From positions 682,001 to 746,000 of the forward strand of contig NZ_UWOS01000001.1 in NCBI RefSeq assembly GCF_900604515.1: DNA of 64,000 nt, read 5' to 3'. The notes beneath the pieces were generated by a model that ran no database searches, had not been told where the DNA came from, and saw only the letters and a list, made by a program, of their open reading frames with translations. Positions 1 through 64,000 of this stretch are shown here, in pieces. Positions within the stretch are counted from its first letter, which is position 1, and the number at the start of each line of letters is the position of its first letter. The position numbers and the translations under genes were made by a program. This DNA is from Arcanobacterium ihumii. Lineage in GTDB: Bacteria; Actinomycetota; Actinomycetes; Actinomycetales; Actinomycetaceae.

Positions 1-1
1 A

Positions 2-1161
2 TATTCTTGTACTCCAATCAAAAAGGGAGATCACTACGAGTTGAGGTGGCGCATCCGAGACCATGAGGGCAGGCTGCACATAAAACGTTCACAAGCTTCC
101 ACCGCTGGCGAGGCTCGCAGGCGAGCTTACGAAAAAGTAGACCATATTCTCCGTTCTACAGCTGACATGAAATCAACTTGGTCAACCGCAGATACTATTA
201 CGGACTTCCTTGACCAAGAGGTACTCCCCATCATCGAGTCCAAAAGACTCTCCGACACTTCCAAAGAACGTTACCTCGGTGTGCTCGCTCACTATCGTCG
301 TTACACAAAAGGCAAATCGATTGCCTCATGCGCAACAGCGCCATCGCTTATAAAAACTCTCAAAGTAATTGCCGATGAGGTTGGGATTGAAACGGCTCGT
401 CAAACACGATCAGTTGTGTCTAATTACGTTTTCCAACAGTTGATCCTTCATCAACTCGTCCAATCCAACCCCATACGCGGCGTGTCCCTTGATTTTCTCA
501 AAAGTGAAACTCAGGAAATAAATACTTTCCAACACAGGATGAATGGCAAACTTTCTTAAACTTTGTCCTCAATGACGATCCCCATACTCCTCTGCCTGGT
601 AAAGAGCACATTCCGCAGGCTCACAAAAAATCCGCAAAAGCACGGCACGCTAGAATTATCCAAATTACCGAGTTGCAGCTTGCTACTGGCTTGCGTGCCT
701 CTGAAGCTCGTCAAATAACATGGGGCGATATCTCTCAGGACAATGACGGAACTGTATGGGTGACTGTAGCTTCGAAAATATCAAAGACTAAAGTTGGGCG
801 TACCATTCCTATACTCGTTCCCGAGGTCGGTCAGCGGTTGATTGCTAGAAAAGGTGCTGACAGTGAACTTGTAAACCCGTAACCTACGAGTAAACGTCCA
901 TGGGATAAAGCAGGCGTACACAAAGCAGTTCGTGAGTATTACACAGGAATAGCACAAACCCATCCTGAACTTGGATTTTTGCAACACGTGCGCTCTCATG
1001 CTTGGAGAGGAACGTTGAACACCATCATCGCGCCCTACCTTCGTCCTGATGAACGAGCTGCTTTCTTCGGTCATTCCGAGCGTGTAAATGCACGTTCCTA
1101 CACCGATTATGTCAATGTCAGACCCGTGCTTAAAACTATCGGTCAATTGATCCGAGAGTAG
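2..1161 (+). pseudogene. Decayed tyrosine recombinase (phage/ICE-type integrase), 5' end off the window
   Basis: Three in-order fragments of one tyrosine recombinase. The N-terminal arm and core-binding part runs in the frame of position 2 to a stop at 557-559 and is already open at the left edge, so the real start lies outside the window. A one-base frameshift near 520-540 moves the homology (TQDEWQTFLNF onward) into the next frame. That frame then meets TAA at 880-882 and continues to 1161. The catalytic set is still readable: Arg in TGLRASEARQITW, the HxxR box as HAWR, the second His in FFGHSERVNARS and the nucleophile Tyr in SYTDYV. Two lesions make it non-functional unless recoded. It points at the 3' end of tRNA-Arg about 110 bp downstream, the usual geometry for an element integrated into a tRNA gene. 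Confidence 0.85.
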
Positions 1162-1178
1162 ATTTTAAATCTACTCTC
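1154..1178. repeat. 12-bp perfect inverted repeat over the integrase stop codon
   Basis: Two perfect 12-base arms (left arm gagagtagattt) meet around a single base, and a third copy of the ctactctc end follows at about 1183. It overlaps the TAG stop of the integrase. It could fold with a 5-base loop as a weak terminator, or be a recombinase or regulator binding site. There is no T-run. Confidence 0.5.
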
Positions 1179-1268
1179 CTATCTACTCTCGTAAACTTCG
1201 ATACTGCACGATATTCAATAACACTCAATAACAGACATCTACAAGAAATCCCTGAATATAGGTACTTT

Positions 1269-1344
1269 TGGTGCCCCCGGGCAGAATCGAACTGCCGACA
1301 CCCGCTTTAGGAGAGCGGTGCTCTATCCACTGAGCTACGAAGGC
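1269..1344 (-). tRNA. tRNA-Arg (anticodon CCT)
   Basis: On the minus strand the acceptor stem GCCTTCG pairs with CGGGGGC. The D-arm and T-arm (TTCGATT) are present and the anticodon loop reads CTCCTAA, giving CCT (Arg, codon AGG). CCA is encoded at 1271-1269. Its 3' end faces the decayed integrase, so it is the probable attachment site of the lost or neighbouring element. Confidence 0.93.
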
Positions 1345-1435
1345 GGACTTAACTAGTCTAGCGGAATGAGAGCACACACCCCAATTTCAGATGTATGCTC
1401 CCACTCGCTCAATGAGATTGTGTACTAATCGCCGA

Positions 1436-2362
1436 TCACAACCCTGCGCTCTCCACCGCGTGGTCTGGTCCGACGTCATCTCCCTCACGGACACGGCGTG
1501 GTACAACCATTGCCGGGCAGGCCGCATATTCAAGGATCGCCTGCGACGTCGATCCCAGCAAGAGCCCTTTAAAACCGCCCCGTCCGCGGGTACCAAGTAC
1601 CAGCAAATCTGCTTCCTTGGAGAGCTCAGTTAAAAGGACAACTGGATTGCCCTGCATCACATGAACTTCGACGTCAATATCGCGACCTTCATCAACAGCG
1701 ACGAGCTGGTCTTCAACGCTCGACGCAATTTCTTCGAAGAAATCATCATCAAGTGAGAATTGTGGAACCCAGCTCACGGCATCAACATTAACCGAACAAA
1801 CAATGGAGAGCTTTCCTCGCCAGCGGTCTGCTTCCCAAACCGCGCGTTGTAAGGCCATTTTTGCGTGTTCCGAACCGTCTACGCCAACAACCACATGCTT
1901 CACTGGCAGGCAGGAATCTCCACCTTGATGAGGGACGACGACGGTCGGGCAGTAAGCATAGGCAGGCACCGCCGTCGAAACGGTGCGAAGAAGACGGTCG
2001 GCAATTCTGCCCGAACGTGAGGCAGTTCCGCCTACCACGATTAAAGCTACCTTTTTAGACATTTCAACCAGCACTTCAGAAGGATCACCGTCGACGAGTT
2101 CCCAACTGATCTTTACGCCTTGACCTTCAACCGACTTCGCCATGGAAGTGATCATCTTTTCAGCTGCAGCGTAGAGGTGCTGTCCTTCTTCTGCGATATG
2201 ACCGGTAGCGATCGTATGCGCTGCGTAAGAAGGGAGTTCATATATACACACAAGACGAAGTTCTGCACCTCGTTTACGAGCCTGTTCCAGCGCCCATTTG
2301 AGGGCTGAAACTGACGGTTCCGAACCATCTACCCCAACTACAACAACATTGTCATGAGCCAT
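1436..2362 (-). CDS. Universal stress protein, tandem UspA domains
   Basis: 308 aa with two UspA folds. Residues about 5-145 begin VVVVGVDGSEPSVSALKWAL and residues about 155-290 begin HVVVGVDGSEHAKMALQRAV. The second domain keeps the nucleotide-binding pattern G-x2-G-x9-G-S (GTRGRGG...LLLGS). The first has lost the last glycine (GTASRSG...LLRTVS), so probably only one half binds ATP well. Two-domain Usps in actinobacteria are cytoplasmic proteins linked to dormancy, hypoxia or general stress. The ATG start is supported by AAGGAGG 7 nt upstream. The gene is transcribed alone, divergent from nothing recognisable; tRNA-Arg lies downstream. Confidence 0.93.
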   Translation of the reverse strand: MAHDNVVVVGVDGSEPSVSALKWALEQARKRGAELRLVCIYELPSYAAHTIATGHIAEEGQHLYAAAEKMITSMAKSVEGQGVKISWELVDGDPSEVLVEMSKKVALIVVGGTASRSGRIADRLLRTVSTAVPAYAYCPTVVVPHQGGDSCLPVKHVVVGVDGSEHAKMALQRAVWEADRWRGKLSIVCSVNVDAVSWVPQFSLDDDFFEEIASSVEDQLVAVDEGRDIDVEVHVMQGNPVVLLTELSKEADLLVLGTRGRGGFKGLLLGSTSQAILEYAACPAMVVPRRVREGDDVGPDHAVESAGL

Positions 2363-2444
2363 GAGAGCCTCCTTCAGTTGATACCCACATTATCTCACTT
2401 AGCTGTGAAAATGTTGAGTAGATATTCAAATGGGCAGGCAAATA

Positions 2445-2476
2445 AAAAATGACCGCAACTTTCGGCGGTCATTTTT
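2445..2476. terminator. Bidirectional terminator hairpin
   Basis: Arms aaaaatgaccgc and gcggtcattttt around an 8-base loop, with A- and T-runs on either side. It sits 12 bp past the stop of the NlpC/P60 gene (minus strand). Confidence 0.85.
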
Positions 2477-2488
2477 AAAGATTTGTTA

Positions 2489-3244
2489 TCACGGGATGCG
2501 GATGAACACTGGGCTTCCGTAGATTGCCCGCTCAATCGTATCTACTCGGGTGTTTTCAGCCGAAATATGCATTCCGTTGCCGGTGTAGATTCCAACATGT
2601 CCTGGCCAGTAAACGATATCTCCTGGCTGAGCTTCCGCTCGCGAAACACGGATACCTACGCTTGCCTGTGCGCCGGACTGATGAGGAAGCGAAACACCGA
2701 AGTGTGCGTAAACAAAGGAGGTGAATCCTGAGCAATCCCAACCAGCAGGAGTTGAGCCACCGGACATGTATGGAGCGCCGGCAAACTGACGAGCGAAGGC
2801 TACGATCGAAGCTCCACGGGACCCTACGTTAGGAACAGTCTGGTTAAAGGATGGAGTTGACTCAGAAGCCTTAGCTTCGGAGACTGTGACGCGAGTACGT
2901 GTGGCGGCTACCGCTGGAGCATCCTGACGCTCCGCTACTGGGGCTTTAACATCTACCTGAACAGCAGAGATGGCCCAATCGCCTTTAGGAGCAGGGTTTT
3001 CAGCGGTCTGAACTTCCACACTTGGAATTTCAAAGCTTGGCTTATCTGAGGCGAGTGAAACAGTTGCTGCAACTGCTGTTGGAGCGGTAGCAACGGTAGT
3101 TTCAGCTTGTTCTGGTGCCGCAAATGCTGCAGGAGCCCCAATTCCAAGAAGCGTTCCTGCTGCGGAGGCGGTAACGAATCCCTTCACGCCCTGCTTCCCT
3201 AAAAAGCTGGGATTTACCTCCACCATCAAGTGACGTCCGGCCAT
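2489..3244 (-). CDS. Secreted NlpC/P60 peptidoglycan endopeptidase
   Basis: 251 aa. Residues 1-43 form a long signal peptide (basic start, hydrophobic TASAAGTLLGIGAPAAFAA). Residues 44-140 are a low-complexity Ala/Val/Pro/Thr linker. The C-terminal NlpC/P60 domain runs from about 143 to 251. The catalytic cysteine is Cys171 in GWDCSGFTSFVY, the histidine is His216 in WPGHVGIYTGNG, and the third polar residue is probably His226. Enzymes of this family cut the D-Glu to diamino-acid bond in wall stem peptides, usually for daughter-cell separation. ATG at 3244 has GGAG 7 nt upstream. The 296-bp leader holds a phased GTnAC repeat array, suggesting control by an OmpR-type regulator such as MtrA. 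Confidence 0.92.
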   Translation of the reverse strand: MAGRHLMVEVNPSFLGKQGVKGFVTASAAGTLLGIGAPAAFAAPEQAETTVATAPTAVAATVSLASDKPSFEIPSVEVQTAENPAPKGDWAISAVQVDVKAPVAERQDAPAVAATRTRVTVSEAKASESTPSFNQTVPNVGSRGASIVAFARQFAGAPYMSGGSTPAGWDCSGFTSFVYAHFGVSLPHQSGAQASVGIRVSRAEAQPGDIVYWPGHVGIYTGNGMHISAENTRVDTIERAIYGSPVFIRIP

Positions 3245-3315
3245 TAAATGTCTCCAATGTTTTTTGATTTGGGTTATGCCCTAACGAATACATAACTTCT
3301 TCAACAGGTTTCAGC

Positions 3316-3389
3316 ATAACGACTTGGCAACGGATTGTCACAATTTTGTAACAGTGTATTAGGTCACGATTTGATAACGATTTTGTAAC
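3316..3389 (-). promoter_or_regulatory. Array of seven GTnAC-like repeats phased at about 11 bp, upstream of the NlpC/P60 gene
   Basis: On the minus strand the pentamers GTTAC, GTTAT, GTGAC, GTTAC, GTGAC, GTTGC and GTTAT occur. On the plus strand they begin at 3385, 3374, 3363, 3348, 3337, 3327 and 3316. Spacings are 11, 11, 15, 11, 10 and 11 bp, so most lie on one face of the helix. The array is 72-145 bp upstream of the start codon. Direct repeats of GTnAC one turn apart are the type of site bound by MtrA, which is known to control NlpC/P60 and Rpf genes in actinobacteria. The assignment to MtrA is inference; no mtrA gene is in the window. Confidence 0.55.
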
Positions 3390-3502
3390 ATTCTACTTTC
3401 TGGGGATTACGCAGGACTTTCAACCGCACAGCCTGCGGAAATACTCCAGCTTAAAAATACAATTTATTCACGATTTGAAAATCGCACCTCAAAATGTAAC
3501 AC

Positions 3503-3525
3503 AGATAACGTTTCAATCGTTATCT
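3503..3525. repeat. Low-GC inverted repeat after dtxR
   Basis: Arms agataacg and cgttatct around tttcaat, 16 bp beyond the DtxR stop. No clear T-run follows on the minus strand, so it could be a weak terminator for dtxR or a further GTTAT-type regulator site belonging to the array at 3316-3389. Confidence 0.45.
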
Positions 3526-3540
3526 TTTATTCACCAACTG

Positions 3541-4227
3541 TTATGAGACGAAAATCGATTGAGCTGCTAGCTCCGAGATTGCGAATTTTTCGCCTGCAAT
3601 AGCGATCGTAATCCTGCCGGCGCCATCAAGTTCGACATCGATCTTCACCCCTGGCGTGAGGCCATGCTCAATTAACGCAACCAACTCATTGAAGTCGGTT
3701 TGAACGTTCTCGGTAATTCGCTTAACAACAAAGGAAGCAGATTCTCCAACTGCAGGCAGTACGTTACCGAGCCTCTTCAAGCCTTGATGAGTAGCAGAGT
3801 TCTGAACAGGGTCAAAAGCTTCGCGAGTCGGGATCGGATTTCCAAACGGATCGTTCGACGGATCATCCAGGAGTGCTTCAATACGGTTGGCAACGTCGTC
3901 AGAAACGACGTGTTCCCAACGGCAGGCTTCATCGTGAATCTGTTCCCAAGGTTGCTTAATAATATCCCTCAGCAACCTCTCAACAAGGCGATGACGCCGC
4001 ATTACCCGAGCAGCGCGGCACAGACCTTCGTCAGTGAAACGAATCCGACGGTCCGCCCCTACTTCAACCAGACCATCACGCTCTAGGCGAGCCACAGTTT
4101 CAGAAACAGTTGGTCCAGACTGCCCCAATCGCTCGACGATACGCGCCCGCAGGGCAGGGATACCTTCTTCTTCCAGTTCATACACTGTTTTCAGGTACAT
4201 CTCTGTGGTGTCGATCAGACCGCTCAC
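3541..4227 (-). CDS. dtxR: DtxR/IdeR-type iron-dependent repressor
   Basis: 228 aa from the GTG at 4227, which has GAGGAG 6 nt upstream. A TTG 21 bp further up gives a longer frame but no better signal. With the GTG start the known DtxR ligands fall on their classical numbers: Met10 (DTTEMYL), His79 and Glu83 (MRRHRLVERL), His98, Cys102, Glu105 and His106 (IHDEACRWEH). The N-terminal winged helix (about 1-73), the dimerisation/metal domain (about 74-140) and a C-terminal SH3-like domain (about 150-228) are all present. The protein represses iron acquisition genes when loaded with Fe2+ (or Mn2+ in MntR-like members). The ligand set fits DtxR/IdeR rather than MntR. It may control the metal ABC locus at 33171-42348, where a partial box is seen. 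Confidence 0.93.
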   Translation of the reverse strand: MSGLIDTTEMYLKTVYELEEEGIPALRARIVERLGQSGPTVSETVARLERDGLVEVGADRRIRFTDEGLCRAARVMRRHRLVERLLRDIIKQPWEQIHDEACRWEHVVSDDVANRIEALLDDPSNDPFGNPIPTREAFDPVQNSATHQGLKRLGNVLPAVGESASFVVKRITENVQTDFNELVALIEHGLTPGVKIDVELDGAGRITIAIAGEKFAISELAAQSIFVS

Positions 4228-4471
4228 GTACCGCTCCTCATTTATCAAAAGCTAATCAAATTCAGATCAGCCTAAGTTCATTATCCAACTACACCCTACA
4301 ACAGGACTGAATTCTTAAAATTGAACGTCTCCATTCTAATGCACATCTGAAGATTTTTTCTTTCCAACAGCGCCACTTAAGAAACAATGCATAACTACCT
4401 CCATGAGATTTTTGAACACCACACTTCGGGCGCACAAGAAAACCACATCTCATTGGTGCCAAAATAGTTCT

Positions 4472-5575
4472 ATGGCTCAACTTTCACATATATTGGCACC
4501 CATCGACGGTCGATTTGGTTCCGGTCCTTCAAAAGTCCGCCCAGAACAAGTTGCTGTACTTTCAGGGGCTCCACTCGGCACTTCCCACCGACAGCAACCA
4601 GTTAAGCAACTGGTTGGAAATATTCGCCGTGGCCTCGCAGAACTTTTCGCTTTACCAGAGGACTACGAAGTTTTGCTTGGCAATGGCGGAGCCAGCGCAC
4701 TCTGGGATGCCATTCCTTTTAACTTGGTCGAATCAACAGCACAAATCGCCGTCATAGGAGAGTTTTCTGGGAAAGCAGCACGCGCAGTTACTCGCGCCCC
4801 ATGGCTTGAGGGACACTCCGTCGTTGAAACAACACCGGGCAAGATGATCACCAATCATGATGAAGCCGGTATCGACTCCTATCTATACGCACACAACGAA
4901 ACCTCCACTGGAGCAGTGAGCCCGCTTCGTCGCTATGGAGATGCAAAGTCCGCCTTAACGATCGTTGACGGCACATCTATCGCCGGAGGAGTCAACTTTA
5001 ATCCTAGAGACGTCGATTTCTACTATTTCTCCCCTCAGAAGTGCTTTGCGGCTGACGGCGGACTCTGGCTCGCTTTCGCATCGCCAGCCGCCATCGAGCG
5101 CATCGAGCGACTCCAGAGCCAGCGTTGGGTACCGGACTTCTTAAACCTTCAGATTGCCCTAGCAAATTCACGCAAAGACCAAACTCTTAACACTCCGGCA
5201 ATTTCCACTCTTTCACTTCTTCACAGCCAAGTTAACTGGATGCTTGAAAACGGGGGTCTTTCCCAGATGGCTTCTCGGAGTAAAAAGTCTTCGCAATTTA
5301 TTTACGATTGGGCTATTAACCACCCCCTAGCGTCTCCGTTTATAAAAGAGGAAGAACACCGCTCCCCCGTCGTAACCACAATCGACTTCGACGCTTCGGT
5401 TCCAGCAAAAGAAATCTCTGCTTCTCTACGTCAACAAGGAATTGTGGATATCGATCCATACCGTTCTTTGGGACGTAACCAGTTGCGGATCGCAACGTTC
5501 CCCGCCATTGACTTCGCCGACGTCGAAGCACTAGTTTCCTGCATCAACAAAGAGATCGAACGCTTAGCTCACTAG
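4472..5575 (+). CDS. serC: Phosphoserine aminotransferase
   Basis: 367 aa from ATG 4472 (MAQLSHILAPIDGRFGSG). The open frame extends 23 codons upstream to 4403, but that stretch does not look like the family. It converts 3-phosphohydroxypyruvate and glutamate to phosphoserine in serine synthesis, using PLP. The actinobacterial SerC signature FGSGPSKVRPEQV is at the N-terminus. The glycine-rich phosphate region (LLGNGGASALWDA) and the PLP lysine in YYFSPQKCFAADGGLW are clear. The substrate-binding GTSHRQQPVK motif is present. The gene stands alone, convergent with the purine permease across a shared terminator, and divergent from dtxR. Confidence 0.93.
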   Translation: MAQLSHILAPIDGRFGSGPSKVRPEQVAVLSGAPLGTSHRQQPVKQLVGNIRRGLAELFALPEDYEVLLGNGGASALWDAIPFNLVESTAQIAVIGEFSGKAARAVTRAPWLEGHSVVETTPGKMITNHDEAGIDSYLYAHNETSTGAVSPLRRYGDAKSALTIVDGTSIAGGVNFNPRDVDFYYFSPQKCFAADGGLWLAFASPAAIERIERLQSQRWVPDFLNLQIALANSRKDQTLNTPAISTLSLLHSQVNWMLENGGLSQMASRSKKSSQFIYDWAINHPLASPFIKEEEHRSPVVTTIDFDASVPAKEISASLRQQGIVDIDPYRSLGRNQLRIATFPAIDFADVEALVSCINKEIERLAH

Positions 5576-5632
5576 TCCACACTGATTCGCGCCATTTTGG
5601 CCTATCTTGAGTAGCGGGCCCAGCAGATATTC

Positions 5633-5668
5633 AAATGGGGCGACAGTAACAAAACTGCCGCCCCATTT
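5633..5668. terminator. Bidirectional terminator between serC and the purine permease
   Basis: Arms aaatggggcg and cgccccattt with an inner CAG/CTG pairing around an A-rich loop. It serves serC (plus) and the NCS2 permease (minus), which converge here. Confidence 0.85.
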
Positions 5669-5721
5669 CTGCCGCAACCAAGGGGATAAGAGTTGCAGCA
5701 GCACCCAGAGAAGTCTAGAGT

Positions 5722-7215
5722 CTACGCAATCCCAAGCGTGTGTTGGATCGGACCCATCGCAAAGTAGAGCACGAAAAGTACTGCTACCAGATACATGAGA
5801 AGGTGAACCTTGCAACCGCGTCCGGTCACGATTTCCATAATTACGTGAGCAATGAAGCCAACGCCGATTCCAACCGTAATCGAGTAACCGAACGGCATAA
5901 ATGCGATCGTAAGGAAGGCAGGAATCGCGATTCCGAGGTCTTTCCATTCAATGTCAGCAACTTGTTGCATCATTAGGACGCCTACTGCAACCAAAGCTGG
6001 GGCCGCTGCTTCACTTGGAACCAGAGATACCAGCGGAGCAAGGAGCGTAGAGAGGATGAAGAGCACCCCAGTGACGACGGAAGCAAAACCAGTGCGAGCA
6101 CCGTCGGCAACACCGGACGTTGATTCTACGAAGGAGGTGTTGGAGGAAACTCCACCCATACCTCCCGCAATCGCAGCAATGGAGTCAATAAGGAGGATTG
6201 AGCGGGTGCGAGGCGGATTGCCGTCGGCATCGAGAAGATGACCTTCAGCACCCACCGCAACCATTGTTCCCATCGTGTCAAAGAAGTCTGCGAGCATCAC
6301 GGTGAAAGCGAGAACTGCAACCGCAACTACTCCGAGCTTTTCGAATGGGCCGGTGATTGAGAATTGACCGAGTGTTGCAAATTCAGGGATTTGTACTAGC
6401 GATCCGCCGAAGGTAGGAACCGAGCCGCCCCACCCTCCTGGATTGGCTACCTTTCCGTCCGGTCCCATCATTGGTCCAAGGTGTGCGATTGCCTCAACAA
6501 TGAAGGCAAGGACGGTCGAAACCAAGATACCTACCAAGATAGCGCCTGGAATGCGGCGGACCATCAGGATGAAAGTGATGAAGATACCCAAGATAAAAAC
6601 GAGGAGTGGCCAAGTATCGATTGAGCCAGAGTTTCCGAAATTCAAAAGGGTTGGACCAGCCTTGTTGCCTTTCACCAAGCCCGCGTTGGAGAAACCAATA
6701 AGTGAAATAAAGAGGCCAATACCTACTGAGATAGCTACTCGAAGAAATTTGGGAATCGCGCGGAAAATAGCTTCACGCAAACCCGTCAGAACAAGAAGAA
6801 CGATGACGATACCCTCGATAACAATGATTCCCATACCGTCTGCCCAGGTCATTCCTGGAAGTTGCACCAACGAATAGGCAACAACTGAGTTCAAACCCAA
6901 GCCAGCAGCAAGTGCCATCGGGAAGTTTGCAACCGCACCCATGAGGATGGTCATTAGACCAGCTACCAAAGCCGTTGCCGCAGCAATTGCCGGGATGTTT
7001 GCTTCAGTACCACCACCGAGGTAACCGCCGGTCGAATCTGCTCCCGACAAAATGATCGGGTTCAGCACCAAGATGTAAACCATTGACAGGAAGGTTACGA
7101 ATCCACCGCGGATTTCGCTCCTAACAGAGGATTTACGTGCGGAAATACTAAAATACACATCTAGCCAAGAAGAGTTTTGCGGCTTTACGGGTGCAGCCCC
7201 TTGAGTCTTATTCAC
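5722..7215 (-). CDS. NCS2 family purine permease (AzgA/GhxP type, guanine/hypoxanthine)
   Basis: 497 aa, about 12-14 membrane segments. The family signature is clear: an N-terminal EIRGGFVTFLSMVYILVLNP motif, NFPMALAAGLGLNSVVAYS, the ADFFDTMGTMVAVG segment of TM8, and a Ser/Gly/Asn-rich TM10 (GGVSSNTSFVESTSGVADG). These match the AzgA subfamily of hypoxanthine/guanine/adenine:H+ symporters, not the shorter UraA subfamily found at 62642. The GTG start at 7215 has only a weak ribosome site. The gene follows manA by 107 bp on the same strand; a TTGACC sequence in that gap could be a -35 box, so it may have its own promoter. Confidence 0.9.
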   Translation of the reverse strand: MNKTQGAAPVKPQNSSWLDVYFSISARKSSVRSEIRGGFVTFLSMVYILVLNPIILSGADSTGGYLGGGTEANIPAIAAATALVAGLMTILMGAVANFPMALAAGLGLNSVVAYSLVQLPGMTWADGMGIIVIEGIVIVLLVLTGLREAIFRAIPKFLRVAISVGIGLFISLIGFSNAGLVKGNKAGPTLLNFGNSGSIDTWPLLVFILGIFITFILMVRRIPGAILVGILVSTVLAFIVEAIAHLGPMMGPDGKVANPGGWGGSVPTFGGSLVQIPEFATLGQFSITGPFEKLGVVAVAVLAFTVMLADFFDTMGTMVAVGAEGHLLDADGNPPRTRSILLIDSIAAIAGGMGGVSSNTSFVESTSGVADGARTGFASVVTGVLFILSTLLAPLVSLVPSEAAAPALVAVGVLMMQQVADIEWKDLGIAIPAFLTIAFMPFGYSITVGIGVGFIAHVIMEIVTGRGCKVHLLMYLVAVLFVLYFAMGPIQHTLGIA

Positions 7216-7322
7216 TTAAGTAATTCTCACGGGAAAACCCCGATTAACAAAAACAGTTTCGTAATTTGGTCAATACCGTTTCAAATAGCGATATTTTCCC
7301 TAAATCGCGACACGGTTGGCCT

Positions 7323-8600
7323 TTACGGAACATCCGCCATGATCAAACGTCCATCACCTTTAACCGATACCCTACCATCGTCAGCGCCGATGAATACGGC
7401 TTGCCCTGCACTTAGATCACAGCTCGAAGAGGGCGTCCATAACGAAGCATGACCTTCAAGGCAGAGCATGATTCGCGGCCCCGTTCCGTGGAGTTGGCAC
7501 GCACCATACTGAGACGACGCTTCGATGATCGACAGCTCAAAATCATCGACGGGAGCATAGAAAGTCGACTGCATATCGTTCACACGTTCAGGAGCAATTC
7601 GAATTGGTGGAGCTGCCACCGTATCCATAACGTTGAGCAGTTCGTTGATATCGATATGTTTAGACGTTAAACCTGCCCGCAGTACGTTGTCCGAGTTCGC
7701 CATGACCTCAACTCCAAATCCCATGAGATAGGCATGGACAGTTCCAACTGGGATAAAGAGCGCTTCACCCCGGTTCAATGTGACCGGATTAAGGAGTAAC
7801 GATGCAACCACGCCCGGGTCTTCAGGATAGCTACGAGCTAGCCGAGCAACGATAGAGTCCGCACGCGGGGACGGAGAATCTTCAGGACGACGGCGTGCAC
7901 ACGCGGCTACAACGGCCGCAACGTCCTCTGGGCTGGGTCGCGTTTCTTCCGAAAGAAGATATGAAAATGCCTGGCGCACACCATAGGAATTGGGATTTTC
8001 GGAAATCAAAGAAAACATTTTCCGAGTAATCGGTGTTCCCAAACCACTCAGAACACCCATGATTCGGCGCGGTGCACGAAAACCCACGAGCGCTTCAAAA
8101 CGAGTTAAGGCATAGACTAACTCGGGCTTATGACGGCGGTCACGATAGCTTCGATGCGGAGCAAAACGTTCGATTCCAGCTTGGTTTTCACGATCAAAAC
8201 CAGCGATCGCTTGGACGCGAGAAGGGTGAACCTGAAGGGAAAGCGGCTGGTCAGGTGCAATCAATTTAAGAAGAAAAGGAAGGCGCGGACCTAGCTGTTG
8301 TACGACGTCCTCGCCCAAATAATCGTCTGGATTCGAAGCGATATACGAGTTCAGGAAAAGGTCCGGGTTCGTTACTGGTGTTGTGCATTCACCACTCCCT
8401 TTCCCGCTATCCGCATAGAGTTCAGATTGAACCACGGCAGGTGAGCCGATGTCTTGCGTGATCACTGCCGGCGCCGCAACGTGAGCACCAAGCCAGAGTT
8501 CAGCGATCGGTTTAGACGCGGGTTCAAGCCCGAAGAACCCAGGTATAGCGTGAGTCGAACCCCACGAGTAATCGCGGATACGCCCTTGCAACCGTTCCAC
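7323..8600 (-). CDS. manA: Mannose-6-phosphate isomerase, class I
   Basis: 425 aa, a zinc enzyme interconverting mannose-6-P and fructose-6-P, feeding GDP-mannose and glycolipid synthesis. The type I PMI motifs are present: RIRDYSWGS at the N-terminus, ELWLGAH, the zinc-binding LSLQVHPSR, HKPELVYAL, and the VGTVHAYLMG segment of the cupin barrel. Downstream GVEVMANSDNVLRAGLTSKH is the substrate-binding loop. The start is GTG 8600 with a poor ribosome site, but the family N-terminus begins here. Length is normal for actinobacterial PMI. It lies between a DUF3027 gene and a purine permease, all on the minus strand, without obvious functional linkage. Confidence 0.95.
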   Translation of the reverse strand: MERLQGRIRDYSWGSTHAIPGFFGLEPASKPIAELWLGAHVAAPAVITQDIGSPAVVQSELYADSGKGSGECTTPVTNPDLFLNSYIASNPDDYLGEDVVQQLGPRLPFLLKLIAPDQPLSLQVHPSRVQAIAGFDRENQAGIERFAPHRSYRDRRHKPELVYALTRFEALVGFRAPRRIMGVLSGLGTPITRKMFSLISENPNSYGVRQAFSYLLSEETRPSPEDVAAVVAACARRRPEDSPSPRADSIVARLARSYPEDPGVVASLLLNPVTLNRGEALFIPVGTVHAYLMGFGVEVMANSDNVLRAGLTSKHIDINELLNVMDTVAAPPIRIAPERVNDMQSTFYAPVDDFELSIIEASSQYGACQLHGTGPRIMLCLEGHASLWTPSSSCDLSAGQAVFIGADDGRVSVKGDGRLIMADVP

Positions 8601-8661
8601 TTTAACGTCCGTTCTTAACGCGCGAGCCTACTACCGGCACTAACGCAATCCAATAACCTGT

Positions 8662-9453
8662 TTATTTCCCTGATTCTACTTCGATTCCAAGCTCATCAAT
8701 AACAGGTTTGGATTGTTCCCATAGCGACTGCGATTTTTTGGTATCTGTTTCAGAATGAGCACCACATCCGTGGTCAAGTGACACCACTCGACCATCGAAA
8801 GGTGACCATTCATTTGCGCAGACACCGAACAGTTTGCGAGCAGAACCTTCCATTTTCATGAAGAAACCACAGGTTGAACACTGGGCATGAGCGTCGCGAG
8901 TTCCGGGGTTACGTGGACCCGAATCAGACCGATACCAACGGCGAAATGCAGCAGCACGGCCTTCGTCTGAAAGAACGCGAGCGCGCCCCAGCCCAAGCTC
9001 CCATTGAATTGCAGCATCAGTGTCAATCCCGGTTTCCTCGTAGCCCTGCATGAGGTCATGGTCATAGGACTGGAGGCGAGCGTCATCTGGATTGTAGGGA
9101 AGACGATCAGAAGGACCAATATCCGAAGGTGAAAGTCGATCTGCCCAAGGCACCCATTCAGGAGCAAGGAGAGCATCTTCTCCTGGGCGTAGCGAAACTT
9201 CATTGATGGTTACGTCATTCCTGCGGGGTGCTCGAGAAACAGTAACCGTCCAGTACCACCCACGATAACCAGGCATCAAGCACTCAAACACGTGAGTGAC
9301 GACGCGTTCTCCTTCTTGGAGCAGCCCCGCGTGTTCACCGATGTACTTTTCTTGGGTAATCTCGAACAGCGCCTCACGAGAAACATGAACAGCCTGAGCG
9401 AGGATCTTTTCCTTCGTGAGTTTTTGCCGTGGGTGGATACGAATATCAGACAT
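8662..9453 (-). CDS. DUF3027 family protein
   Basis: 263 aa from ATG 9453. It starts inside the last codons of the upstream cold-shock gene (overlap 8 nt), so the two are translationally coupled. The family is actinobacterial and of unknown function. Visible features are a conserved core (YIGEHAG...ECLMPGYRGWYWTVTVSR, LLAPEWVPWADRL) and a C-terminal cysteine pair region, CSTCGFF followed by Cys and GCGAHSE, which looks like a small zinc ribbon. Pairing of DUF3027 with a CspA-like gene is a recurrent actinobacterial arrangement and suggests a nucleic-acid related role; that is inference. No signal peptide or membrane span. Confidence 0.85.
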   Translation of the reverse strand: MSDIRIHPRQKLTKEKILAQAVHVSREALFEITQEKYIGEHAGLLQEGERVVTHVFECLMPGYRGWYWTVTVSRAPRRNDVTINEVSLRPGEDALLAPEWVPWADRLSPSDIGPSDRLPYNPDDARLQSYDHDLMQGYEETGIDTDAAIQWELGLGRARVLSDEGRAAAFRRWYRSDSGPRNPGTRDAHAQCSTCGFFMKMEGSARKLFGVCANEWSPFDGRVVSLDHGCGAHSETDTKKSQSLWEQSKPVIDELGIEVESGK

Positions 9454-9820
9454 CAAAATCCTCTGCTAATGCGCGTAGAGCTTGCGCAATACGTGGACCA
9501 CCTTCGGGATACCGGCCGCGATGTAGCTGGGTTGAAGCATGGTCAAGAATCTTGATGAGATCCTCAATCAGCGGAACGATTTCTTCGGGCGAACGACGGT
9601 TCTTTTCAACTAATGAAGTCTCTTTGCGGATCACGGAAACCTGGAGAGCCGCGGCACCGCGACGAGTTTCTCCAATTCCATATTCAACCCGCATTCCTGG
9701 ACGCAAACGCGTTCCCAACGGAACTGAAGTCCCAGGTAGGTAAACTTCTGTTCCGTCGTCGCCCATGATGAAGCCAAAGCCCTTATTCTCATCAAAGAAC
9801 TTCACTTTTCCGGTAGGCAC
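9446..9820 (-). CDS. Cold-shock domain protein with C-terminal extension
   Basis: 124 aa from GTG 9820 (VPTGKVKFF), preceded by GGAG 7 nt upstream. An ATG six codons earlier is open but lies before that site. Residues 1-65 are a cold-shock domain with RNP1 (KGFGFI); RNP2 is degenerate (EVYLPGTSV replaces the usual VFVH), so RNA binding may be altered. Residues 66-124 are a helical tail (SPEEIVPLIEDLIKILD) not found in 67-residue CspA proteins. It binds single-stranded nucleic acid in the family. It is coupled to the DUF3027 gene. The 317-bp upstream region is open for a long cold-shock type 5' UTR. Confidence 0.88.
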   Translation of the reverse strand: MPTGKVKFFDENKGFGFIMGDDGTEVYLPGTSVPLGTRLRPGMRVEYGIGETRRGAAALQVSVIRKETSLVEKNRRSPEEIVPLIEDLIKILDHASTQLHRGRYPEGGPRIAQALRALAEDFDV

Positions 9821-10137
9821 AGTAAATCTCCGTTTCATTGCAGGTAATCTGCAGATTCTATTAAGTCTTATATCAAATGTATTTCGAGTCTGTTCTATTC
9901 CTATTATGGCATTTTTTGCAGGTATGCCGTAGCTATCAGACCAGTCTCACTAATGTACAGGAAAAGTTAGGAAAAGATAAGTAACCCCAGACTGTTGCGC
10001 GGGACTTACGCCAAGCGTTGATTATACCTACCACCAGAATAGTTTAGAGAGCTCGTGGACGAGGCGCACATTTTTGGCGTACCTCATTGCTAGAATGAAA
10101 GACGAGCCGCAAACTCAAATATCCCACGATCAAGGAT
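9821..10137. other. Intergenic region between divergent csp and TPM genes
   Basis: 317 bp between two genes reading outward, so it must hold both promoters. No riboswitch, repeat or small ORF with a good ribosome site was recognised. AT-rich stretches around 9855-9925 are the likeliest place for the cold-shock promoter and leader. Confidence 0.5.
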
Positions 10138-12018
10138 GTGACTTCTTTGAAACTACTAAAGAAAATTGCCGCAGTCGTAACGCTTACATTTGGCTTGCTG
10201 GCTGCGCCCAGTTTCGCGTCCGCTGAAGATGTCCAGGCGCTTAGCTCAAATTTTCAAGACTCTGCCGGCGTTATAAAGGATGATACAGCGATTCGTGAAT
10301 CACTAAATAAAGTGCCTGGTAAAGATTTGTGGGTGGTTGTGGTTCAAGATTTCGGCGGAATGGATGCTGAAGAATGGACTAAACAGACGTTTATAAAGTC
10401 AAAGCTTCAGAAGTATGATGCCCTACTTGCAGTTTCGGTTGGGACTTCAGAGATCGGCGCTCACTCGGGCGGAGCTGGGCTGACGAAGACGCAACTTAAG
10501 CAGGCTTATACTGACTCCGTTAAATCTAAACTTCACGATGCGAAGTGGGACGAAGGCGTGGGAGAGTTTGTTGACAACGCCGCCGCATTAGCGAATGGTC
10601 ACTCCATCGATAACTCTAGCGCGATTGGTACGGGAGCCCTCATTGGTGGTGCTTTGCTGGTCGGTGGCGGAATTTACGGGTTCTCACGGGTAAAGCGCAA
10701 GCGTACCGTAGCTCAAGAAGCTGAAGACCTAGCTCAGCTGTCTCAGCGAGCATCCTCAGAATTAATTAAAACGGACGACGACGTTCGTGCTGCTGTCGCT
10801 GAGCTCGAATTCGCACGTGCCGAGTTTGGTACAGAAGCCACAAAGGAATTTAGCGAGGTACTAGCACAGGCCCAGGCAGCAATGCAGCGAGCTTTTGCTA
10901 TTCGCACCACGCTTGACGATCCAGACCCAGAAACTCCTGAGGAACAACGCGCACTTAATTCAGAAATTTTGCAGCTTGTTGAGCAAGCACAACATAATCT
11001 CGAAAGCCAAAAGCAGAGCTTTGGAGAATTGCGTAATTTAGCTGCTCGAGTTGAAAGCAAAATCGTCGAAGTCGAAGAACGTCATAAGGAAATTGGCGAA
11101 CAAGTACCACTTCTTCAGGCTAAGTTAGATCACCTATCATTAAGCTATAACGCAGCTATGCTCACATCTTTGCAATCCTATCCCGAACAGCTCGCCACCT
11201 TGTTACAAAGTGCCTCTGCAACGGTTGCTCAGGCACGCGAGCAGGTAGCAAATGGAAAGAAAAATGCAGCAGTTCAGTACGTTCAGCTTGCAGAATCAAC
11301 CGTTAATCAAGCTGCGGTGATGATTAAGCGGATCGACGATGCACCGAAACTGTTAGGGCAGGCACAAGAACGCTTACATGCCAACATCGCATCACTTAGT
11401 TCAGATGTAGCCGATGCTGAACGAATCGGCGGAGGTGACCCAGCAATTAACGAAGCAAAGATTGAAGCTCAAGCTGTCCTTGCAAAAGCCAAAGAAAACA
11501 AGAATCTCGATGTACTTGCGATCAATGAGGAACTTCAAAGCGCCGAGGCCAAGATCGACTTCGCACTGATGGGCGCACGCGCGGCAGAAGAAAACCAGAA
11601 GCGTTTTGCGGGTCACGTTCAAACGATGCAGGCACAGGCACAGGCTGCGATCGATAATGCGGAGGACTTCATCAACGCCTACCGGGCGGGGATTACTCAT
11701 AATGCACGAACCTATCTAGCTCGAGCCAAAGAGCTGATGGTTCAGGCACAGAATAGCGCTGGACCATTAGAACAACAACTTGCACAGTACGAGGAAGCCT
11801 CAAAACTCGCTGAACGCGCATTACGTTCAGCACAATCGAATGTCCAAGTAACCAATGGAAACGGATTTGGTGGCGGTGGAAACTTGCTTACTGGAATCCT
11901 GCTTGGATCAATCCTCAGTGGTCATTCGAATAGCAGCTTCGGTGGCGGCGGATTCGGAGACGGAGGGTTTGGCGGATTCGATGGCTTCGACGGTGGCGGA
12001 TTCCGTGAAGGTTTCTGA
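10138..12018 (+). CDS. TPM-domain (DUF477) membrane protein with long coiled coil and glycine-rich tail
   Basis: 626 aa. Signal peptide to about residue 30 (TLTFGLLAAPSFASA), extracytoplasmic TPM_phosphatase domain about 35-155, a membrane span at about 168-185 (GTGALIGGALLVGGGIYGF), then a coiled coil rich in Ala/Gln/Glu to about 570. The tail, from about 578, is a Gly/Phe/Asp-rich run ending FDGGGFREGF. In actinobacteria this architecture is common beside PspA, as here 100 bp downstream, suggesting a membrane-stress partnership. The GTG start at 10138 sits only 1-2 nt from AAGGA; TTG at 10147 has better spacing and leaves an intact signal peptide, so the real start may be nine bases later. 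No enzymatic role is claimed. Confidence 0.88.
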   Translation: MTSLKLLKKIAAVVTLTFGLLAAPSFASAEDVQALSSNFQDSAGVIKDDTAIRESLNKVPGKDLWVVVVQDFGGMDAEEWTKQTFIKSKLQKYDALLAVSVGTSEIGAHSGGAGLTKTQLKQAYTDSVKSKLHDAKWDEGVGEFVDNAAALANGHSIDNSSAIGTGALIGGALLVGGGIYGFSRVKRKRTVAQEAEDLAQLSQRASSELIKTDDDVRAAVAELEFARAEFGTEATKEFSEVLAQAQAAMQRAFAIRTTLDDPDPETPEEQRALNSEILQLVEQAQHNLESQKQSFGELRNLAARVESKIVEVEERHKEIGEQVPLLQAKLDHLSLSYNAAMLTSLQSYPEQLATLLQSASATVAQAREQVANGKKNAAVQYVQLAESTVNQAAVMIKRIDDAPKLLGQAQERLHANIASLSSDVADAERIGGGDPAINEAKIEAQAVLAKAKENKNLDVLAINEELQSAEAKIDFALMGARAAEENQKRFAGHVQTMQAQAQAAIDNAEDFINAYRAGITHNARTYLARAKELMVQAQNSAGPLEQQLAQYEEASKLAERALRSAQSNVQVTNGNGFGGGGNLLTGILLGSILSGHSNSSFGGGGFGDGGFGGFDGFDGGGFREGF

Positions 12019-12117
12019 TCGGTCGAACTAACCTCAAGCTAAAAGCTTATTTCCAATAAAACAATGTGCGTCAACACTTAAGATATACATACGTACATAT
12101 GCAGAAAGGTACAACCC

Positions 12118-12873
12118 ATGGCAGAAAAACAGTCAATTTTGGGTCGCATTAGCCAACTTGCAAAGGCAAATGTTAACGCAATTCTTGATCGTGCAGAAGA
12201 TCCACAGAAGATGCTCGATCAGATGGTTCGCGACTACACCAATTCCATCGCTGAGGCAGAAGATGCGGTTGCAGTTACCATCGGTAACCTTCGCTTAGCT
12301 CAAGCCGACTATAACGAAGATATTGATTCTGCTCGTGAATGGGGTCAGAAGGCTGCTGCCGCGGTGGCAAAAGCTAAGGAAATGACCGAGGCTGGCAACA
12401 ATGAAGGTGCCGAAAAGTTCAATAATTTGGCAAAGATAGCAATTGAGCGCCAAATCCAGTCTGAGCAAGAAGCCCGTAGTGCGGAGCCAATGATTGCTTC
12501 ACAAGAAGAAGTAGTTGCAAAGCTTAAAGATGGCTTAAATGTTATGCGTTCCAAGCTTGATCAGCTGAAGTCCAAGCGCGATCAGCTAGTTGCACGCCAA
12601 AAGACAGTAGACGCACAAAATCGGGTACACGACGCACTAGGCTCGATCAATGTACTTGACCCGACCTCAGAAATTGGTCGTTTTGAGGACAAGGTCCGTC
12701 GCGAAGAAGCTCTTGCCGCAGGTCGCGCTGAGATTTCATCGTCGTCGCTCGAAGATCAATTTGCTGAGCTCGAAGATTCTTCTCACATGACTGAGGTTGA
12801 AGCTCGCCTTGCTGCTCTGCAATCAGGCGAAACAAAGCCACAGATCGAAGGAAAAGAATTTACTGCTTACTAA
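12118..12873 (+). CDS. pspA: PspA/IM30 family phage-shock protein
   Basis: 251 aa, almost entirely coiled coil, with the N-terminal amphipathic helix and the PspA signature (ILGRISQLAKANVNAILDRA, EDPQKMLDQMVRDY). PspA proteins are ESCRT-III-like peripheral membrane proteins that stabilise the inner membrane under stress. ATG 12118 follows GAAAGG by 8 nt. It lies 99 bp after the TPM gene on the same strand and ahead of a strong terminator, so the pair is probably one transcript. No PspC or PspF-like gene is nearby, as is usual in actinobacteria. The C-terminus ends EGKEFTAY, a typical acidic tail. Confidence 0.94.
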   Translation: MAEKQSILGRISQLAKANVNAILDRAEDPQKMLDQMVRDYTNSIAEAEDAVAVTIGNLRLAQADYNEDIDSAREWGQKAAAAVAKAKEMTEAGNNEGAEKFNNLAKIAIERQIQSEQEARSAEPMIASQEEVVAKLKDGLNVMRSKLDQLKSKRDQLVARQKTVDAQNRVHDALGSINVLDPTSEIGRFEDKVRREEALAAGRAEISSSSLEDQFAELEDSSHMTEVEARLAALQSGETKPQIEGKEFTAY

Positions 12874-12931
12874 AGTATCCGATACCACCTTCAGTGGTAA
12901 CCGAGTTCTAAATAGCATAAAAACTTGCTTC

Positions 12932-12966
12932 GTGGGGGAGTGCAGAAAGTATCTACACTCCCCCAC
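12932..12966 (+). terminator. Strong terminator after pspA
   Basis: Arms gtgggggagtg and cactcccccac around a 13-base loop, then a T-rich tract. It closes the TPM-pspA unit. It overlaps an open frame that would extend the next gene upstream, which argues that the NYN gene starts later, at 12985 or 12994. Confidence 0.85.
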
Positions 12967-12984
12967 TTCTATTTTCCTACTACA

Positions 12985-13728
12985 ATGAGTCATATGAATT
13001 CGATTTATTTTCTTATTGATGGTGAAAACATAGATGCGACACTCGGCGTAAACATTTTGAAGCACTTCCCACGTGCCGACGAACGCCCTCGTTGGGATCG
13101 AGTATTGCGGTTTCATCCTTGGTCAAACGACCAATGCTCTGCACTCATGACTTGCCCGGCTCTCGCAGATGTAGCAGAAGACTCAGACTGTTCCTCAGAA
13201 CGCCAACCAAAGCCCGTTCCACACCCCGGAACATTCAGTGCTTCTTCCAACCACTCGGATTCAACCGATAGCTCTACAAATGAAACCGATCCGGAATCAG
13301 AAACTCCAGATCCAAACGGACTCTTCTTCCTCAACGCCTCCCAACGAACGGCAATGACCTTTGTTCAAGCCCTCCTTGCTATCGGTTGGACACCTGTTCT
13401 TCTTACCTCGGATAACCCTGAATTGAAGATCGTCGACATGGGCATTCAGCGCACACTAGAAGCCATCGCAAAAGATCGTCCCGGCGCCGACGTCGTCCTT
13501 GCCTCACATGATGTTGACTACCTTCCACAGATCGAAAACCTCCTTGACTCCGGTCACCGCGTAGCGATTATCTGCTTCCGCGAATACCTCGCTACATCAT
13601 TGGCTGATCTCGAAGAGCGCGGTCTTGAAATCATCGATCTTGAATACGATGTACAAGCATTTAACGTACCTCTCTCACGAGTTTCTCCTATCGAAATTGG
13701 CGACTTTGACCCCTATCAATTTATCTAA
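12985..13728 (+). CDS. NYN-domain protein (PIN-like RNase fold) with acidic/serine insert
   Basis: 247 aa from ATG 12985 (MSHMNSIYFLIDGENID); ATG 12994 is an equal alternative and neither has a clear ribosome site, so the mRNA may be near-leaderless. NYN domains bind metal through conserved aspartates: here LIDGENID at the N-terminus and ASHDVDYLPQIENLL near residue 180, with TSDNPELKIVD between. A Ser/Asp/Pro/Glu-rich insert (about residues 60-110) interrupts the fold. The family is predicted to cut RNA, but the substrate is unknown. It is monocistronic between two terminators. A second NYN gene, broken, lies at 59313-60056 and belongs to a different, LabA-like branch. Confidence 0.85.
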   Translation: MSHMNSIYFLIDGENIDATLGVNILKHFPRADERPRWDRVLRFHPWSNDQCSALMTCPALADVAEDSDCSSERQPKPVPHPGTFSASSNHSDSTDSSTNETDPESETPDPNGLFFLNASQRTAMTFVQALLAIGWTPVLLTSDNPELKIVDMGIQRTLEAIAKDRPGADVVLASHDVDYLPQIENLLDSGHRVAIICFREYLATSLADLEERGLEIIDLEYDVQAFNVPLSRVSPIEIGDFDPYQFI

Positions 13729-13731
13729 TCG

Positions 13732-13766
13732 TTGTAGGTTTCGGGCTTACTACCCGAAACCTACAA
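13732..13766 (+). terminator. Terminator after the NYN gene
   Basis: Perfect 14-bp arms (ttgtaggtttcggg and its complement) around cttacta, 4 bp past the stop codon. Confidence 0.85.
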
Positions 13767-13822
13767 GCTCTTTATCGTGAAGTTCCCAGCAAGCTTTCAG
13801 GAACGGGAAGGATACTTGTTCT

Positions 13823-14563
13823 ATGGCTGGAAAAGAAGAACCAGAGGCACGCATCCTTGTTGTGGACGACGAACGTAATATTCGTGAGCTCCTATCCGTT
13901 TCTTTGCGCTTTGCAGGCTTCACGGTTGAAGTGGCACAAAACGGTCACGAAGCTTTAACTGTAGAGTCGTCCTTTGGTGCTGACTTAGTAGTGCTCGATA
14001 TTATGCTTCCAGACATGGACGGCTTCGAAGTGCTTCGCCATCTGCGTGAACGTGAACCGGAACTACCCGTGCTCTTCTTGACCGCCAAGGACGATATCCA
14101 AGATAAAATCCAAGGCCTAACGGTTGGCGGCGATGACTACATCACAAAGCCTTTTTCACTAGAAGAAGTTATTGCTCGCATTCGTGCAGTTCTACGCCGT
14201 ACACGCCCGAATGAAGCCGAAGACTCAATCATTCGCTATATGGATCTTGAACTCAATGAAGATTCGTACGAAGTTCGCCGCGCCGGACGCGAAATTGAGT
14301 TATCTCCCACTGAATTCAAACTCTTGCGCTACCTGATGATCAATAAAGAACGCGTAGTTTCGAAGATTCAGATTCTTGATCACGTTTGGGAATATGACTG
14401 GCACGGTGAAGTTTCCATCGTTGAATCATATATTTCCTACCTCCGCCGCAAAATCGATTCGGCGGATTCACTGGGGATTACCAACCCAGAGGAAGCAAAG
14501 AATCTAGTCCCTCTCATTCATACCAAACGCGGAATCGGCTATGTTCTACGTGGTGGAAAATAA
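13823..14563 (+). CDS. OmpR-family response regulator (TrcR/TcrA-like)
   Basis: 246 aa. Receiver domain about 10-122: acidic pocket VVDDERN, phospho-acceptor Asp in VLDIMLPDMDGF, switch Thr in LFLTAKD, Lys in DDYITKPFSLEE. A winged-helix DNA-binding domain (about 145-243) ends with the OmpR signature VESYISYLRRKID and GIGYVLRGGK. AAGGA is 10 nt upstream of ATG. The histidine kinase starts 17 bp after its stop, so they form an operon. Sequence pattern (KIQGLTVGGDDYITKPF) is closest to the mycobacterial TrcR/TcrA class, not MtrA. The signal is unknown. Confidence 0.93.
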   Translation: MAGKEEPEARILVVDDERNIRELLSVSLRFAGFTVEVAQNGHEALTVESSFGADLVVLDIMLPDMDGFEVLRHLREREPELPVLFLTAKDDIQDKIQGLTVGGDDYITKPFSLEEVIARIRAVLRRTRPNEAEDSIIRYMDLELNEDSYEVRRAGREIELSPTEFKLLRYLMINKERVVSKIQILDHVWEYDWHGEVSIVESYISYLRRKIDSADSLGITNPEEAKNLVPLIHTKRGIGYVLRGGK

Positions 14564-14580
14564 ATCGGATTGTGGTTTAG

Positions 14581-16074
14581 GTGCCGGGTCAACAAAAACT
14601 CAGATTTTATAAGACGTTATCGTGGCGTCTTATCATTATTTCTGTTGTTCTGATCAGTGCTGTGCTCGCAGCAGTTTTATTCTTAGTTGAAATGACACTA
14701 CGCGCCTATCTGACCGACGACGTTGACAAATCTTTAGCTTCCTCTGGACGGCTGATCGCCAGCCAAACAGTCGATCAGCTTGTTAATGGATCGCAGACCC
14801 AAGTTCTCCCGTCGAACTTCTATTTTTACGTCAACCTTTCCCATGCAGACCCAGTCGAGGTTGTTCACTCTCAAGTTCGCGAAGACTCTGGAATTCCCGA
14901 AGCCCCAGCCAAACTTGCAGAAACTACCAGTTCGGTTCCACATACTGTCAAAGGAACTCGCAAAGATGTAGAATGGCGCACAATCACCGTTGAGCTACGG
15001 TCACAGCTAACGTCACGAGTTGCGGGAACAGTGGTCATTGCCCATCCGCTTTCCTCGGTCGATATGGCAGTTGAAAACCTGGTGCATATGATGGCACTGA
15101 TGTCCCTTGCAATTATTTTGCTTGGCGCCTTGCTTTCCTACTTACTAGTCCAGCGTTCGTTGCGGCACCTACGCACAATTGAACAGGCAACTCACGCCGT
15201 TGCCGCGGGTGATCTTTCAACTCGAGTGCCGCAGGGTTCTGAAGGAACCGAAATCGGTTTGCTCGGTGAATCTATTAACGACATGCTTGGTAAGATCGAG
15301 CGCGCATTCAAAATCCAGCAAAAGTCCGAGCAAAATATGCGCCGTTTCGTTTCCGATGCCTCCCACGAACTACGAACGCCACTCGCTACCGTGCGCGGAT
15401 ATGCCGAGCTTTATCGTTTGGGTGGAGTTCCAGAAGCAGAAGTCGGACGCGCGTTTGGACGCGTCGAATCAGAGGCGGGCAGAATGGGTGACCTCGTAGA
15501 AGATTTACTGCAATTGGCTCGCCTAGATGAAGGTCGCCCGCTAAATGTCACGAAGGTCGAACTTGCAAGCATAGCCGAAAACGCGATTAGCGATTTCCAT
15601 GTGCGAGCGCCCGAACGCGAGGCTCAAGTTATCGGGCTGAATGGCGACGACGTCGAACCAGTAGTCGTCCATGCCGATCAGAATCGTATTACCCAGGTAA
15701 TCGCGAACCTGTTGAGCAACACGCTCACGCATACACCGCATGGAACTCCCGTGGAGGTAGCCGTTGGAGTGCTAGCCGAGGCTCCGAGCAAAGGCTCGTC
15801 CTTTGGAGGAACAAAGGCAATTATTGAGGTACGCGACCACGGCGAGGGAGTCAACGAAGAAGATCGTGAACGTATCTTCGAACGGTTCTTCAGATTAGAT
15901 AACTCCCGATGTCGCGATTCAGGAGGTTCTGGACTCGGCTTGGCGATTGTTTCCGCAATTGCTCAAGCACACGGAGGTTCTACTGATGTGTTCGAAACGC
16001 CTGGTGGAGGGCTGACGGTACGAATCACCTTGCCCAATGTGGACGATGCAGCGACTGCGCAAGCACGCCGCTAA
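14581..16074 (+). CDS. Sensor histidine kinase (HAMP, HisKA, HATPase)
   Basis: 497 aa, GTG start. TM1 about 14-37 (LIIISVVLISAVLAAVLFLV), an extracytoplasmic sensor of about 125 residues, TM2 about 168-188, HAMP to about 243, HisKA with phospho-accepting His in SDASHELRTPLATVRGY, then HATPase with N box (QVIANLLSNTLTHTPHG), G1 (VRDHGEGV), F box (ERFFRLD) and G2 (GGSGLGLAIV). It autophosphorylates and passes phosphate to the regulator encoded just upstream. One small oddity: the usual DxSR of the F region reads DNSRCRDSGGS. The sensor region has no recognisable ligand fold. Confidence 0.93.
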   Translation: MPGQQKLRFYKTLSWRLIIISVVLISAVLAAVLFLVEMTLRAYLTDDVDKSLASSGRLIASQTVDQLVNGSQTQVLPSNFYFYVNLSHADPVEVVHSQVREDSGIPEAPAKLAETTSSVPHTVKGTRKDVEWRTITVELRSQLTSRVAGTVVIAHPLSSVDMAVENLVHMMALMSLAIILLGALLSYLLVQRSLRHLRTIEQATHAVAAGDLSTRVPQGSEGTEIGLLGESINDMLGKIERAFKIQQKSEQNMRRFVSDASHELRTPLATVRGYAELYRLGGVPEAEVGRAFGRVESEAGRMGDLVEDLLQLARLDEGRPLNVTKVELASIAENAISDFHVRAPEREAQVIGLNGDDVEPVVVHADQNRITQVIANLLSNTLTHTPHGTPVEVAVGVLAEAPSKGSSFGGTKAIIEVRDHGEGVNEEDRERIFERFFRLDNSRCRDSGGSGLGLAIVSAIAQAHGGSTDVFETPGGGLTVRITLPNVDDAATAQARR

Positions 16075-16157
16075 ATTCGTTCTTAATACGCTATTGCTAT
16101 GCCTTCACAAAACTCCAAAGGCCCTTCATCGCTAGAACATGCACCCTAAATGACATT

Positions 16158-16862
16158 CTACTTCGGAAAAGCTGTCTTTTGCTCCAGCATATTTTCAATA
16201 TGTGCACGAACGCGCGCCATAAATTCCTCGGGTGATTCCCCATCGCGAGCCTTCATCGGCTTTCCGATGTAAAGAGCTACATCTGGGTGTCCAAGATTAG
16301 GCAAAACATTTCCAACAGGCATGGCATCGTGTCCGCCTTCAAGAGCGAGCGGAACGATCGGCACGTCAATCTTCATAGATAACGCTGCGGCACCTGTTTT
16401 GAATTCGCCAAGCTCGCCATCTCGTGAACGAGTTCCTTCTGGGAAAATAAGGATTGGAATTCCATCGCGAAGCAAGCGACCAGTCATTCCAGCTGCTGCA
16501 CCAGTGTGAGGGCCGCTGACTTTCCCCTTACGCTCAATTGGATAGGTATTAAAGAATACCGACGTGAGCTTTGAGATTACCTTGCGACGATAGAAATAAT
16601 CAGCAGCTGCACCCGCAGCTAAGTTTTCAGTCATATGTTGAGGAAGCAAGGAAAAAACCATCGGTGCATCAAGGTGTGACGAATGATTTCCCACCACGAT
16701 GTATGCACCAGATAGACCGTCAACGTTTTCGTCGCCTTCAACATGGGGCTTAACGAATGTTTTGACGACGGGCCGCGTCACAGCCTTACGAACGATGTTG
16801 CGTACCTTTCGTTTGCCTCTGTCGTGATAGGAGTCGAGAGGATGAAGATTACTTTCGTTCAT
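16158..16862 (-). CDS. 1-acylglycerol-3-phosphate acyltransferase family protein (PlsC-like)
   Basis: 234 aa. The four acyltransferase blocks are present: NHSSHLDAPM (HX4D catalytic pair), the arginine block YPIERKG, the substrate motif FPEGTRSRDGELGEFKTGAA, and the VPIVPLALEG block. It would add the second acyl chain in phosphatidic acid synthesis or acylate a related lipid, at the membrane face. No strong membrane span is seen. Its ATG overlaps the TGA of the upstream SDR gene by 4 nt (ATGA), so the two are co-translated. This acyltransferase plus short-chain dehydrogenase pair suggests shared lipid metabolism; that is inference. Confidence 0.9.
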   Translation of the reverse strand: MNESNLHPLDSYHDRGKRKVRNIVRKAVTRPVVKTFVKPHVEGDENVDGLSGAYIVVGNHSSHLDAPMVFSLLPQHMTENLAAGAAADYFYRRKVISKLTSVFFNTYPIERKGKVSGPHTGAAAGMTGRLLRDGIPILIFPEGTRSRDGELGEFKTGAAALSMKIDVPIVPLALEGGHDAMPVGNVLPNLGHPDVALYIGKPMKARDGESPEEFMARVRAHIENMLEQKTAFPK

Positions 16863-17674
16863 CGACGTCCTTTGTTGAGTTTCTTGACAGCTTTACGAAC
16901 AGCCACCTGCGGCGCATGCTTAGCGAGAAACGAAATTACTTTGAAACGTTTCGACGGCGTCGCAGTAGTTTTACCTGCAACCACAGCTTGCAACGCTTCT
17001 TCGATAACGGCGTCGGCCTCCATCCAAACCCAGGCGGGAAGCGACTTATTCGACACCCCCGTACGCTGGTGGAACTCAGTGTGAACCCAGCCCGGCATGA
17101 AGGTCACAACTTGAACACCGGTATCTTGGAGCTCAACAGCGAGGGAATCGGACCAAGTCTTTACCAAGGATTTAATTGCCGAGTAAGCACCCATAGGAAC
17201 CAAAGCAGAAACTGAAACGGTTGTGAGGATAAGACCCGAACCGCGCTCCTTCATCGTCGCAGCTGCGGCACCACCAATTTCCATCGGGGCAAGACCCATC
17301 ACCTGTGCACCACGAAGAATATCTGAATAGTCCGTGGATGCCAGTTTGGAGTAAAGACCCGAGCCAGCGTTGTTAATCAAAATATTTACCGGTTCAGAGC
17401 TTGCTACTAGGCGCTCTTTAACGGCTTGGACACCATCGGTGGTGGCGAGGTCTGCAATTAAAGTTTCAGACTTTACGCCATAGGTGAGCGAAAGCTCGCC
17501 CGCCGTCGCCGCCAAACGTTCACCGTCACGAGCTACAAGGACTAGATCCACACCGCGACTAGCCAAGGCTTTTGCAAACGCCAATCCCATGCCTGAGGTT
17601 CCGCCTGTAATAAGCGCACGCCCCTCAAGGAGTCGTTCACCTGCCACATTTTTCTGTGAAAGATTTCTATGCAC
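16859..17674 (-). CDS. Short-chain dehydrogenase/reductase (SDR)
   Basis: 271 aa. Classical SDR with a Rossmann cofactor motif TGGTSGMGLAFAKAL, NNAGSG structural motif, catalytic Ser in TTVSVSALVP and YSAIK (Tyr and Lys). It resembles DltE/YqjQ-type oxidoreductases that use NAD(P)H on lipid or sugar substrates; the substrate cannot be told from sequence. GTG at 17674 is assumed; a second GTG ten codons in is possible because neither has a good ribosome site. Downstream it overlaps the acyltransferase by 4 nt. The C-terminus (KHAPQVAVRKAVKKLNKGRR) is basic. Confidence 0.88.
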   Translation of the reverse strand: MHRNLSQKNVAGERLLEGRALITGGTSGMGLAFAKALASRGVDLVLVARDGERLAATAGELSLTYGVKSETLIADLATTDGVQAVKERLVASSEPVNILINNAGSGLYSKLASTDYSDILRGAQVMGLAPMEIGGAAAATMKERGSGLILTTVSVSALVPMGAYSAIKSLVKTWSDSLAVELQDTGVQVVTFMPGWVHTEFHQRTGVSNKSLPAWVWMEADAVIEEALQAVVAGKTTATPSKRFKVISFLAKHAPQVAVRKAVKKLNKGRR

Positions 17675-17764
17675 GTATCTAACTTAGATCATTTCCGGCA
17701 AATACATAAAGATGTGACGATGTGTGAGCCCTCAAATTTCAAAATACTTCGTTCTTAATTGGGA

Positions 17765-17806
17765 AAGGTGTGGGTTCGGCTCACGTATTAGCCAAACCCA
17801 CACCTT
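17765..17806. terminator. Terminator after groEL
   Basis: Arms aaggtgtgggttcggct and agccaaacccacacctt (one mismatch) around cacgtatt, 28 bp past the groEL stop. Confidence 0.85.
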
Positions 17807-17833
17807 AGAAAGCATTGCACAAAATGCTAGGAA

Positions 17834-19492
<1,659 letters not shown>

Positions 19493-19570
19493 TCAGCCAA
19501 TGCCCGCGACGGACGGAAAGATCCTCAACGCTCATGTTCCGCTGATTCACTTGCCTCATCGGCTGTGAAA

Positions 19571-19597
19571 CTATCACTCGTTCAATTCGAGTGCTAA
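19571..19597 (-). promoter_or_regulatory. CIRCE operator 1 (HrcA site) for groEL
   Basis: On the minus strand TTAGCACTC, 9 nt, GAGTGATAG. The left half matches the CIRCE consensus perfectly; the right half differs at two positions. Confidence 0.9.
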
Positions 19598-19604
19598 TAC
19601 GATT

Positions 19605-19631
19605 CTGGCACTCAACGACCTCGAGTGCAAG
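19605..19631 (-). promoter_or_regulatory. CIRCE-like operator 2 for groEL
   Basis: CTTGCACTC, 9 nt, GAGTGCCAG on the minus strand (plus: ctggcactc...gagtgcaag). Seven of nine consensus bases match in each half. It lies 7 bp from the first site, giving a tandem operator. Confidence 0.75.
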
Positions 19632-19663
19632 GTGGAGGAAATCAAATGTGGATATTTTCGCCA

Positions 19664-20293
19664 CTAACGAAGGATGACGACGATTTGATTCGGAGTCTTT
19701 ACAACGTCAGGAGCCTTGAGGACCTGAGAAATGCCCAATTTCGCAGCGATATCACGCGCGGTTACTTCCATGGTGTCGTCAGCAAAGTAAACAGTGGCTG
19801 CCTTAGGAGCCGACTTCGTGTAGTTATCGGCAACAACCGAGGTGTAGCCACCGTCGGTGAGAACCTTAGTCTTCTGAGCTGCGTATCCCCGCGTACCCTT
19901 ACCATTGAGAACCTGTACCTTCGCGTCCATGCTCGGAGTCGGTGCAGGAGGAGTGGCGGGCGCTGCCGGAGCCGGCTGCTGCTGAGCGTTAGCGTCAGCA
20001 GTCGAAGAACTAGACGAGTCTTTCGAATCCTTGGTGGCGTCTTCAGACTTAGAGTCTTTATCCGTTTCTTTCGTGCTTGACTCAGTGGTTGATGACGATG
20101 CCGTCTCGCTACTGCTCGTGCGAGTGGATGCGTACAACTGCCCAGCACCAATACCGATGAGCGGTGCAAACACAAGAATAGCTATAAGAGCAATCCACCA
20201 TCCGTGGTTGTTCCTTGGCACCCGATGAGCCCCGTGAGACTCGCGTTCTTGCGCAAGAAGGTCAAATTCATCTTCTGGATAATTATCAGCCAC
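19664..20293 (-). CDS. LytR_C domain membrane protein
   Basis: 209 aa, GTG start. A short cytoplasmic N-terminus (about 1-30) is followed by one membrane span (WWIALIAILVFAPLIGIGAG), a Ser/Thr/Lys/Asp-rich stalk (about 55-120), and a C-terminal LytR_C domain (KVQVLNGKGTRGYAAQ through QIVVILR). Such domains occur at the end of LytR-CpsA-Psr wall ligases and as stand-alone anchored proteins; a stand-alone form has no catalytic part. The same architecture recurs at 61888-62478. It is followed upstream by the DUF3263 gene on the same strand with a 16-bp gap, so they are likely co-transcribed. Confidence 0.87.
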   Translation of the reverse strand: MADNYPEDEFDLLAQERESHGAHRVPRNNHGWWIALIAILVFAPLIGIGAGQLYASTRTSSSETASSSTTESSTKETDKDSKSEDATKDSKDSSSSSTADANAQQQPAPAAPATPPAPTPSMDAKVQVLNGKGTRGYAAQKTKVLTDGGYTSVVADNYTKSAPKAATVYFADDTMEVTARDIAAKLGISQVLKAPDVVKTPNQIVVILR

Positions 20294-20309
20294 GCTTACA
20301 GTTTACCCC

Positions 20310-20633
20310 TTATGAAAACAATTCTTTAATATTATTGGCTTCATGGTGTTTTCCTAGCGTTTCTACCTGAGGTTTCGTTTCATTCAAGGAGCCTCGCTCT
20401 TCTAGACGACGATCACGCAAGGATCGCAACCGGTCAACTAAAACCGGATCAATCGCCCAAAAATTCGGGTTATCCAGGAGTTCTGAAAGCACCAAATAAT
20501 ACTTCATCGGGGAAATTCCTAGGACGATACCAATCGCCGCTTCTCGAGTACGCGCGATCTTCCACCACTCTTTTTCGATACGTAAAACATCGCGATAAAG
20601 CTGTGGCACCTCGGCGTCGTGCTCTTGATTCAT
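20310..20633 (-). CDS. DUF3263 family protein
   Basis: 107 aa from ATG 20633 (MNQEHDAEV), which has GGGGAGA 7 nt upstream; an open frame extends ten codons further but past the ribosome site. The family pattern is LRIEKEWWK, then AAIGIVLGISPMKYYLVLSELLDNP, ending with LVDRLRSLRDRRL. The middle looks like a helix-turn-helix, and the family is often described as a small actinobacterial DNA-binding protein. It directly precedes the LytR_C gene on the same strand. Function is unknown. Confidence 0.88.
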   Translation of the reverse strand: MNQEHDAEVPQLYRDVLRIEKEWWKIARTREAAIGIVLGISPMKYYLVLSELLDNPNFWAIDPVLVDRLRSLRDRRLEERGSLNETKPQVETLGKHHEANNIKELFS

Positions 20634-20725
20634 CGGCGTCTCTCCCCTTTTACTTATAGACACAGATCCAGCTTACCTACCTTGCATCATTCTCGATTCA
20701 CAGTTATCGCGTTAGGCTTATCATT

Positions 20726-21400
20726 ATGACGATACTTCCCCTCAGCGACCTCATGGCACCCGACTGGGCTGACGCAATGGCACCGGTAGAGAACAATATC
20801 CGCTCCATGGGCGATTTCCTTCGTGAAGAAATTGCTCAAGGCCGCAGCTACCTCCCTAAAGGTGATTCGATTTTCCGAGCTTTCACCTATCCACTCAGCA
20901 ATGTAAAAGTCCTGATCGTCGGTCAAGACCCCTACCCTACTCCCGGACACCCAATGGGGCTTTCGTTTTCCGTCCAACCGCATGTTCGCCCAGTTCCACG
21001 CTCACTTGCGAATATTTATCGAGAACTTCACAACGACGTCGGGGTAGCCATCCCCGAACACGGAGACTTGAGTTCATGGTGCGAAAACGGCGTCATGCTC
21101 CTCAACCGTGTTCTTACCGTCGAACCAGGTAAACCAACAGCCCATCGCGGACGTGGCTGGGAAGCCATCACGAACCACGCCATTACCCAACTCGCTGCAC
21201 GCAACGAGCCACTCGTCGCCATCTTATGGGGACGCCAAGCTCAAGAGCTCAAGCCGCTGTTAGGTGATACACCAACAATCGAATCTGTTCACCCCTCGCC
21301 GTTATCTGCGTCCCGTGGATTTTTCGGTTCTCGCCCATTTTCGCGAGCGAATGAGCTTCTTATCCGGCAAGGCACAACACCTATCGACTGGAGTCTATAG
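20726..21400 (+). CDS. ung: Uracil-DNA glycosylase, family 1
   Basis: 224 aa. It removes uracil from DNA as the first step of base-excision repair. The catalytic water-activating motif [18 protein letters not shown] (Asp and Tyr), the uracil-binding [11 protein letters not shown], the WGRQAQ segment and the minor-groove loop [17 protein letters not shown] are all intact. Length and N-terminal region are normal for UDG family 1. ATG at 20726 has no strong ribosome site, so the mRNA may be leaderless. It is divergent from DUF3263 and convergent with trhO. Confidence 0.96.
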
Positions 21401-21466
21401 GTGTAGGATGCCCGCGTGACACCCACAGGAAATCGGTCAGCGCCTAACACGGCATCTAACTCAAAC

Positions 21467-22387
21467 TCACAAACTATCGGTACCTACGGCCTCTTCCTGC
21501 GCATGGTCTTCACAATACGCGGGCAAATCCATACAGTTTTCACACGTCACGAGGCGAGTTCGACACTGGAGATCGTTACAGTTATGGAGGCGATTCGCCG
21601 GGCCGCCACAGTGATGGCACGTGCCGATCTTCCGCGCTTCCGGATCGTAATCAATAACTTCACGCTTATCAAAAACAGTCAACGATCCTTGCCATCTACC
21701 CTCATTCCCGAAGCGTTCTGCGTAGCGCACGATACCACCGTCTAGCTGATAGACGTTTTCAAAGCCACGGTTTTTCATCATTGCCGATAGAATCTCGCAA
21801 CGAATTCCGCCTGTGCAATAGGTAAGAATTGGCTTATCTTTGATGTCGTCAAACTTCCCTGATTCAAGCTCAGAAATAAAATCATGCGAAGTGTGGGTGT
21901 TAGGGACGATGGCATTTTCGAAACGACCAATTTCCCACTCGATTTTGTTGCGACCATCGAAAAAGACCAAGTCAGGGTTATCAGAGATGAGCTGCTCGAG
22001 ATCCTCAGGCTTAACGTGCGTTCCACCGCCTACGACGCCGTCGCGATTGACCTTCAACTCGCCGGGAGCACCGAAGCCCACGATTTCTTTGCGAACCTTG
22101 ACTGAGAGCTTCGGAAAATCGAGGGAGTACCCATCGCTATCGAGCCCGGTTCCCTCCGACCACTTGATATCGGTACCGCGAAACTGTGGATATTCCTTAA
22201 AGCGCTTCGCGTACTGCTTACAAGCTTCGAGCGAGCCACCAACAGTTGCATTGATGCCGTCTTCAGAAATCAAAATACGGCCACGGAGTTTAAGTTCTTG
22301 GCACAAGGCTTTTTGCCACAACATCATTGCTTGTGGGTCCTTGATAGGCGTGAACTTATAAAACAACAGGATTCGTGGCATTGCCAT
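21467..22387 (-). CDS. trhO: tRNA uridine(34) hydroxylase (rhodanese-like, UPF0176)
   Basis: 306 aa from ATG 22387 with AGGAG 5 nt upstream (the frame opens five codons earlier). TrhO makes 5-hydroxyuridine at the wobble position of tRNAs, using O2. An N-terminal acylphosphatase-like domain (about 1-100, ISEDGINATVGG) precedes the rhodanese domain with the active cysteine in TYCTGGIRCEILSAMM. The C-terminal zinc-ribbon has cysteine pairs CHHCGGP, CNDLQCRTR and CENC. All family hallmarks are there. It ends convergent with ung. Confidence 0.94.
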   Translation of the reverse strand: MAMPRILLFYKFTPIKDPQAMMLWQKALCQELKLRGRILISEDGINATVGGSLEACKQYAKRFKEYPQFRGTDIKWSEGTGLDSDGYSLDFPKLSVKVRKEIVGFGAPGELKVNRDGVVGGGTHVKPEDLEQLISDNPDLVFFDGRNKIEWEIGRFENAIVPNTHTSHDFISELESGKFDDIKDKPILTYCTGGIRCEILSAMMKNRGFENVYQLDGGIVRYAERFGNEGRWQGSLTVFDKREVIDYDPEARKIGTCHHCGGPANRLHNCNDLQCRTRLVTCENCMDLPAYCEDHAQEEAVGTDSL

Positions 22388-22475
22388 GAAAGCTCCTAGC
22401 ACGATTGATCAGCAAAGTGGCTACATACGTCAACAAAATAAAACGAGGAGGCTTACTCTCCCGTTGCCACCGAGT

Positions 22476-23885
22476 CTATTCGGCGTGCTTTAAAGTTTCA
22501 TTATCTGAAGACGTGGTCTGTGCCTCGATAAGATCTTCTTCATCAACGCCGGCCGAGATAGTTTCAATAACCTCGCGTAACTTTTCTTCCTCGCGAGCCT
22601 TCAGCTCTTCGGGATCAGGATTTGTTGCAGAGAGGTCGTCCCAATCGGCAATATCAACATCTTCGGAATTTTCGACGACTTCCTCAACTAAAGCCTCACG
22701 GAAGGACTCTTCATCAAGGTTCGAATACTCGATTGCCTGATCAAGAATCTCCTGCTCTTTTTCGGTAAAGACGACGTCGGAATCGAATTTCTTACGTGCG
22801 AGTTCCACTACAACTTCACGACGCGCGGCTTCGAACCCAAGCTTCTTGCGGTAACGGAGCCATCCAGCAATGAGAATTGTTGAAAGCACCAAGCCAATCA
22901 CACCGATAATTGGGTAAACGTACCCTACTAGGCTCTTGAAACCCGCGAAACTAAGTGCGAAACCGATCGTCGTAACTCCTATGTAAACCACACGAAACTT
23001 TTCCGGACGGCTGGCAGTGAGACGACGTGCGAATGCATAGAAAAGGGAAATCGCGGTATTGAAAATCATGAAGTAGATAACCACAGCCATAATGGCGCCT
23101 AACACCGGGTGAATGTGATTTACCAGGGATAACAGTGGCATCGGAGCAGCGTGGATTTTGTCCACGTTGAGGTAAAGAGCAATAACGCTCAATACCAAGA
23201 GCATCGAGAATACGATCCCGCCCCAGATTCCAGCTTTGCCGGTAGTGCGAAGATCTACCGCGGTACCAGAGATGACGACAGCCATGGACAGGGAGGTCAT
23301 CAAAACCAAACCAGAGTAGTTTAATGCCGCATACCACCAGCTCGGAAGGGTTGTAACAACCTGTGTTGCGGCATCGTCAAGAAACTCAAGGCTAGGTGAA
23401 TGCTGCGTGAAAGATACCACATAGACGATACCGAGCAAGACCAAAATAAATGGCGTAACCGCACCGATTACTTTCGTTACCCGATCTACGTCCAACATAC
23501 CGACGACCACCACCAGGGCATACATGAGAAGTGCGCCGATCCACGTCTCAAGTCCCCACTGTTGATTAAGGTTGGTTCCCGCTCCCGCAAACATTACGAA
23601 GCCGATTGAGAACATTCCAACAAGGAGACTGAGGTCAAGAAATCGTGCGATCCATTTAGTTCCAACGAAATTCAGGACTTCGCCGTGTTCGTTTGCGAGG
23701 AGGTAGCTCGCAAACTGGAAAACAGCCATCGTCACCAGAGACATAAGCACTGCAGCGATGATTCCGCCATAGATGCCTTCATGCCCGAAGGCAACGTAAT
23801 ACTGCATCATTTCTTGGCCCGAGGCAAAGCCCGCACCAACAACGATTCCAATAAAAGCAAGAACGAGCGTCATAATTCGACGCAT
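22476..23885 (-). CDS. YkvI-like multi-span membrane protein with acidic C-terminal tail
   Basis: 469 aa from ATG 23885 (MRRIMTLVLAFIGIVVGAGF), with GGAGAGGA 8 nt upstream. About ten membrane segments and the N-terminal GAGFASGQE motif place it in the YkvI family, which is distantly related to the LeuT/APC-type amino-acid transporters. Substrate unknown. The C-terminal 110 residues after the last span are soluble, charged and acidic (VVENSEDVDIADWDDLS, ELKAREEEKLREVIE), longer than in the usual YkvI proteins, and could be a cytoplasmic regulatory or binding tail. It precedes a terminator and the AGCS symporter lies upstream on the same strand. Confidence 0.85.
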   Translation of the reverse strand: MRRIMTLVLAFIGIVVGAGFASGQEMMQYYVAFGHEGIYGGIIAAVLMSLVTMAVFQFASYLLANEHGEVLNFVGTKWIARFLDLSLLVGMFSIGFVMFAGAGTNLNQQWGLETWIGALLMYALVVVVGMLDVDRVTKVIGAVTPFILVLLGIVYVVSFTQHSPSLEFLDDAATQVVTTLPSWWYAALNYSGLVLMTSLSMAVVISGTAVDLRTTGKAGIWGGIVFSMLLVLSVIALYLNVDKIHAAPMPLLSLVNHIHPVLGAIMAVVIYFMIFNTAISLFYAFARRLTASRPEKFRVVYIGVTTIGFALSFAGFKSLVGYVYPIIGVIGLVLSTILIAGWLRYRKKLGFEAARREVVVELARKKFDSDVVFTEKEQEILDQAIEYSNLDEESFREALVEEVVENSEDVDIADWDDLSATNPDPEELKAREEEKLREVIETISAGVDEEDLIEAQTTSSDNETLKHAE

Positions 23886-23939
23886 AATGTTTCCTCTCCG
23901 CTGTTGACACAATCAGAGACAACAACGAATTGGATTAAA

Positions 23940-23974
23940 CATCTACCTGTGTGCTCAACGCACACAGGTAGATG
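23940..23974 (-). terminator. Terminator after the AGCS symporter
   Basis: Perfect 14-bp arms catctacctgtgtg and cacacaggtagatg around a 7-base loop, 12 bp past the stop of the AGCS gene on the minus strand. Confidence 0.85.
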
Positions 23975-23985
23975 CCAACCGAGCT

Positions 23986-25413
23986 CTACTTCCACACGTG
24001 TGTGCCGTGTAGAGCCGGAAGATCACTACATTCTGCAGCGATAAATCGCGGCTCGGCAATCCCAGCTTTTCGCTGTCGCTCATAATCTGCAAGTGCGGCC
24101 ACGCCCCACTTGGAAAGTACAACCAAAGCGATAAGGTTGGTGATCGTCATAACCGCCATCGCAATATCGACTGTCGCCCAAACAATATTTAAGCTTACCA
24201 AAGCCCCTAAAACCATCGAGAATACCGAAGCGACCCGCACAATCCAGATTCCAGCCTTCGAGCGAGTTACGAAATACATGTTGACCTCGGAGTATACATA
24301 GGCTCCGATGATCGATGAGAATGCAAGAACGAAGATCATGATCGCCATTGGAATAATGGACCAGTTTCCGAGCTCGTGAGCGACAGCTAGGGTTGTGAGG
24401 TTAGCTGGATTAATTCCTTCGGCGCTCCAAACCTCTGGACCGGCAGTGAGAATGATGAATGCAGTGGCAGTACAAACCACAATAGTGTCGACGAAAACAC
24501 CGAGTGACTGGATAAGTCCTTGCGAAACAGGGTGAGCAACCGTTGCGGTGGCCGCTGCATTTGGCGCAGTTCCTTGACCAGCTTCGTTAGAGAAAAGACC
24601 GCGTTTTGTTCCGTTGATAACGGCTGCGAGGATTCCTCCTCCGAGCCCACCAACTAGCGGTTCTGGAGCAAAAGCAGCGCTGAATATCATTCCGATGATT
24701 CGCGGGAACTCTGCAACATTGATAACCACAATGGCGAATGCCATCACGATGTAAACCAGTGCCATAACGGGCGCCATGATTTCAGTGACTCGCGCAACAG
24801 AGCGAATACCGCCGAAAATGATGGGCGTTCCAAGAATAAAAAGAATAAAAGCAGTAACTGGAGCACTTGTGCTGGCAGCTGCCGAAAGCGTTGACGCAAT
24901 TGCATTGGATTGAACCGAAGTGATTACTACCCCGCAGGTTACAACTGTGATAATTGCAAAGATAGTGCCCATAAGTTTTGATTTCATGCCATAGCGCATG
25001 TAGTAAGCGGGACCGCCTCGGAAGGTGCCGTCACCGGCGTCGACCTTGAAAATTTGGGATAGAACTGCTTCGAAGAAAGCGGTTGCCATTCCCACCAGTG
25101 CCACAATCCACATCCAGAAAATTGCGCCAGGACCTCCCATTAGGAGCGCGGCCGCGACGCCGAAAACATTTCCAATTCCGACTCGAGCAGCTAGTGAAAT
25201 ACTGAATGCTTGGAATGATGAGATGCCGTCTTTTGAGCCTCCACGAGAGCCTAACACCACGGAAACCATGTGGCGGAAGAGGCGAAGTTGGACTGCGCGA
25301 GTGCGCCAAGTAAGGAACAAACCGGTACCAATGAGGACCCACATCGTGCCATAGCCTGTGATAGCGTTGGCGACGGTCTCTATTTGCTTAGCGATTTGAT
25401 CTACGGTGTCCAC
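23986..25413 (-). CDS. Alanine/glycine:cation symporter (AGCS family)
   Basis: 475 aa, about 10 membrane spans, taking up alanine or glycine with Na+ or H+. Family motifs: QAFSISLAARVGIGNVFGVAAAL near the N-terminus, GGPAYYMRYGM, and the substrate/ion region NGTKRGLFSNEAGQGTAPNAAATA, all matching DagA/AlsT proteins. GTG at 25413 has GGAGGAG 5 nt upstream. No glycine riboswitch was recognised in the 226-bp upstream region. It stands alone, with DUF1801 reading away upstream. Confidence 0.94.
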   Translation of the reverse strand: MDTVDQIAKQIETVANAITGYGTMWVLIGTGLFLTWRTRAVQLRLFRHMVSVVLGSRGGSKDGISSFQAFSISLAARVGIGNVFGVAAALLMGGPGAIFWMWIVALVGMATAFFEAVLSQIFKVDAGDGTFRGGPAYYMRYGMKSKLMGTIFAIITVVTCGVVITSVQSNAIASTLSAAASTSAPVTAFILFILGTPIIFGGIRSVARVTEIMAPVMALVYIVMAFAIVVINVAEFPRIIGMIFSAAFAPEPLVGGLGGGILAAVINGTKRGLFSNEAGQGTAPNAAATATVAHPVSQGLIQSLGVFVDTIVVCTATAFIILTAGPEVWSAEGINPANLTTLAVAHELGNWSIIPMAIMIFVLAFSSIIGAYVYSEVNMYFVTRSKAGIWIVRVASVFSMVLGALVSLNIVWATVDIAMAVMTITNLIALVVLSKWGVAALADYERQRKAGIAEPRFIAAECSDLPALHGTHVWK

Positions 25414-25651
25414 TGTTCTCCTCCGGTGGTTAATGATGGTTGAAGCCTATCGTCCTTTTATTATGAGGATAAAATTCGTCCTGTTTTTGGGACGCCAAAC
25501 TCCTTGCTATTCAGCAATGTCTCATCCTGCATCGAAACTTCGGTGGCTCTATGATTGAGAAACGATGAGGAACGTAGGCGCGGGTAGCTACGTCCGGTTG
25601 AACCGATAGATCCTCTAGCTCTTTATTCAGATCAAGTTTTTGGAGCATACA

Positions 25652-26125
25652 GTGGCAGCAACTACAAAGAAACCAGCCTTAAATCCCACCGAAGCTAAGG
25701 AAAGAATTGATTCCTATCTGAAAGGAGTTCAAGACTGGCGGAGCGAAGTACTAGCTCAGGTACGTAGCTGGATCAACGAAGCCGATCCGCAGGTGATTGA
25801 ACAGTGGAAATGGATGGGCAGCCCGGTGTGGGAAAACAATGGTAACTACATCGTTGGAAATATGCACAAGGATAAAGTGAAGCTCACTTTTTCCCACGGC
25901 GCTCACCTTCACGACCCTAATCAGGTATTTAACAATGGACTTGACGGAAAAGAATGGCGCGCGATTGATATTCGCGAGGGAATGAGCCTTAATTCCGCGG
26001 GTCGGAGGTTGGGCGAAGACGAATTTAAAGAGCTCATCCGAGCCGCCGTCGAATACAACCGTGTTGCGGTTGAGCAACGCAAGAAAAAGCGTTCATCAAC
26101 CGCAACACGAGTCAGTGATTCTTAA
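25652..26125 (+). CDS. DUF1801 domain protein
   Basis: 157 aa from GTG 25652, which has GGAG 6 nt upstream. The DUF1801 domain (about 20-140) belongs to the YdhG/YdeI fold. Conserved features are EQWKWMGSPVWENNGNYIVGNMHKDKVKLTFSHGAHL with an aromatic pocket, and IDIREGMSLN. Members are small cytoplasmic proteins of unknown function. The C-terminus is basic (EQRKKKRSS). It converges with, and overlaps by 4 nt, the betaine-binding protein gene. Confidence 0.88.
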   Translation: MAATTKKPALNPTEAKERIDSYLKGVQDWRSEVLAQVRSWINEADPQVIEQWKWMGSPVWENNGNYIVGNMHKDKVKLTFSHGAHLHDPNQVFNNGLDGKEWRAIDIREGMSLNSAGRRLGEDEFKELIRAAVEYNRVAVEQRKKKRSSTATRVSDS

Positions 26126-27018
26126 AGCTTCTTGCTTTCAATCCACTCTTTGGCTATGAGTTTGGCAGATTTCTGATTTTTGGTCGAAGCAATATTCATC
26201 GCAACCAAATCTTGCGGAGCAAGCTTTTGTGAAACCGAATTAAGCACCTCGGCAGCTTCGACGGTTAACGAACCAGCAACAACTGGAATAACCTGCGAAC
26301 TTAGGAACATCGCCTGTGGATCTTTCAGCACAACAAGATCGGGGTTTGCAAGCACGGGATCCGAGGAATAGATATTGGCAACTTGTATTTGGCCGTCCTG
26401 AAGAGCCTTAAGCGTAAGCGAACCACCCGAATCTTCCACCGGCGTGAACTTTACATCTACTCCATAGATATCTTTCAAACCACGTGGACCATACGGCCGA
26501 GTTTCCAATTCCGCGTTACCTCCAAGCACCAGTCCTTTAACTTTCGCTAAATCACCAATGGTCTCAAGACCGTACTTTTCAGCTAGCTCTCGCGTAACCA
26601 CATAAGAATCTTGATCGGTGGCAGGAGCCGGATCTAGTGCGTAGAGACCCTTGGGAAGCTTGCGCTTAAGCTCCTTAACAACGTCGGCCGCCATCGTCGT
26701 CTTTGATTGCGGGTCTAAGTACTGCAAGAAGTTACCTGTGTATTCAGGGAAAACCGTGATGCGTCCAGATTTAATGTCAGGCATATAGACTTCGCGTTGC
26801 CCAATTCGTAGATCGCGCTCAACGTCAAAACCATGCTTTTCGAGTACCTGGGCATAGACTTCAGCGATAATTTCGTTGGAGTAATAGTCCTGAGAGCCGA
26901 CGACGATCGTGCTATTTCCCTTCGCTTCCTTACTTTCTGTACCCAACGGATCACTGCTTCCGCAGGCCGACAAGCCCACCGCCACCATGCCAAGGAGAGC
27001 AACTATTGATTTCTTCAT
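26122..27018 (-). CDS. Substrate-binding lipoprotein of a glycine betaine/choline-type ABC importer (OpuAC/ProX family)
   Basis: 298 aa. The lipoprotein signal ends in the lipobox LSAC with Cys19, so it is anchored outside the membrane. Residues 35-298 are an OpuAC (type 2 periplasmic-binding) domain, with VVGSQDYYSNEIIAEVYAQ and the aromatic/Asp ligand-pocket regions typical of quaternary amine binding (FPEYTGNFLQYL). It lies 27 bp after the permease gene at the end of the ABC gene set (28319-29149 to 26122). Ligand could be glycine betaine, choline, carnitine or a related osmolyte; the exact one cannot be told from sequence. Confidence 0.92.
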   Translation of the reverse strand: MKKSIVALLGMVAVGLSACGSSDPLGTESKEAKGNSTIVVGSQDYYSNEIIAEVYAQVLEKHGFDVERDLRIGQREVYMPDIKSGRITVFPEYTGNFLQYLDPQSKTTMAADVVKELKRKLPKGLYALDPAPATDQDSYVVTRELAEKYGLETIGDLAKVKGLVLGGNAELETRPYGPRGLKDIYGVDVKFTPVEDSGGSLTLKALQDGQIQVANIYSSDPVLANPDLVVLKDPQAMFLSSQVIPVVAGSLTVEAAEVLNSVSQKLAPQDLVAMNIASTKNQKSAKLIAKEWIESKKL

Positions 27019-27045
27019 ACTTTTCCCTTCGGTTGAGTGGCTTTC

Positions 27046-27690
27046 TTATTTTTCATGTGAGGGTCTAGACAGGCGTTGCACGAACGCAAGCGTCATTTCC
27101 AAAATGATTGCAAGTACAATCACCAAGACTGCCGCACCTAACATCTGCGGGTAATCCCTCGTTTTCAATCCAAGGAAAAGGAAGCGACCAAGCCCCAAAT
27201 CCGAGGTGTAAGCCGCAAAGGTAGCAGTGGAAACAACTTGTAAGGTGGCAATGCGGATTCCACCCACCAAAACTGGCATACTGAGAGGAAGTTCCACATT
27301 TTTGATCACTTCCCAACCATTCATTCCGATGGCTTGAGCCGCATCGACAGTTAATTGGTTGACTGATTGAATTCCGGAATATGAAGCTGCGAGCAGTGAC
27401 GGAATCGCCAGAACTACCAGCGCAGCCAGTGGTGGAACCACTCCAATCCCTAAAAACAAACCAAATACTGTGATGATTCCCAGGGTTGGGATTGCGCGCG
27501 TTGCACCTGTGAATGCACCCATAACTTCGGTACCTTTTCGAGTGTGTCCGATCAACACACCGAGCGGAATCGCGATGAGCATCGAGATGATGACCGCTGC
27601 CAATGAGATCGCCAAGTGCTCACCGAGGCGAGAAAAAATTCCATTCTCGCCCAGCCAGTGTTCCCACGTGAATAACCATCCAAGCGTCAT
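27046..27690 (-). CDS. ABC importer permease 2 (OpuBD/ProW type)
   Basis: 214 aa from ATG 27690 with GGAGGAAAG upstream; the ATG overlaps the TGA of the preceding permease gene by 4 nt. Five or six membrane spans, with the EAA loop ASYSGIQSVNQLTVDAAQAIGMNGWEV. It forms the heterodimeric transmembrane channel with the product of 27687-28322, as in OpuB/OpuC systems with two small permeases. Confidence 0.92.
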   Translation of the reverse strand: MTLGWLFTWEHWLGENGIFSRLGEHLAISLAAVIISMLIAIPLGVLIGHTRKGTEVMGAFTGATRAIPTLGIITVFGLFLGIGVVPPLAALVVLAIPSLLAASYSGIQSVNQLTVDAAQAIGMNGWEVIKNVELPLSMPVLVGGIRIATLQVVSTATFAAYTSDLGLGRFLFLGLKTRDYPQMLGAAVLVIVLAIILEMTLAFVQRLSRPSHEK

Positions 27691-28322
27691 AGTACTTTCC
27701 TCCAAGGTGTGAGTACTCGTGCCAAGAACAGCAGTAATACATCAATGAATAACGCGAGCAACATAACGGAGAAAATACCTGCTAGAACCTCTCCCGTAAT
27801 TCCACGCTGAAAACCGTCGGTTAACAAACTTCCCAGACTCGGAATACCAACCAGAGCACCGATAGTTGCCATTGCGATCGTCGAAACAGAAACTACCCGG
27901 ATACCGGCGATGAGCACGGGAATTGCAAGCGGAAGATCAACTTTCCAAAGCATACTGCGGCGTGAATACCCCACCGCCGTCGCCGCCTGACGAACCTGTT
28001 CATCCACAGAAACAAAAGCGTCTCGGACGCTACGCACCATCAATGCGACTCCGTATACGGTGAGCGCAATGTACATCGTGAGGAATGAGCGGAGTTGAAC
28101 CGGTACCAGAGCTGGAATAATAACCAAGAGAGGAAGAGCAGGAATCGCATAGAGCAGAGTCGATGCCGTCAGCAACATTCCTCCGATTTTCGGACGATTA
28201 AAGGCGAATCTTCCGATCGGAAATGCAATAATAACGCTCGCCACAATGGTGGGAATTACGAGTTGGAGATGAATCCACGCCAAATTGACGATCTCCATCC
28301 AATTTGCCATGACCCAAGTCAT
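27687..28322 (-). CDS. ABC importer permease 1 (OpuBB/ProW type)
   Basis: 211 aa from ATG 28322, with GGAGGGG upstream and 4-nt overlap with the ATPase stop. Six membrane spans; the EAA loop is SVRDAFVSVDEQVRQAATAVGYSRRSM. It partners the second permease gene, which starts inside its stop codon. The set ATPase-permease-permease-binding protein is the standard order of quaternary-amine ABC importers. Confidence 0.92.
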   Translation of the reverse strand: MTWVMANWMEIVNLAWIHLQLVIPTIVASVIIAFPIGRFAFNRPKIGGMLLTASTLLYAIPALPLLVIIPALVPVQLRSFLTMYIALTVYGVALMVRSVRDAFVSVDEQVRQAATAVGYSRRSMLWKVDLPLAIPVLIAGIRVVSVSTIAMATIGALVGIPSLGSLLTDGFQRGITGEVLAGIFSVMLLALFIDVLLLFLARVLTPWRKVL

Positions 28323-29149
28323 GAGCACCCCTCCGAAACTTGCACCGTTTCTGCTGACGACGCCAGAGCAGGAGTTACGCTTTCACTTTTGGATTCATTG
28401 CATGGTTCGTATCGACGCGCCCGGATAAACTTCTCAACAAATTCGCTACCAGGATTTTTAAGGATTTCCTCCGGGGCACCTTCCCTTTCGATTCGCGCAC
28501 CTTCGCGAAGTATCACGACTCGATTACCTAGCAGGAATGCCTCATCGATATCGTGCGTTACGAAAATCATCGTCTTGCCTAGCTCGGCGTGTAGCCTCAG
28601 TACCTCTTCTTGTAGTTCGCGACGCACGATAGGGTCAAGCGCTCCGAAAGGTTCGTCCATGAGGAGCACACCAGGTTCGGCAGCCAAGGCGCGAGCGACG
28701 CCTACACGCTGTTGTTGTCCGCCAGAAAGCTCTGCGGGGAAACGTTTAGCAAGATCCGCGTCGAGTCCTACACGTTCAAGAAGTTCGTAAATTTTATCTT
28801 GGAAGTTTTTGAGCTTTACACCTTCGAGAAGAGGTACAGTAGCAATATTTTCTGCAACCGTTCGATGGGGAAGCAATCCTCCATTTTGAAGCACATATCC
28901 AATTGAGCGACGCAACTTCACAGGGTCTTCGTCGGCAACATCTTGTCCATTGAGGAGAACTCTTCCGGAGGTTGGCTCAACCATTCGGTTAACCATCCGG
29001 AGCAGGGTTGTTTTGCCACAACCTGATGATCCAACCATCGCTACCGAGGTTCCATGTGGAACAGTTAAAGAAAAGTCCTCAACCGCCACATGTTCAACCC
29101 CCTGTTTGGAACTCGTGAATACTTTACGAACGTTTTCAAATTGGATCAT
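28319..29149 (-). CDS. ABC importer ATP-binding protein (OpuBA/ProV type)
   Basis: 276 aa. Walker A GSSGCGKTTLL, Q-loop, signature LSGGQQQRVGVARALA, Walker B VLLMDEPFGALDP and the H-loop FVTHDIDEA. The first gene of a four-gene importer operon on the minus strand, ending overlap-coupled to the permease. It lacks the C-terminal CBS domains found in ionic-strength-sensing OpuA/ProV, so regulation by salt must act elsewhere. The C-terminal 30 residues are Ser/Glu rich. Confidence 0.93.
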   Translation of the reverse strand: MIQFENVRKVFTSSKQGVEHVAVEDFSLTVPHGTSVAMVGSSGCGKTTLLRMVNRMVEPTSGRVLLNGQDVADEDPVKLRRSIGYVLQNGGLLPHRTVAENIATVPLLEGVKLKNFQDKIYELLERVGLDADLAKRFPAELSGGQQQRVGVARALAAEPGVLLMDEPFGALDPIVRRELQEEVLRLHAELGKTMIFVTHDIDEAFLLGNRVVILREGARIEREGAPEEILKNPGSEFVEKFIRARRYEPCNESKSESVTPALASSAETVQVSEGCS

Positions 29150-29407
29150 GGAGTCAAGCCTATATCTAGGTACCTGCCAAAATTGGAAACTTCGTTGGCA
29201 TTACGCTGTTGGCTGGTTTTACTAAAAAAGTTACCCAAGTACCGATATGTTGAGCCTTCAAACCACGGCTTTAGCAAATATTATTCTGCATGCCAGATTT
29301 AACGAGATGCAGGGTAGATCACGAAAATCTACCACCTGTTGATTTTTAATTGAAAACTTGCTTACTCTTTTTGGGTCGGCATAAAGCCAATTAACTTAGG
29401 AGACTCC

Positions 29408-29503
29408 ATGCGAGGCATTATCGCTCAGAACGCACTTTCAAACCGCAGCGTTCGCGGTTTGTGTTGCGTTGATTTGAGCCGTGCCTGCTGTTGTTGTTGC
29501 TGA
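29408..29503 (+). CDS. Cysteine-rich leader peptide (putative cysteine attenuator uORF)
   Basis: A 31-codon ORF, ATG 29408 to TGA 29501-29503, with AGGAG 5 nt upstream, too short for standard gene calling. It contains a Cys-Cys pair at codons 19-20 and ends ACCCCC, that is five consecutive TGT/TGC codons just before the stop. It also has the VDLSR stretch seen in actinobacterial sulfur-gene leader peptides. Seven of 31 residues are Cys. It lies 246 bp upstream of a DAACS symporter on the same strand. Stalling at the cysteine codons when Cys-tRNA is scarce would expose downstream RNA structure: hairpin GCTTGCG/CGCAAGC begins at 29509, six bases past the stop. Function is inferred. Confidence 0.72.
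   Translation: MRGIIAQNALSNRSVRGLCCVDLSRACCCCC
29439..29461 (+). promoter_or_regulatory. RNA hairpin within the leader ORF
   Basis: Arms caaaccgc (29439-29446) and gcggtttg (29454-29461) around agcgttc, extendable by aacgca/tgcgtt (29429-29434 with 29465-29470). It overlaps the first Cys codon pair, so a ribosome there would melt it. Confidence 0.5.
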
Positions 29504-29508
29504 TTTAA

Positions 29509-29526
29509 GCTTGCGCGTTCGCAAGC
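29509..29526 (+). promoter_or_regulatory. RNA hairpin just after the cysteine run
   Basis: Arms gcttgcg and cgcaagc with loop cgtt, starting 6 nt past the leader stop. A ribosome stalled on the Cys codons would cover its 5' arm. No T-run follows, so it would act by translation or alternate pairing rather than as a simple terminator. Confidence 0.5.
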
Positions 29527-29749
29527 ACGCACACATCTAAAAGCCATATGAGTCGGTTTTCAACGTCTAAAATCTTGTAAACCCAAGCTAAAACTTTGGC
29601 TATTACCTTAGATGGAAACCAAAGATCAATCCTTTAAGCTCTCACCGTTTATTTTACGGTCTCATCACTACACTTCTCATTGAATATTTAATTTTATTTT
29701 TATGATCCCCTTATTCCTACACCGCATAAAACCCGAAAGGACCACCAAC

Positions 29750-31201
29750 GTGCCAAGCACAGATAATTCCAAAAAACCACGAAAGATACTCCCATCGTTC
29801 GGAGTTCAGATCCTGCTCGGTCTCATTATTGGCGGAGTACTGGGATGGATTGCTCTTCGAATGGGTAATCCTTCTCCTGACACCCCAAACTGGCTCACTT
29901 TCACGTTGAGCACCATTGGATCCTCGTTTGTTACGCTCCTTAAAGCAGTTGTACCGGTACTAGTCTTCACCGCGATTGTCGCTTCAATTGCAAACCTCCG
30001 TGGCGTTGCCAATGGAGCACGGCTTGCAATAAAAACTCTCATTTGGTTCGCCATCACAGCTTTCATTGCCGTATCGATCGGAATCGCGATAGGACTAATC
30101 ACTAATCCCGGAAGAAATACCTCAATTTCTTCGCAAGCAGTTTCAAAGCCCTCCCACACCGGCGGTTGGCTCGATTTCCTCCTTGGAATCATTCCATCAA
30201 ACTTCTTGGGAATAAAGGGAGCCAGCTCAGTTGATACAAGCACCCAGGCGATCACAACCACAATCGACTTCAATATTCTTCAAATCATCGTTATTGCACT
30301 AGTGGTCGGAGCCGCAGCGCTTCGCCAAGGTAAGAAAGCCGAGCAGTTCCTTAGTTTCAACGCCTCACTCCTATCGGTCGTTCAGCGAATCCTATGGTGG
30401 ATTATTTTGCTCGCTCCAATCGGAACAATCGGTTTGGTTGGCCGCGCCGTTGCTACCTACGGCTGGAGCTCAATTGCACAGCTCGGCGTCTTCGCTCTCT
30501 CGATCTATCTAGGCTTGGCGATCGTGCTCTTCATCGTGTACCCGATCATTTTGCGCACTAACGGTCTTGGAATCGGTCACTACTTCCGCGGTGCGTGGCC
30601 AGCGATTCAATTAGCATTCGTCTCTCGCTCATCAATCGGCACTTTGCCCGTCACCCAAGCAGTCACTGTAAAGAATCTCGGTGTTCCACAGAGCTACGCA
30701 TCCTTCGCAGTCCCACTGGCCTCCACCACGAAAATGGATGGTTGTGCATCAATCTATCCAGCCATTTCCGCAATCTTTGTTGCACAGTTCTTCCACGTCA
30801 CCCTGAACCCAGTGGACTACGTCCTGATCGCGTTCGTCTCCGTTGTCGGTTCTGCTGCCACCGCGGGTCTCACCGGCGCAACTGTGATGCTCACACTCAC
30901 CCTCTCCACTCTCGGACTTCCACTCGAAGGCGTCGGTCTCCTACTGGCGATCGATCCGATCCTCGACATGGGACGTACCGCGGTTAACGTAGCAGGTCAG
31001 GTAGTAGTCACAGCCGTCGTCGCCAAGCGTGAAGGCATCATCGATCTTGAGAAGTACAACTCGGCTAACGCGGATGATCTTTTCGAAGATGATGAAGACG
31101 ACGTTTCACCGGTCGCTTCGGAAGCAACCATTGCAGCGGAACTTGGATCCGAGCGCAAGACTGAAGCTGAGATTCGACCTTCTCAACCGATGAACAATTA
31201 A
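29750..31201 (+). CDS. Dicarboxylate/amino acid:cation symporter (DAACS), probable cystine/cysteine uptake
   Basis: 483 aa from GTG 29750 with AAAGGA 8 nt upstream; the frame is open 16 codons earlier but lacks a ribosome site there. Eight membrane spans and two re-entrant loops of the GltP/TcyP fold. The conserved SSIGTLPVT (serine-rich HP1) and TKMDGCASIYPAI, plus AIDPILDMGRTAVNVAGQ (HP2/TM8) motifs are present. The substrate-specifying Arg/Asp positions resemble neutral amino-acid or cystine members more than C4-dicarboxylate carriers, but this needs testing. The cysteine-rich leader peptide upstream supports cystine or cysteine. The C-terminal tail (DLFEDDEDDVSP) is acidic. Confidence 0.85.
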   Translation: MPSTDNSKKPRKILPSFGVQILLGLIIGGVLGWIALRMGNPSPDTPNWLTFTLSTIGSSFVTLLKAVVPVLVFTAIVASIANLRGVANGARLAIKTLIWFAITAFIAVSIGIAIGLITNPGRNTSISSQAVSKPSHTGGWLDFLLGIIPSNFLGIKGASSVDTSTQAITTTIDFNILQIIVIALVVGAAALRQGKKAEQFLSFNASLLSVVQRILWWIILLAPIGTIGLVGRAVATYGWSSIAQLGVFALSIYLGLAIVLFIVYPIILRTNGLGIGHYFRGAWPAIQLAFVSRSSIGTLPVTQAVTVKNLGVPQSYASFAVPLASTTKMDGCASIYPAISAIFVAQFFHVTLNPVDYVLIAFVSVVGSAATAGLTGATVMLTLTLSTLGLPLEGVGLLLAIDPILDMGRTAVNVAGQVVVTAVVAKREGIIDLEKYNSANADDLFEDDEDDVSPVASEATIAAELGSERKTEAEIRPSQPMNN

Positions 31202-31295
31202 TGCCTAGATCGTAGCAACAATTCAATTCGGTGGCTGGGCGGATCTATCCTCGGATCTTCACTTTTAACGAAGTCCAACAGCCCTCGCTGCAACG

Positions 31296-32246
31296 CTAGG
31301 CCGAGTTTACGAACTCCCCAACATCAGTGAAAATCCGCTCAGCCTCCGGCAACATTCGCACATATTGTAAGAAGGTATGGATCACACCCGGCACTTCAAC
31401 ATATTTCGATGCTGATTCCGCACCGCCCATAGCGTGATAGAGAGCTCGGGAGTCATCGCGTAATGGATCAAATTCAGTAGCCAAAATATATGATTTTGGC
31501 AAACCGCTCAGATCATTTTCAAGCAAATAATGGTAAGGAGCTACTTGACCTTCCATCAGGTATGCACCTTCATAACTGGCCGAATCTTCGTCATCCATCC
31601 CATCCCAATAGCCACCTAATGTGGCTCGAGACTGGGAATCCTTCAAACCGTATCCGCCATAAAAGAGAAGCAGACCTTCCACTTGCCCAAGGGCTAGGTC
31701 AGTTATTTTCCCCTGCGAATCACGAATCCAAGCACTTGCCCCCAAACTCAATGTAGCTCCCGCAGAATCCCCTCCAAGCCAGACTTCTTTAAATCGCTCT
31801 TGGGCCCACGCAATTGCAGCGATAAATTCTTCAAGAGCTTGAGGATACTTTGCTTCGGGTGAGAGCGTGTAGTCAATCGCCAAAACTGCACAGGAACAGC
31901 TTTCAGCCAGCTCTCGGCATAGACGATCGTGCGTGTCAAGATCACCAACAATCCATCCCCCACCGTGGGCATAAACAATGACTTTCTCCTGGTCACGGTT
32001 GGAATAACTGGTGGGTGATGCATAGAGCCGAGCAGGGATTTCACCGTATTTTGTGGAAAAGCTGAAGTTTTTCGTGGCCATGAGTGGACCGCCCGCGTTC
32101 CAATACTCTCGTTTCTTGCGGTATCCATATCGAACTTCGGCAAGAGTCTCACGAGGCAGGTTTAGTTGCTTTCGAATCTCTTCTTGCTTGAGCCACACCT
32201 GGTTTTGGTTCTCGCTCCAAAAATCCGGAACATGGATTTTGCTCAT
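31296..32246 (-). CDS. Alpha/beta hydrolase (HSL/esterase-lipase family IV)
   Basis: 316 aa cytoplasmic esterase-like enzyme. The oxyanion-hole HGGGW motif (VYAHGGGWIVGDLDTHDRL), the nucleophile elbow GGDSAGATLS (Ser), and the acid/His at DPLRDD and VIHTFLQY give a complete triad. Family IV esterases hydrolyse short acyl esters; substrate unknown. It lies 12 bp downstream of the FetB-like gene (minus strand), so the two could be co-transcribed. It converges with the DAACS gene. Confidence 0.9.
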   Translation of the reverse strand: MSKIHVPDFWSENQNQVWLKQEEIRKQLNLPRETLAEVRYGYRKKREYWNAGGPLMATKNFSFSTKYGEIPARLYASPTSYSNRDQEKVIVYAHGGGWIVGDLDTHDRLCRELAESCSCAVLAIDYTLSPEAKYPQALEEFIAAIAWAQERFKEVWLGGDSAGATLSLGASAWIRDSQGKITDLALGQVEGLLLFYGGYGLKDSQSRATLGGYWDGMDDEDSASYEGAYLMEGQVAPYHYLLENDLSGLPKSYILATEFDPLRDDSRALYHAMGGAESASKYVEVPGVIHTFLQYVRMLPEAERIFTDVGEFVNSA

Positions 32247-32258
32247 TGCTACTACCTG

Positions 32259-33116
32259 TTAGGACGCTGTCAAAGGATCGGCAACTATTACCGTGGAACG
32301 CGAGAGAATCTTAGTAGCGAGAATACCAACCACAGTTTGTGCCAGCATGATTCCCACCAAGACTACCACCTGGAAACGTGCCGCTTCAGCTGGCGAAGCA
32401 CCACCCATCAATGCACCGACGAAGGCTCCCGGCAACGTCACCAGACCGGTGTTCTTGGTTTGGTCCAGATTCGGAATTAGCATTTCTTGGATAGAGGTAC
32501 GAGCAACATCTGCAAAAGCTTGTTTTGGAGGAGCTCCTAGCGCAAACCAGCCTTCAATTTCGCCCCTCTTTGCCCTGGAAGCACGCATAAAGTTTCTTCC
32601 CGCCAAAGTGGCTGCGCTCATTGAGTTTCCGGTGATAATGCCACCGACGGCGATTAAATTAGCGACGGTTGGCGTCATCATGCGAAAAGCAAAAATAAGA
32701 CCGATACAAGCAGTTGCCGTCACACTAACAGCAACACATGCCGCTTGAGTTCCGTGCGGTAACTCGCTCAAACGTTTTGAAGCCGTGTAACTCGCAATAA
32801 CGATCATTGCGGTAACGAAGATGAACGCAGTCAGAGGCTTTTGAAAAACTCCATGAAGGATAAGGGCAATTGCAGCCAGTTGAACAATTGCACGAATTGC
32901 GGCGATCGCCGGTTTAAATCCAGAACGAACACCTACGTATGATTGCAACCCCATAATGAGGGCAATCATGACTGTTAAACCAATTCCAGTGGAAACGAAA
33001 ATATTCACGTCTAACTGACGATCCTTCAATATAAAATTAATGTTGCTCCCACTGATTCTAGTTGATTTAGCACCAACCACAGTCATTCTTGCTGAGTGAT
33101 AAAACGAGGTGCTCAA
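32259..33116 (-). CDS. FetB/UPF0014-type membrane protein
   Basis: 285 aa if the TTG at 33116 is used; that codon lies inside the terminator stem of the neighbouring operon, so the true start is probably ATG at 33086 or later. About seven membrane spans. Family motifs include RAIVQLAAIALIL, ASKRLSELPHGTQA and GNSMSAATLAGRNFMRA, plus TRTSIQEMLIPNLDQTKNTGLVTLPGAFVGALMGGASPAEAARFQ (the ABC-type permease core). In E. coli FetB works with the ATPase FetA in iron export. No FetA-like ATPase is in this neighbourhood, so it is an orphan or uses a distant ATPase. Confidence 0.88.
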   Translation of the reverse strand: MSTSFYHSARMTVVGAKSTRISGSNINFILKDRQLDVNIFVSTGIGLTVMIALIMGLQSYVGVRSGFKPAIAAIRAIVQLAAIALILHGVFQKPLTAFIFVTAMIVIASYTASKRLSELPHGTQAACVAVSVTATACIGLIFAFRMMTPTVANLIAVGGIITGNSMSAATLAGRNFMRASRAKRGEIEGWFALGAPPKQAFADVARTSIQEMLIPNLDQTKNTGLVTLPGAFVGALMGGASPAEAARFQVVVLVGIMLAQTVVGILATKILSRSTVIVADPLTAS

Positions 33117-33147
33117 TACACCTAGATATCTAGGATATTAAGCACCT
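33107..33147 (-). terminator. Terminator after the anchored-repeat operon
   Basis: Arms aggtgct and agcacct around a loop containing the palindrome ctagatatctag, 24 bp past the stop of the 1054-aa surface gene. Confidence 0.7.
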
Positions 33148-33170
33148 TGTTCAGCAGTATCTACGAGCCA

Positions 33171-36100
33171 CTACATCTTCCTAACTGCATAGATGTATGC
33201 TACAGCTCCCACCAGAGCTAGGATTCCTCCTGCCAACACCAGCCACTGCCACAATGGAGTTCCATTTTCACTTTCGAGTGCTTGTGATCCATGCGCTGGA
33301 TTCATCAACGATGAAACGTGTTCGTCGCCCGCCTCAAGGGACTTAACCGGATTCTCAGTAGCAGAAATCGCCTGAGCAGCATTAGGATCACCTGATTGCG
33401 TTCCTCCAGGAGTAGGTGGTGCCATCAAACCATTCGCGATTTGGTTTCCAGCCACAGGTTCTGTCACATCTGGGGTCGAACCCGACGTCGCAGAGCCACC
33501 TAATCCAGCAGCTCCTGTATCTGCTTTGGGTGATGCAGATACGTTCTGCGTGGAAGTTGCTGGAGCACCAGAATTCGTAGGTGCCTTAGTATTCGACGAA
33601 CTAGTTGATCCAGGCACAACAGGTCCAGTAGATCCTGTATCGCTTGGGGAAGTCGTTCCAGTTGAACTATTTCCGTTTGAAGTTTCACGCCAAACCGGAA
33701 TCTTCTCACCTTTGTTAAGTCGAGCAACAAGCTCATCGATCGAAAGTGGTTTGCGAGTACCCTCGCCCGGCTGGGAACCTGGAGCTGTTCCTTCATTTGA
33801 GCTCGTACCGGAAACTTTTTCCTTACCGGCAGTAATCGAGGTATCACCCACTAAGAAACGAGCTTGAAGTACCTTTTCAACCTTGGTTCCATCGATCCGT
33901 TGCAAAGTATAAACGAAGTCCATGGTGTAGGTTCCCGGTGCTGTAAAGTAAAAGCTCTGGTGGTCATGTGAGCGGTATCCATAACGAATAACCTTGCTTG
34001 CATCTCCAGTATCTAATTTCTTAGTAAAACCATCAATTAAGGAATACTGACCCGTAATCATTCTTCCTGGTCCAGAAATGTTACGCAATGAAACTTCGAT
34101 GCCTTCTTTACCTAGAAGGTCATACTTTACACGTTCGGTTGAAAAGCCTACCCATGGAATACCATCTAGTGGCGATTCCGGTAACGTCCACACGCCCTTA
34201 GGTGCAGCTGCTTTTAACTCAGCAAATTCAGGTTTGTCAGACACCTTAGACCATGCTGAATCTGGAACCGCATAGGCAAAGGTTCCCGATTCGTGAATCA
34301 ACGGCGCAGCTGGGTTTGCGGTATCATGCACGAATACACGAGGCTCACCACCTGAATATTCCATCGCCTGATCCATATGCCCATGGGTAATAACTGCGCC
34401 AAGCGCTCCTTTAAGTGATCCCTCAAGCTGCTGGCGAGCTTCCTCCAGCGTTAATTTTTGAGGCTCAGTTACTGAAGGAGCTGACGTATCAGGTTGATCC
34501 GAACCTGGGGTTGGATTCGCCGGTGCCGGAGCAGCAGAATCGCCCGCCGTCGGGAGCAAAGTAGGAGTTGGTACTGATTTAGGATCTTTTCCTGCTTCCT
34601 GAGCTGCCGCTACTTCATTTTCGTACTTCATCTTGCGCAAGACATTGATGGTCTCATTCCCTACCGCAAAATAAACCGACTTCGAGCTATAGGAGAACTT
34701 CCCTGTGGCGTCCTTCGTCTCGACGTTAAAGTCAACCATATAGAACCCAGGGCGAGTAAACATATGAGCTGAATCAAAAGCTTTACCTTCAGTCAACACA
34801 TCTCTTGCTGGATCGTTGTGAGTGTCAAGTTTAATCTTGAATACGCCGTCAACGCTGTCACCACTTAAGTAGCGGTAGCCTTCAGGTCCTGAACGGTATT
34901 CAGCATCATATACAACAGGAGCTGAGATTTTGTCCTTTGTAAAGGCACTGAAATTAAAGCCTAGAGCCCCTGCCTTTGCTGATGGCTGGGCAGGGAGCAC
35001 CCAAACCTTACCGTTTTTGGTTGATTCATATAGATCGGCAGCATCAGGTTTAACTGACTGCGTAAGGTCATCCGAAACTTCAAAACCGAGACGTGCTCCT
35101 CCGTTGGCAAGGGTAGGGTTCTTCGGATCTGTCACATCCATAATTGCCGAGGATACCAGTGAAACTCCCGGATTTTCAGAGTCAGCCACAAACGATCCAG
35201 TGAACACTAATTTTGTTGCGCTTGAGATCATTAGGCTCGGCATGAACTTCTGGTTTCGAATCTCCGCCAAGATCTGTTTTCTGATTTCAGCTTCAGAGAG
35301 AGCTGGCGTTGTAGGAGAGGGCTGAGTTGGAGTCGTTTCTCCCGGCTGACCCGAATTACTTCCATCTCCGGTTCCGGGGTTCAAAGTATCCGGAGCAGGC
35401 ACCGACTGGTCCTTATCCACAAGAATCTTAATCGGTTGTAAATGGGTGGTTGTTCCCGCTGGAAGCTGGACTTCGTCGTCGCTTCCCACCAGCCATGTAA
35501 TATCCGTTTGTGGTGATGTTACATTGATTCCCGAATTAGATTTGTAGTTTGCTTGGAAACCTAAGTGGTACACACCAGCTTTAGAAAAAGTCCAGTTCCA
35601 GTGTCCGTGACTTCCAACCTCGAGTCGAAGTGGTTTCATGCTCGGATCCGATGAAAGGCCACGGCTTGGTGAACCATTTCCAACCGTGCGCCAGACCTCA
35701 ACGTTACCTGGCCCAACTTTCTCAACCATCTTTAAATAGACTTCATTCAAGAAAATATCTGTTGGAACCTGAACTTCATGGTGGGTATCAAAAGCGCCTA
35801 CACCTGCCCACACCGGACGCCAACCGTCAATATCTTCCTGCGGAGCCCGCCACACAACAGATTTAGGTGCGCCTAGAAATCCGTACTCTGGATCGTTGGG
35901 AACAAGCATACGCGAAACTTCGAGTCCATCGTTGCTACGTGCATCTGGAGCTAAACGTACACAGATCTTCGAAGGATCTTTGACGACAGACTGACCGTCT
36001 ACAACCGTCGTCGTAAATTGTTCGTCTACACGCGTCACGTATGCGGCATCAACGTGTGCGTGATGAAGGAGTTTACGCCCAGCACACACGTGCGGGACTT

Positions 36101-36335
36101 GATTTTGTGCATCTGGTTTCGCTCCAGGAAGAGCCGCAGGTGAACCAAATGGCACCTTGAGGTCTGCTGGTACGACATCACCATATCCAGGGTTCCCTGG
36201 AATATGTTCTGAATCTGTTGCCTCACTTGCCGTATCGCTAGCTGCAAGGGCAACCGAACTGCTCGTTGCGGGGAGTGTGCAGAGCATGACTCCTGCCGCA
36301 AGAAGCGGCGTAAGGATCATTTTTCTAATCTTCAT
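33171..36335 (-). CDS. Large surface-anchored repeat protein of the metal ABC locus (choice-of-anchor M / TIGR03773 type)
   Basis: 1054 aa. Signal peptide about 1-32 (LTPLLAAGVMLCTLPATSSSVALA). Three actinobacterial surface-repeat domains (TIGR03769 type) follow, each ending in a His/aromatic beta segment: GSHGHWNWTFSKAGVYHLGF, the THNDPARDVL...MFTRPGFYMVDF version, and SHDHQSFYFTAPGTYTMDF. Pro/Ser/Thr-rich linkers separate them. A long Ser/Thr/Gly linker (about 870-1010) precedes a C-terminal membrane span (LWQWLVLAGGILALVGAVAYIYA) and KM. No LPxTG motif, so it is membrane rather than sortase anchored. It is the last gene of the six-gene operon and overlaps the permease by 4 nt. Role in binding metal or a metal-carrying host factor for the importer is inference. 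Confidence 0.87.
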   Translation of the reverse strand: MKIRKMILTPLLAAGVMLCTLPATSSSVALAASDTASEATDSEHIPGNPGYGDVVPADLKVPFGSPAALPGAKPDAQNQVPHVCAGRKLLHHAHVDAAYVTRVDEQFTTTVVDGQSVVKDPSKICVRLAPDARSNDGLEVSRMLVPNDPEYGFLGAPKSVVWRAPQEDIDGWRPVWAGVGAFDTHHEVQVPTDIFLNEVYLKMVEKVGPGNVEVWRTVGNGSPSRGLSSDPSMKPLRLEVGSHGHWNWTFSKAGVYHLGFQANYKSNSGINVTSPQTDITWLVGSDDEVQLPAGTTTHLQPIKILVDKDQSVPAPDTLNPGTGDGSNSGQPGETTPTQPSPTTPALSEAEIRKQILAEIRNQKFMPSLMISSATKLVFTGSFVADSENPGVSLVSSAIMDVTDPKNPTLANGGARLGFEVSDDLTQSVKPDAADLYESTKNGKVWVLPAQPSAKAGALGFNFSAFTKDKISAPVVYDAEYRSGPEGYRYLSGDSVDGVFKIKLDTHNDPARDVLTEGKAFDSAHMFTRPGFYMVDFNVETKDATGKFSYSSKSVYFAVGNETINVLRKMKYENEVAAAQEAGKDPKSVPTPTLLPTAGDSAAPAPANPTPGSDQPDTSAPSVTEPQKLTLEEARQQLEGSLKGALGAVITHGHMDQAMEYSGGEPRVFVHDTANPAAPLIHESGTFAYAVPDSAWSKVSDKPEFAELKAAAPKGVWTLPESPLDGIPWVGFSTERVKYDLLGKEGIEVSLRNISGPGRMITGQYSLIDGFTKKLDTGDASKVIRYGYRSHDHQSFYFTAPGTYTMDFVYTLQRIDGTKVEKVLQARFLVGDTSITAGKEKVSGTSSNEGTAPGSQPGEGTRKPLSIDELVARLNKGEKIPVWRETSNGNSSTGTTSPSDTGSTGPVVPGSTSSSNTKAPTNSGAPATSTQNVSASPKADTGAAGLGGSATSGSTPDVTEPVAGNQIANGLMAPPTPGGTQSGDPNAAQAISATENPVKSLEAGDEHVSSLMNPAHGSQALESENGTPLWQWLVLAGGILALVGAVAYIYAVRKM

Positions 36336-37210
36336 TTGACGACCTTCCTAGGACGAACCACTCGCGAAAGAACTCCTGTTGCAATACCTCGACGCGGAGC
36401 AAAAATCCATACGAGAACAAAAATAATTGACGAGCAAAGAACAATTGCAGCACCGGTTGGAAGGTTCCACTCCCACGATGCCCATACACCAAGAAATGCC
36501 GCGATTGATCCAAGAATCGGACCAATAATCATCATGCTCACAACGCGATCAGTGAGCATACGCGCACTTGCCGCAGGCGCAATAAGTAACGCCAAAATCA
36601 AGATGTTTCCAATTGACTGCACTGAAATAACCACGGTAGCGGCGATTGCTAAGTAGAGGACTAGGTCTATAAGAGCAGACTTAATTCCGAGTGCACGAGC
36701 GTGGTCACGATCAATGCTAACAAGCACAATGTAGGGGTGCAGTAATGCCAAGAGCGCCAAAATGAAGAAACCTGAAGCCGCAACAACAATGATGTCTGTG
36801 TTTGTAACGCCAGAGAGCGAACCGAACAAGAAAGATTCGAGCGATCCCGTATATCCCGGAATCCTTGACATGATAACTAAACCTAGGGCAAATGCAGCTG
36901 CGAAGAAAATACCAATGATTGAGTCCTCACGGAGCCGCCGATTCTGAGAGAATGCTGCGATAAGAAGAGCAACAACGACGCCCGCAACTGCGCCACCCAA
37001 CAAAATCGAGCCTTGGAGTGCGAATGCGATGGCGACGCCGGGGAACACCGCATGCGAGAGCGCGTCACCTACGAAAGATAAGCCTCGAAGTACTACGTGA
37101 ACACCCACCACGCCACAAACAACCGAACTCATTATTGCTATGAGTAGCGCACGCGGTAAAAATGCCAGTACAGGATTACTCAAATCGTTAAGGAAATCTA
37201 CGAAGCTCAT
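36332..37210 (-). CDS. Anchored-repeat-type ABC transporter permease (ZnuB/MntB family)
   Basis: 292 aa, about eight membrane spans. Zinc/manganese-type permease with MSSVVCGVVGVHVVLRGLSFVGDALSHAVFPGVA at the N-terminus and the DRDHARALGIKS coupling segment. Its ATG overlaps the ATPase stop (4 nt) and its stop overlaps the surface protein start (4 nt). Metal specificity, Zn2+ or Mn2+, cannot be read from the permease. The C-terminus (GVLSRVVRPRKVVK) is basic and cytoplasmic. Confidence 0.92.
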   Translation of the reverse strand: MSFVDFLNDLSNPVLAFLPRALLIAIMSSVVCGVVGVHVVLRGLSFVGDALSHAVFPGVAIAFALQGSILLGGAVAGVVVALLIAAFSQNRRLREDSIIGIFFAAAFALGLVIMSRIPGYTGSLESFLFGSLSGVTNTDIIVVAASGFFILALLALLHPYIVLVSIDRDHARALGIKSALIDLVLYLAIAATVVISVQSIGNILILALLIAPAASARMLTDRVVSMMIIGPILGSIAAFLGVWASWEWNLPTGAAIVLCSSIIFVLVWIFAPRRGIATGVLSRVVRPRKVVK

Positions 37211-37944
37211 CGAACCCCCATTCCGAGTGAACGTAACAGTGCCGAATCAGCACGGACCTGATATGTTTCCATCCAAAGGTCCGGGATAAGAAGATCCTTA
37301 GGTTCGCCGATCGCACGCAGCGTCCCATTTATCATGGCTAAGCGATCCGAGATATCGACTGCCTGGCTTAAATCATGAGTGGACATCATAATTGCCACTC
37401 CGCTCCCTGCCAGCTCAACGAACAGATCCGAGAGTGCATCCTGATTGGGATGATCCAATCCCGTAAAAGGTTCGTCAAGGAGGAGCATTACTGGATTGGT
37501 TGCAAGAGCCCGTGCTATAAGCACACGCTGTTTTTGCCCACCGGATAGTTCCCCGATTGTTCGCGAACGCAAATCATAAAGCCCAACCTTTTTGAGCGCA
37601 GTATATACCCCCGCCCAATGTTCTTCTTTCGGCCGCCGAAATACCCCTAATTCCCTCAGAAAAGAGGTCATGACCATCGATTCGATTGAGATTGGATAGG
37701 TCCAATCGATGTCCTGACGCTGTGGTACATACCCAATTGAGCGAGCGGATCCTTCGCACGTTATCTCGCCTGAGTCAACAGGGATTAACCCCATAATTGA
37801 ACGCATGAGAGTGGTTTTACCTGCTCCATTTGGACCAATAAGCCCAAGGAGTTCCCCCGGAAAGATATCAAGGCTGACGTCACTCAGAACTTTCCGTCCG
37901 CCCAAACTCACGCAGAGTTGATCAATATGAACAACCGGATTCAC
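37207..37944 (-). CDS. Anchored-repeat-type ABC transporter ATP-binding protein (ZnuC/MntA family)
   Basis: 245 aa. Walker A GPNGAGKTTLMRSIM, Q-loop YVPQRQDIDW, signature LSGGQKQRVLIARAL, Walker B MLLLDEPFTGLD and H-loop MSTHDLSQA. It powers the importer whose permease follows. Overlaps of 4 nt with both neighbours. The C-terminal 25 residues carry the family tail (IPDLWMETYQVRADSALLRSLG). Confidence 0.93.
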   Translation of the reverse strand: MNPVVHIDQLCVSLGGRKVLSDVSLDIFPGELLGLIGPNGAGKTTLMRSIMGLIPVDSGEITCEGSARSIGYVPQRQDIDWTYPISIESMVMTSFLRELGVFRRPKEEHWAGVYTALKKVGLYDLRSRTIGELSGGQKQRVLIARALATNPVMLLLDEPFTGLDHPNQDALSDLFVELAGSGVAIMMSTHDLSQAVDISDRLAMINGTLRAIGEPKDLLIPDLWMETYQVRADSALLRSLGMGVR

Positions 37945-38978
37945 TTACTACCACCGTTTGTTTCTTTGCCTTCGACGCCGAACGGTTCCGAATGTTTTTC
38001 TGGTTCAGATTGCTGTGAAGCCGATCGATCATCCGATTGCGATAGAGAATCAGCTGCAGCCTTCTGACGCTTCGACGTTGCCTTACGTCCAAGTACAATG
38101 CCCACTACGACCACAAGTGCCACCGCAAGAATCGCCAGACCAATGATCAATGGAAGCGACGTTGATTTATCAACAGCGCTTGGCTCGTTGACTTTTGCTG
38201 GTGCTTCAGGGGCGGTTTCTTTGCTCCACTTTGCCGTTAATGCCTTTTGTGCATCGGTAGCATTCCCTACTGCAAAACGTAAAATTTGCGAATTTTCGAC
38301 CGTTGTCCCATCTTTTAGCTGTGCTTGGGCGGTAATTCGTACCAGATGAATTCCTGGCTCAGTAAAAACCCAGTTTGCATGGGTATGAGTGTTGAGGTCA
38401 ACATGGATTGGCTGAGCTTTATCAGAATCGCTCTTCCATAGCAGTTGGGGTCCAGCGAAATTCCCTGCCTGCACAAATACATTAAAGTTTCCTGGACCTT
38501 CATGACCCGAATAAATTAAAGACACACCGCCGTTAACTTTTGAAACAACGTTTGGATCTTGGGTGTTCCATCCAAGCCAAACAACATTAGCGATTTCCTG
38601 CTGTGGGACAACCCAAACTTCTTTATCAGCCTTAATAAAGGAATATTCTTTGCCTTGTGGAACAGCGATCTTTCCTTTATCACTCACGCGAAATACTACA
38701 TCTTCAAGGTGACGCCATGTAGGAGTTTGCGAAGCATCGTCGCGTGCCATCAGAGTCCATGTTCCATCAATAAATTTTGGTCCCATATCCACATGACCCG
38801 CGGAAATTTCAACAGGTGTTCCCCGAGACGCAATTGCCTCATTCGCGTCCACAACCTGGGTAAGTGCCGGATCAGCAGGTGCAGGCTTCGGTGTATCTTC
38901 TGCCCAGGCAGTTGCAGGGAGTGCGCACAGCGAAAGGAATGCTACTACACATTGCATAAATGCCTTCGATAACTTCAT
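37941..38978 (-). CDS. Surface-anchored single-repeat protein (choice-of-anchor M)
   Basis: 345 aa. Signal peptide (about 1-27, ending ATAWAED), one TIGR03769-type domain from about 55 to 235, and a C-terminal membrane span (LPLIIGLAILAVALVVVVGIVLG) with a cytoplasmic Ser/Gln/Glu-rich tail (about 300-345). The domain has the hallmark GHVDMGPKFIDG opening, an internal WRHLEDVVFRV and the DLNTHTHANWVFTEPG segment with the H-x-H-x-x-W motif. Single-domain member placed between the binding protein gene and ATPase gene; 4-nt overlaps on both sides. It could hold metal or a substrate at the membrane face for the importer. Confidence 0.88.
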   Translation of the reverse strand: MKLSKAFMQCVVAFLSLCALPATAWAEDTPKPAPADPALTQVVDANEAIASRGTPVEISAGHVDMGPKFIDGTWTLMARDDASQTPTWRHLEDVVFRVSDKGKIAVPQGKEYSFIKADKEVWVVPQQEIANVVWLGWNTQDPNVVSKVNGGVSLIYSGHEGPGNFNVFVQAGNFAGPQLLWKSDSDKAQPIHVDLNTHTHANWVFTEPGIHLVRITAQAQLKDGTTVENSQILRFAVGNATDAQKALTAKWSKETAPEAPAKVNEPSAVDKSTSLPLIIGLAILAVALVVVVGIVLGRKATSKRQKAAADSLSQSDDRSASQQSEPEKHSEPFGVEGKETNGGSK

Positions 38979-40537
38979 TTCTGTTCAACTTTCTTTGAAT
39001 GCCAAGTGCGATCCCACGCGGGAAGCGAATCTGGATCAAGGCATGACTTCAAGGATTTGGTATTAAATTCCATAAGTTCCACGTAAGAGTTAACCCCCTC
39101 AGCGAAGGTATCGGACTGGACTTCACACAGCCTGACCTGAGCTGAATGGGCAAGATTTATCAGTTCCGCAGCATGAGTACGATTTGTTGGCTCGATGAAG
39201 ACGGCGCGTGCTTGGGTGTCGCGTAAAGTACGAGTGAGGTTAGCCAGTGTCTGCACCGAGGGCTCTAGACTCGGATTAGGAGCGATAAAACCTGCAATAT
39301 CAAATCCGTATGCCTTTGCTAAATAGCCAAAGCTATCATGTGCAGTTACCAGTTTCCGCTGGCTGGCAGGAATGGACCCCAACACGCTTCGCATCCAGTC
39401 ATCAAGATTTCGTAACTCCTCGAGATACGATGTGGCAGAATCACGATAGTTAGTTGCGTGCTCCGGATCCAATGCGCTGAGCCTGTCCCGAATTACTTCC
39501 ACGTAAGCGATTGCATTTTTGACGTCATGCCACAGATGCGGATCAATCTCACCGTGGACGTGTTTTCCCAGAACTGCCTGGGCTAGTACCCAAGAATCAC
39601 TGCCGGGAGCTCCTAGGAATTTCCACTCATTTGAGGGGACGGTAGTGGCTACAGAATGAGGAACAGAAATTACTACTGAACGAGGATCATAGGAAGCCGC
39701 AGATCCGGTTTCACCTGTACCTTCAAGAGTAATTTCTCCCTTGAGGTGGGCAGTAATATCAACGTGCCCGGAATCCAGCACTTTTGGGGCAACTCCCTGG
39801 GGATCTTTTCCAACCATGAAGGTAAGTGCCGTCGTCCCCAGAAGTTTTGGAACGCCGTCGTGAATTAATTCCGCTTTGAGATTGAGATCGTATTTTCCTG
39901 GCTTAGAAAATCCCCACGACATATGGGTATGTGCGTTCGTGGGTAGCGAGACTACATCATCGCCATCGATACCATCATAGGAGGCAATCCACGGTGTTGG
40001 ATTACCAAAAGTTCCCGTGGTGAAGGCGGATAAGTGACCCGGACCGTTAACTGAGGTTGCGCTGATTCGTACTTGGTCCGTGCTACTACCCTGACCGTCT
40101 ACTCGGAAACCCAACCAAATTGTTGAGAGGGATGCATCTTCCACCAACCGAATATGACGTGCTCCATACGGAACAGCTTCCTGTCCGAGAGCAACGTGGG
40201 AGGTTCCGTCAGGAAGATTCGCGTCAATCGTCTCTATCAGCGAGGACTCTTCAAGCAATAATTGATTCGAAAATGCAATTTTTGCATGGGAGACGTCTCT
40301 CAACGTTGCTAAAGAAGGCTCATAGGTATGAGGGTCGGCTCCCACCGGAACTAGGCTGACCACCTTCGCTTCTGGCGCAACGTGCCGTACTAGATCAGCA
40401 ATAATCGGAGTACTTGCAACGATCGTCATGCGTTCGTGATCGGCAACGTTTGGTGAGACAGTAGCCGCTGAACATGCACTAGCCGCTGCCACCATCCCAA
40501 AACTAGCCAACCACGAAAAATACTTCTTGAAGGTCAC
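38975..40537 (-). CDS. ZnuA-type metal-binding lipoprotein with an inserted surface-repeat domain (TIGR03772 type)
   Basis: 520 aa. Lipoprotein signal (lipobox SACS, Cys22). A split cluster 9 (ZnuA/MntC) solute-binding fold: the N-terminal lobe holds LVPVGADPHTYEPSLATL; the C-terminal lobe has HGEIDPHLWHDVKNAIAYV and VTAHDSFGYLAKAYG. These place metal-binding histidines at the expected places; an acidic ligand may lie near EVQSDTFAEGV. Between the lobes (about 105-270) a complete TIGR03769 domain is inserted, with NAHTHMSWGFSKPGKYDLNL. This fused architecture is the known signature of the 'anchored repeat' ABC type. It is the external receptor for Zn2+ or Mn2+. Confidence 0.92.
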   Translation of the reverse strand: MTFKKYFSWLASFGMVAAASACSAATVSPNVADHERMTIVASTPIIADLVRHVAPEAKVVSLVPVGADPHTYEPSLATLRDVSHAKIAFSNQLLLEESSLIETIDANLPDGTSHVALGQEAVPYGARHIRLVEDASLSTIWLGFRVDGQGSSTDQVRISATSVNGPGHLSAFTTGTFGNPTPWIASYDGIDGDDVVSLPTNAHTHMSWGFSKPGKYDLNLKAELIHDGVPKLLGTTALTFMVGKDPQGVAPKVLDSGHVDITAHLKGEITLEGTGETGSAASYDPRSVVISVPHSVATTVPSNEWKFLGAPGSDSWVLAQAVLGKHVHGEIDPHLWHDVKNAIAYVEVIRDRLSALDPEHATNYRDSATSYLEELRNLDDWMRSVLGSIPASQRKLVTAHDSFGYLAKAYGFDIAGFIAPNPSLEPSVQTLANLTRTLRDTQARAVFIEPTNRTHAAELINLAHSAQVRLCEVQSDTFAEGVNSYVELMEFNTKSLKSCLDPDSLPAWDRTWHSKKVEQK

Positions 40538-42348
40538 TTCGTACTCACTCGTGCCGACGTATCTGAACGGCGACGCCTATACAAGACGAACACTACCCCG
40601 GAAAAAATTACTACTACAGCCGCTATAATCGCAGGAACAAGGGACGACCCAGTGGTCGAGAGATTTCCAGGAAGAGCGGAAGCAGCAATATTCTTCCCCT
40701 GTGCGCGCAAAGCGGCAATTTGCTCAGCAGATAGCTGACAGTCGGCTCCACTAGCAGTCTTACCAACGTATTCAATTCGATAGTATTGTCCGTTTTCTTT
40801 AACAACACCGCTTGGCATTTGAGAAGACGACGACGATCCACCAAACCAGTATCGTCCTACAATCTTTCCAAAGTTTCCTGATTCAAAGACAGCCAGAGAT
40901 CCTGGACCGGAAACGGAGTTCAAGGTCCAGGTAACGTTTCCGGAGGTGTTTTGAAGGAGCGATGGGTGCATAGTATTTGCACCCACCCACGGAACACCAG
41001 GAACCTGGGTAGAAGAAATTAGCCAAATTGGGCTTCCCGCAGGAGCTACAAACTCAATACCTGCTGGAGCGGTAGTCTTTGCCGAATTCGCAACACCAAA
41101 CACTAAGGAACTAGGAGATACCCAATTAGCTGGTTGAGAACGGTCGTCCTTGATACTCATCGTAATTCCACCGCCGTTAGAAACGGTTCCTACATCAAAA
41201 TGTCCAGAATTTGCGTTACCGGTTCCACCAACGTTGAAGGTCAATACTCCTGAAGTTGTTAGAGCTTGCCCGGATTTGGAAGTGGTTGATTGAGTAATGG
41301 ATACTCTATACGTTCCAGGAGCGCTAAAAACCCAGTTTGGGTGAACATGAGTGTTAGCGGGAATCGTATAGCTTCCACCTGTCCGCGTTGCGCCTGCGGA
41401 TGGTGCAGCGATCGGTGTCTTCACTTCAGTTGGAATACACTGCTCAGCCTGTGGCTGTGAATTCTGCGTAGCAGATTGAGGCGTAGGCGATGCTGAAGGC
41501 GCTGGCTGAGTTACTTCGCTTGGTGTTGTATTTGATCCTGGGGAAGGAAGTGAAGGATTTCCAGGATTGACTACCGTGGTAGAAGGAGTGTAATTTCCGG
41601 CTTTAGCCTGTGCGATTAGGTCATCCCCAACTACCCAATGATAAACAGCTGGTTCAGAGACTATTTCTGCACCATCTTTGTAAGTAACATGTGCTCGAAC
41701 AGTGAAGTCATATCCACCACGAGCGCTAAATAACCAATTAACGTGTTGATGCGTTGGGTTTTGGTGAGTTAGACGCAATCCATCACGCAGGTCGAACGCA
41801 CCGCCAGACAGCACCGATTCGGCTCCACCAAATACTCCCTGTTGCCACATGAATACTTTTCCTGGACCTTTAACAGAGATGAATTCAAATTCGATTTTTG
41901 CTGGATCAATTTCACCAACTTTTAGACTGTCAAATCCTGGCCAGAGAAGCCGTTGGTCTTGCACCTGCGGCAGAGCATATCCTGCAATTCCGATTTCTGG
42001 AAGCTGTTTAGTCTGCTCGTTGTAGGATGCATCCGCAACACCAAAAATTACTTCATTTGGATTGTGATAGGTGGATTTCCCTGGTGTGGTAATGTCTTCC
42101 TTCGTCACTAGAGACACGGTACCCCCGTTTGGAACAACGGTAATTGCATCCGTATGACCGGTAGTGAGCACTGTGTACGATGACGCCGCTTGGGCGGGCA
42201 ACGCAACCAAGGTAGCAAAGATCAAAGATAACGCAACGAAAAAAATACCAGTTACTAAACTGCTTTGTGAGCTTAAAGCAGCATTTCGGCTCTGATTGTT
42301 CAGTGCAGCTACATTTCTTTTCCACCCAAAAGAACCAAATTTATGCAT
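40534..42348 (-). CDS. Surface-anchored repeat protein opening the metal ABC operon (choice-of-anchor M)
   Basis: 604 aa. A long N-terminal signal (about 1-54, hydrophobic VTGIFFVALSLIFATLVALPAQA). Three TIGR03769-type regions: about 60-230 with NPTHQHVNWLFSARGGYDF, about 310-380 as a shorter version with NTHVHPNWVFSAPGTYRV, and about 383-545 starting GHFDVGTVSNGGG. A Pro/Ser/Thr linker joins the first two. A C-terminal span (LVPAIIAAVVVIFSGVVFVLY) and basic tail RRRRSDTSARVSTK finish it. The ATG at 42348 is first in the operon; a possible DtxR-like site lies in the 150 bp upstream. No LPxTG. The multiple H-x-H-x-x-W repeats suggest metal or tetrapyrrole contact at the surface; this is inference. 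Confidence 0.88.
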   Translation of the reverse strand: MHKFGSFGWKRNVAALNNQSRNAALSSQSSLVTGIFFVALSLIFATLVALPAQAASSYTVLTTGHTDAITVVPNGGTVSLVTKEDITTPGKSTYHNPNEVIFGVADASYNEQTKQLPEIGIAGYALPQVQDQRLLWPGFDSLKVGEIDPAKIEFEFISVKGPGKVFMWQQGVFGGAESVLSGGAFDLRDGLRLTHQNPTHQHVNWLFSARGGYDFTVRAHVTYKDGAEIVSEPAVYHWVVGDDLIAQAKAGNYTPSTTVVNPGNPSLPSPGSNTTPSEVTQPAPSASPTPQSATQNSQPQAEQCIPTEVKTPIAAPSAGATRTGGSYTIPANTHVHPNWVFSAPGTYRVSITQSTTSKSGQALTTSGVLTFNVGGTGNANSGHFDVGTVSNGGGITMSIKDDRSQPANWVSPSSLVFGVANSAKTTAPAGIEFVAPAGSPIWLISSTQVPGVPWVGANTMHPSLLQNTSGNVTWTLNSVSGPGSLAVFESGNFGKIVGRYWFGGSSSSSQMPSGVVKENGQYYRIEYVGKTASGADCQLSAEQIAALRAQGKNIAASALPGNLSTTGSSLVPAIIAAVVVIFSGVVFVLYRRRRSDTSARVSTK

Positions 42349-42382
42349 GAGTCGACCTATTCTAACTGAGATTCATTCTTAT

Positions 42383-42415
42383 ATTAGGTAATTCCAACTT
42401 GAAAGTGAACCTAAT
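42383..42415 (-). promoter_or_regulatory. Possible DtxR-type operator before the metal ABC operon
   Basis: TTAGGTAATTCCAACTTGA at 42384-42402 matches the 19-bp DtxR/IdeR consensus at 13 positions by eye. A perfect 7-base inverted repeat (attaggt and acctaat) spans 42383-42415 and covers possible -10 sequences for the operon. Seven mismatch-tolerant positions make this weak, but a DtxR gene is present at 3541. Confidence 0.3.
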
Positions 42416-42494
42416 AATCAATATAGAGGTACAACCCACACACCATTTCAGCGATTTTAAGCCTTGCACTATAGATATTTCTAGAGACACAATT

Positions 42495-42529
42495 GTGGGG
42501 TAGTTCAGAAAAATTCTGAACTACCCCAC
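42495..42529 (-). terminator. Terminator after the MFS gene
   Basis: Perfect 16-bp arms (gtggggtagttcagaa and complement) around aaa. It lies 96 bp beyond the MFS stop and separates that gene from the metal operon promoter. Confidence 0.8.
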
Positions 42530-42624
42530 CCTAAGTTGACGCTCTCCTCCCAGCACTTATTGCCAAGGTCAAGCCACACTTCCGACCAAGCCAGAAGCAC
42601 CCAACTACTGAGCTAATTATCTAA

Positions 42625-44076
42625 CTACAAAGTGCGTCTAGCTTCATCACACGCGAGCTTTGCTTCTAACTCGGCTTTAGATTCCGAATCAACCTCCGCA
42701 GACCCATCTGCAGTAACAGCCAAGATATCGTGCTCTCCGCCGTCTTCAAGCATCCCCTTGCTCTCAAGACGCTTGTTAATAAGCGCGAGTACAATCGCAC
42801 AGGCAGCACCCACAGCAGCAACCGTGACGGTAATCAGCAAAACCTTCTGATATCCATCGTATGGATTAGCCTTGTGACTTTCGACAATTCCTGCCGTCAT
42901 CGGGTGCGCCCAGAAAACGGATGCGTAAGCAAGGAAAGAACCAACAGACATCGCCGAACCAGAGATATGTTCAGGAAGATGAAGTTCTGCAATCGGAGCA
43001 AGGATAACAGCCTTACCCATAAAGACTCCAAGTGCCATAACCATCAACAGAACCATAGCGAGCCACATTAGGTCCGAGCCGGAAGGGAGAAGGTAGACGC
43101 AGAACGCACCCGCCGTCGTGATCGAAAGCGCGACGCCAAGCATCACGGTAGAGGATTTGAACACATAGTCTGCAACGATTCCTGAAACCAAGCCAGCAAA
43201 TACGCCAACCAAACCGGTGTTGAAGATACCAAAGATACCAGCCACAGAGTCAGATGCGTGGAAAACCAGCTTAATGTAAGGAGCTGACAGGTAAATAAGG
43301 TTGACGTAAGTCCAGTAGATACACATTGCTGCGAGTCCAGCAAGCCAAACACGTGGCTTTAGGAGGACGTTTACCAATCCAGCCAAAGCAGCTAGGTTCT
43401 TTCCGGCCTTCTTTTCACCGATCTGAACAGATTCGGCAACTGCGTTCTTCGGAACGAAACGAAGAAGTGAAATAACGATCGGCACTAGGAGAAGCGCATA
43501 CCCAACGCCGAAGGCCTTGAGGACGCCGGCTGCATGGTCTGGGAAAAGTCCGATTGCGCCGATCACGATGAGGTTCATGATCACTTCGACGCCACGACGA
43601 ATAGTTTCGAGTAATCCCATGGCAAGACCGCGCCCCTTGGTATCTTCATCTTTTGCCACAAAGACGACGCCATTAACGACGGCCGGCCAGCCAATTGCAT
43701 CCCAGATACCCCAGCTAGCTGCAATAACAACCATAACACTGAAGGAAAGGTTAGGAACAAGGAAGAGGATCAGGAAGGTTACTAGACGCCAACTTGCGAA
43801 GGCAATCAGAATGGAACGGATGGTGAAGCGATTGTTTACCCAGCCCGCAGGGACGTAGAAGAACATCGCAATACCAATCCAGCCCATAAGGATACCAAAT
43901 TGGTCCATGCCAATTCCCAGGGATTGCGTCAGTGGCAACATTAGGGCACCCTTGAACGCTTCGAAAGAAACGTAGACAAGCTGGCCCGTGAGAACCACTG
44001 TAAGGAAAGCTCCGATCTTACCACGCTTCAAGAAATGAGGAATGCGTGAAGACGAAGCAGTACTTGTTTCATTCAT
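42625..44076 (-). CDS. MFS transporter
   Basis: 483 aa from ATG 44076 (MNETSTASSSRIPHFLK); the frame is open 17 codons upstream. Twelve membrane spans; the loop 2-3 region is YVPAGWVNNRFTIRS, a variant of the MFS A motif. The topology and PAGWVNNRFT plus WGIWDAIGWPAVVNGV segments recall the UhpC/GlpT-like OPA branch or nitrate/sugar-phosphate related MFS proteins. The substrate is unknown. A glycerophosphodiesterase lies 176 bp upstream on the same strand, which hints at glycerol phosphate or glycerophosphodiester uptake. The C-terminal tail is acidic (VDSESKAELEAKLACDEAR). Confidence 0.85.
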   Translation of the reverse strand: MNETSTASSSRIPHFLKRGKIGAFLTVVLTGQLVYVSFEAFKGALMLPLTQSLGIGMDQFGILMGWIGIAMFFYVPAGWVNNRFTIRSILIAFASWRLVTFLILFLVPNLSFSVMVVIAASWGIWDAIGWPAVVNGVVFVAKDEDTKGRGLAMGLLETIRRGVEVIMNLIVIGAIGLFPDHAAGVLKAFGVGYALLLVPIVISLLRFVPKNAVAESVQIGEKKAGKNLAALAGLVNVLLKPRVWLAGLAAMCIYWTYVNLIYLSAPYIKLVFHASDSVAGIFGIFNTGLVGVFAGLVSGIVADYVFKSSTVMLGVALSITTAGAFCVYLLPSGSDLMWLAMVLLMVMALGVFMGKAVILAPIAELHLPEHISGSAMSVGSFLAYASVFWAHPMTAGIVESHKANPYDGYQKVLLITVTVAAVGAACAIVLALINKRLESKGMLEDGGEHDILAVTADGSAEVDSESKAELEAKLACDEARRTL

Positions 44077-44106
44077 TATTGCAGTACTTTCAGTATGTTG
44101 AACGTG

Positions 44107-44129
44107 CGATGTGGCACAGCGCCACATCG
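44107..44129 (-). repeat. Hairpin in the leader of the MFS gene
   Basis: Arms cgatgtggc and gccacatcg around acagc, 31 bp ahead of the MFS start. Two more hairpins follow toward the GDPD gene: cctacgtggg/cccacgcagg (about 44150-44173) and ttcggcg/cgccgaa (about 44179-44205). Three stem-loops in 120 bp suggest a terminator for GDPD plus a structured leader. Confidence 0.5.
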
Positions 44130-44252
44130 AGAAAGAGATCCTACGTGGGCAGGCAATCAGATCCCACGCAGGACCGCTTTAATTCGGCGCACTAAGGCAC
44201 GCCGAAGCCCACCGACCACATCGCCGGTGAATCTTAAAGTGGCAGGATAGGG

Positions 44253-44996
44253 TTATGCCATAAATTCGTGGGCAGCATCCGTAAATACGCCCGTAACTCC
44301 CCAGTTAAAAAGCTCGTTTGCACGGGCTTTACTGTTAACTGTCCACACGTTCACACCGTAGCCGGCGTCTCGGAAAGCGGTAACCATTTCTGGGGTTAGC
44401 GTTGCATCTTCAGGGTGGATGTAGCTAGCGCCCACCAGCTCAAGGATGGAGCGCCAGTCTGGCCACAAGTTTTCCTTCACAAACAATGCACCGAGGGGGA
44501 GTTCGGGGCGTGCTTCGTGAACATGATGGAGAAGTAGGTGGTTGAAGCTCGAAACGATAACTTCACGCTCTGGGTCAAGACGATCGAGTTCAGCTAGGGT
44601 ATTTTCAATCAATTTGAGAGATGCTTCCTTGCCACGCTCATTAGACTTAAGCTCAATGTTGGCATTCAGACCGGTCTCATTCATAAGGTCAACAAGTTGA
44701 CGCAAGGTGGGCATCGGCTCGCCTGCGTATTCTTTCGAAAACCAGGAACCGGCATCGATCTTTGGAAGATCATCTTCGGTTAAATCATAGAAGTATCCGG
44801 AGCGATTTGTGGTGCGGTCTAGCAAGGTGTCATGGATGACGACGGGCGTACCATCACCGAGGATATCAACGTCCGTTTCGAGCCATTTGATGCCGTGCTC
44901 TGCAACGAGTTTGAATGCGGAAAGTGTATTTTCTGGAGCGAGTGCATTAAGACCACGATGTGCAATTACTTCACGTTCCAACATTACATGTGTCAT
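44253..44996 (-). CDS. Glycerophosphodiester phosphodiesterase (GDPD)
   Basis: 247 aa from ATG 44996 (MTHVMLEREVIAHRGL); ATG codons 18 bp earlier (45014) and 12 bp later (44984) are alternatives. Cytoplasmic TIM-barrel enzyme that hydrolyses glycerophosphodiesters to glycerol-3-phosphate and an alcohol. Metal and phosphate ligands are present: VIAHRGLNALAPENTLSAF (HRG), WLETDVDILGDGTPVVIHDTLLDRTT (ExD and H) and NIELKSNE (E). No signal peptide. The MFS gene downstream may import its substrate. Confidence 0.92.
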   Translation of the reverse strand: MTHVMLEREVIAHRGLNALAPENTLSAFKLVAEHGIKWLETDVDILGDGTPVVIHDTLLDRTTNRSGYFYDLTEDDLPKIDAGSWFSKEYAGEPMPTLRQLVDLMNETGLNANIELKSNERGKEASLKLIENTLAELDRLDPEREVIVSSFNHLLLHHVHEARPELPLGALFVKENLWPDWRSILELVGASYIHPEDATLTPEMVTAFRDAGYGVNVWTVNSKARANELFNWGVTGVFTDAAHEFMA

Positions 44997-45376
44997 AGTT
45001 CCTACTATCGTCATTGACCAGCTAGTTAATACAGAGAAAAAGACACACCACGAATATCTATTTACTTAACAAAATTGCTACAATGGGAAACTTTCCATCA
45101 TAACATTTAAAAAATGAAACATTTTGCAATCGGTTGTATAAAATATGCCGCGGTCACTGGCTAATAGCCCAGACCTCGGCATCTGACGATATCTAGCATA
45201 CTTCTTATCGGAGCTAATTTCTCGGTAAACATAGTAAATTGATCGAATTACCAGAGCCGAATGAACGCATCGTGCGCCACCTCCGGTCTTTTCTTCACCC
45301 GTGACCAGTAGATATCCAAACACTTCCACAAAAGGTTAGATCATCAAGACATAACGTTTAATTTCGCAGCATACGT

Positions 45377-45430
45377 CTTACTCTAAAGGTCTACTCTAAA
45401 GTCAGTTTTAGAGTAGACCTTTAGAGTAAG
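45377..45430. repeat. Perfect 24-bp inverted repeat beside tRNA-Thr
   Basis: Two perfect 24-base arms (left arm begins cttactctaaagg) around a 6-base loop gtcagt. AT-rich (not GC-rich like the terminators here) and without a T-run. It lies 22 bp from the 3' end of tRNA-Thr, in a 437-bp gap (45015-45451) that otherwise holds no supported gene. It could be a tRNA-transcript hairpin, a site-specific recombination or integration relic, or a mobile-element terminus. Confidence 0.7.
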
Positions 45431-45451
45431 AATGATTGCGGGCACGAAAAG

Positions 45452-45524
45452 AGCCCCCTGTCGGACTCGAACCGACGACATCCGCTTTACAAGAGCGGTG
45501 CTCTACCAACTGAGCTAAGGAGGC
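45452..45524 (-). tRNA. tRNA-Thr (anticodon TGT)
   Basis: On the minus strand acceptor stem GCCTCCT pairs with AGGGGGC. The anticodon loop is CTTGTAA, giving TGT (Thr, ACA). T-loop TTCGAGT. No CCA is encoded. Confidence 0.93.
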
Positions 45525-45583
45525 TTTGCTTCAGATTTGGCAAAGGCTATCTACCAAAAACTTCAGCGTCTTAATATTGCCAG

Positions 45584-45628
45584 AAAGTGGGGCGGGATGC
45601 CAATTGGATTGGCATCCCGCCCCACTTT
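45584..45628 (-). terminator. Terminator after the DsbA-like gene
   Basis: Perfect 20-bp arms aaagtggggcgggatgccaa and its complement around ttgga. It sits 26 bp past the stop of the gene at 45654-46487. Confidence 0.85.
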
Positions 45629-45653
45629 GAGTCCCATTAGTTAGGTCACTTAT

Positions 45654-46487
45654 TTATTTAGCTGGCTTTGCGACCGACCCAAGAAATGCTTCCATTCCAC
45701 CCTGTGCCCACTGCTGAGTTTCTTTGCCATCAAGTGTGACGGTCGGCGTTCCTTTGAATCCCTTTTCACGGAACTTATCAGTCGCTTTCTTCACCACTCC
45801 TTGCCATGCATCAGATTCGATCGAAGCAGGCATATCAGCGAGCACTTTATCGGGAACGCCAGCGGCTTTAGCAATGTCAGTGATCTCCGCTGCCGATGGC
45901 TGACCTTTGGTTCGCTTAACCAAGATTTCATTCGTCCGGTCAAACATCTTCTCCTGGAAAGTCACGTACTGCTCGGGCGCATAGGTTGCAACGTAGAAAG
46001 CCGCTGCTGCACCAAGTTCGGACATTGTGCCACCTAAGATCGATACTGGATAGTACTGAATCTGGACATCCCCTGCCTTGGAATGCTTGGCGTACGCATC
46101 CTTTGACTGATGGTCAAGTTCGTTACAATGGATGCAGATAAAGTCAGAGTAAACTCCTAAAATCGGCGCACCGTTTGGCTTATCGATCGCCTGACCGTCT
46201 GCACCTACATAAATTCCGTAGTCTTCAGAAACATTTGCAAGCTTTGCTTCACGTGAGCTGCCATTGTAATTCCCCGAATCGGATCCACCATTACTAACGA
46301 TCTTCCACACCGCAAATACAACCATGAGAATCGCTGCAGCAACACCAAGAATAACTAAAATCCGATTACGCTTAGCTCGTTTTTCTTCCTGCTCACGAAG
46401 CAATCGCGCTTTTTCGCGAGCTTCGCTACGCCGTTGCTCTTTGGTCTTCTTCTCAACCGTCATTCCCGGAGTTTGCTTGGGAGTCAT
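45654..46487 (-). CDS. DsbA-family membrane-anchored thiol oxidoreductase
   Basis: 277 aa. A basic cytoplasmic N-terminus (about 1-42, Lys/Arg/Glu-rich KTKEQRRSEAREKARLL) is followed by one membrane span (ILVILGVAAAILMVVFAVW). A thioredoxin/DsbA fold (about 85-275) faces outside. The active site is CIHC in YSDFICIHCNELDH, the cis-Pro is in GFKGTPTVTLDG. It would form or shuffle disulfides in secreted proteins. The pair Cys-Ile-His-Cys is a typical DsbA motif. ATG 46487 has AAGGAA 8 nt upstream. A Ser/Thr kinase gene lies upstream on the same strand, 212 bp away. Confidence 0.9.
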   Translation of the reverse strand: MTPKQTPGMTVEKKTKEQRRSEAREKARLLREQEEKRAKRNRILVILGVAAAILMVVFAVWKIVSNGGSDSGNYNGSSREAKLANVSEDYGIYVGADGQAIDKPNGAPILGVYSDFICIHCNELDHQSKDAYAKHSKAGDVQIQYYPVSILGGTMSELGAAAAFYVATYAPEQYVTFQEKMFDRTNEILVKRTKGQPSAAEITDIAKAAGVPDKVLADMPASIESDAWQGVVKKATDKFREKGFKGTPTVTLDGKETQQWAQGGMEAFLGSVAKPAK

Positions 46488-46699
46488 TAACTATTCCTTC
46501 AACGCTGATGTAAAACTTAAATATCTTTGATATAAAACCGTATGCTTTCCAAGGAAACCACAACACGCTTGATTATATGCCATTAATTTTCTGGCATTCC
46601 ATTCATTATTTCGCCTCTTAGTGAATTACTGAAAACTTCCAGTTGTCCATATGCATTCCACTCGCACACATATTTCATAAAAAGATACCTAACCTACCG

Positions 46700-48550
46700 T
46701 TAAAAGAAAACTGTGGCGAGTGGCCACCATTGAACCGTCGTCAACAATAGATAGATGAATACTCCGCTGAGCAAGAACGCAAGGGCAACAAAAACCCAGA
46801 AAATCCAGTATCCACGGCTTGGGGTAAGCAGGTGCAAGATAACGCGAGCACCATCGCGTGCCTGGCTCCCGAACGGTCTTAACCACGCCACAAGGAGTAT
46901 TGCTGCTAAAGCAACAAGAAGATACGACTTCGGCAATTGTTGTAGGTTCTCATGCAATATGAAGTGCACATATGCAAAAACACCAACTGCCGGAAGCGCC
47001 ACAGACAGCGCGCTTCGAAGAATCCCTGCAACGAGCGTGAACGGCAGACCAAGCATCGCGATCGACATATCCGAACCGGATTGCCGGCCACGCCGCATCC
47101 GCCGCCACAAAACCTTTTGACGCACAGCACCCACAGCATCGCAAAATATGAAGAGCACAACCGCCACACCAAGCCCAATAATCGGCGCTTGGACAGCTAA
47201 AAGCGACGTGGCACCCCACATAAGAAATATAAAAACCCTGAAAGTTGGAAGCCGAGCCGGTTCCGCAGGTGCTTGAAATGGATTATTCAGCCCGGGAACA
47301 GTTGTGTACGGCATAACGTGCGTCGGTTCTTGCCTACCCATCCTCTCACTACAGTGCGCATTAGGTATGATTGACGGTGGCATCTCCACAGGCGTCTCCA
47401 TCACCTGAGTCGCATCCGGGAGCACCATTGTTCCCGTATCGCCGCCACCAAACTCCAGACCTTGGCTCAAGATCTGGGTTTCACCAGCGTTTCCAGGTTC
47501 AGATCCAACGCCGAACATCTCAGTCCTACCAAAGTCATGATCATCTTCACCTAGGTTTTCATCCGATACAACAACGGTTGCATCATCGTTACCTACAAAT
47601 TCATTATCGCCTGCGAAATCGTCGTGACTCTCCAGGTCAGTGCCAAGCACCAACTGTGTCACTTGTGTCGCATCCTCATCTGGCACAAAACTAGGCAAAA
47701 CCGTGGCGGGAAGTGCACCACCGGCGTCGTAATTATCAGAACGCAACCCGATCAACGAGGCATTCGCTAGGTCGCGAACAACCGAAAGTAACTCGTCAAA
47801 AGAAAGGCGACGGTTCGAATCAGGATCGAGGGCCGCTGAAAAAGCCAGCCTCAACGGTTCATCAATCCCAGCAAGGTCAGGAGGAAGGGACAGCACTCGA
47901 TGCATAACGACTGGCGCGGAGCCTTTTCCGAACGGCGGGCGCCCCGTTGCAGCATAGGCAAGCACCGCAGCCATTGCCCACCAATCCGCCTGAGCGTCAG
48001 GGGAAGCTCCGCGCAATACACGTGGATCACAATATCCTGGAGTATGGGCTAGGGAGCCCGTCTGGGTCAGGCGCGTATCATCACCGGTCTGAGCTATACC
48101 GAAGTCGATGAGCACCGGCCCTTCAGGACCAATCATTACATTCGAGGGCTTGAGGTCACGATGAAGAACCCCGGCTTCATGGATAGAGTCAAGTGCATCA
48201 GCTAGCTCTTCTCCGAGTTCAACGAGGTCCTCACCCGAATAAGCGCCTTGTTCGCGAACATCGGCTTCGAGGGTTGGGCCGTCTACCAACTCAGTAACGA
48301 TGAAGATATCGTCGTCGTCAATTTCTGCGTCAACTACTTGGGCAACGTATGGGCCGTTGATACGTCGAAGCATCGCGACTTCGCGGCAGAGGCGTTCACG
48401 CGAAGATGGGTCGGCAGCAATAGCTGGATGGAGAAGCTTGAGAGCTACGCGGGCGCCACCAGCATCGATAGCTTCGTAGACGGAGGACATGCCGCCAAAC
48501 CCAATCCGTTTGACGATACTGTATCCGCCGATTTCGTTTCGCTGACGCAT
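46700..48550 (-). CDS. Serine/threonine protein kinase with C-terminal membrane domain
   Basis: 616 aa. Hanks-type kinase domain about 1-265: P-loop GFGGMSSVYEA, VALKLLH (Lys), catalytic loop HRDLKPSN, DFG as IDFGIAQ, and activation loop TGSLAHTPGYCDP. Residues 265-440 are a low-complexity acidic linker (Asp/Thr/Glu rich), likely phosphorylatable. Residues about 450-616 hold four or five membrane spans. This is unlike PASTA-type PknB: it has no extracellular PASTA repeats, so the membrane domain may sense an unknown signal. Phosphorylation target unknown. It is divergent from msiK. Confidence 0.92.
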   Translation of the reverse strand: MRQRNEIGGYSIVKRIGFGGMSSVYEAIDAGGARVALKLLHPAIAADPSSRERLCREVAMLRRINGPYVAQVVDAEIDDDDIFIVTELVDGPTLEADVREQGAYSGEDLVELGEELADALDSIHEAGVLHRDLKPSNVMIGPEGPVLIDFGIAQTGDDTRLTQTGSLAHTPGYCDPRVLRGASPDAQADWWAMAAVLAYAATGRPPFGKGSAPVVMHRVLSLPPDLAGIDEPLRLAFSAALDPDSNRRLSFDELLSVVRDLANASLIGLRSDNYDAGGALPATVLPSFVPDEDATQVTQLVLGTDLESHDDFAGDNEFVGNDDATVVVSDENLGEDDHDFGRTEMFGVGSEPGNAGETQILSQGLEFGGGDTGTMVLPDATQVMETPVEMPPSIIPNAHCSERMGRQEPTHVMPYTTVPGLNNPFQAPAEPARLPTFRVFIFLMWGATSLLAVQAPIIGLGVAVVLFIFCDAVGAVRQKVLWRRMRRGRQSGSDMSIAMLGLPFTLVAGILRSALSVALPAVGVFAYVHFILHENLQQLPKSYLLVALAAILLVAWLRPFGSQARDGARVILHLLTPSRGYWIFWVFVALAFLLSGVFIYLLLTTVQWWPLATVFF

Positions 48551-48906
48551 TTCCCTCCCATGTTCTAACAGTTGCTACGTGAGCGGAGACTGCACGCCTT
48601 CCCAAAAGTATCTCGCAAAAACACCGGAAAATGCGACATCTTCCTATTTCTTCAAACACTAATGCCCTTCGCAACATCGCCCTGCATCAAACAAAGCGAA
48701 GCATTGGGCTTTTACTCGAAGCAAAAGCTGGCATAATCACTTACATTTTTTACATTCGTGAAGAGCAGTTTTGTATTTTTCCCCACAATTGCCTCGAATT
48801 GTGTAAGAATGAAGCCTGTGGGTCTTTTCGACTCACAGTGTTAGGCAACCGCCTCGCACCTTTCACTCGGATCGTCCGGCACGTACCTGCCGGTGAAGGG
48901 AATATC
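48551..48906. promoter_or_regulatory. Divergent intergenic region between kinase and MsiK genes, with an inverted repeat
   Basis: 356 bp. It must hold the promoters of both divergent genes. The only structured signal is the inverted repeat cacaatt-gcctcg-aattgtg at 48784-48803, a 20-bp site with 7-bp arms, roughly 105 bp upstream of msiK, possibly an operator. Otherwise nothing recognised. Confidence 0.45.
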
Positions 48907-50034
48907 ATGGCTACAGTTACGTTTGAAAATGCCACGCGTATTTACCCGGGTTCAGAGAAACCCGCAGTTGATTCATTAAACCTCGAGATCAAAGACGGAG
49001 AATTCCTAGTTCTCGTTGGACCATCGGGTTGTGGAAAATCCACCTCCCTTCGTATGCTTGCAGGTCTCGAAGATGTCAACACTGGACGTATTTACATTGG
49101 TGACCGCGACGTCACCGACGTAACGCCAAAGGATCGCGATATCGCAATGGTTTTCCAAAACTACGCGCTCTACCCGCACATGACTGTCGCCGACAACATG
49201 GGATTCGCACTCAAAATTGCAGGCGTTGACAAGGACACCATTCGCGCGCGCGTTGAAGAAGCAGCGAAGATCCTTGATCTAACCGAATACCTGGACCGCA
49301 AGCCAAAAGCGCTCTCGGGCGGTCAGCGTCAGCGTGTTGCTATGGGTCGTGCCATCGTTCGTAAACCCCAGGTCTTCTTGATGGACGAACCGCTCTCCAA
49401 CTTAGATGCTAAGCTCCGTGTTCAGACTCGTACCCAGATTGCTTCACTTCAGCGTGAGCTGGGCGTTACCACCGTTTACGTTACCCACGATCAGACCGAA
49501 GCTCTTACCATGGGCGACCGCATCGCCGTCCTCAAAGATGGAATCCTTCAGCAGGTAGCAAGTCCAGATGAAATGTTTGCCCGCCCAGCTAATGCTTTCG
49601 TCGCAGGTTTTATTGGTTCTCCTGCCATGAACCTTGGCGAATGGCGCGTTGAGGGAACGAACGCTGTATTCGGCGATGCAAAGCTCCCCCTGCCAGCACC
49701 TATCCGCTCGGCGCTCACGGCGGAAAACGCGAAGGCTGTAACAATCGGTATGCGTCCAGAAGCGTTCGAAGTTGTTGGAACGGTAACGGAGAATTCAATT
49801 CCGCTTGAAGTCACCTTCGTCGAGCACCTCGGTTCAGATGCTTACATCTACGGAACCGTGGTCGGAGCAAGAAATGAAACTACCCGTTTCGGTTCTGGAG
49901 ACAACTCCGAATCCATGACCGTTCGCGTCACTCCAGAGAACGTTCCAGCCTCAGGTGATGTCATTTATATTGTTCCACGTGAAACGCATATCCACTACTT
50001 CTCAGCAACGACCGGAAACCGTATCGGAAACTGA
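48907..50034 (+). CDS. ugpC: Sugar ABC transporter ATPase (MsiK/UgpC family)
   Basis: 375 aa from ATG 48907 (MATVTFENATRIYPGSEKP), the family start; a longer open frame from 48631 lacks support. Walker A GPSGCGKSTSLRMLAG, Q-loop VFQNYALYPHM, signature LSGGQRQRVAMGRAIV, Walker B VFLMDEPLSNLDAKL and H-loop YVTHDQTEAL. A TOBE domain occupies about 240-375. MsiK proteins power several separate sugar importers in actinobacteria because the importer operons often lack their own ATPase. None of those permeases is in the window. Followed by a strong terminator. Confidence 0.94.
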   Translation: MATVTFENATRIYPGSEKPAVDSLNLEIKDGEFLVLVGPSGCGKSTSLRMLAGLEDVNTGRIYIGDRDVTDVTPKDRDIAMVFQNYALYPHMTVADNMGFALKIAGVDKDTIRARVEEAAKILDLTEYLDRKPKALSGGQRQRVAMGRAIVRKPQVFLMDEPLSNLDAKLRVQTRTQIASLQRELGVTTVYVTHDQTEALTMGDRIAVLKDGILQQVASPDEMFARPANAFVAGFIGSPAMNLGEWRVEGTNAVFGDAKLPLPAPIRSALTAENAKAVTIGMRPEAFEVVGTVTENSIPLEVTFVEHLGSDAYIYGTVVGARNETTRFGSGDNSESMTVRVTPENVPASGDVIYIVPRETHIHYFSATTGNRIGN

Positions 50035-50052
50035 GTAACAGCACCTATAATT

Positions 50053-50084
50053 AAGGGGCACGGATTTTTCCGTGCCCCTTTTTC
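50053..50084 (+). terminator. Terminator after msiK
   Basis: Perfect 12-bp arms aaggggcacgga and complement around tttt, followed by tttt. A classic Rho-independent signal. Confidence 0.93.
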
Positions 50085-50149
50085 TGCCCACATTGCTGCC
50101 GCAGTATTACCACTAATGCGCAGTCACACGACGATTTGAACGGAATTAG

Positions 50150-51415
50150 ATGCGTAAGGCTCTCAAGATTACGTCAGCCGAGGTCGAACCGGCGTTGCTC
50201 GATCTCCCCTGGAGCATCCCGCTACGCGAATGGCCGGACGACATCATCGCCGCCCTTCCCCGCGGAATCTCGCGCCACGTGGTCCGATTCGTCAAGCTCG
50301 GTGGGCAGATACTCGCCATCAAGGAAATCGGCGACGCAGTCGCTCATCACGAATACGAAACTCTTCGTGACTTGAACCGCCTCGAAGCTCCTTGCGTAGA
50401 ACCGATGGCCGTAGTTACGCATCGCTACGACACCGATGGCGAACCTCTTAACGCAGCCCTCGTGACTCGTCATCTCTCTTTCTCTTTGCCTTATCGCGCC
50501 GTTTTTGGGCAGTCAGTTATTCGTCCAGAAACGGTGAATCGCCTGATCGACGCGCTCACCGTTTTGATGGTCCGCCTACACTTGATCGGTTTCTATTGGG
50601 GAGACGTCTCACTCTCAAACACCCTTTTCCGCCGCGATGCCGGAGAATTCGCCGCTTACCTTGTTGATGCCGAAACCGGTGAACTACGCGAACAGCTTTC
50701 AACTCGGAAGCGTGAATACGACGTCGACGTAGCACGTACCAATATCATTGGCGAGCTACTTGATCTCCAGGCAGGCGGTGTGTTGGATGAAGACTTTGAC
50801 TCCATCGCTGTGGGAACTCGATTCGCCAATCGTTACGCCTCACTCTGGGAGGAGCTAACTTCGGAGGAGTCATTCAATATCAACGAACGCTGGCGCGTGG
50901 ACAACCGCATTCGCCGCCTCAATGAACTTGGCTTTGACGTTGCCGAGTTATCGATGACGGCTGATATCTATGGCACTTCTCTTTCAATCAAGCCGAAGGT
51001 TGTGGACGCTGGGCACTATTCGCGAAAAATCATGCGCCTCACCGGACTTGATGTTGAAGAAATGCAGGCAAGACGCATGATGAACGATATTGAATCGTAT
51101 CGCGCGCTAACTGGAAATTCGCAGATGCCTCTATCTTTGATCGCACACGAATGGATGACGACGATCTTCGAGCCTACTGTTCGTGCTATCCCCCACGAGT
51201 TGCGCGGAAAATTGGAGCCAGCTCAGCTTTTCCATGAGATTTTGGAGCACCGCTGGTTTATTTCTGAAAACGCTGGTCATGACGTGCCAATGCAGGAAGC
51301 TGTGCAGTCTTATATTGAGCACGTCCTGAAAGATCGCCCTGATGAAGTCGCACTTCTTGAGCACAATATTTTCGATGACGATTTTGACGACGACTGGTCT
51401 GGCTATATGGCCTAA
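50150..51415 (+). CDS. DUF4032 family kinase-like protein
   Basis: 421 aa. The N-terminal half resembles a lipopolysaccharide/Kdo-kinase (WaaP-like) fold: VRFVKLGGQILAIKEIGD has the Lys, and YWGDVSLSNTLFRRD has the catalytic Asp and Asn, followed by VDAETGE. The C-terminal half (about 280-410) is the DUF4032 domain. Actinobacterial, cytoplasmic, function unknown. The C-terminus is a run of Asp and acidic residues (NIFDDDFDDDWSGY). It stands alone between terminator and the AT-rich unit. Confidence 0.88.
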   Translation: MRKALKITSAEVEPALLDLPWSIPLREWPDDIIAALPRGISRHVVRFVKLGGQILAIKEIGDAVAHHEYETLRDLNRLEAPCVEPMAVVTHRYDTDGEPLNAALVTRHLSFSLPYRAVFGQSVIRPETVNRLIDALTVLMVRLHLIGFYWGDVSLSNTLFRRDAGEFAAYLVDAETGELREQLSTRKREYDVDVARTNIIGELLDLQAGGVLDEDFDSIAVGTRFANRYASLWEELTSEESFNINERWRVDNRIRRLNELGFDVAELSMTADIYGTSLSIKPKVVDAGHYSRKIMRLTGLDVEEMQARRMMNDIESYRALTGNSQMPLSLIAHEWMTTIFEPTVRAIPHELRGKLEPAQLFHEILEHRWFISENAGHDVPMQEAVQSYIEHVLKDRPDEVALLEHNIFDDDFDDDWSGYMA

Positions 51416-51557
51416 GAGTCAAGAACTATATATTTTTTATTGCACAGTGAAAATCAGTCACTTTTATATCGATCGAAAATGAATTCAAAATATATCAACA
51501 ATTGCAAAACAATTGGTACACTTGATTAAGGCATTACATACATAAAGGAGTGTTCTA

Positions 51558-52007
51558 ATGTTGTCTTTTTTTGCAGGACCGCTAGCTACGATCGCAATCA
51601 TTTCTAATATTGCAATACCTGCTGAGCCTTCGGAAACCTCGAATCCACCTATTTTAAACACAATCTTAACCTCTGTAAATGACAGTCCAGACTTAAACGG
51701 CTCTGATTCGATTGCCAGCAATTTGGCGAAGCTACGCCCTGCGGGATCAATAACTCCTTACGCAAAAGTTATGACACCTCACACCGATGGTGGTAGCGGA
51801 CTTCACTATATTCCTAATTACCCTCGAGTCTCTCGCCAAACTGGATGTGCAAAAGCACAACATGGCCAAATGATATTTTCAATCGCCTGGAGTGGATTAG
51901 TCTGTATACCTTTCGGTATCGGTACAGGCGGATTTGGATCGTTTGCTTGTGGTGTCGTTGGATCTGCCATCACTACTTATCTCCCTTGGAATAACATATG
52001 CCGATGA
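51558..52007 (+). CDS. Small secreted Cys-containing peptide precursor, candidate bacteriocin
   Basis: 149 aa, not recognised as a known family. ATG 51558 has AAAGGAG 7 nt upstream. Residues 1-22 look like a short secretion signal (hydrophobic LATIAIISNIAIPA). The middle (about 23-95) is polar. The C-terminal 55 residues are hydrophobic and glycine-rich with four cysteines, Cys97, Cys116, Cys131 and Cys148 (SGLVCIPFGIGTGGFGSFAC then CGVVGSAITTYLPWNNIC). That layout resembles a mature antimicrobial peptide with two disulfides, loosely like halocin-C8-type. The next gene, a small membrane protein, overlaps its stop by 10 nt. Composition is AT-rich against neighbours. Function is inference. Confidence 0.65.
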   Translation: MLSFFAGPLATIAIISNIAIPAEPSETSNPPILNTILTSVNDSPDLNGSDSIASNLAKLRPAGSITPYAKVMTPHTDGGSGLHYIPNYPRVSRQTGCAKAQHGQMIFSIAWSGLVCIPFGIGTGGFGSFACGVVGSAITTYLPWNNICR

Positions 52008-52279
52008 ACTCAAAACAAACCTTCGTTAAGTCTCTTAGAGGAGTCCTATTCTCCCTTTGCTTCATTGCAATAATATTTATGATCGGCGGTCTCAAAGGAC
52101 TAACAGCTACAGAAACAGCACAGTCCTACTTTCCTTCAATCGTAATATTTGGGGTTTTAGGGATCATCATCCCTTTTCTACCAAGTTCAGAGAAGCAAGA
52201 AAAAGGGAAGAATTTCCTGATTATATTTGCGATTTGCGCAGGGCTAGCTTTGCTCTTGATAACAGGATTTGCACTATAG
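51998..52279 (+). CDS. Small membrane protein, candidate immunity partner
   Basis: 93 aa, not a recognised family. Three hydrophobic segments (VLFSLCFIAIIFMIGGL, FPSIVIFGVLGIIIPFL and FLIIFAICAGLALLLIT) with basic loops (SSEKQEKGK). ATG at 51998 overlaps the previous gene's stop by 10 nt; ATG 52004 is an alternative with the same reading. Size, membrane topology and coupling fit an immunity protein for a peptide bacteriocin. It is followed by a strong hairpin. Homology not assessed. Confidence 0.65.
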   Translation: MPMNSKQTFVKSLRGVLFSLCFIAIIFMIGGLKGLTATETAQSYFPSIVIFGVLGIIIPFLPSSEKQEKGKNFLIIFAICAGLALLLITGFAL

Positions 52280-52284
52280 CTAAA

Positions 52285-52330
52285 ACAAGGGTGGGGTGGA
52301 AAGACCTGAGTCTTTCCACCCCACCCTTGT
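52285..52330. terminator. Bidirectional terminator between the peptide unit and asd
   Basis: Perfect 21-bp arms (acaagggtggggtggaaag onward) around ctga. It serves the plus-strand small genes and asd on the minus strand. Confidence 0.9.
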
Positions 52331-52354
52331 AAAAACCGGAAATTTTTAACAAAA

Positions 52355-54678
<2,324 letters not shown>

Positions 54679-54809
54679 AGGCATCCTCCTCTGTCTTGCA
54701 CACAATCCTAAAGTGAAGATCGTTAGGATCGTTGTGCTTTCCAATTCTTGGACACGCACGAAGCCGTGTTATTAATTCTTGGAAAGACGCCGTTGCCTAA
54801 GTTTCGTCC

Positions 54810-55433
54810 CTATTGCATGCTGGTGGGAGTGTGGAGACGTTGACGTCCCTCAAGAGCTCGCGAAATAGTAATTTCATCAGCATATTCAAGATCGCCACCA
54901 ACCGGGAGACCAGATGCTAGGCGGGAAACTACCACGCCCATATGAGAAAGATTCAGCGAAAGGTAGGTTGCGGTTGCTTCACCTTCCACATTGGGATCCA
55001 TCGCCAAAATAACTTCTTTGACTTCGCCCGATGCAAGGCGAGCATATAGCTCACGAATACGTAGCTTGTCTGGTCCGATGCCACCGATCGGATCAATGGC
55101 TCCACCTAGTACGTGATACCGTCCGCGGAACTCGCGCGCTCGCTCGATTGCAACAATGTCTCGCGACTCTTCGACCACGCAGATCACCGAATCCAGACGG
55201 CGTGGATCACTACAGATTCTGCAAATATCAGATTCGGTAACATTGCCACAGATAGAGCAGAACTTCACCTTCAACTTTACGGCTTGGAGAGCCTCAACGA
55301 GTGCTTGAACCTCAGTATCATCTGCCTCAAGCAGGTGAAATGCAATGCGCTGAGCACTCTTCGGTCCGACGCCGGGGAGCCTTCCAAGTTCGTCAATCAG
55401 ATCCTGGACCGCCCCATCGTAAACGCCTGCCAT
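54810..55433 (-). CDS. recR: Recombination protein RecR
   Basis: 207 aa from ATG 55433, which overlaps the dnaX stop; GTG 55436 is a one-codon alternative. HhH motif [20 protein letters not shown], zinc finger [16 protein letters not shown], Toprim domain ([35 protein letters not shown]). It loads RecA with RecF/RecO at gaps. Coupled to dnaX. Confidence 0.96.
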
Positions 55434-58105
55434 CACATACCTGCCTCATGTGGAATTTCTTCGATAACCTTCGCATCAAACTTATCCAACACTACATTGA
55501 TTCCAACCAAATTTGACTGTGATATCTCAGGGTCATCAAGCGAGACCTCATCCCACTCCGATTCTTCTCCCAGTGCTTCGTCCGACGCCCTGTTACGGCT
55601 AAAGGTAGGATGTTCTTGTGACGTTAGGAAAGTTGAGTTGGAAGTGCCACGATCTCGGAATACGCGCCCAGTGTCCTCATTCTGACTACCGCTATTTTGG
55701 GGTGTTACTCCAGCACTGTGATTAGCTCCTGAGCCCAAACCACGGCTCGCTGAAAATGAGGTTTCTACCTGAGAACTCCGAACAAAACTCGGTTCAAGTG
55801 GTGGAGGGGCTGGCATATTCTGGGCAAAGAATGGCACATTACTTGAGCTAGGAGCAGGCGACGTTGCTGATGCAACTTGAGGAGCCGGAGTAGCTTGAGC
55901 TGGTGGTAAAGGCGTAGACGTGACCTCTTCCTCCAAGATTTCCCCAACCCCGTCGAATGGAATCGTTTCCTCTAATTCTGCAGATTCCGCTTCATAGCTC
56001 AACTCCGAATCAACACCAAATCTCATTTCACGCAAGGAAACACCATCAAGCAGTGCTCCAAGCACACCTGCCGGATCACCGTTATTCTGCACCTGCGAAC
56101 GGTCCAAATCGTAGATCGGATCTTCCTCAGGAATTTCCTCTTCTTCTAGGCCATCATCTGGCTCTACTGGAAGCGGGTAGCGAAACTCCTCTACCGATGC
56201 CGTAGCTCCGCTGGTAGCTTTCTCCCGCGGAGCATCATCTTTTGGGTGGCGATCACCGGGCGATTCCGAAGTCGCTGCCGACGCTGTTAAACGCTCTGGC
56301 GATATAAATTTTCCTTCACAACGAGTCTTCAACCCAGTTTCGTCGTAAACTGCATGAGCCAATGCGAAGATTGCCGGATGACTGAAATTAAATGCGTTCG
56401 CACTTTCATCATCGATAAATCCGACGACGATTACGTTATTTTCGAAGCTAACGGCACCTGTTGACGCCGCCATGATTCGAGCTGCTTCTTGGTTAGAGTT
56501 GGTCTTAGCGATGATCTGGTTCCACTTTGCCTGAATCTTTTCCAGTTCGGTACGTTCGACCTCCGGCTCAGGTTGGATGTCAGACTTCTCATCGGCTCGT
56601 TGAGACGATGTTAGGACTTGCGCGGATTGAGTTTGTACTGGGTTTGGGTCAACGCGTTCAGATATAGCAGGGTTAGTGTCCCCTTGTTCCGCTTGCGTAA
56701 GAATAGTATCTGCAGAAACTGGTTCGCTCTCCACAGAAGCTGCCTGCACAGGATCAGTCTGCCCCGGACCAGCAACCGGAGAGAATGAAGGCATCGGCCG
56801 ATGACGCGGATCAGATACCGGTTTATGCGGATTTTCAGCAGCTTTACGCGCCGCAAAATTAGCGCTCTGACCTGGCACAGAGGTAGGAGCTGCTCCACTT
56901 AGCGAAGAACTATTTACAACAGAAGCTACTGGTGCAGACGATCCTGGCACAACGCCCGCCGATACGGGACTTGCAGGAACAGATGCAACTGACGCACCGG
57001 CGTCAGCCTGTGAAACAAGTAAACGCGCACACAGTAACTCAAGTTGCAAACGCGGTGCAGTTGCTCCTGCCATGGTGGTCAGTGCTTCGTTAACTAGGTC
57101 CGCGGACTTCGATGCCCGGCGTGCTCCAAGTTGCTGGGCCTGGTTAACCATCAAGGCATATTGGTCATCCGGAACCGAAACAAACACATCGTGAACCGAT
57201 TCTCCGGCAAGGGCAATAATCACGAGGTCACGAAGTCGCTGCAAAAGGTCTTCCACAAAGCGTCGTGGATCGTGTCCGGATTTCACAACCGAATCGACCA
57301 CACCGAAAAGTGCCGATCCATCTTGGTTCGCAATGGCATTAATAGTGTTATCCAGCAGATGAGCCGAGGTATAGCCAAGCAAGGCGACGGCTGATTCGTA
57401 GTCGAGCGTGACGCCGTCGGAACCGCCGATGATCTGATCGAGAACGGAAAGTGTGTCTCGAACCGAACCAGTACCAGCACGAACCACTAAAGAGAGAAGA
57501 TTATGACCAGCGGTGATGCCTTCTTGGGCACAAAGCTGTGACAGGTAGTTTTCCAAAACGGGCGGCGGAACCAACCGGAAAGGGTAGTGATGAGTACGCG
57601 ACCGAATCGTTCCGATCACCTTTTCAGGTTCGGTGGTTGCGAAGATGAACTTAACGTGCGGTGGCGGTTCTTCCACCAGCTTCAACAGTGCGTTAAAACC
57701 CTGATTCGACACCATGTGGGCTTCGTCGATAATAAAGATCTTAAAACGGTCACGAACCGGAGCGAACCCTGCTTGTTCGCGTAATTCACGAGCATCATCC
57801 ACGCCTCCGTGTGAAGCAGCGTCAAGTTCGACGACGTCCAGCGAGCCCGAGCCATCGCGCGCGAGTTCTCGGCAAGATTCACATTTGCCACAGGGGGTGT
57901 CCGTTGGGTATTCGGCACAGTTCAAGCACCGAGCAAGGATTCGCGCCGAAGTTGTTTTGCCGCACCCACGCGGACCAGAAAACAGGTAGGCATGAGTAGT
58001 TCGCCCCGCTTCAAGGGCTGCCATAAGAGGTTCGGTAACGTGTTCTTGACCAATAACCTCTTGGAAATTTTGCGGTCGATAACGGCGATAAAGGGCAATA
58101 CTCAC
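55433..58105 (-). CDS. dnaX: DNA polymerase III subunit gamma/tau
   Basis: 890 aa. Clamp-loader ATPase: Walker [20 protein letters not shown], zinc module [19 protein letters not shown], Walker B FIIDEAHM, sensor 1 [15 protein letters not shown] and the arginine of the SRC region. The ATPase and domain III run to about 370. Residues 370-540 and 640-870 are Pro/Ala/Ser/Glu-rich, disordered linkers, much longer than in E. coli (643 aa), flanking a conserved tau-like middle ([15 protein letters not shown]). Overlaps recR by 3-4 nt. ATG 58105. Confidence 0.95.
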
Positions 58106-58182
58106 GCCCTACAGTCTACTTCAAATCCCCCACGCTCGTTAGCCACGAAGGCCTCCTGTGGAGAAATCCAGAGCCCACCCAA

Positions 58183-59247
58183 TCAGCGCAAAATCGTAAC
58201 TTCGCGCTCAAGTCCAGTATCTACTGTGATATTTAGCGGAGACGGTTCCACCCCGTTACGTACCATCTCCCAACCGAGTGCGGCGATCATTGCACCATTA
58301 TCAGTACAATAACGAATTGGCGGGATTCGAACTGTAATCCCGGCTTTACCAGCTAGTTCTTCAGCCAGAGTACGCAGACGTGAGTTAGCAGAGAACCCTC
58401 CACCTACCACCAAAGTGTCACAATCATTGAGTTCACAGGCACGAATTGCCTTTCCAACTAACGCATCTGCAACAGCTTCGGAGAATCCAGCAGCAATATC
58501 AGCCTTCGGAATTTCCTCACCGCGTTGCTCCAAGCCTTCAATATGGCGAGCAACCGCCGTCTTCAATCCAGAGAAGGAATAATCATACTGATGAAGCGCC
58601 TGGTTCTTTCCCGAGGTTAGACCGCGCGGGAAACGAATTGCCTTCGGGTCGCCTTGCTGTGAGAGACGATCAACGTGCGGTCCACCTGGGTACGGAAGCC
58701 CAAGGAGACGCCCAACCTTATCGAAGGCTTCACCAGCGGCGTCGTCCAAGGTTCCACCAAGTTCGACGACGTCGGAAACGATATTCTTGATCAACAACAG
58801 ATGCGAGTGTCCACCAGAAACAACGAGCCCAACGAACTTTTCTGGGAAGTTGCCGTGCACGAGTTCGTCGACTGCGATATGCCCGATGATGTGGTTAACA
58901 CCGTAGAAAGGCTTTCCAAGTGCTAGAGCGAGTGCCTTGGCGGCGGATACTCCAACGGTCAATGGACCAACGAGACCTGGACCGGCGGTAGCTGCTACTG
59001 CGTCGACGTCTTCCAAGGTCACACCCGCTTTTTCGAGTGCAGCATCAAGAGTGGGAACGAAGGATTCTAGGTGAGCACGCGAAGCGATCTCTGGGATAAT
59101 TCCACCGTAGCGCGCGTATTCGTCCATGGATGTTGCGGTAACATCGGCAAGCAATTCGCCATTTCGAACCAGCGCCACACCGGTTTCATCGCAGGACGTT
59201 TCAATACCTAAAACAAGTTCATTCACGGAGTCCATCATAGTCGCCAC
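58183..59247 (-). CDS. tsaD: tRNA N6-threonylcarbamoyladenosine transferase TsaD
   Basis: 354 aa. It transfers threonylcarbamoyl to A37 of ANN-decoding tRNAs with TsaB/TsaE. Conserved [18 protein letters not shown], metal ligands in [12 protein letters not shown] (two His), [10 protein letters not shown], and [26 protein letters not shown] 59247 is the longest start; ATG 59238 or 59235 may be real. tsaB and tsaE are not in the window. Confidence 0.94.
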
Positions 59248-59312
59248 TACAATCAGTAGCCAAGAGCGAAGGACGTGATCCCAGATGCAGGGGGACGGCT
59301 GGTATTTACATA

Positions 59313-60056
59313 CTACAGTTCGTCGTCGAGATCCAAATCCTCATCAATAGAGATAGGCTCAGAAGAATTGTCAATATGTAAGGGGTCATTCTTGTTTTCA
59401 GGCTCTCGATTCACACACTGACGCACCCCATCGACATGCTCACTTAATGAGTTAGCAATGTTGGACCACATAGGATCAAGAATAAAATCGATACCCGCAC
59501 GCCGCGCAAGTTTTGCTGCAGGAACAAAGTCAGAATCTCCCGAAATCATAATTATTTGATTAACATGACCACGTTCTGCAAGAGATGCAATATCTAGCCC
59601 GAGCCGCATATCGACTCCTTTTTGAATGATATCTAGGAAGAAATCGTGCTCTTTTAAGTCGGACAACTCTTTCTTACCTGACAATATTGCTTTGAGGGAA
59701 GCAGGCCGCAAGATATAGCCACTTTGAGACTCAAGCTCCTCCCCTCGCCTCAACGCAACTTTGCGTTTCTTCAAGAGTGCAACAAAAAATTCTTTCGTCC
59801 ATCTAAACTGGTCTGTTTTCGCAAGATTGATATGCTTTTTCAGTAAGGGGTGGTAAATAACTTTTTCCGACGGCGGGCAATCATAGTAATAGATTCGATA
59901 GAGGCTACTGTTGGATTTCCTAACATTCCTCCTACAGTATTCAATAAGTTCATCCGCACGGGCGTCCAGACCCTTGTCACCGAACAATCAATAGGCGCGT
60001 TTGCGGTAGAAACCACCGTCCACGAATATTGCGGTGGTTACAGGCCTACGTAACAC
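59313..60056 (-). pseudogene. LabA-like NYN-domain gene interrupted by an in-frame TGA
   Basis: The C-terminal 224 codons (from 59987) are an NYN domain with MISGDSDFVPAAKLARRAG (acidic residues of the active site) and an acidic tail. Upstream in the same frame, from about 60041, is the family N-terminus TAIFVDGGFYRKRAY (metal-binding Asp in VDGG). TGA at 59988-59990 separates the two. Nothing else breaks the frame. A nonsense change, for example TGG or CGA to TGA, is the simplest reading; a fragment starting at the following TTG would lack the first catalytic Asp. Start taken at GTG 60056 without a good ribosome site. Confidence 0.75.
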
Positions 60057-60329
60057 AATACTTTGGTTTCTACCCTCTCTATCGCTAGTTCAAGAGCGTA
60101 AAGTTCGAGAGTTATTCATCGTTGAATTCTCCTGCTCATATAGGAAAGGCTCTGGTCATCGGCATCATCCTTATAAATGGAGAGTCAACGGCCAGAGCAA
60201 CTAGTCACAATAGTAATTCGAGAGAGGAAAGAAAGCAACCACTTAAACATAACACAGCACATAATCCCAGATACAGGGGTAATAAGTGTGACATATAAGC
60301 CTGAACCCCATACATGTGGCAGATATGGG

Positions 60330-60413
60330 ACGCCCCACGCACCCGCCAGAGCCCCCGTGCCCTTGCTGCATTCCTGCCCTGGGGGATTCCGAGAGATGAC
60401 GCCACGTGGGGAG
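60330..60413 (-). ncRNA. ffs: Small signal recognition particle RNA (4.5S)
   Basis: On the minus strand the conserved apical core CAGGGCAGGAATGCAGCAAG lies within a long hairpin whose ends are CCCCACGTGGCG and GCGGGTGCGTGGGGC. It also carries the family 3' segment GGCTCTGGCGGGTGC. Placed between tRNA-Ser and the dnaX region, as usual in actinobacteria. End points are estimated from the pairing of the terminal stem. Confidence 0.9.
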
Positions 60414-60593
60414 TCGCTTCTATCCTAACGGAGTCGATGCAATTAACCAAACCTTAAACATGGACTAGATATGTGTTCTATACAGTAAAGACGGCTAACT
60501 GAGACACATCACACGACGTTCTTCCGCTATCCAATTTTCATAATTGGGTGAAAAACAAGTACACTGTTCGGGTGTGCTTCTTGTAAGCATCAA

Positions 60594-60681
60594 GGAGGTA
60601 TCGCCTAGTGGCCTATGGCGCACGCTTGGAAAGCGTGTTGGGTGCAAGCCCTCGGGGGTTCGAATCCCCCTACCTCCGCCA
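60594..60681 (+). tRNA. tRNA-Ser (anticodon GGA)
   Basis: Acceptor GGAGGTA pairs with TACCTCC. Anticodon loop TTGGAAA gives GGA (Ser, UCC/UCU). A long variable arm (GTTGGGTGCAAGCCCTC) is typical of tRNA-Ser. CCA encoded at 60679-60681. Confidence 0.95.
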
Positions 60682-60685
60682 TCTA

Positions 60686-60727
60686 ACGTCTCACAACATA
60701 GAGAAACTATGTTGTGAGACGTTTTTG
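60686..60727 (+). terminator. Terminator after tRNA-Ser
   Basis: Perfect arms acgtctcacaacatag and ctatgttgtgagacgt around agaaa, followed by a T-run. Confidence 0.93.
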
Positions 60728-61177
60728 TTTTGTTAGGCAATGCCTCACACAATCGCGAAGCTAAAGGCTGAAAGCGTGGCGCTTCGCAAGAAATAAACAT
60801 TAAGGGCCTCTGTTCACAATCGATCGAAGACTGCGCACACCAGAGAAGAAAACTAGGTAAACAGCTTAGAGAATTTCTATAGCTCTGACTTTTATATCAA
60901 TTAGACTCTTTCATATCACATTTTCATAACAGATTTACACACGATATAATGAACGAGAAAAGCCATTATATCTCTCGATCCAAAACTACTACCTAACCGG
61001 CAGATTAACGTAAAAAATTAGACTATTTTGATAGTCAAACGAACCACCTTAAAGACACTTGACGTTTTCATATCATAAAACCCGAGGAAAAAGGGTAAAT
61101 TATGGATTACAGTTTACAAAAAGTTCTGGTACATTTAATAACAACAAAAACTCTGGTACCTGAGCGCGGAAATTACA
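60728..61177 (+). promoter_or_regulatory. AT-rich upstream region of the winged-helix gene with inverted and direct repeats
   Basis: About 450 bp without a gene. Two signals stand out: inverted repeat gatataatg (60943-60951) with cattatatc (60964-60972), and a direct repeat of ctggtac 30 bp apart near 61125 and 61155. Either could be the binding site of the regulator encoded next door. No ORF with a ribosome site is supported. Confidence 0.4.
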
Positions 61178-61759
61178 ATGAAATTATCTGAAATTCAAAA
61201 ATCAATCCTCAATTATTTACAGCAGAAAGAAGATTGGGTAACGATCTTAGAGATTGCAGAGACGCTAGAAGTGCATCCTAATTCCGCACGTAGCGCAGTT
61301 ACAAAATTGACCAATGGCGGTCTACTTGAGCGTAGTCAACATCGTGATGGTAAAAAGGGACGCCCTACCTTTGTCTTTCGGGCTCGCACTGGACGCTTCC
61401 CTGTTCTACGCGAAGCTATTGCAACTATCGAACACTCCACCGAACAAGAGAAGGCAATCGTTGAGGCTCTGATTAGCGGCAAGTACGAAGGAATTCTCGA
61501 AAACGAAGAAGAACTTATGCCGGCAATTATGGATTTCTTGGCTAAAATCGACATCGAATCCTACGAAGAAGACGGCAAGGTGTACGTTTCTTCATGCCCA
61601 CTTCGTAACACCGAAGACGACATCCCGGGATTCACGTGCCGAATGCATCGCATGATCATACAGCAGGCAGTTGGAAAGCGTGGAACCGTTCTCCTGAGCC
61701 CAGTTCGGGTCGACGGCGAATGCCGTCTTTCCGTTCGTGAACCTCAACTATCTGAATGA
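61178..61759 (+). CDS. Winged-helix transcriptional regulator with SufR-like C-terminal Cys motif
   Basis: 193 aa. N-terminal winged helix about 1-68 (ILEIAETLEVHPNSARSAVTKL then a Lys/Arg wing GKKGRPTFVF). The C-terminal half has Cys140 and Cys154 with His157 (SSCPLRN ... GFTCRMH) and Cys182 (DGECRLS). The C-x13-C-x2-H...-C layout resembles SufR-type Fe-S cluster sensing repressors, which are longer. No suf genes are near. Upstream palindrome suggests autoregulation. ATG 61178; the ribosome site is weak (GCGGAAATTACA). Confidence 0.78.
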   Translation: MKLSEIQKSILNYLQQKEDWVTILEIAETLEVHPNSARSAVTKLTNGGLLERSQHRDGKKGRPTFVFRARTGRFPVLREAIATIEHSTEQEKAIVEALISGKYEGILENEEELMPAIMDFLAKIDIESYEEDGKVYVSSCPLRNTEDDIPGFTCRMHRMIIQQAVGKRGTVLLSPVRVDGECRLSVREPQLSE

Positions 61760-61811
61760 ACAAGTTCGTTTTCTAATTAAGAGAAGCTCGACTTTCTGCC
61801 TAAAAAATCTG

Positions 61812-61859
61812 AATGGGGAGAATGTTCACGGAAAATACCTCGTGCACATTCTCCCCATT
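61812..61859. terminator. Terminator after the regulator gene
   Basis: Arms aatggggagaatgt and acattctccccatt with further inner pairing (tcacg/cgtg), followed by T-rich DNA. Confidence 0.85.
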
Positions 61860-61887
61860 TGTCTAAACACTAGGCTACATTTGTTGT

Positions 61888-62478
61888 GTGACTGAAAGAC
61901 TTTCTGATAGCAAGGTACGCTCCGAGTACCGCCGCAAAATCCACGAACGCCAAGTTCTGCTCTTTGGAATCATCGGCGCGGTTATGGTTTTCCTTCTACT
62001 CCTGAACACTTTGTTCTGGACGGGCCTCATTCCATTTCCTTTTAAGCATGAGTTTTCGAAGAAAGAGGTAGCAACGCTCGTCTACCCGTGTTCAGATGAG
62101 GGTGCTAAACCAACAGAGTTAAAGAAAATCCCAGTTCGCGTATTCAATGCCAGTGGTAAGTCCGGCGTCGCAAAGACCGTGAGCGACGGTCTCAAGACCC
62201 ACGAGATTCAGGTTTCATCTACTGCTAACTGGGACGGCGACTCCAAGGTCGCTGAGCCCACCCGCATCTTGACTGGCGTAGATGGGATTAACAACGCCTA
62301 CACACTGCGCGCTTTCTTCCCAGATTCAAAGGTTGTTTACGACCCAACTTTGAAGTCTGAAATCGTAGACGTAGTCATTGGTGAAGGCTGGTCTGAGATG
62401 CACTCTCACCCGACGGAACAAGATTTCACTGATGCAATGAAACCTCAAGAGAAGTGCACGGATCCTAGCGACTTGTAG
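61888..62478 (+). CDS. LytR_C domain membrane protein
   Basis: 196 aa, GTG 61888. Basic N-terminus (RSEYRRKIHERQ), one span (LFGIIGAVMVFLLLLNTLFW), then an external LytR_C domain (IPVRVFNASGKSGVAKTVSDGLKTHEI through VVDVVIGEGW). Second stand-alone LytR_C protein in the window besides 19664-20293; it lacks the Ser/Thr stalk of the first. Probably wall or envelope related; no catalytic residues. Confidence 0.85.
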   Translation: MTERLSDSKVRSEYRRKIHERQVLLFGIIGAVMVFLLLLNTLFWTGLIPFPFKHEFSKKEVATLVYPCSDEGAKPTELKKIPVRVFNASGKSGVAKTVSDGLKTHEIQVSSTANWDGDSKVAEPTRILTGVDGINNAYTLRAFFPDSKVVYDPTLKSEIVDVVIGEGWSEMHSHPTEQDFTDAMKPQEKCTDPSDL

Positions 62479-62525
62479 TCACCGAGATCGCAACACAACT
62501 TCTGAGTTGTTCTAACCTGAACGTT

Positions 62526-62580
62526 GTTTGAGGGTGTGTTGGGAGCTACCGATAAGTAGCCCCCAACACACCCTCAAAAC
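62526..62580 (+). terminator. Terminator after the LytR_C gene
   Basis: Arms gtttgagggtgtgttggg and cccaacacaccctcaaaac around a short inner stem, followed by TTTAG. Confidence 0.88.
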
Positions 62581-62593
62581 TTTAGATATAAAA

Positions 62594-62626
62594 GCTGGTC
62601 ATTACACAAACCAGTGGATGACCAGC
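62594..62626 (-). terminator. Terminator after the uracil permease
   Basis: Arms gctggtcat and atgaccagc; on the minus strand the stem is followed by TTTTAT. It lies 16 bp past the permease stop. Confidence 0.8.
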
Positions 62627-62641
62627 CTTGAAGTTTCGCCT

Positions 62642-64000
62642 CTATCGAACCAGCATTCCTGGTTCTAGCTCCACACCGGCCGGTGCAGATGCCGGAGAAG
62701 CAGCCTCCTGCGAGGTCCCGCGCCAACGAGAGATCGAACGCATCACGTGGTAGATGATAATTGCACAGAAGGAACCAATTGCAATTCCTTCGAAAGCCAT
62801 ATCGCCCAGCTGAAAGCTGTAGTTCGCTATCGCCACAACCATTGCAACCGCTGCTGTGTTAAGGTTTACCGGGTCAGAGAAGTCCACACGGTTTTGTACC
62901 CAGATACGTACACCAAGCATTCCAATCATTCCGTACAGGACAGTAGCTGCTCCACCTAAAACTCCCGGCGGAATCGTTGCAATGAGCTGACCAAACTTGG
63001 GGAACATCGATAATCCAAGAGCAATCACCGCCGCGATAATGTAGGCGGCGGTGGAATAGACTCGTGTTGCTGCCATAACACCGATATTTTCAGCGTACGT
63101 CGTAGTTCCTGAACCACCACCAGTACCAGCAAACATAGTGGAAATACCGTCGGCAAAGAGTGCACGGCCGGTGACGTCGTCTAGATCCTTGCCGGTCATA
63201 GCTGAAACTGACTTTACGTGGCCTACGTTTTCAGCGATGAGTACCAGCACTACTGGGATAAAGAGACCCAGCAAAGATACATCGAAGGAAGGTGCTCGAA
63301 ATTGCGGCACACCAAGCCACGACGCATTTTCGATTGCCGTGAAATCTACTTCACCGCGTAGTACAGCAACCAGGTAGCCAACCAGCACACCTACTAGGAT
63401 CGATAGTCGACCAAAAATTCCACGGAACAATACCGTCACAAGCAAGATCGTCACGATCGTAACGATTGCGGTAACCGGAGCGATCTTGACGTTATTCCAG
63501 GCGGCAGGAGCTAGGTTGAAGCCAATGAGTGAAACAATCGCACCGGTTACTACCGGTGGCATCAGCTTATCGATCCAACGTGCACCGGCAAAGTGGACGA
63601 TCACGCCAACTAACACCAAAGTAGCACCAACGGCGATGATTCCGCCTTGCGCCAAGGATGCTTTCGATTCGTCGAGCGGTTCACCACCTCCTGCTACGTA
63701 ACCAGTTACTGCACCGATTGGGGCAAGTAAAGCAAAGGACGACCCCAAATACGATGGGAGTCGCCCTGACGTTACCAAGATAAAAAGAATAGTTCCGAAT
63801 CCGGTGAAAAATAACGTCGTTGCCGGATCGAAACCAGTGAGTAATGGAACCAAGAACGTGGCTCCAAACATTGCCACCACGTGTTGAGCTCCAATGCCGA
63901 GCATAATCGGCCAGTTCATTCGTTCATTAGGAAGAACTACATCCCCAGGGGGCATGTGTTTACCGTCCCCATGCAATTTCCAACCCAGCTTATTTACCAT
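62642..64000 (-). CDS. NCS2 family uracil permease (UraA type)
   Basis: 452 aa, ATG at the last base of the window (64000), which matches the family start (GWKLHGDGKHMPPGDVVLPNERMNWPIMLGIGAQHVVAMFGA). About 12-14 spans with FADGISTMFAGTGGGSGTTTYAENIGV, the TM8-TM10 substrate region. The GGGSGTTTYAENIG motif is of the uracil/xanthine branch. An upstream promoter, if separate, lies outside the window. Uracil:proton symport is the likely role. Confidence 0.93.
   Translation of the reverse strand: MVNKLGWKLHGDGKHMPPGDVVLPNERMNWPIMLGIGAQHVVAMFGATFLVPLLTGFDPATTLFFTGFGTILFILVTSGRLPSYLGSSFALLAPIGAVTGYVAGGGEPLDESKASLAQGGIIAVGATLVLVGVIVHFAGARWIDKLMPPVVTGAIVSLIGFNLAPAAWNNVKIAPVTAIVTIVTILLVTVLFRGIFGRLSILVGVLVGYLVAVLRGEVDFTAIENASWLGVPQFRAPSFDVSLLGLFIPVVLVLIAENVGHVKSVSAMTGKDLDDVTGRALFADGISTMFAGTGGGSGTTTYAENIGVMAATRVYSTAAYIIAAVIALGLSMFPKFGQLIATIPPGVLGGAATVLYGMIGMLGVRIWVQNRVDFSDPVNLNTAAVAMVVAIANYSFQLGDMAFEGIAIGSFCAIIIYHVMRSISRWRGTSQEAASPASAPAGVELEPGMLVR

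Follow-up and report, generated by a model that had tools for sequence, protein, structure and literature searches.

A conserved cysteine-codon leader before a TcyP-like DAACS symporter in Arcanobacterium ihumii: a probable cysteine gauge

In Arcanobacterium ihumii, the gene of a DAACS symporter that resembles the cystine transporter TcyP is preceded by a short ORF ending in a run of Cys codons, and this ORF is probably (we put the chance at about three in four) the cysteine-responsive leader of a cystine or cysteine importer. The window, that is, the whole stretch of DNA analysed, comprises 64,000 nt (assembly GCF_900604515.1, NZ_UWOS01000001.1, 682,001-746,000), and the positions given for the leader and the symporter count from its first letter (Table 1). 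Since many relatives keep a Cys mini-gene at the same place, comparison of the loci makes it very likely that the leader is a cysteine gauge of the kind already known in actinobacteria. The ORF, its positional conservation, the placement of its Cys codons, the preference for UGU in relatives, the composition of the spacer and the resemblance of the symporter to TcyP were all computed. Regulation by Cys leaders is of a known kind; what is new, as far as the papers searched go, is the target together with the preference for UGU and the bias of the spacer. In the open-licence literature, the matches listed contained no report of a DAACS gene preceded by a Cys leader.

Table 1. Features of the leader-symporter locus and of the cysK leader
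Feature	Position	Strand	Details
Leader ORF MRGIIAQNALSNRSVRGLCCVDLSRACCCCC	29408-29503	+	ATG 29408, 31 sense codons, TGA 29501-29503; positional conservation
Shine-Dalgarno AGGAG of the leader ORF	29398-29402	+	sequence; five bases 5' of the ATG; same region in both congeners
Leader Cys codons 19-20	29462-29467	+	sequence
Leader Cys codons 27-31	29486-29500	+	sequence; five consecutive, then TGA
Hairpin inside the leader	29439-29461	+	8 bp, -11.4 kcal/mol, z -1.87; ends at the first Cys codon
Hairpin past the leader stop	29509-29526	+	7 bp, -10.7 kcal/mol, z -2.10
16-nt element GCG[TC]T[TC]GCAAGC[AG]CG[CT]	29515-29530 (L002:1253-1268)	+	in three congeners, by eye
Leader-symporter spacer, candidate Rho-loading region	29504-29749	+	C-rich, G-poor; log2 C/G 0.98 (29504-29735); role inferred
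Symporter Shine-Dalgarno AAAGGA	29736-29741	+	sequence
DAACS (SDF, PF00375) symporter, TcyP-like	29750-31201	+	GTG start; PF00375 301 bits
cysK leader, Cys codons, then 11-bp hairpin	L220:1501-1578 = G000:C3:466924-467001		own genome; also L218-L247

The leader ORF and its conservation

The original prediction described a 31-codon ORF with a strong ribosome site, five terminal Cys codons and two more Cys, all of which were confirmed in the sequence; the proposed distance to the symporter is also correct, with 246 nt between the leader TGA and the GTG at 29750, itself led by a Shine-Dalgarno (SD) site. The leader sequence alone proves little, since UGY runs occur in this genome at the level of chance: over its 2.0 Mb, the pattern TGYTGYTGYTGY is found 17 times, as against 17 times in the reversed control, and the looser pattern TGYTGYTGYN0-9TRA has 72 genome sites versus 74 in the control. 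Among the 17 TGYTGYTGYTGY sites, only the run of the leader forms the very end of its own frame; at 6 others the stop comes 1-4 codons further on, and these stop-to-stop frames, unscored for start and SD, span 5-21 codons. What goes beyond chance in the leader is its conservation, not the sequence itself. A weak promoter-like site lies at 29257-29284 on the same strand as the leader (1.2 are expected over both strands), and the good SD of the ORF argues for a 5' leader rather than a leaderless start. Rfam detected nothing close to the leader; elsewhere in the window, an msiK RNA (RF01747, 61.5 bits) lies at 48851-48908 (+). Adjoining the leader are divergent ABC transporter genes (26122-29149, -) for a proV-like ATPase and an OsmF-like binding protein, both named from NCBIfam matches below cut-off, with two permease-like ORFs between them.

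Orthologues of the symporter, collected at E<=1e-100, are found in 34 of 213 family genomes; within the genus, 3 of 10 genomes have the symporter at this threshold and it is absent from 7. Both congeners with the symporter (81-83% identical) have an SD-led leader at the same place, ending CCCMA, from which the tail of the window leader differs by a small indel. A search for the same uORF before DAACS genes in related Actinomycetaceae had been proposed as a check, and its outcome is favourable: SD-led frames, 15-50 codons long and carrying at least two Cys among the last twelve residues, precede 23 of 30 family orthologues, whereas the reverse strand has such a frame at 2 of 30 and shuffles at 1.1 (30 of the 34 orthologues were used, the loci of four lower-identity ones being left out). 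When applied to 80 named loci, this strict two-Cys rule retains 6 (3.0 are expected from shuffles, and the reverse strand gives 4), and of 9 order-level loci it retains 1; few distant loci pass because the canonical leader often carries a single Cys. More distant orthologues have leaders of the form LTxRxxVDLxRxASALC(C). Counted by eye, 26 of the 80 named loci have this motif and two have poly-Cys or Met-Cys leaders, four loci with Cys runs but lacking the DL motif (L071, L072, L104 and L119) having been dismissed, also by eye. All 28 leader-bearing loci fall among the 55 actinobacterial ones, canonical leaders preceding the orthologues of Cellulomonas, Nocardioides, Georgenia and others, and none of the 25 proteobacterial orthologues has a leader. 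A recognised SD is absent in 10 of the 26 motif loci, Nocardioides included. At seven loci (L002, L003, L007, L009, L012, L136 and L142), Met stands inside or beside the Cys run, as in CCCMA, MCCCMR, MCMCMR, ACMCMMRC and MCRCMPM, which suggests that joint Cys/Met sensing may occur in some species.

Many of the relatives' leaders match the NCBIfam models of Cys-rich leader peptides: among the 36 aligned leaders (of 48) that were submitted, NF042934 (cis_reg_atten, 'putative leader peptide') matched 19, NF042936 (Ms4527A) 12 and NF042933 (Ms5788A) 11 at E<=1, and the leader of L008 reached 28.6 bits, above the NF042934 cut-off of 27. The poly-Cys leader of the window, in contrast, gave 0 matches to the family models and did not reach this cut-off, and the leader of the congener L002 gave none either; the window leader is therefore related to them in its position and its logic rather than through a model match. 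Across the whole genome of A. ihumii, NF042934 found nothing above its cut-off (best 11.2 bits), and a threshold loose enough to admit such scores gives matches in 10 of 14 control genomes as well.

The choice of Cys codon in these leaders is unusual. In the 33 leader loci with GC3 >0.85 (8 of 41 loci not over this value were left out), leader Cys codons are UGU 65 times and UGC 17 times, whereas among their remaining two-fold NNY codons 5 have T and 112 have C at the end, both counts being uncorrected for kinship. The symporter genes of these loci, with about one Cys per gene, use UGU 0 and UGC 33 times. As UGU dominates the leaders yet is absent from the symporter genes, the control codon is the one seldom used. 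In the same genomes, a further seven leaders of the NF042934 type, which precede other genes, have UGU 7 and UGC 1. With the GC content of the window at about 52%, its leader has UGU 4 and UGC 3 and is uninformative on the preference, which may come from an RNA-level need for UGU.

Conservation is less evident at the level of the peptide and of the RNA. Leaders of two genera, compared in 17 pairs, have 31 synonymous and 83 nonsynonymous codon differences (random fraction 0.24); with no synonymous excess, the whole peptide is not visibly constrained. The two hairpins that had been predicted at the Cys runs are both present, but each beats shuffles only modestly, and for the two taken together with the Cys run (29436-29532) z is -0.52. 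The CCGC/GCGG core and 7-nt loop of the first hairpin are identical in three congeners and show no covariation, as judged by eye, while the 5' arm of the second, also compared by eye, is not common to the congeners. Directly past the leader stop, the 16-nt element has one compensatory U-A/C-G change, seen by eye. For the core and the element, three species are too small a set to judge.

It might be argued from these data that the uORF of the window represents a frame that has decayed or arisen by chance, with functional leaders confined to relatives. The missing model match, the chance-level number of UGY runs in the genome, the tail indel and the lack of peptide-wide constraint in two other genera would all agree with this. 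However, the window leader retains its SD and start, lies at the same position and keeps the Cys run, and with 7 Cys codons it has more than most relatives, so that we consider a chance frame very improbable.

The symporter and its probable substrate

The symporter frame can be extended to an ATG at 29702, at which no ribosome site is visible. In BLASTP, it scores higher with E. coli TcyP (160 bits, 31%) than with GltP (138 bits, 27%) or DctA (126 bits, 26%). TcyP (YdjN, b1729) is a DAACS protein like the symporter, and an alignment with this one TcyP shows common motifs in HP1 (SRSS), TM7 (GCAxxYPA, one residue longer) and TM8 (DMGRTAxNV), although the two proteins are distant, with TTKMDG in TM7 of the symporter against TIGQNG. 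In the phylogenetic tree, TcyP joins SstT via long branches (support 82/62) and the symporter clade is not joined to TcyP. The available text of a previous study (PMC4383340) presents YdjN of E. coli as a symporter of L-cystine. The second DAACS gene of the genome has DctA-like motifs and no Cys uORF, and no SD-led Cys uORF was found before 8 other DAACS paralogues. Annotated records of the symporter clade carry generic names only, and the neighbours of three plasmid-borne orthologues gave no hint of the substrate.

Sulfur metabolism in the genus is relevant to the substrate. PAPS/APS reductase (PF01507) has no match in the 10 genus genomes and matches in 14 of 14 control genomes, while cysE and PALP enzymes are present in 10/10. 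The genus can thus complete cysteine synthesis and gives no sign of sulfate reduction by PF01507, which makes the import of reduced sulfur plausible. Cystine or cysteine import by the symporter, as originally predicted, fits both the resemblance to TcyP and the absent reductase match, and is our best guess.

There is a rather small chance that the leader senses cysteine while the symporter carries another amino acid or a dicarboxylate, aspartate for example, as a carbon skeleton or otherwise. Four TM8 residues known from aspartate/glutamate transporters (Asp, Arg, Thr and Asn), which have roles in GltPh, are kept in the symporter, and its best PDB match, 9bgz, binds aspartate and is given as a reconstructed ancestor in the accessible part of its report (PMC12668577). 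Nevertheless, the cystine transporter TcyP has the same DMGRT in TM8 together with the GCAxxYPA of TM7, which is missing from GltP and DctA, and it outranks both in the BLASTP comparison.

The spacer and the mode of control

We propose a ribosome-mediated cysteine attenuator that acts in cis on the TcyP-like symporter and has the uORF as its sensor, a scheme in which we infer translation of the leader, stalling, the part of Rho and the substrate. Ribosomes would start at the SD-led ATG of the leader. When Cys-tRNA is plentiful, they would pass the Cys codons, terminate and depart, leaving the C-rich spacer naked, and this would lead to a shut-off before the symporter, most likely by Rho-dependent termination of transcription. 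When Cys-tRNA is scarce, a ribosome would be held on the terminal Cys codons and cover the start of the spacer, so that the importer would be expressed and cystine or cysteine taken up.

The composition of the spacer is in line with such a scheme. C exceeds G between leader and symporter in 41 of 41 leader loci, with a mean log2(C/G) of 0.71, as compared with 0.16 in 38 leader-lacking actinobacterial upstream regions and 0.10 in 25 proteobacterial ones; the difference between leader and leader-lacking actinobacterial loci has a Mann-Whitney value of about 1e-10, uncorrected for kinship. This set excludes 7 of 48 leader loci, two of them doubtful (L117 and L122) and five taken as duplicates (L052, L053, L055, L064 and L121), and 8 loci with the leader motif but no SD were removed from the controls. 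In the 150 nt that follow 12 model-fetched leaders, C also exceeds G in 12/12 (ratio 1.38-2.36). The upstream regions of the window, 21 in number and including that of the symporter as measured from its longer frame, have a mean log2(C/G) of -0.01; the 139-nt region upstream of the + strand ORF at 4403 has 1.17, above the 0.98 of the leader spacer. An excess of C over G may possibly mark any unstructured 5'UTR.

The search for intrinsic terminators returned one site in the window, located within the leader ORF, where 1.0 is expected by chance, and a terminator-like site at 1 of the 41 leader loci. Masking of the symporter SD was not apparent: accessibility was 0.38 versus 0.43 in shuffles over 38 loci (p 0.12; 3 of 41 loci lacking a clear start were omitted) and 0.35 versus 0.39 in the window. 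The lack of intrinsic terminators and of an SD-masking signal favours Rho-dependent attenuation, and a rho gene is present in the genome; we nevertheless hold the Rho step tentatively, at somewhat less than even odds. Rho has been offered for mycobacterial cys leaders on the basis of weak, unconserved polyY motifs, with the mechanism left open in the available text of that work (PMC1262725).

Control could instead be exerted on translation, the same Cys leader being used and the stalled ribosome freeing the ribosome site of the symporter. Such translation attenuation is what the accessible portion of a study of M. smegmatis cys genes reports instead of Rho (PMC13236596). When the window sequence is folded from the leader stop onward, UCCUUU (about 29634) pairs with the AAAGGA of the symporter; at individual loci, L003 and L102 for instance, the SD is folded away, and spacers as a whole fold more stably than shuffles do (mean z -1.73). 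However, the UCCUUU-AAAGGA pairing is not formed in longer window folds, and the accessibility values above give no shared signal of SD masking; translation-level control appears unlikely to us, albeit with a real chance of being right. The fold that follows the leader in two genera (6 loci each) gave no convincing shared structure, with both-side changes in 2 of 21 and 6 of 10 pairs, many broken cells and a poor alignment.

Cysteine leaders beyond the symporter

Sequence comparison indicates that Cys leaders are at work in this genome beyond the symporter. The cysK operon of A. ihumii has an SD-led Cys leader ending LCTCR, as have all 8 congeners examined, its own genome being one of the 8, and an 11-bp hairpin starts on the stop codon of this leader. 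Over 8 genomes, 92% of the cells of this hairpin pair, against 32-49% in slid controls, and 6 pairs are changed on both sides. A competing pairing with the Cys codons of the cysK leader was tried and showed no covariation. A covariance model of the hairpin (R1) has matches in 98 of 213 family genomes, 18 of 36 genera and 8 of 10 genus genomes, with a single match per genome in all but one of the 98. All 30 fetched matches precede cysK, and all 30 come after a frame that has Cys among its 14 C-terminal residues when the Cys-richest frame is taken. In the alignment of these 30 loci, which was fitted to the model, 94.8% of cells pair, and both-side changes affect 7 pairs and 24 cells as compared with 3.7 and 9.0 in shuffles. 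Rfam had no match at the hairpin in the four loci searched, and the cysK leader hairpin looks like an undescribed cis-regulatory RNA. The hairpin was not recovered at the symporter loci: run at E<=1 against the window and 20 DAACS loci, the model gave just one match, in L004 (11 bits, E 0.97).

Other leaders of the NF042934 type, several of them below the cut-off, occur in relatives (L197, L198, L203, L200, L201, L202 and L204). Their targets are two PF04143 sulfur transporters (Sulf_transp), a TauE permease, a 2OG oxygenase and, in three cases, dehydrogenases of the zinc type, of which two were Pfam-checked (L208 and L209 of 14 loci were left out). The idea that a Cys leader here controls a transporter is upheld by its conservation before the symporter, but the case is not unique, as leaders of the same type precede other sulfur transporters.

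Cysteine leaders as such have been described before. Seliverstov et al. (2005) predicted Cys leader peptides with Cys runs near the stop and no terminator, and their targets, as given in the available text, comprise the cys operons of Mycobacterium and P. acnes together with B. longum cbs, with no symporter among them (PMC1262725). The mycobacterial polycysteine short ORFs of Canestrari et al. (2020) are Cys-rich like the window leader, and reportedly respond to Cys; they are leaderless according to the title of that paper and precede operons of cysteine genes, whereas the leader described here is SD-led, is followed by a 246-nt spacer and has a DAACS symporter as target. Beyond these precedents, a broader picture might be drawn, in which control is Rho-based and needs no dedicated hairpin, a rare UGU sensor adjacent to the stop is combined with a selected C-rich spacer, a family-wide cysteine regulon reaches TcyP-like symporters and the cysK copy has gained a hairpin on its stop codon; as a whole, it is speculative and the odds are against it.

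To conclude, the leader offers a testable substrate, cystine or cysteine, for a DAACS clade that has carried generic names, and it extends the actinobacterial Cys-leader regulon to this clade of symporters. UGU control codons and a C-rich spacer are hallmarks that could settle how such leaders work. In a genus with no detectable PAPS/APS reductase, such an importer could be a main entry point of sulfur.
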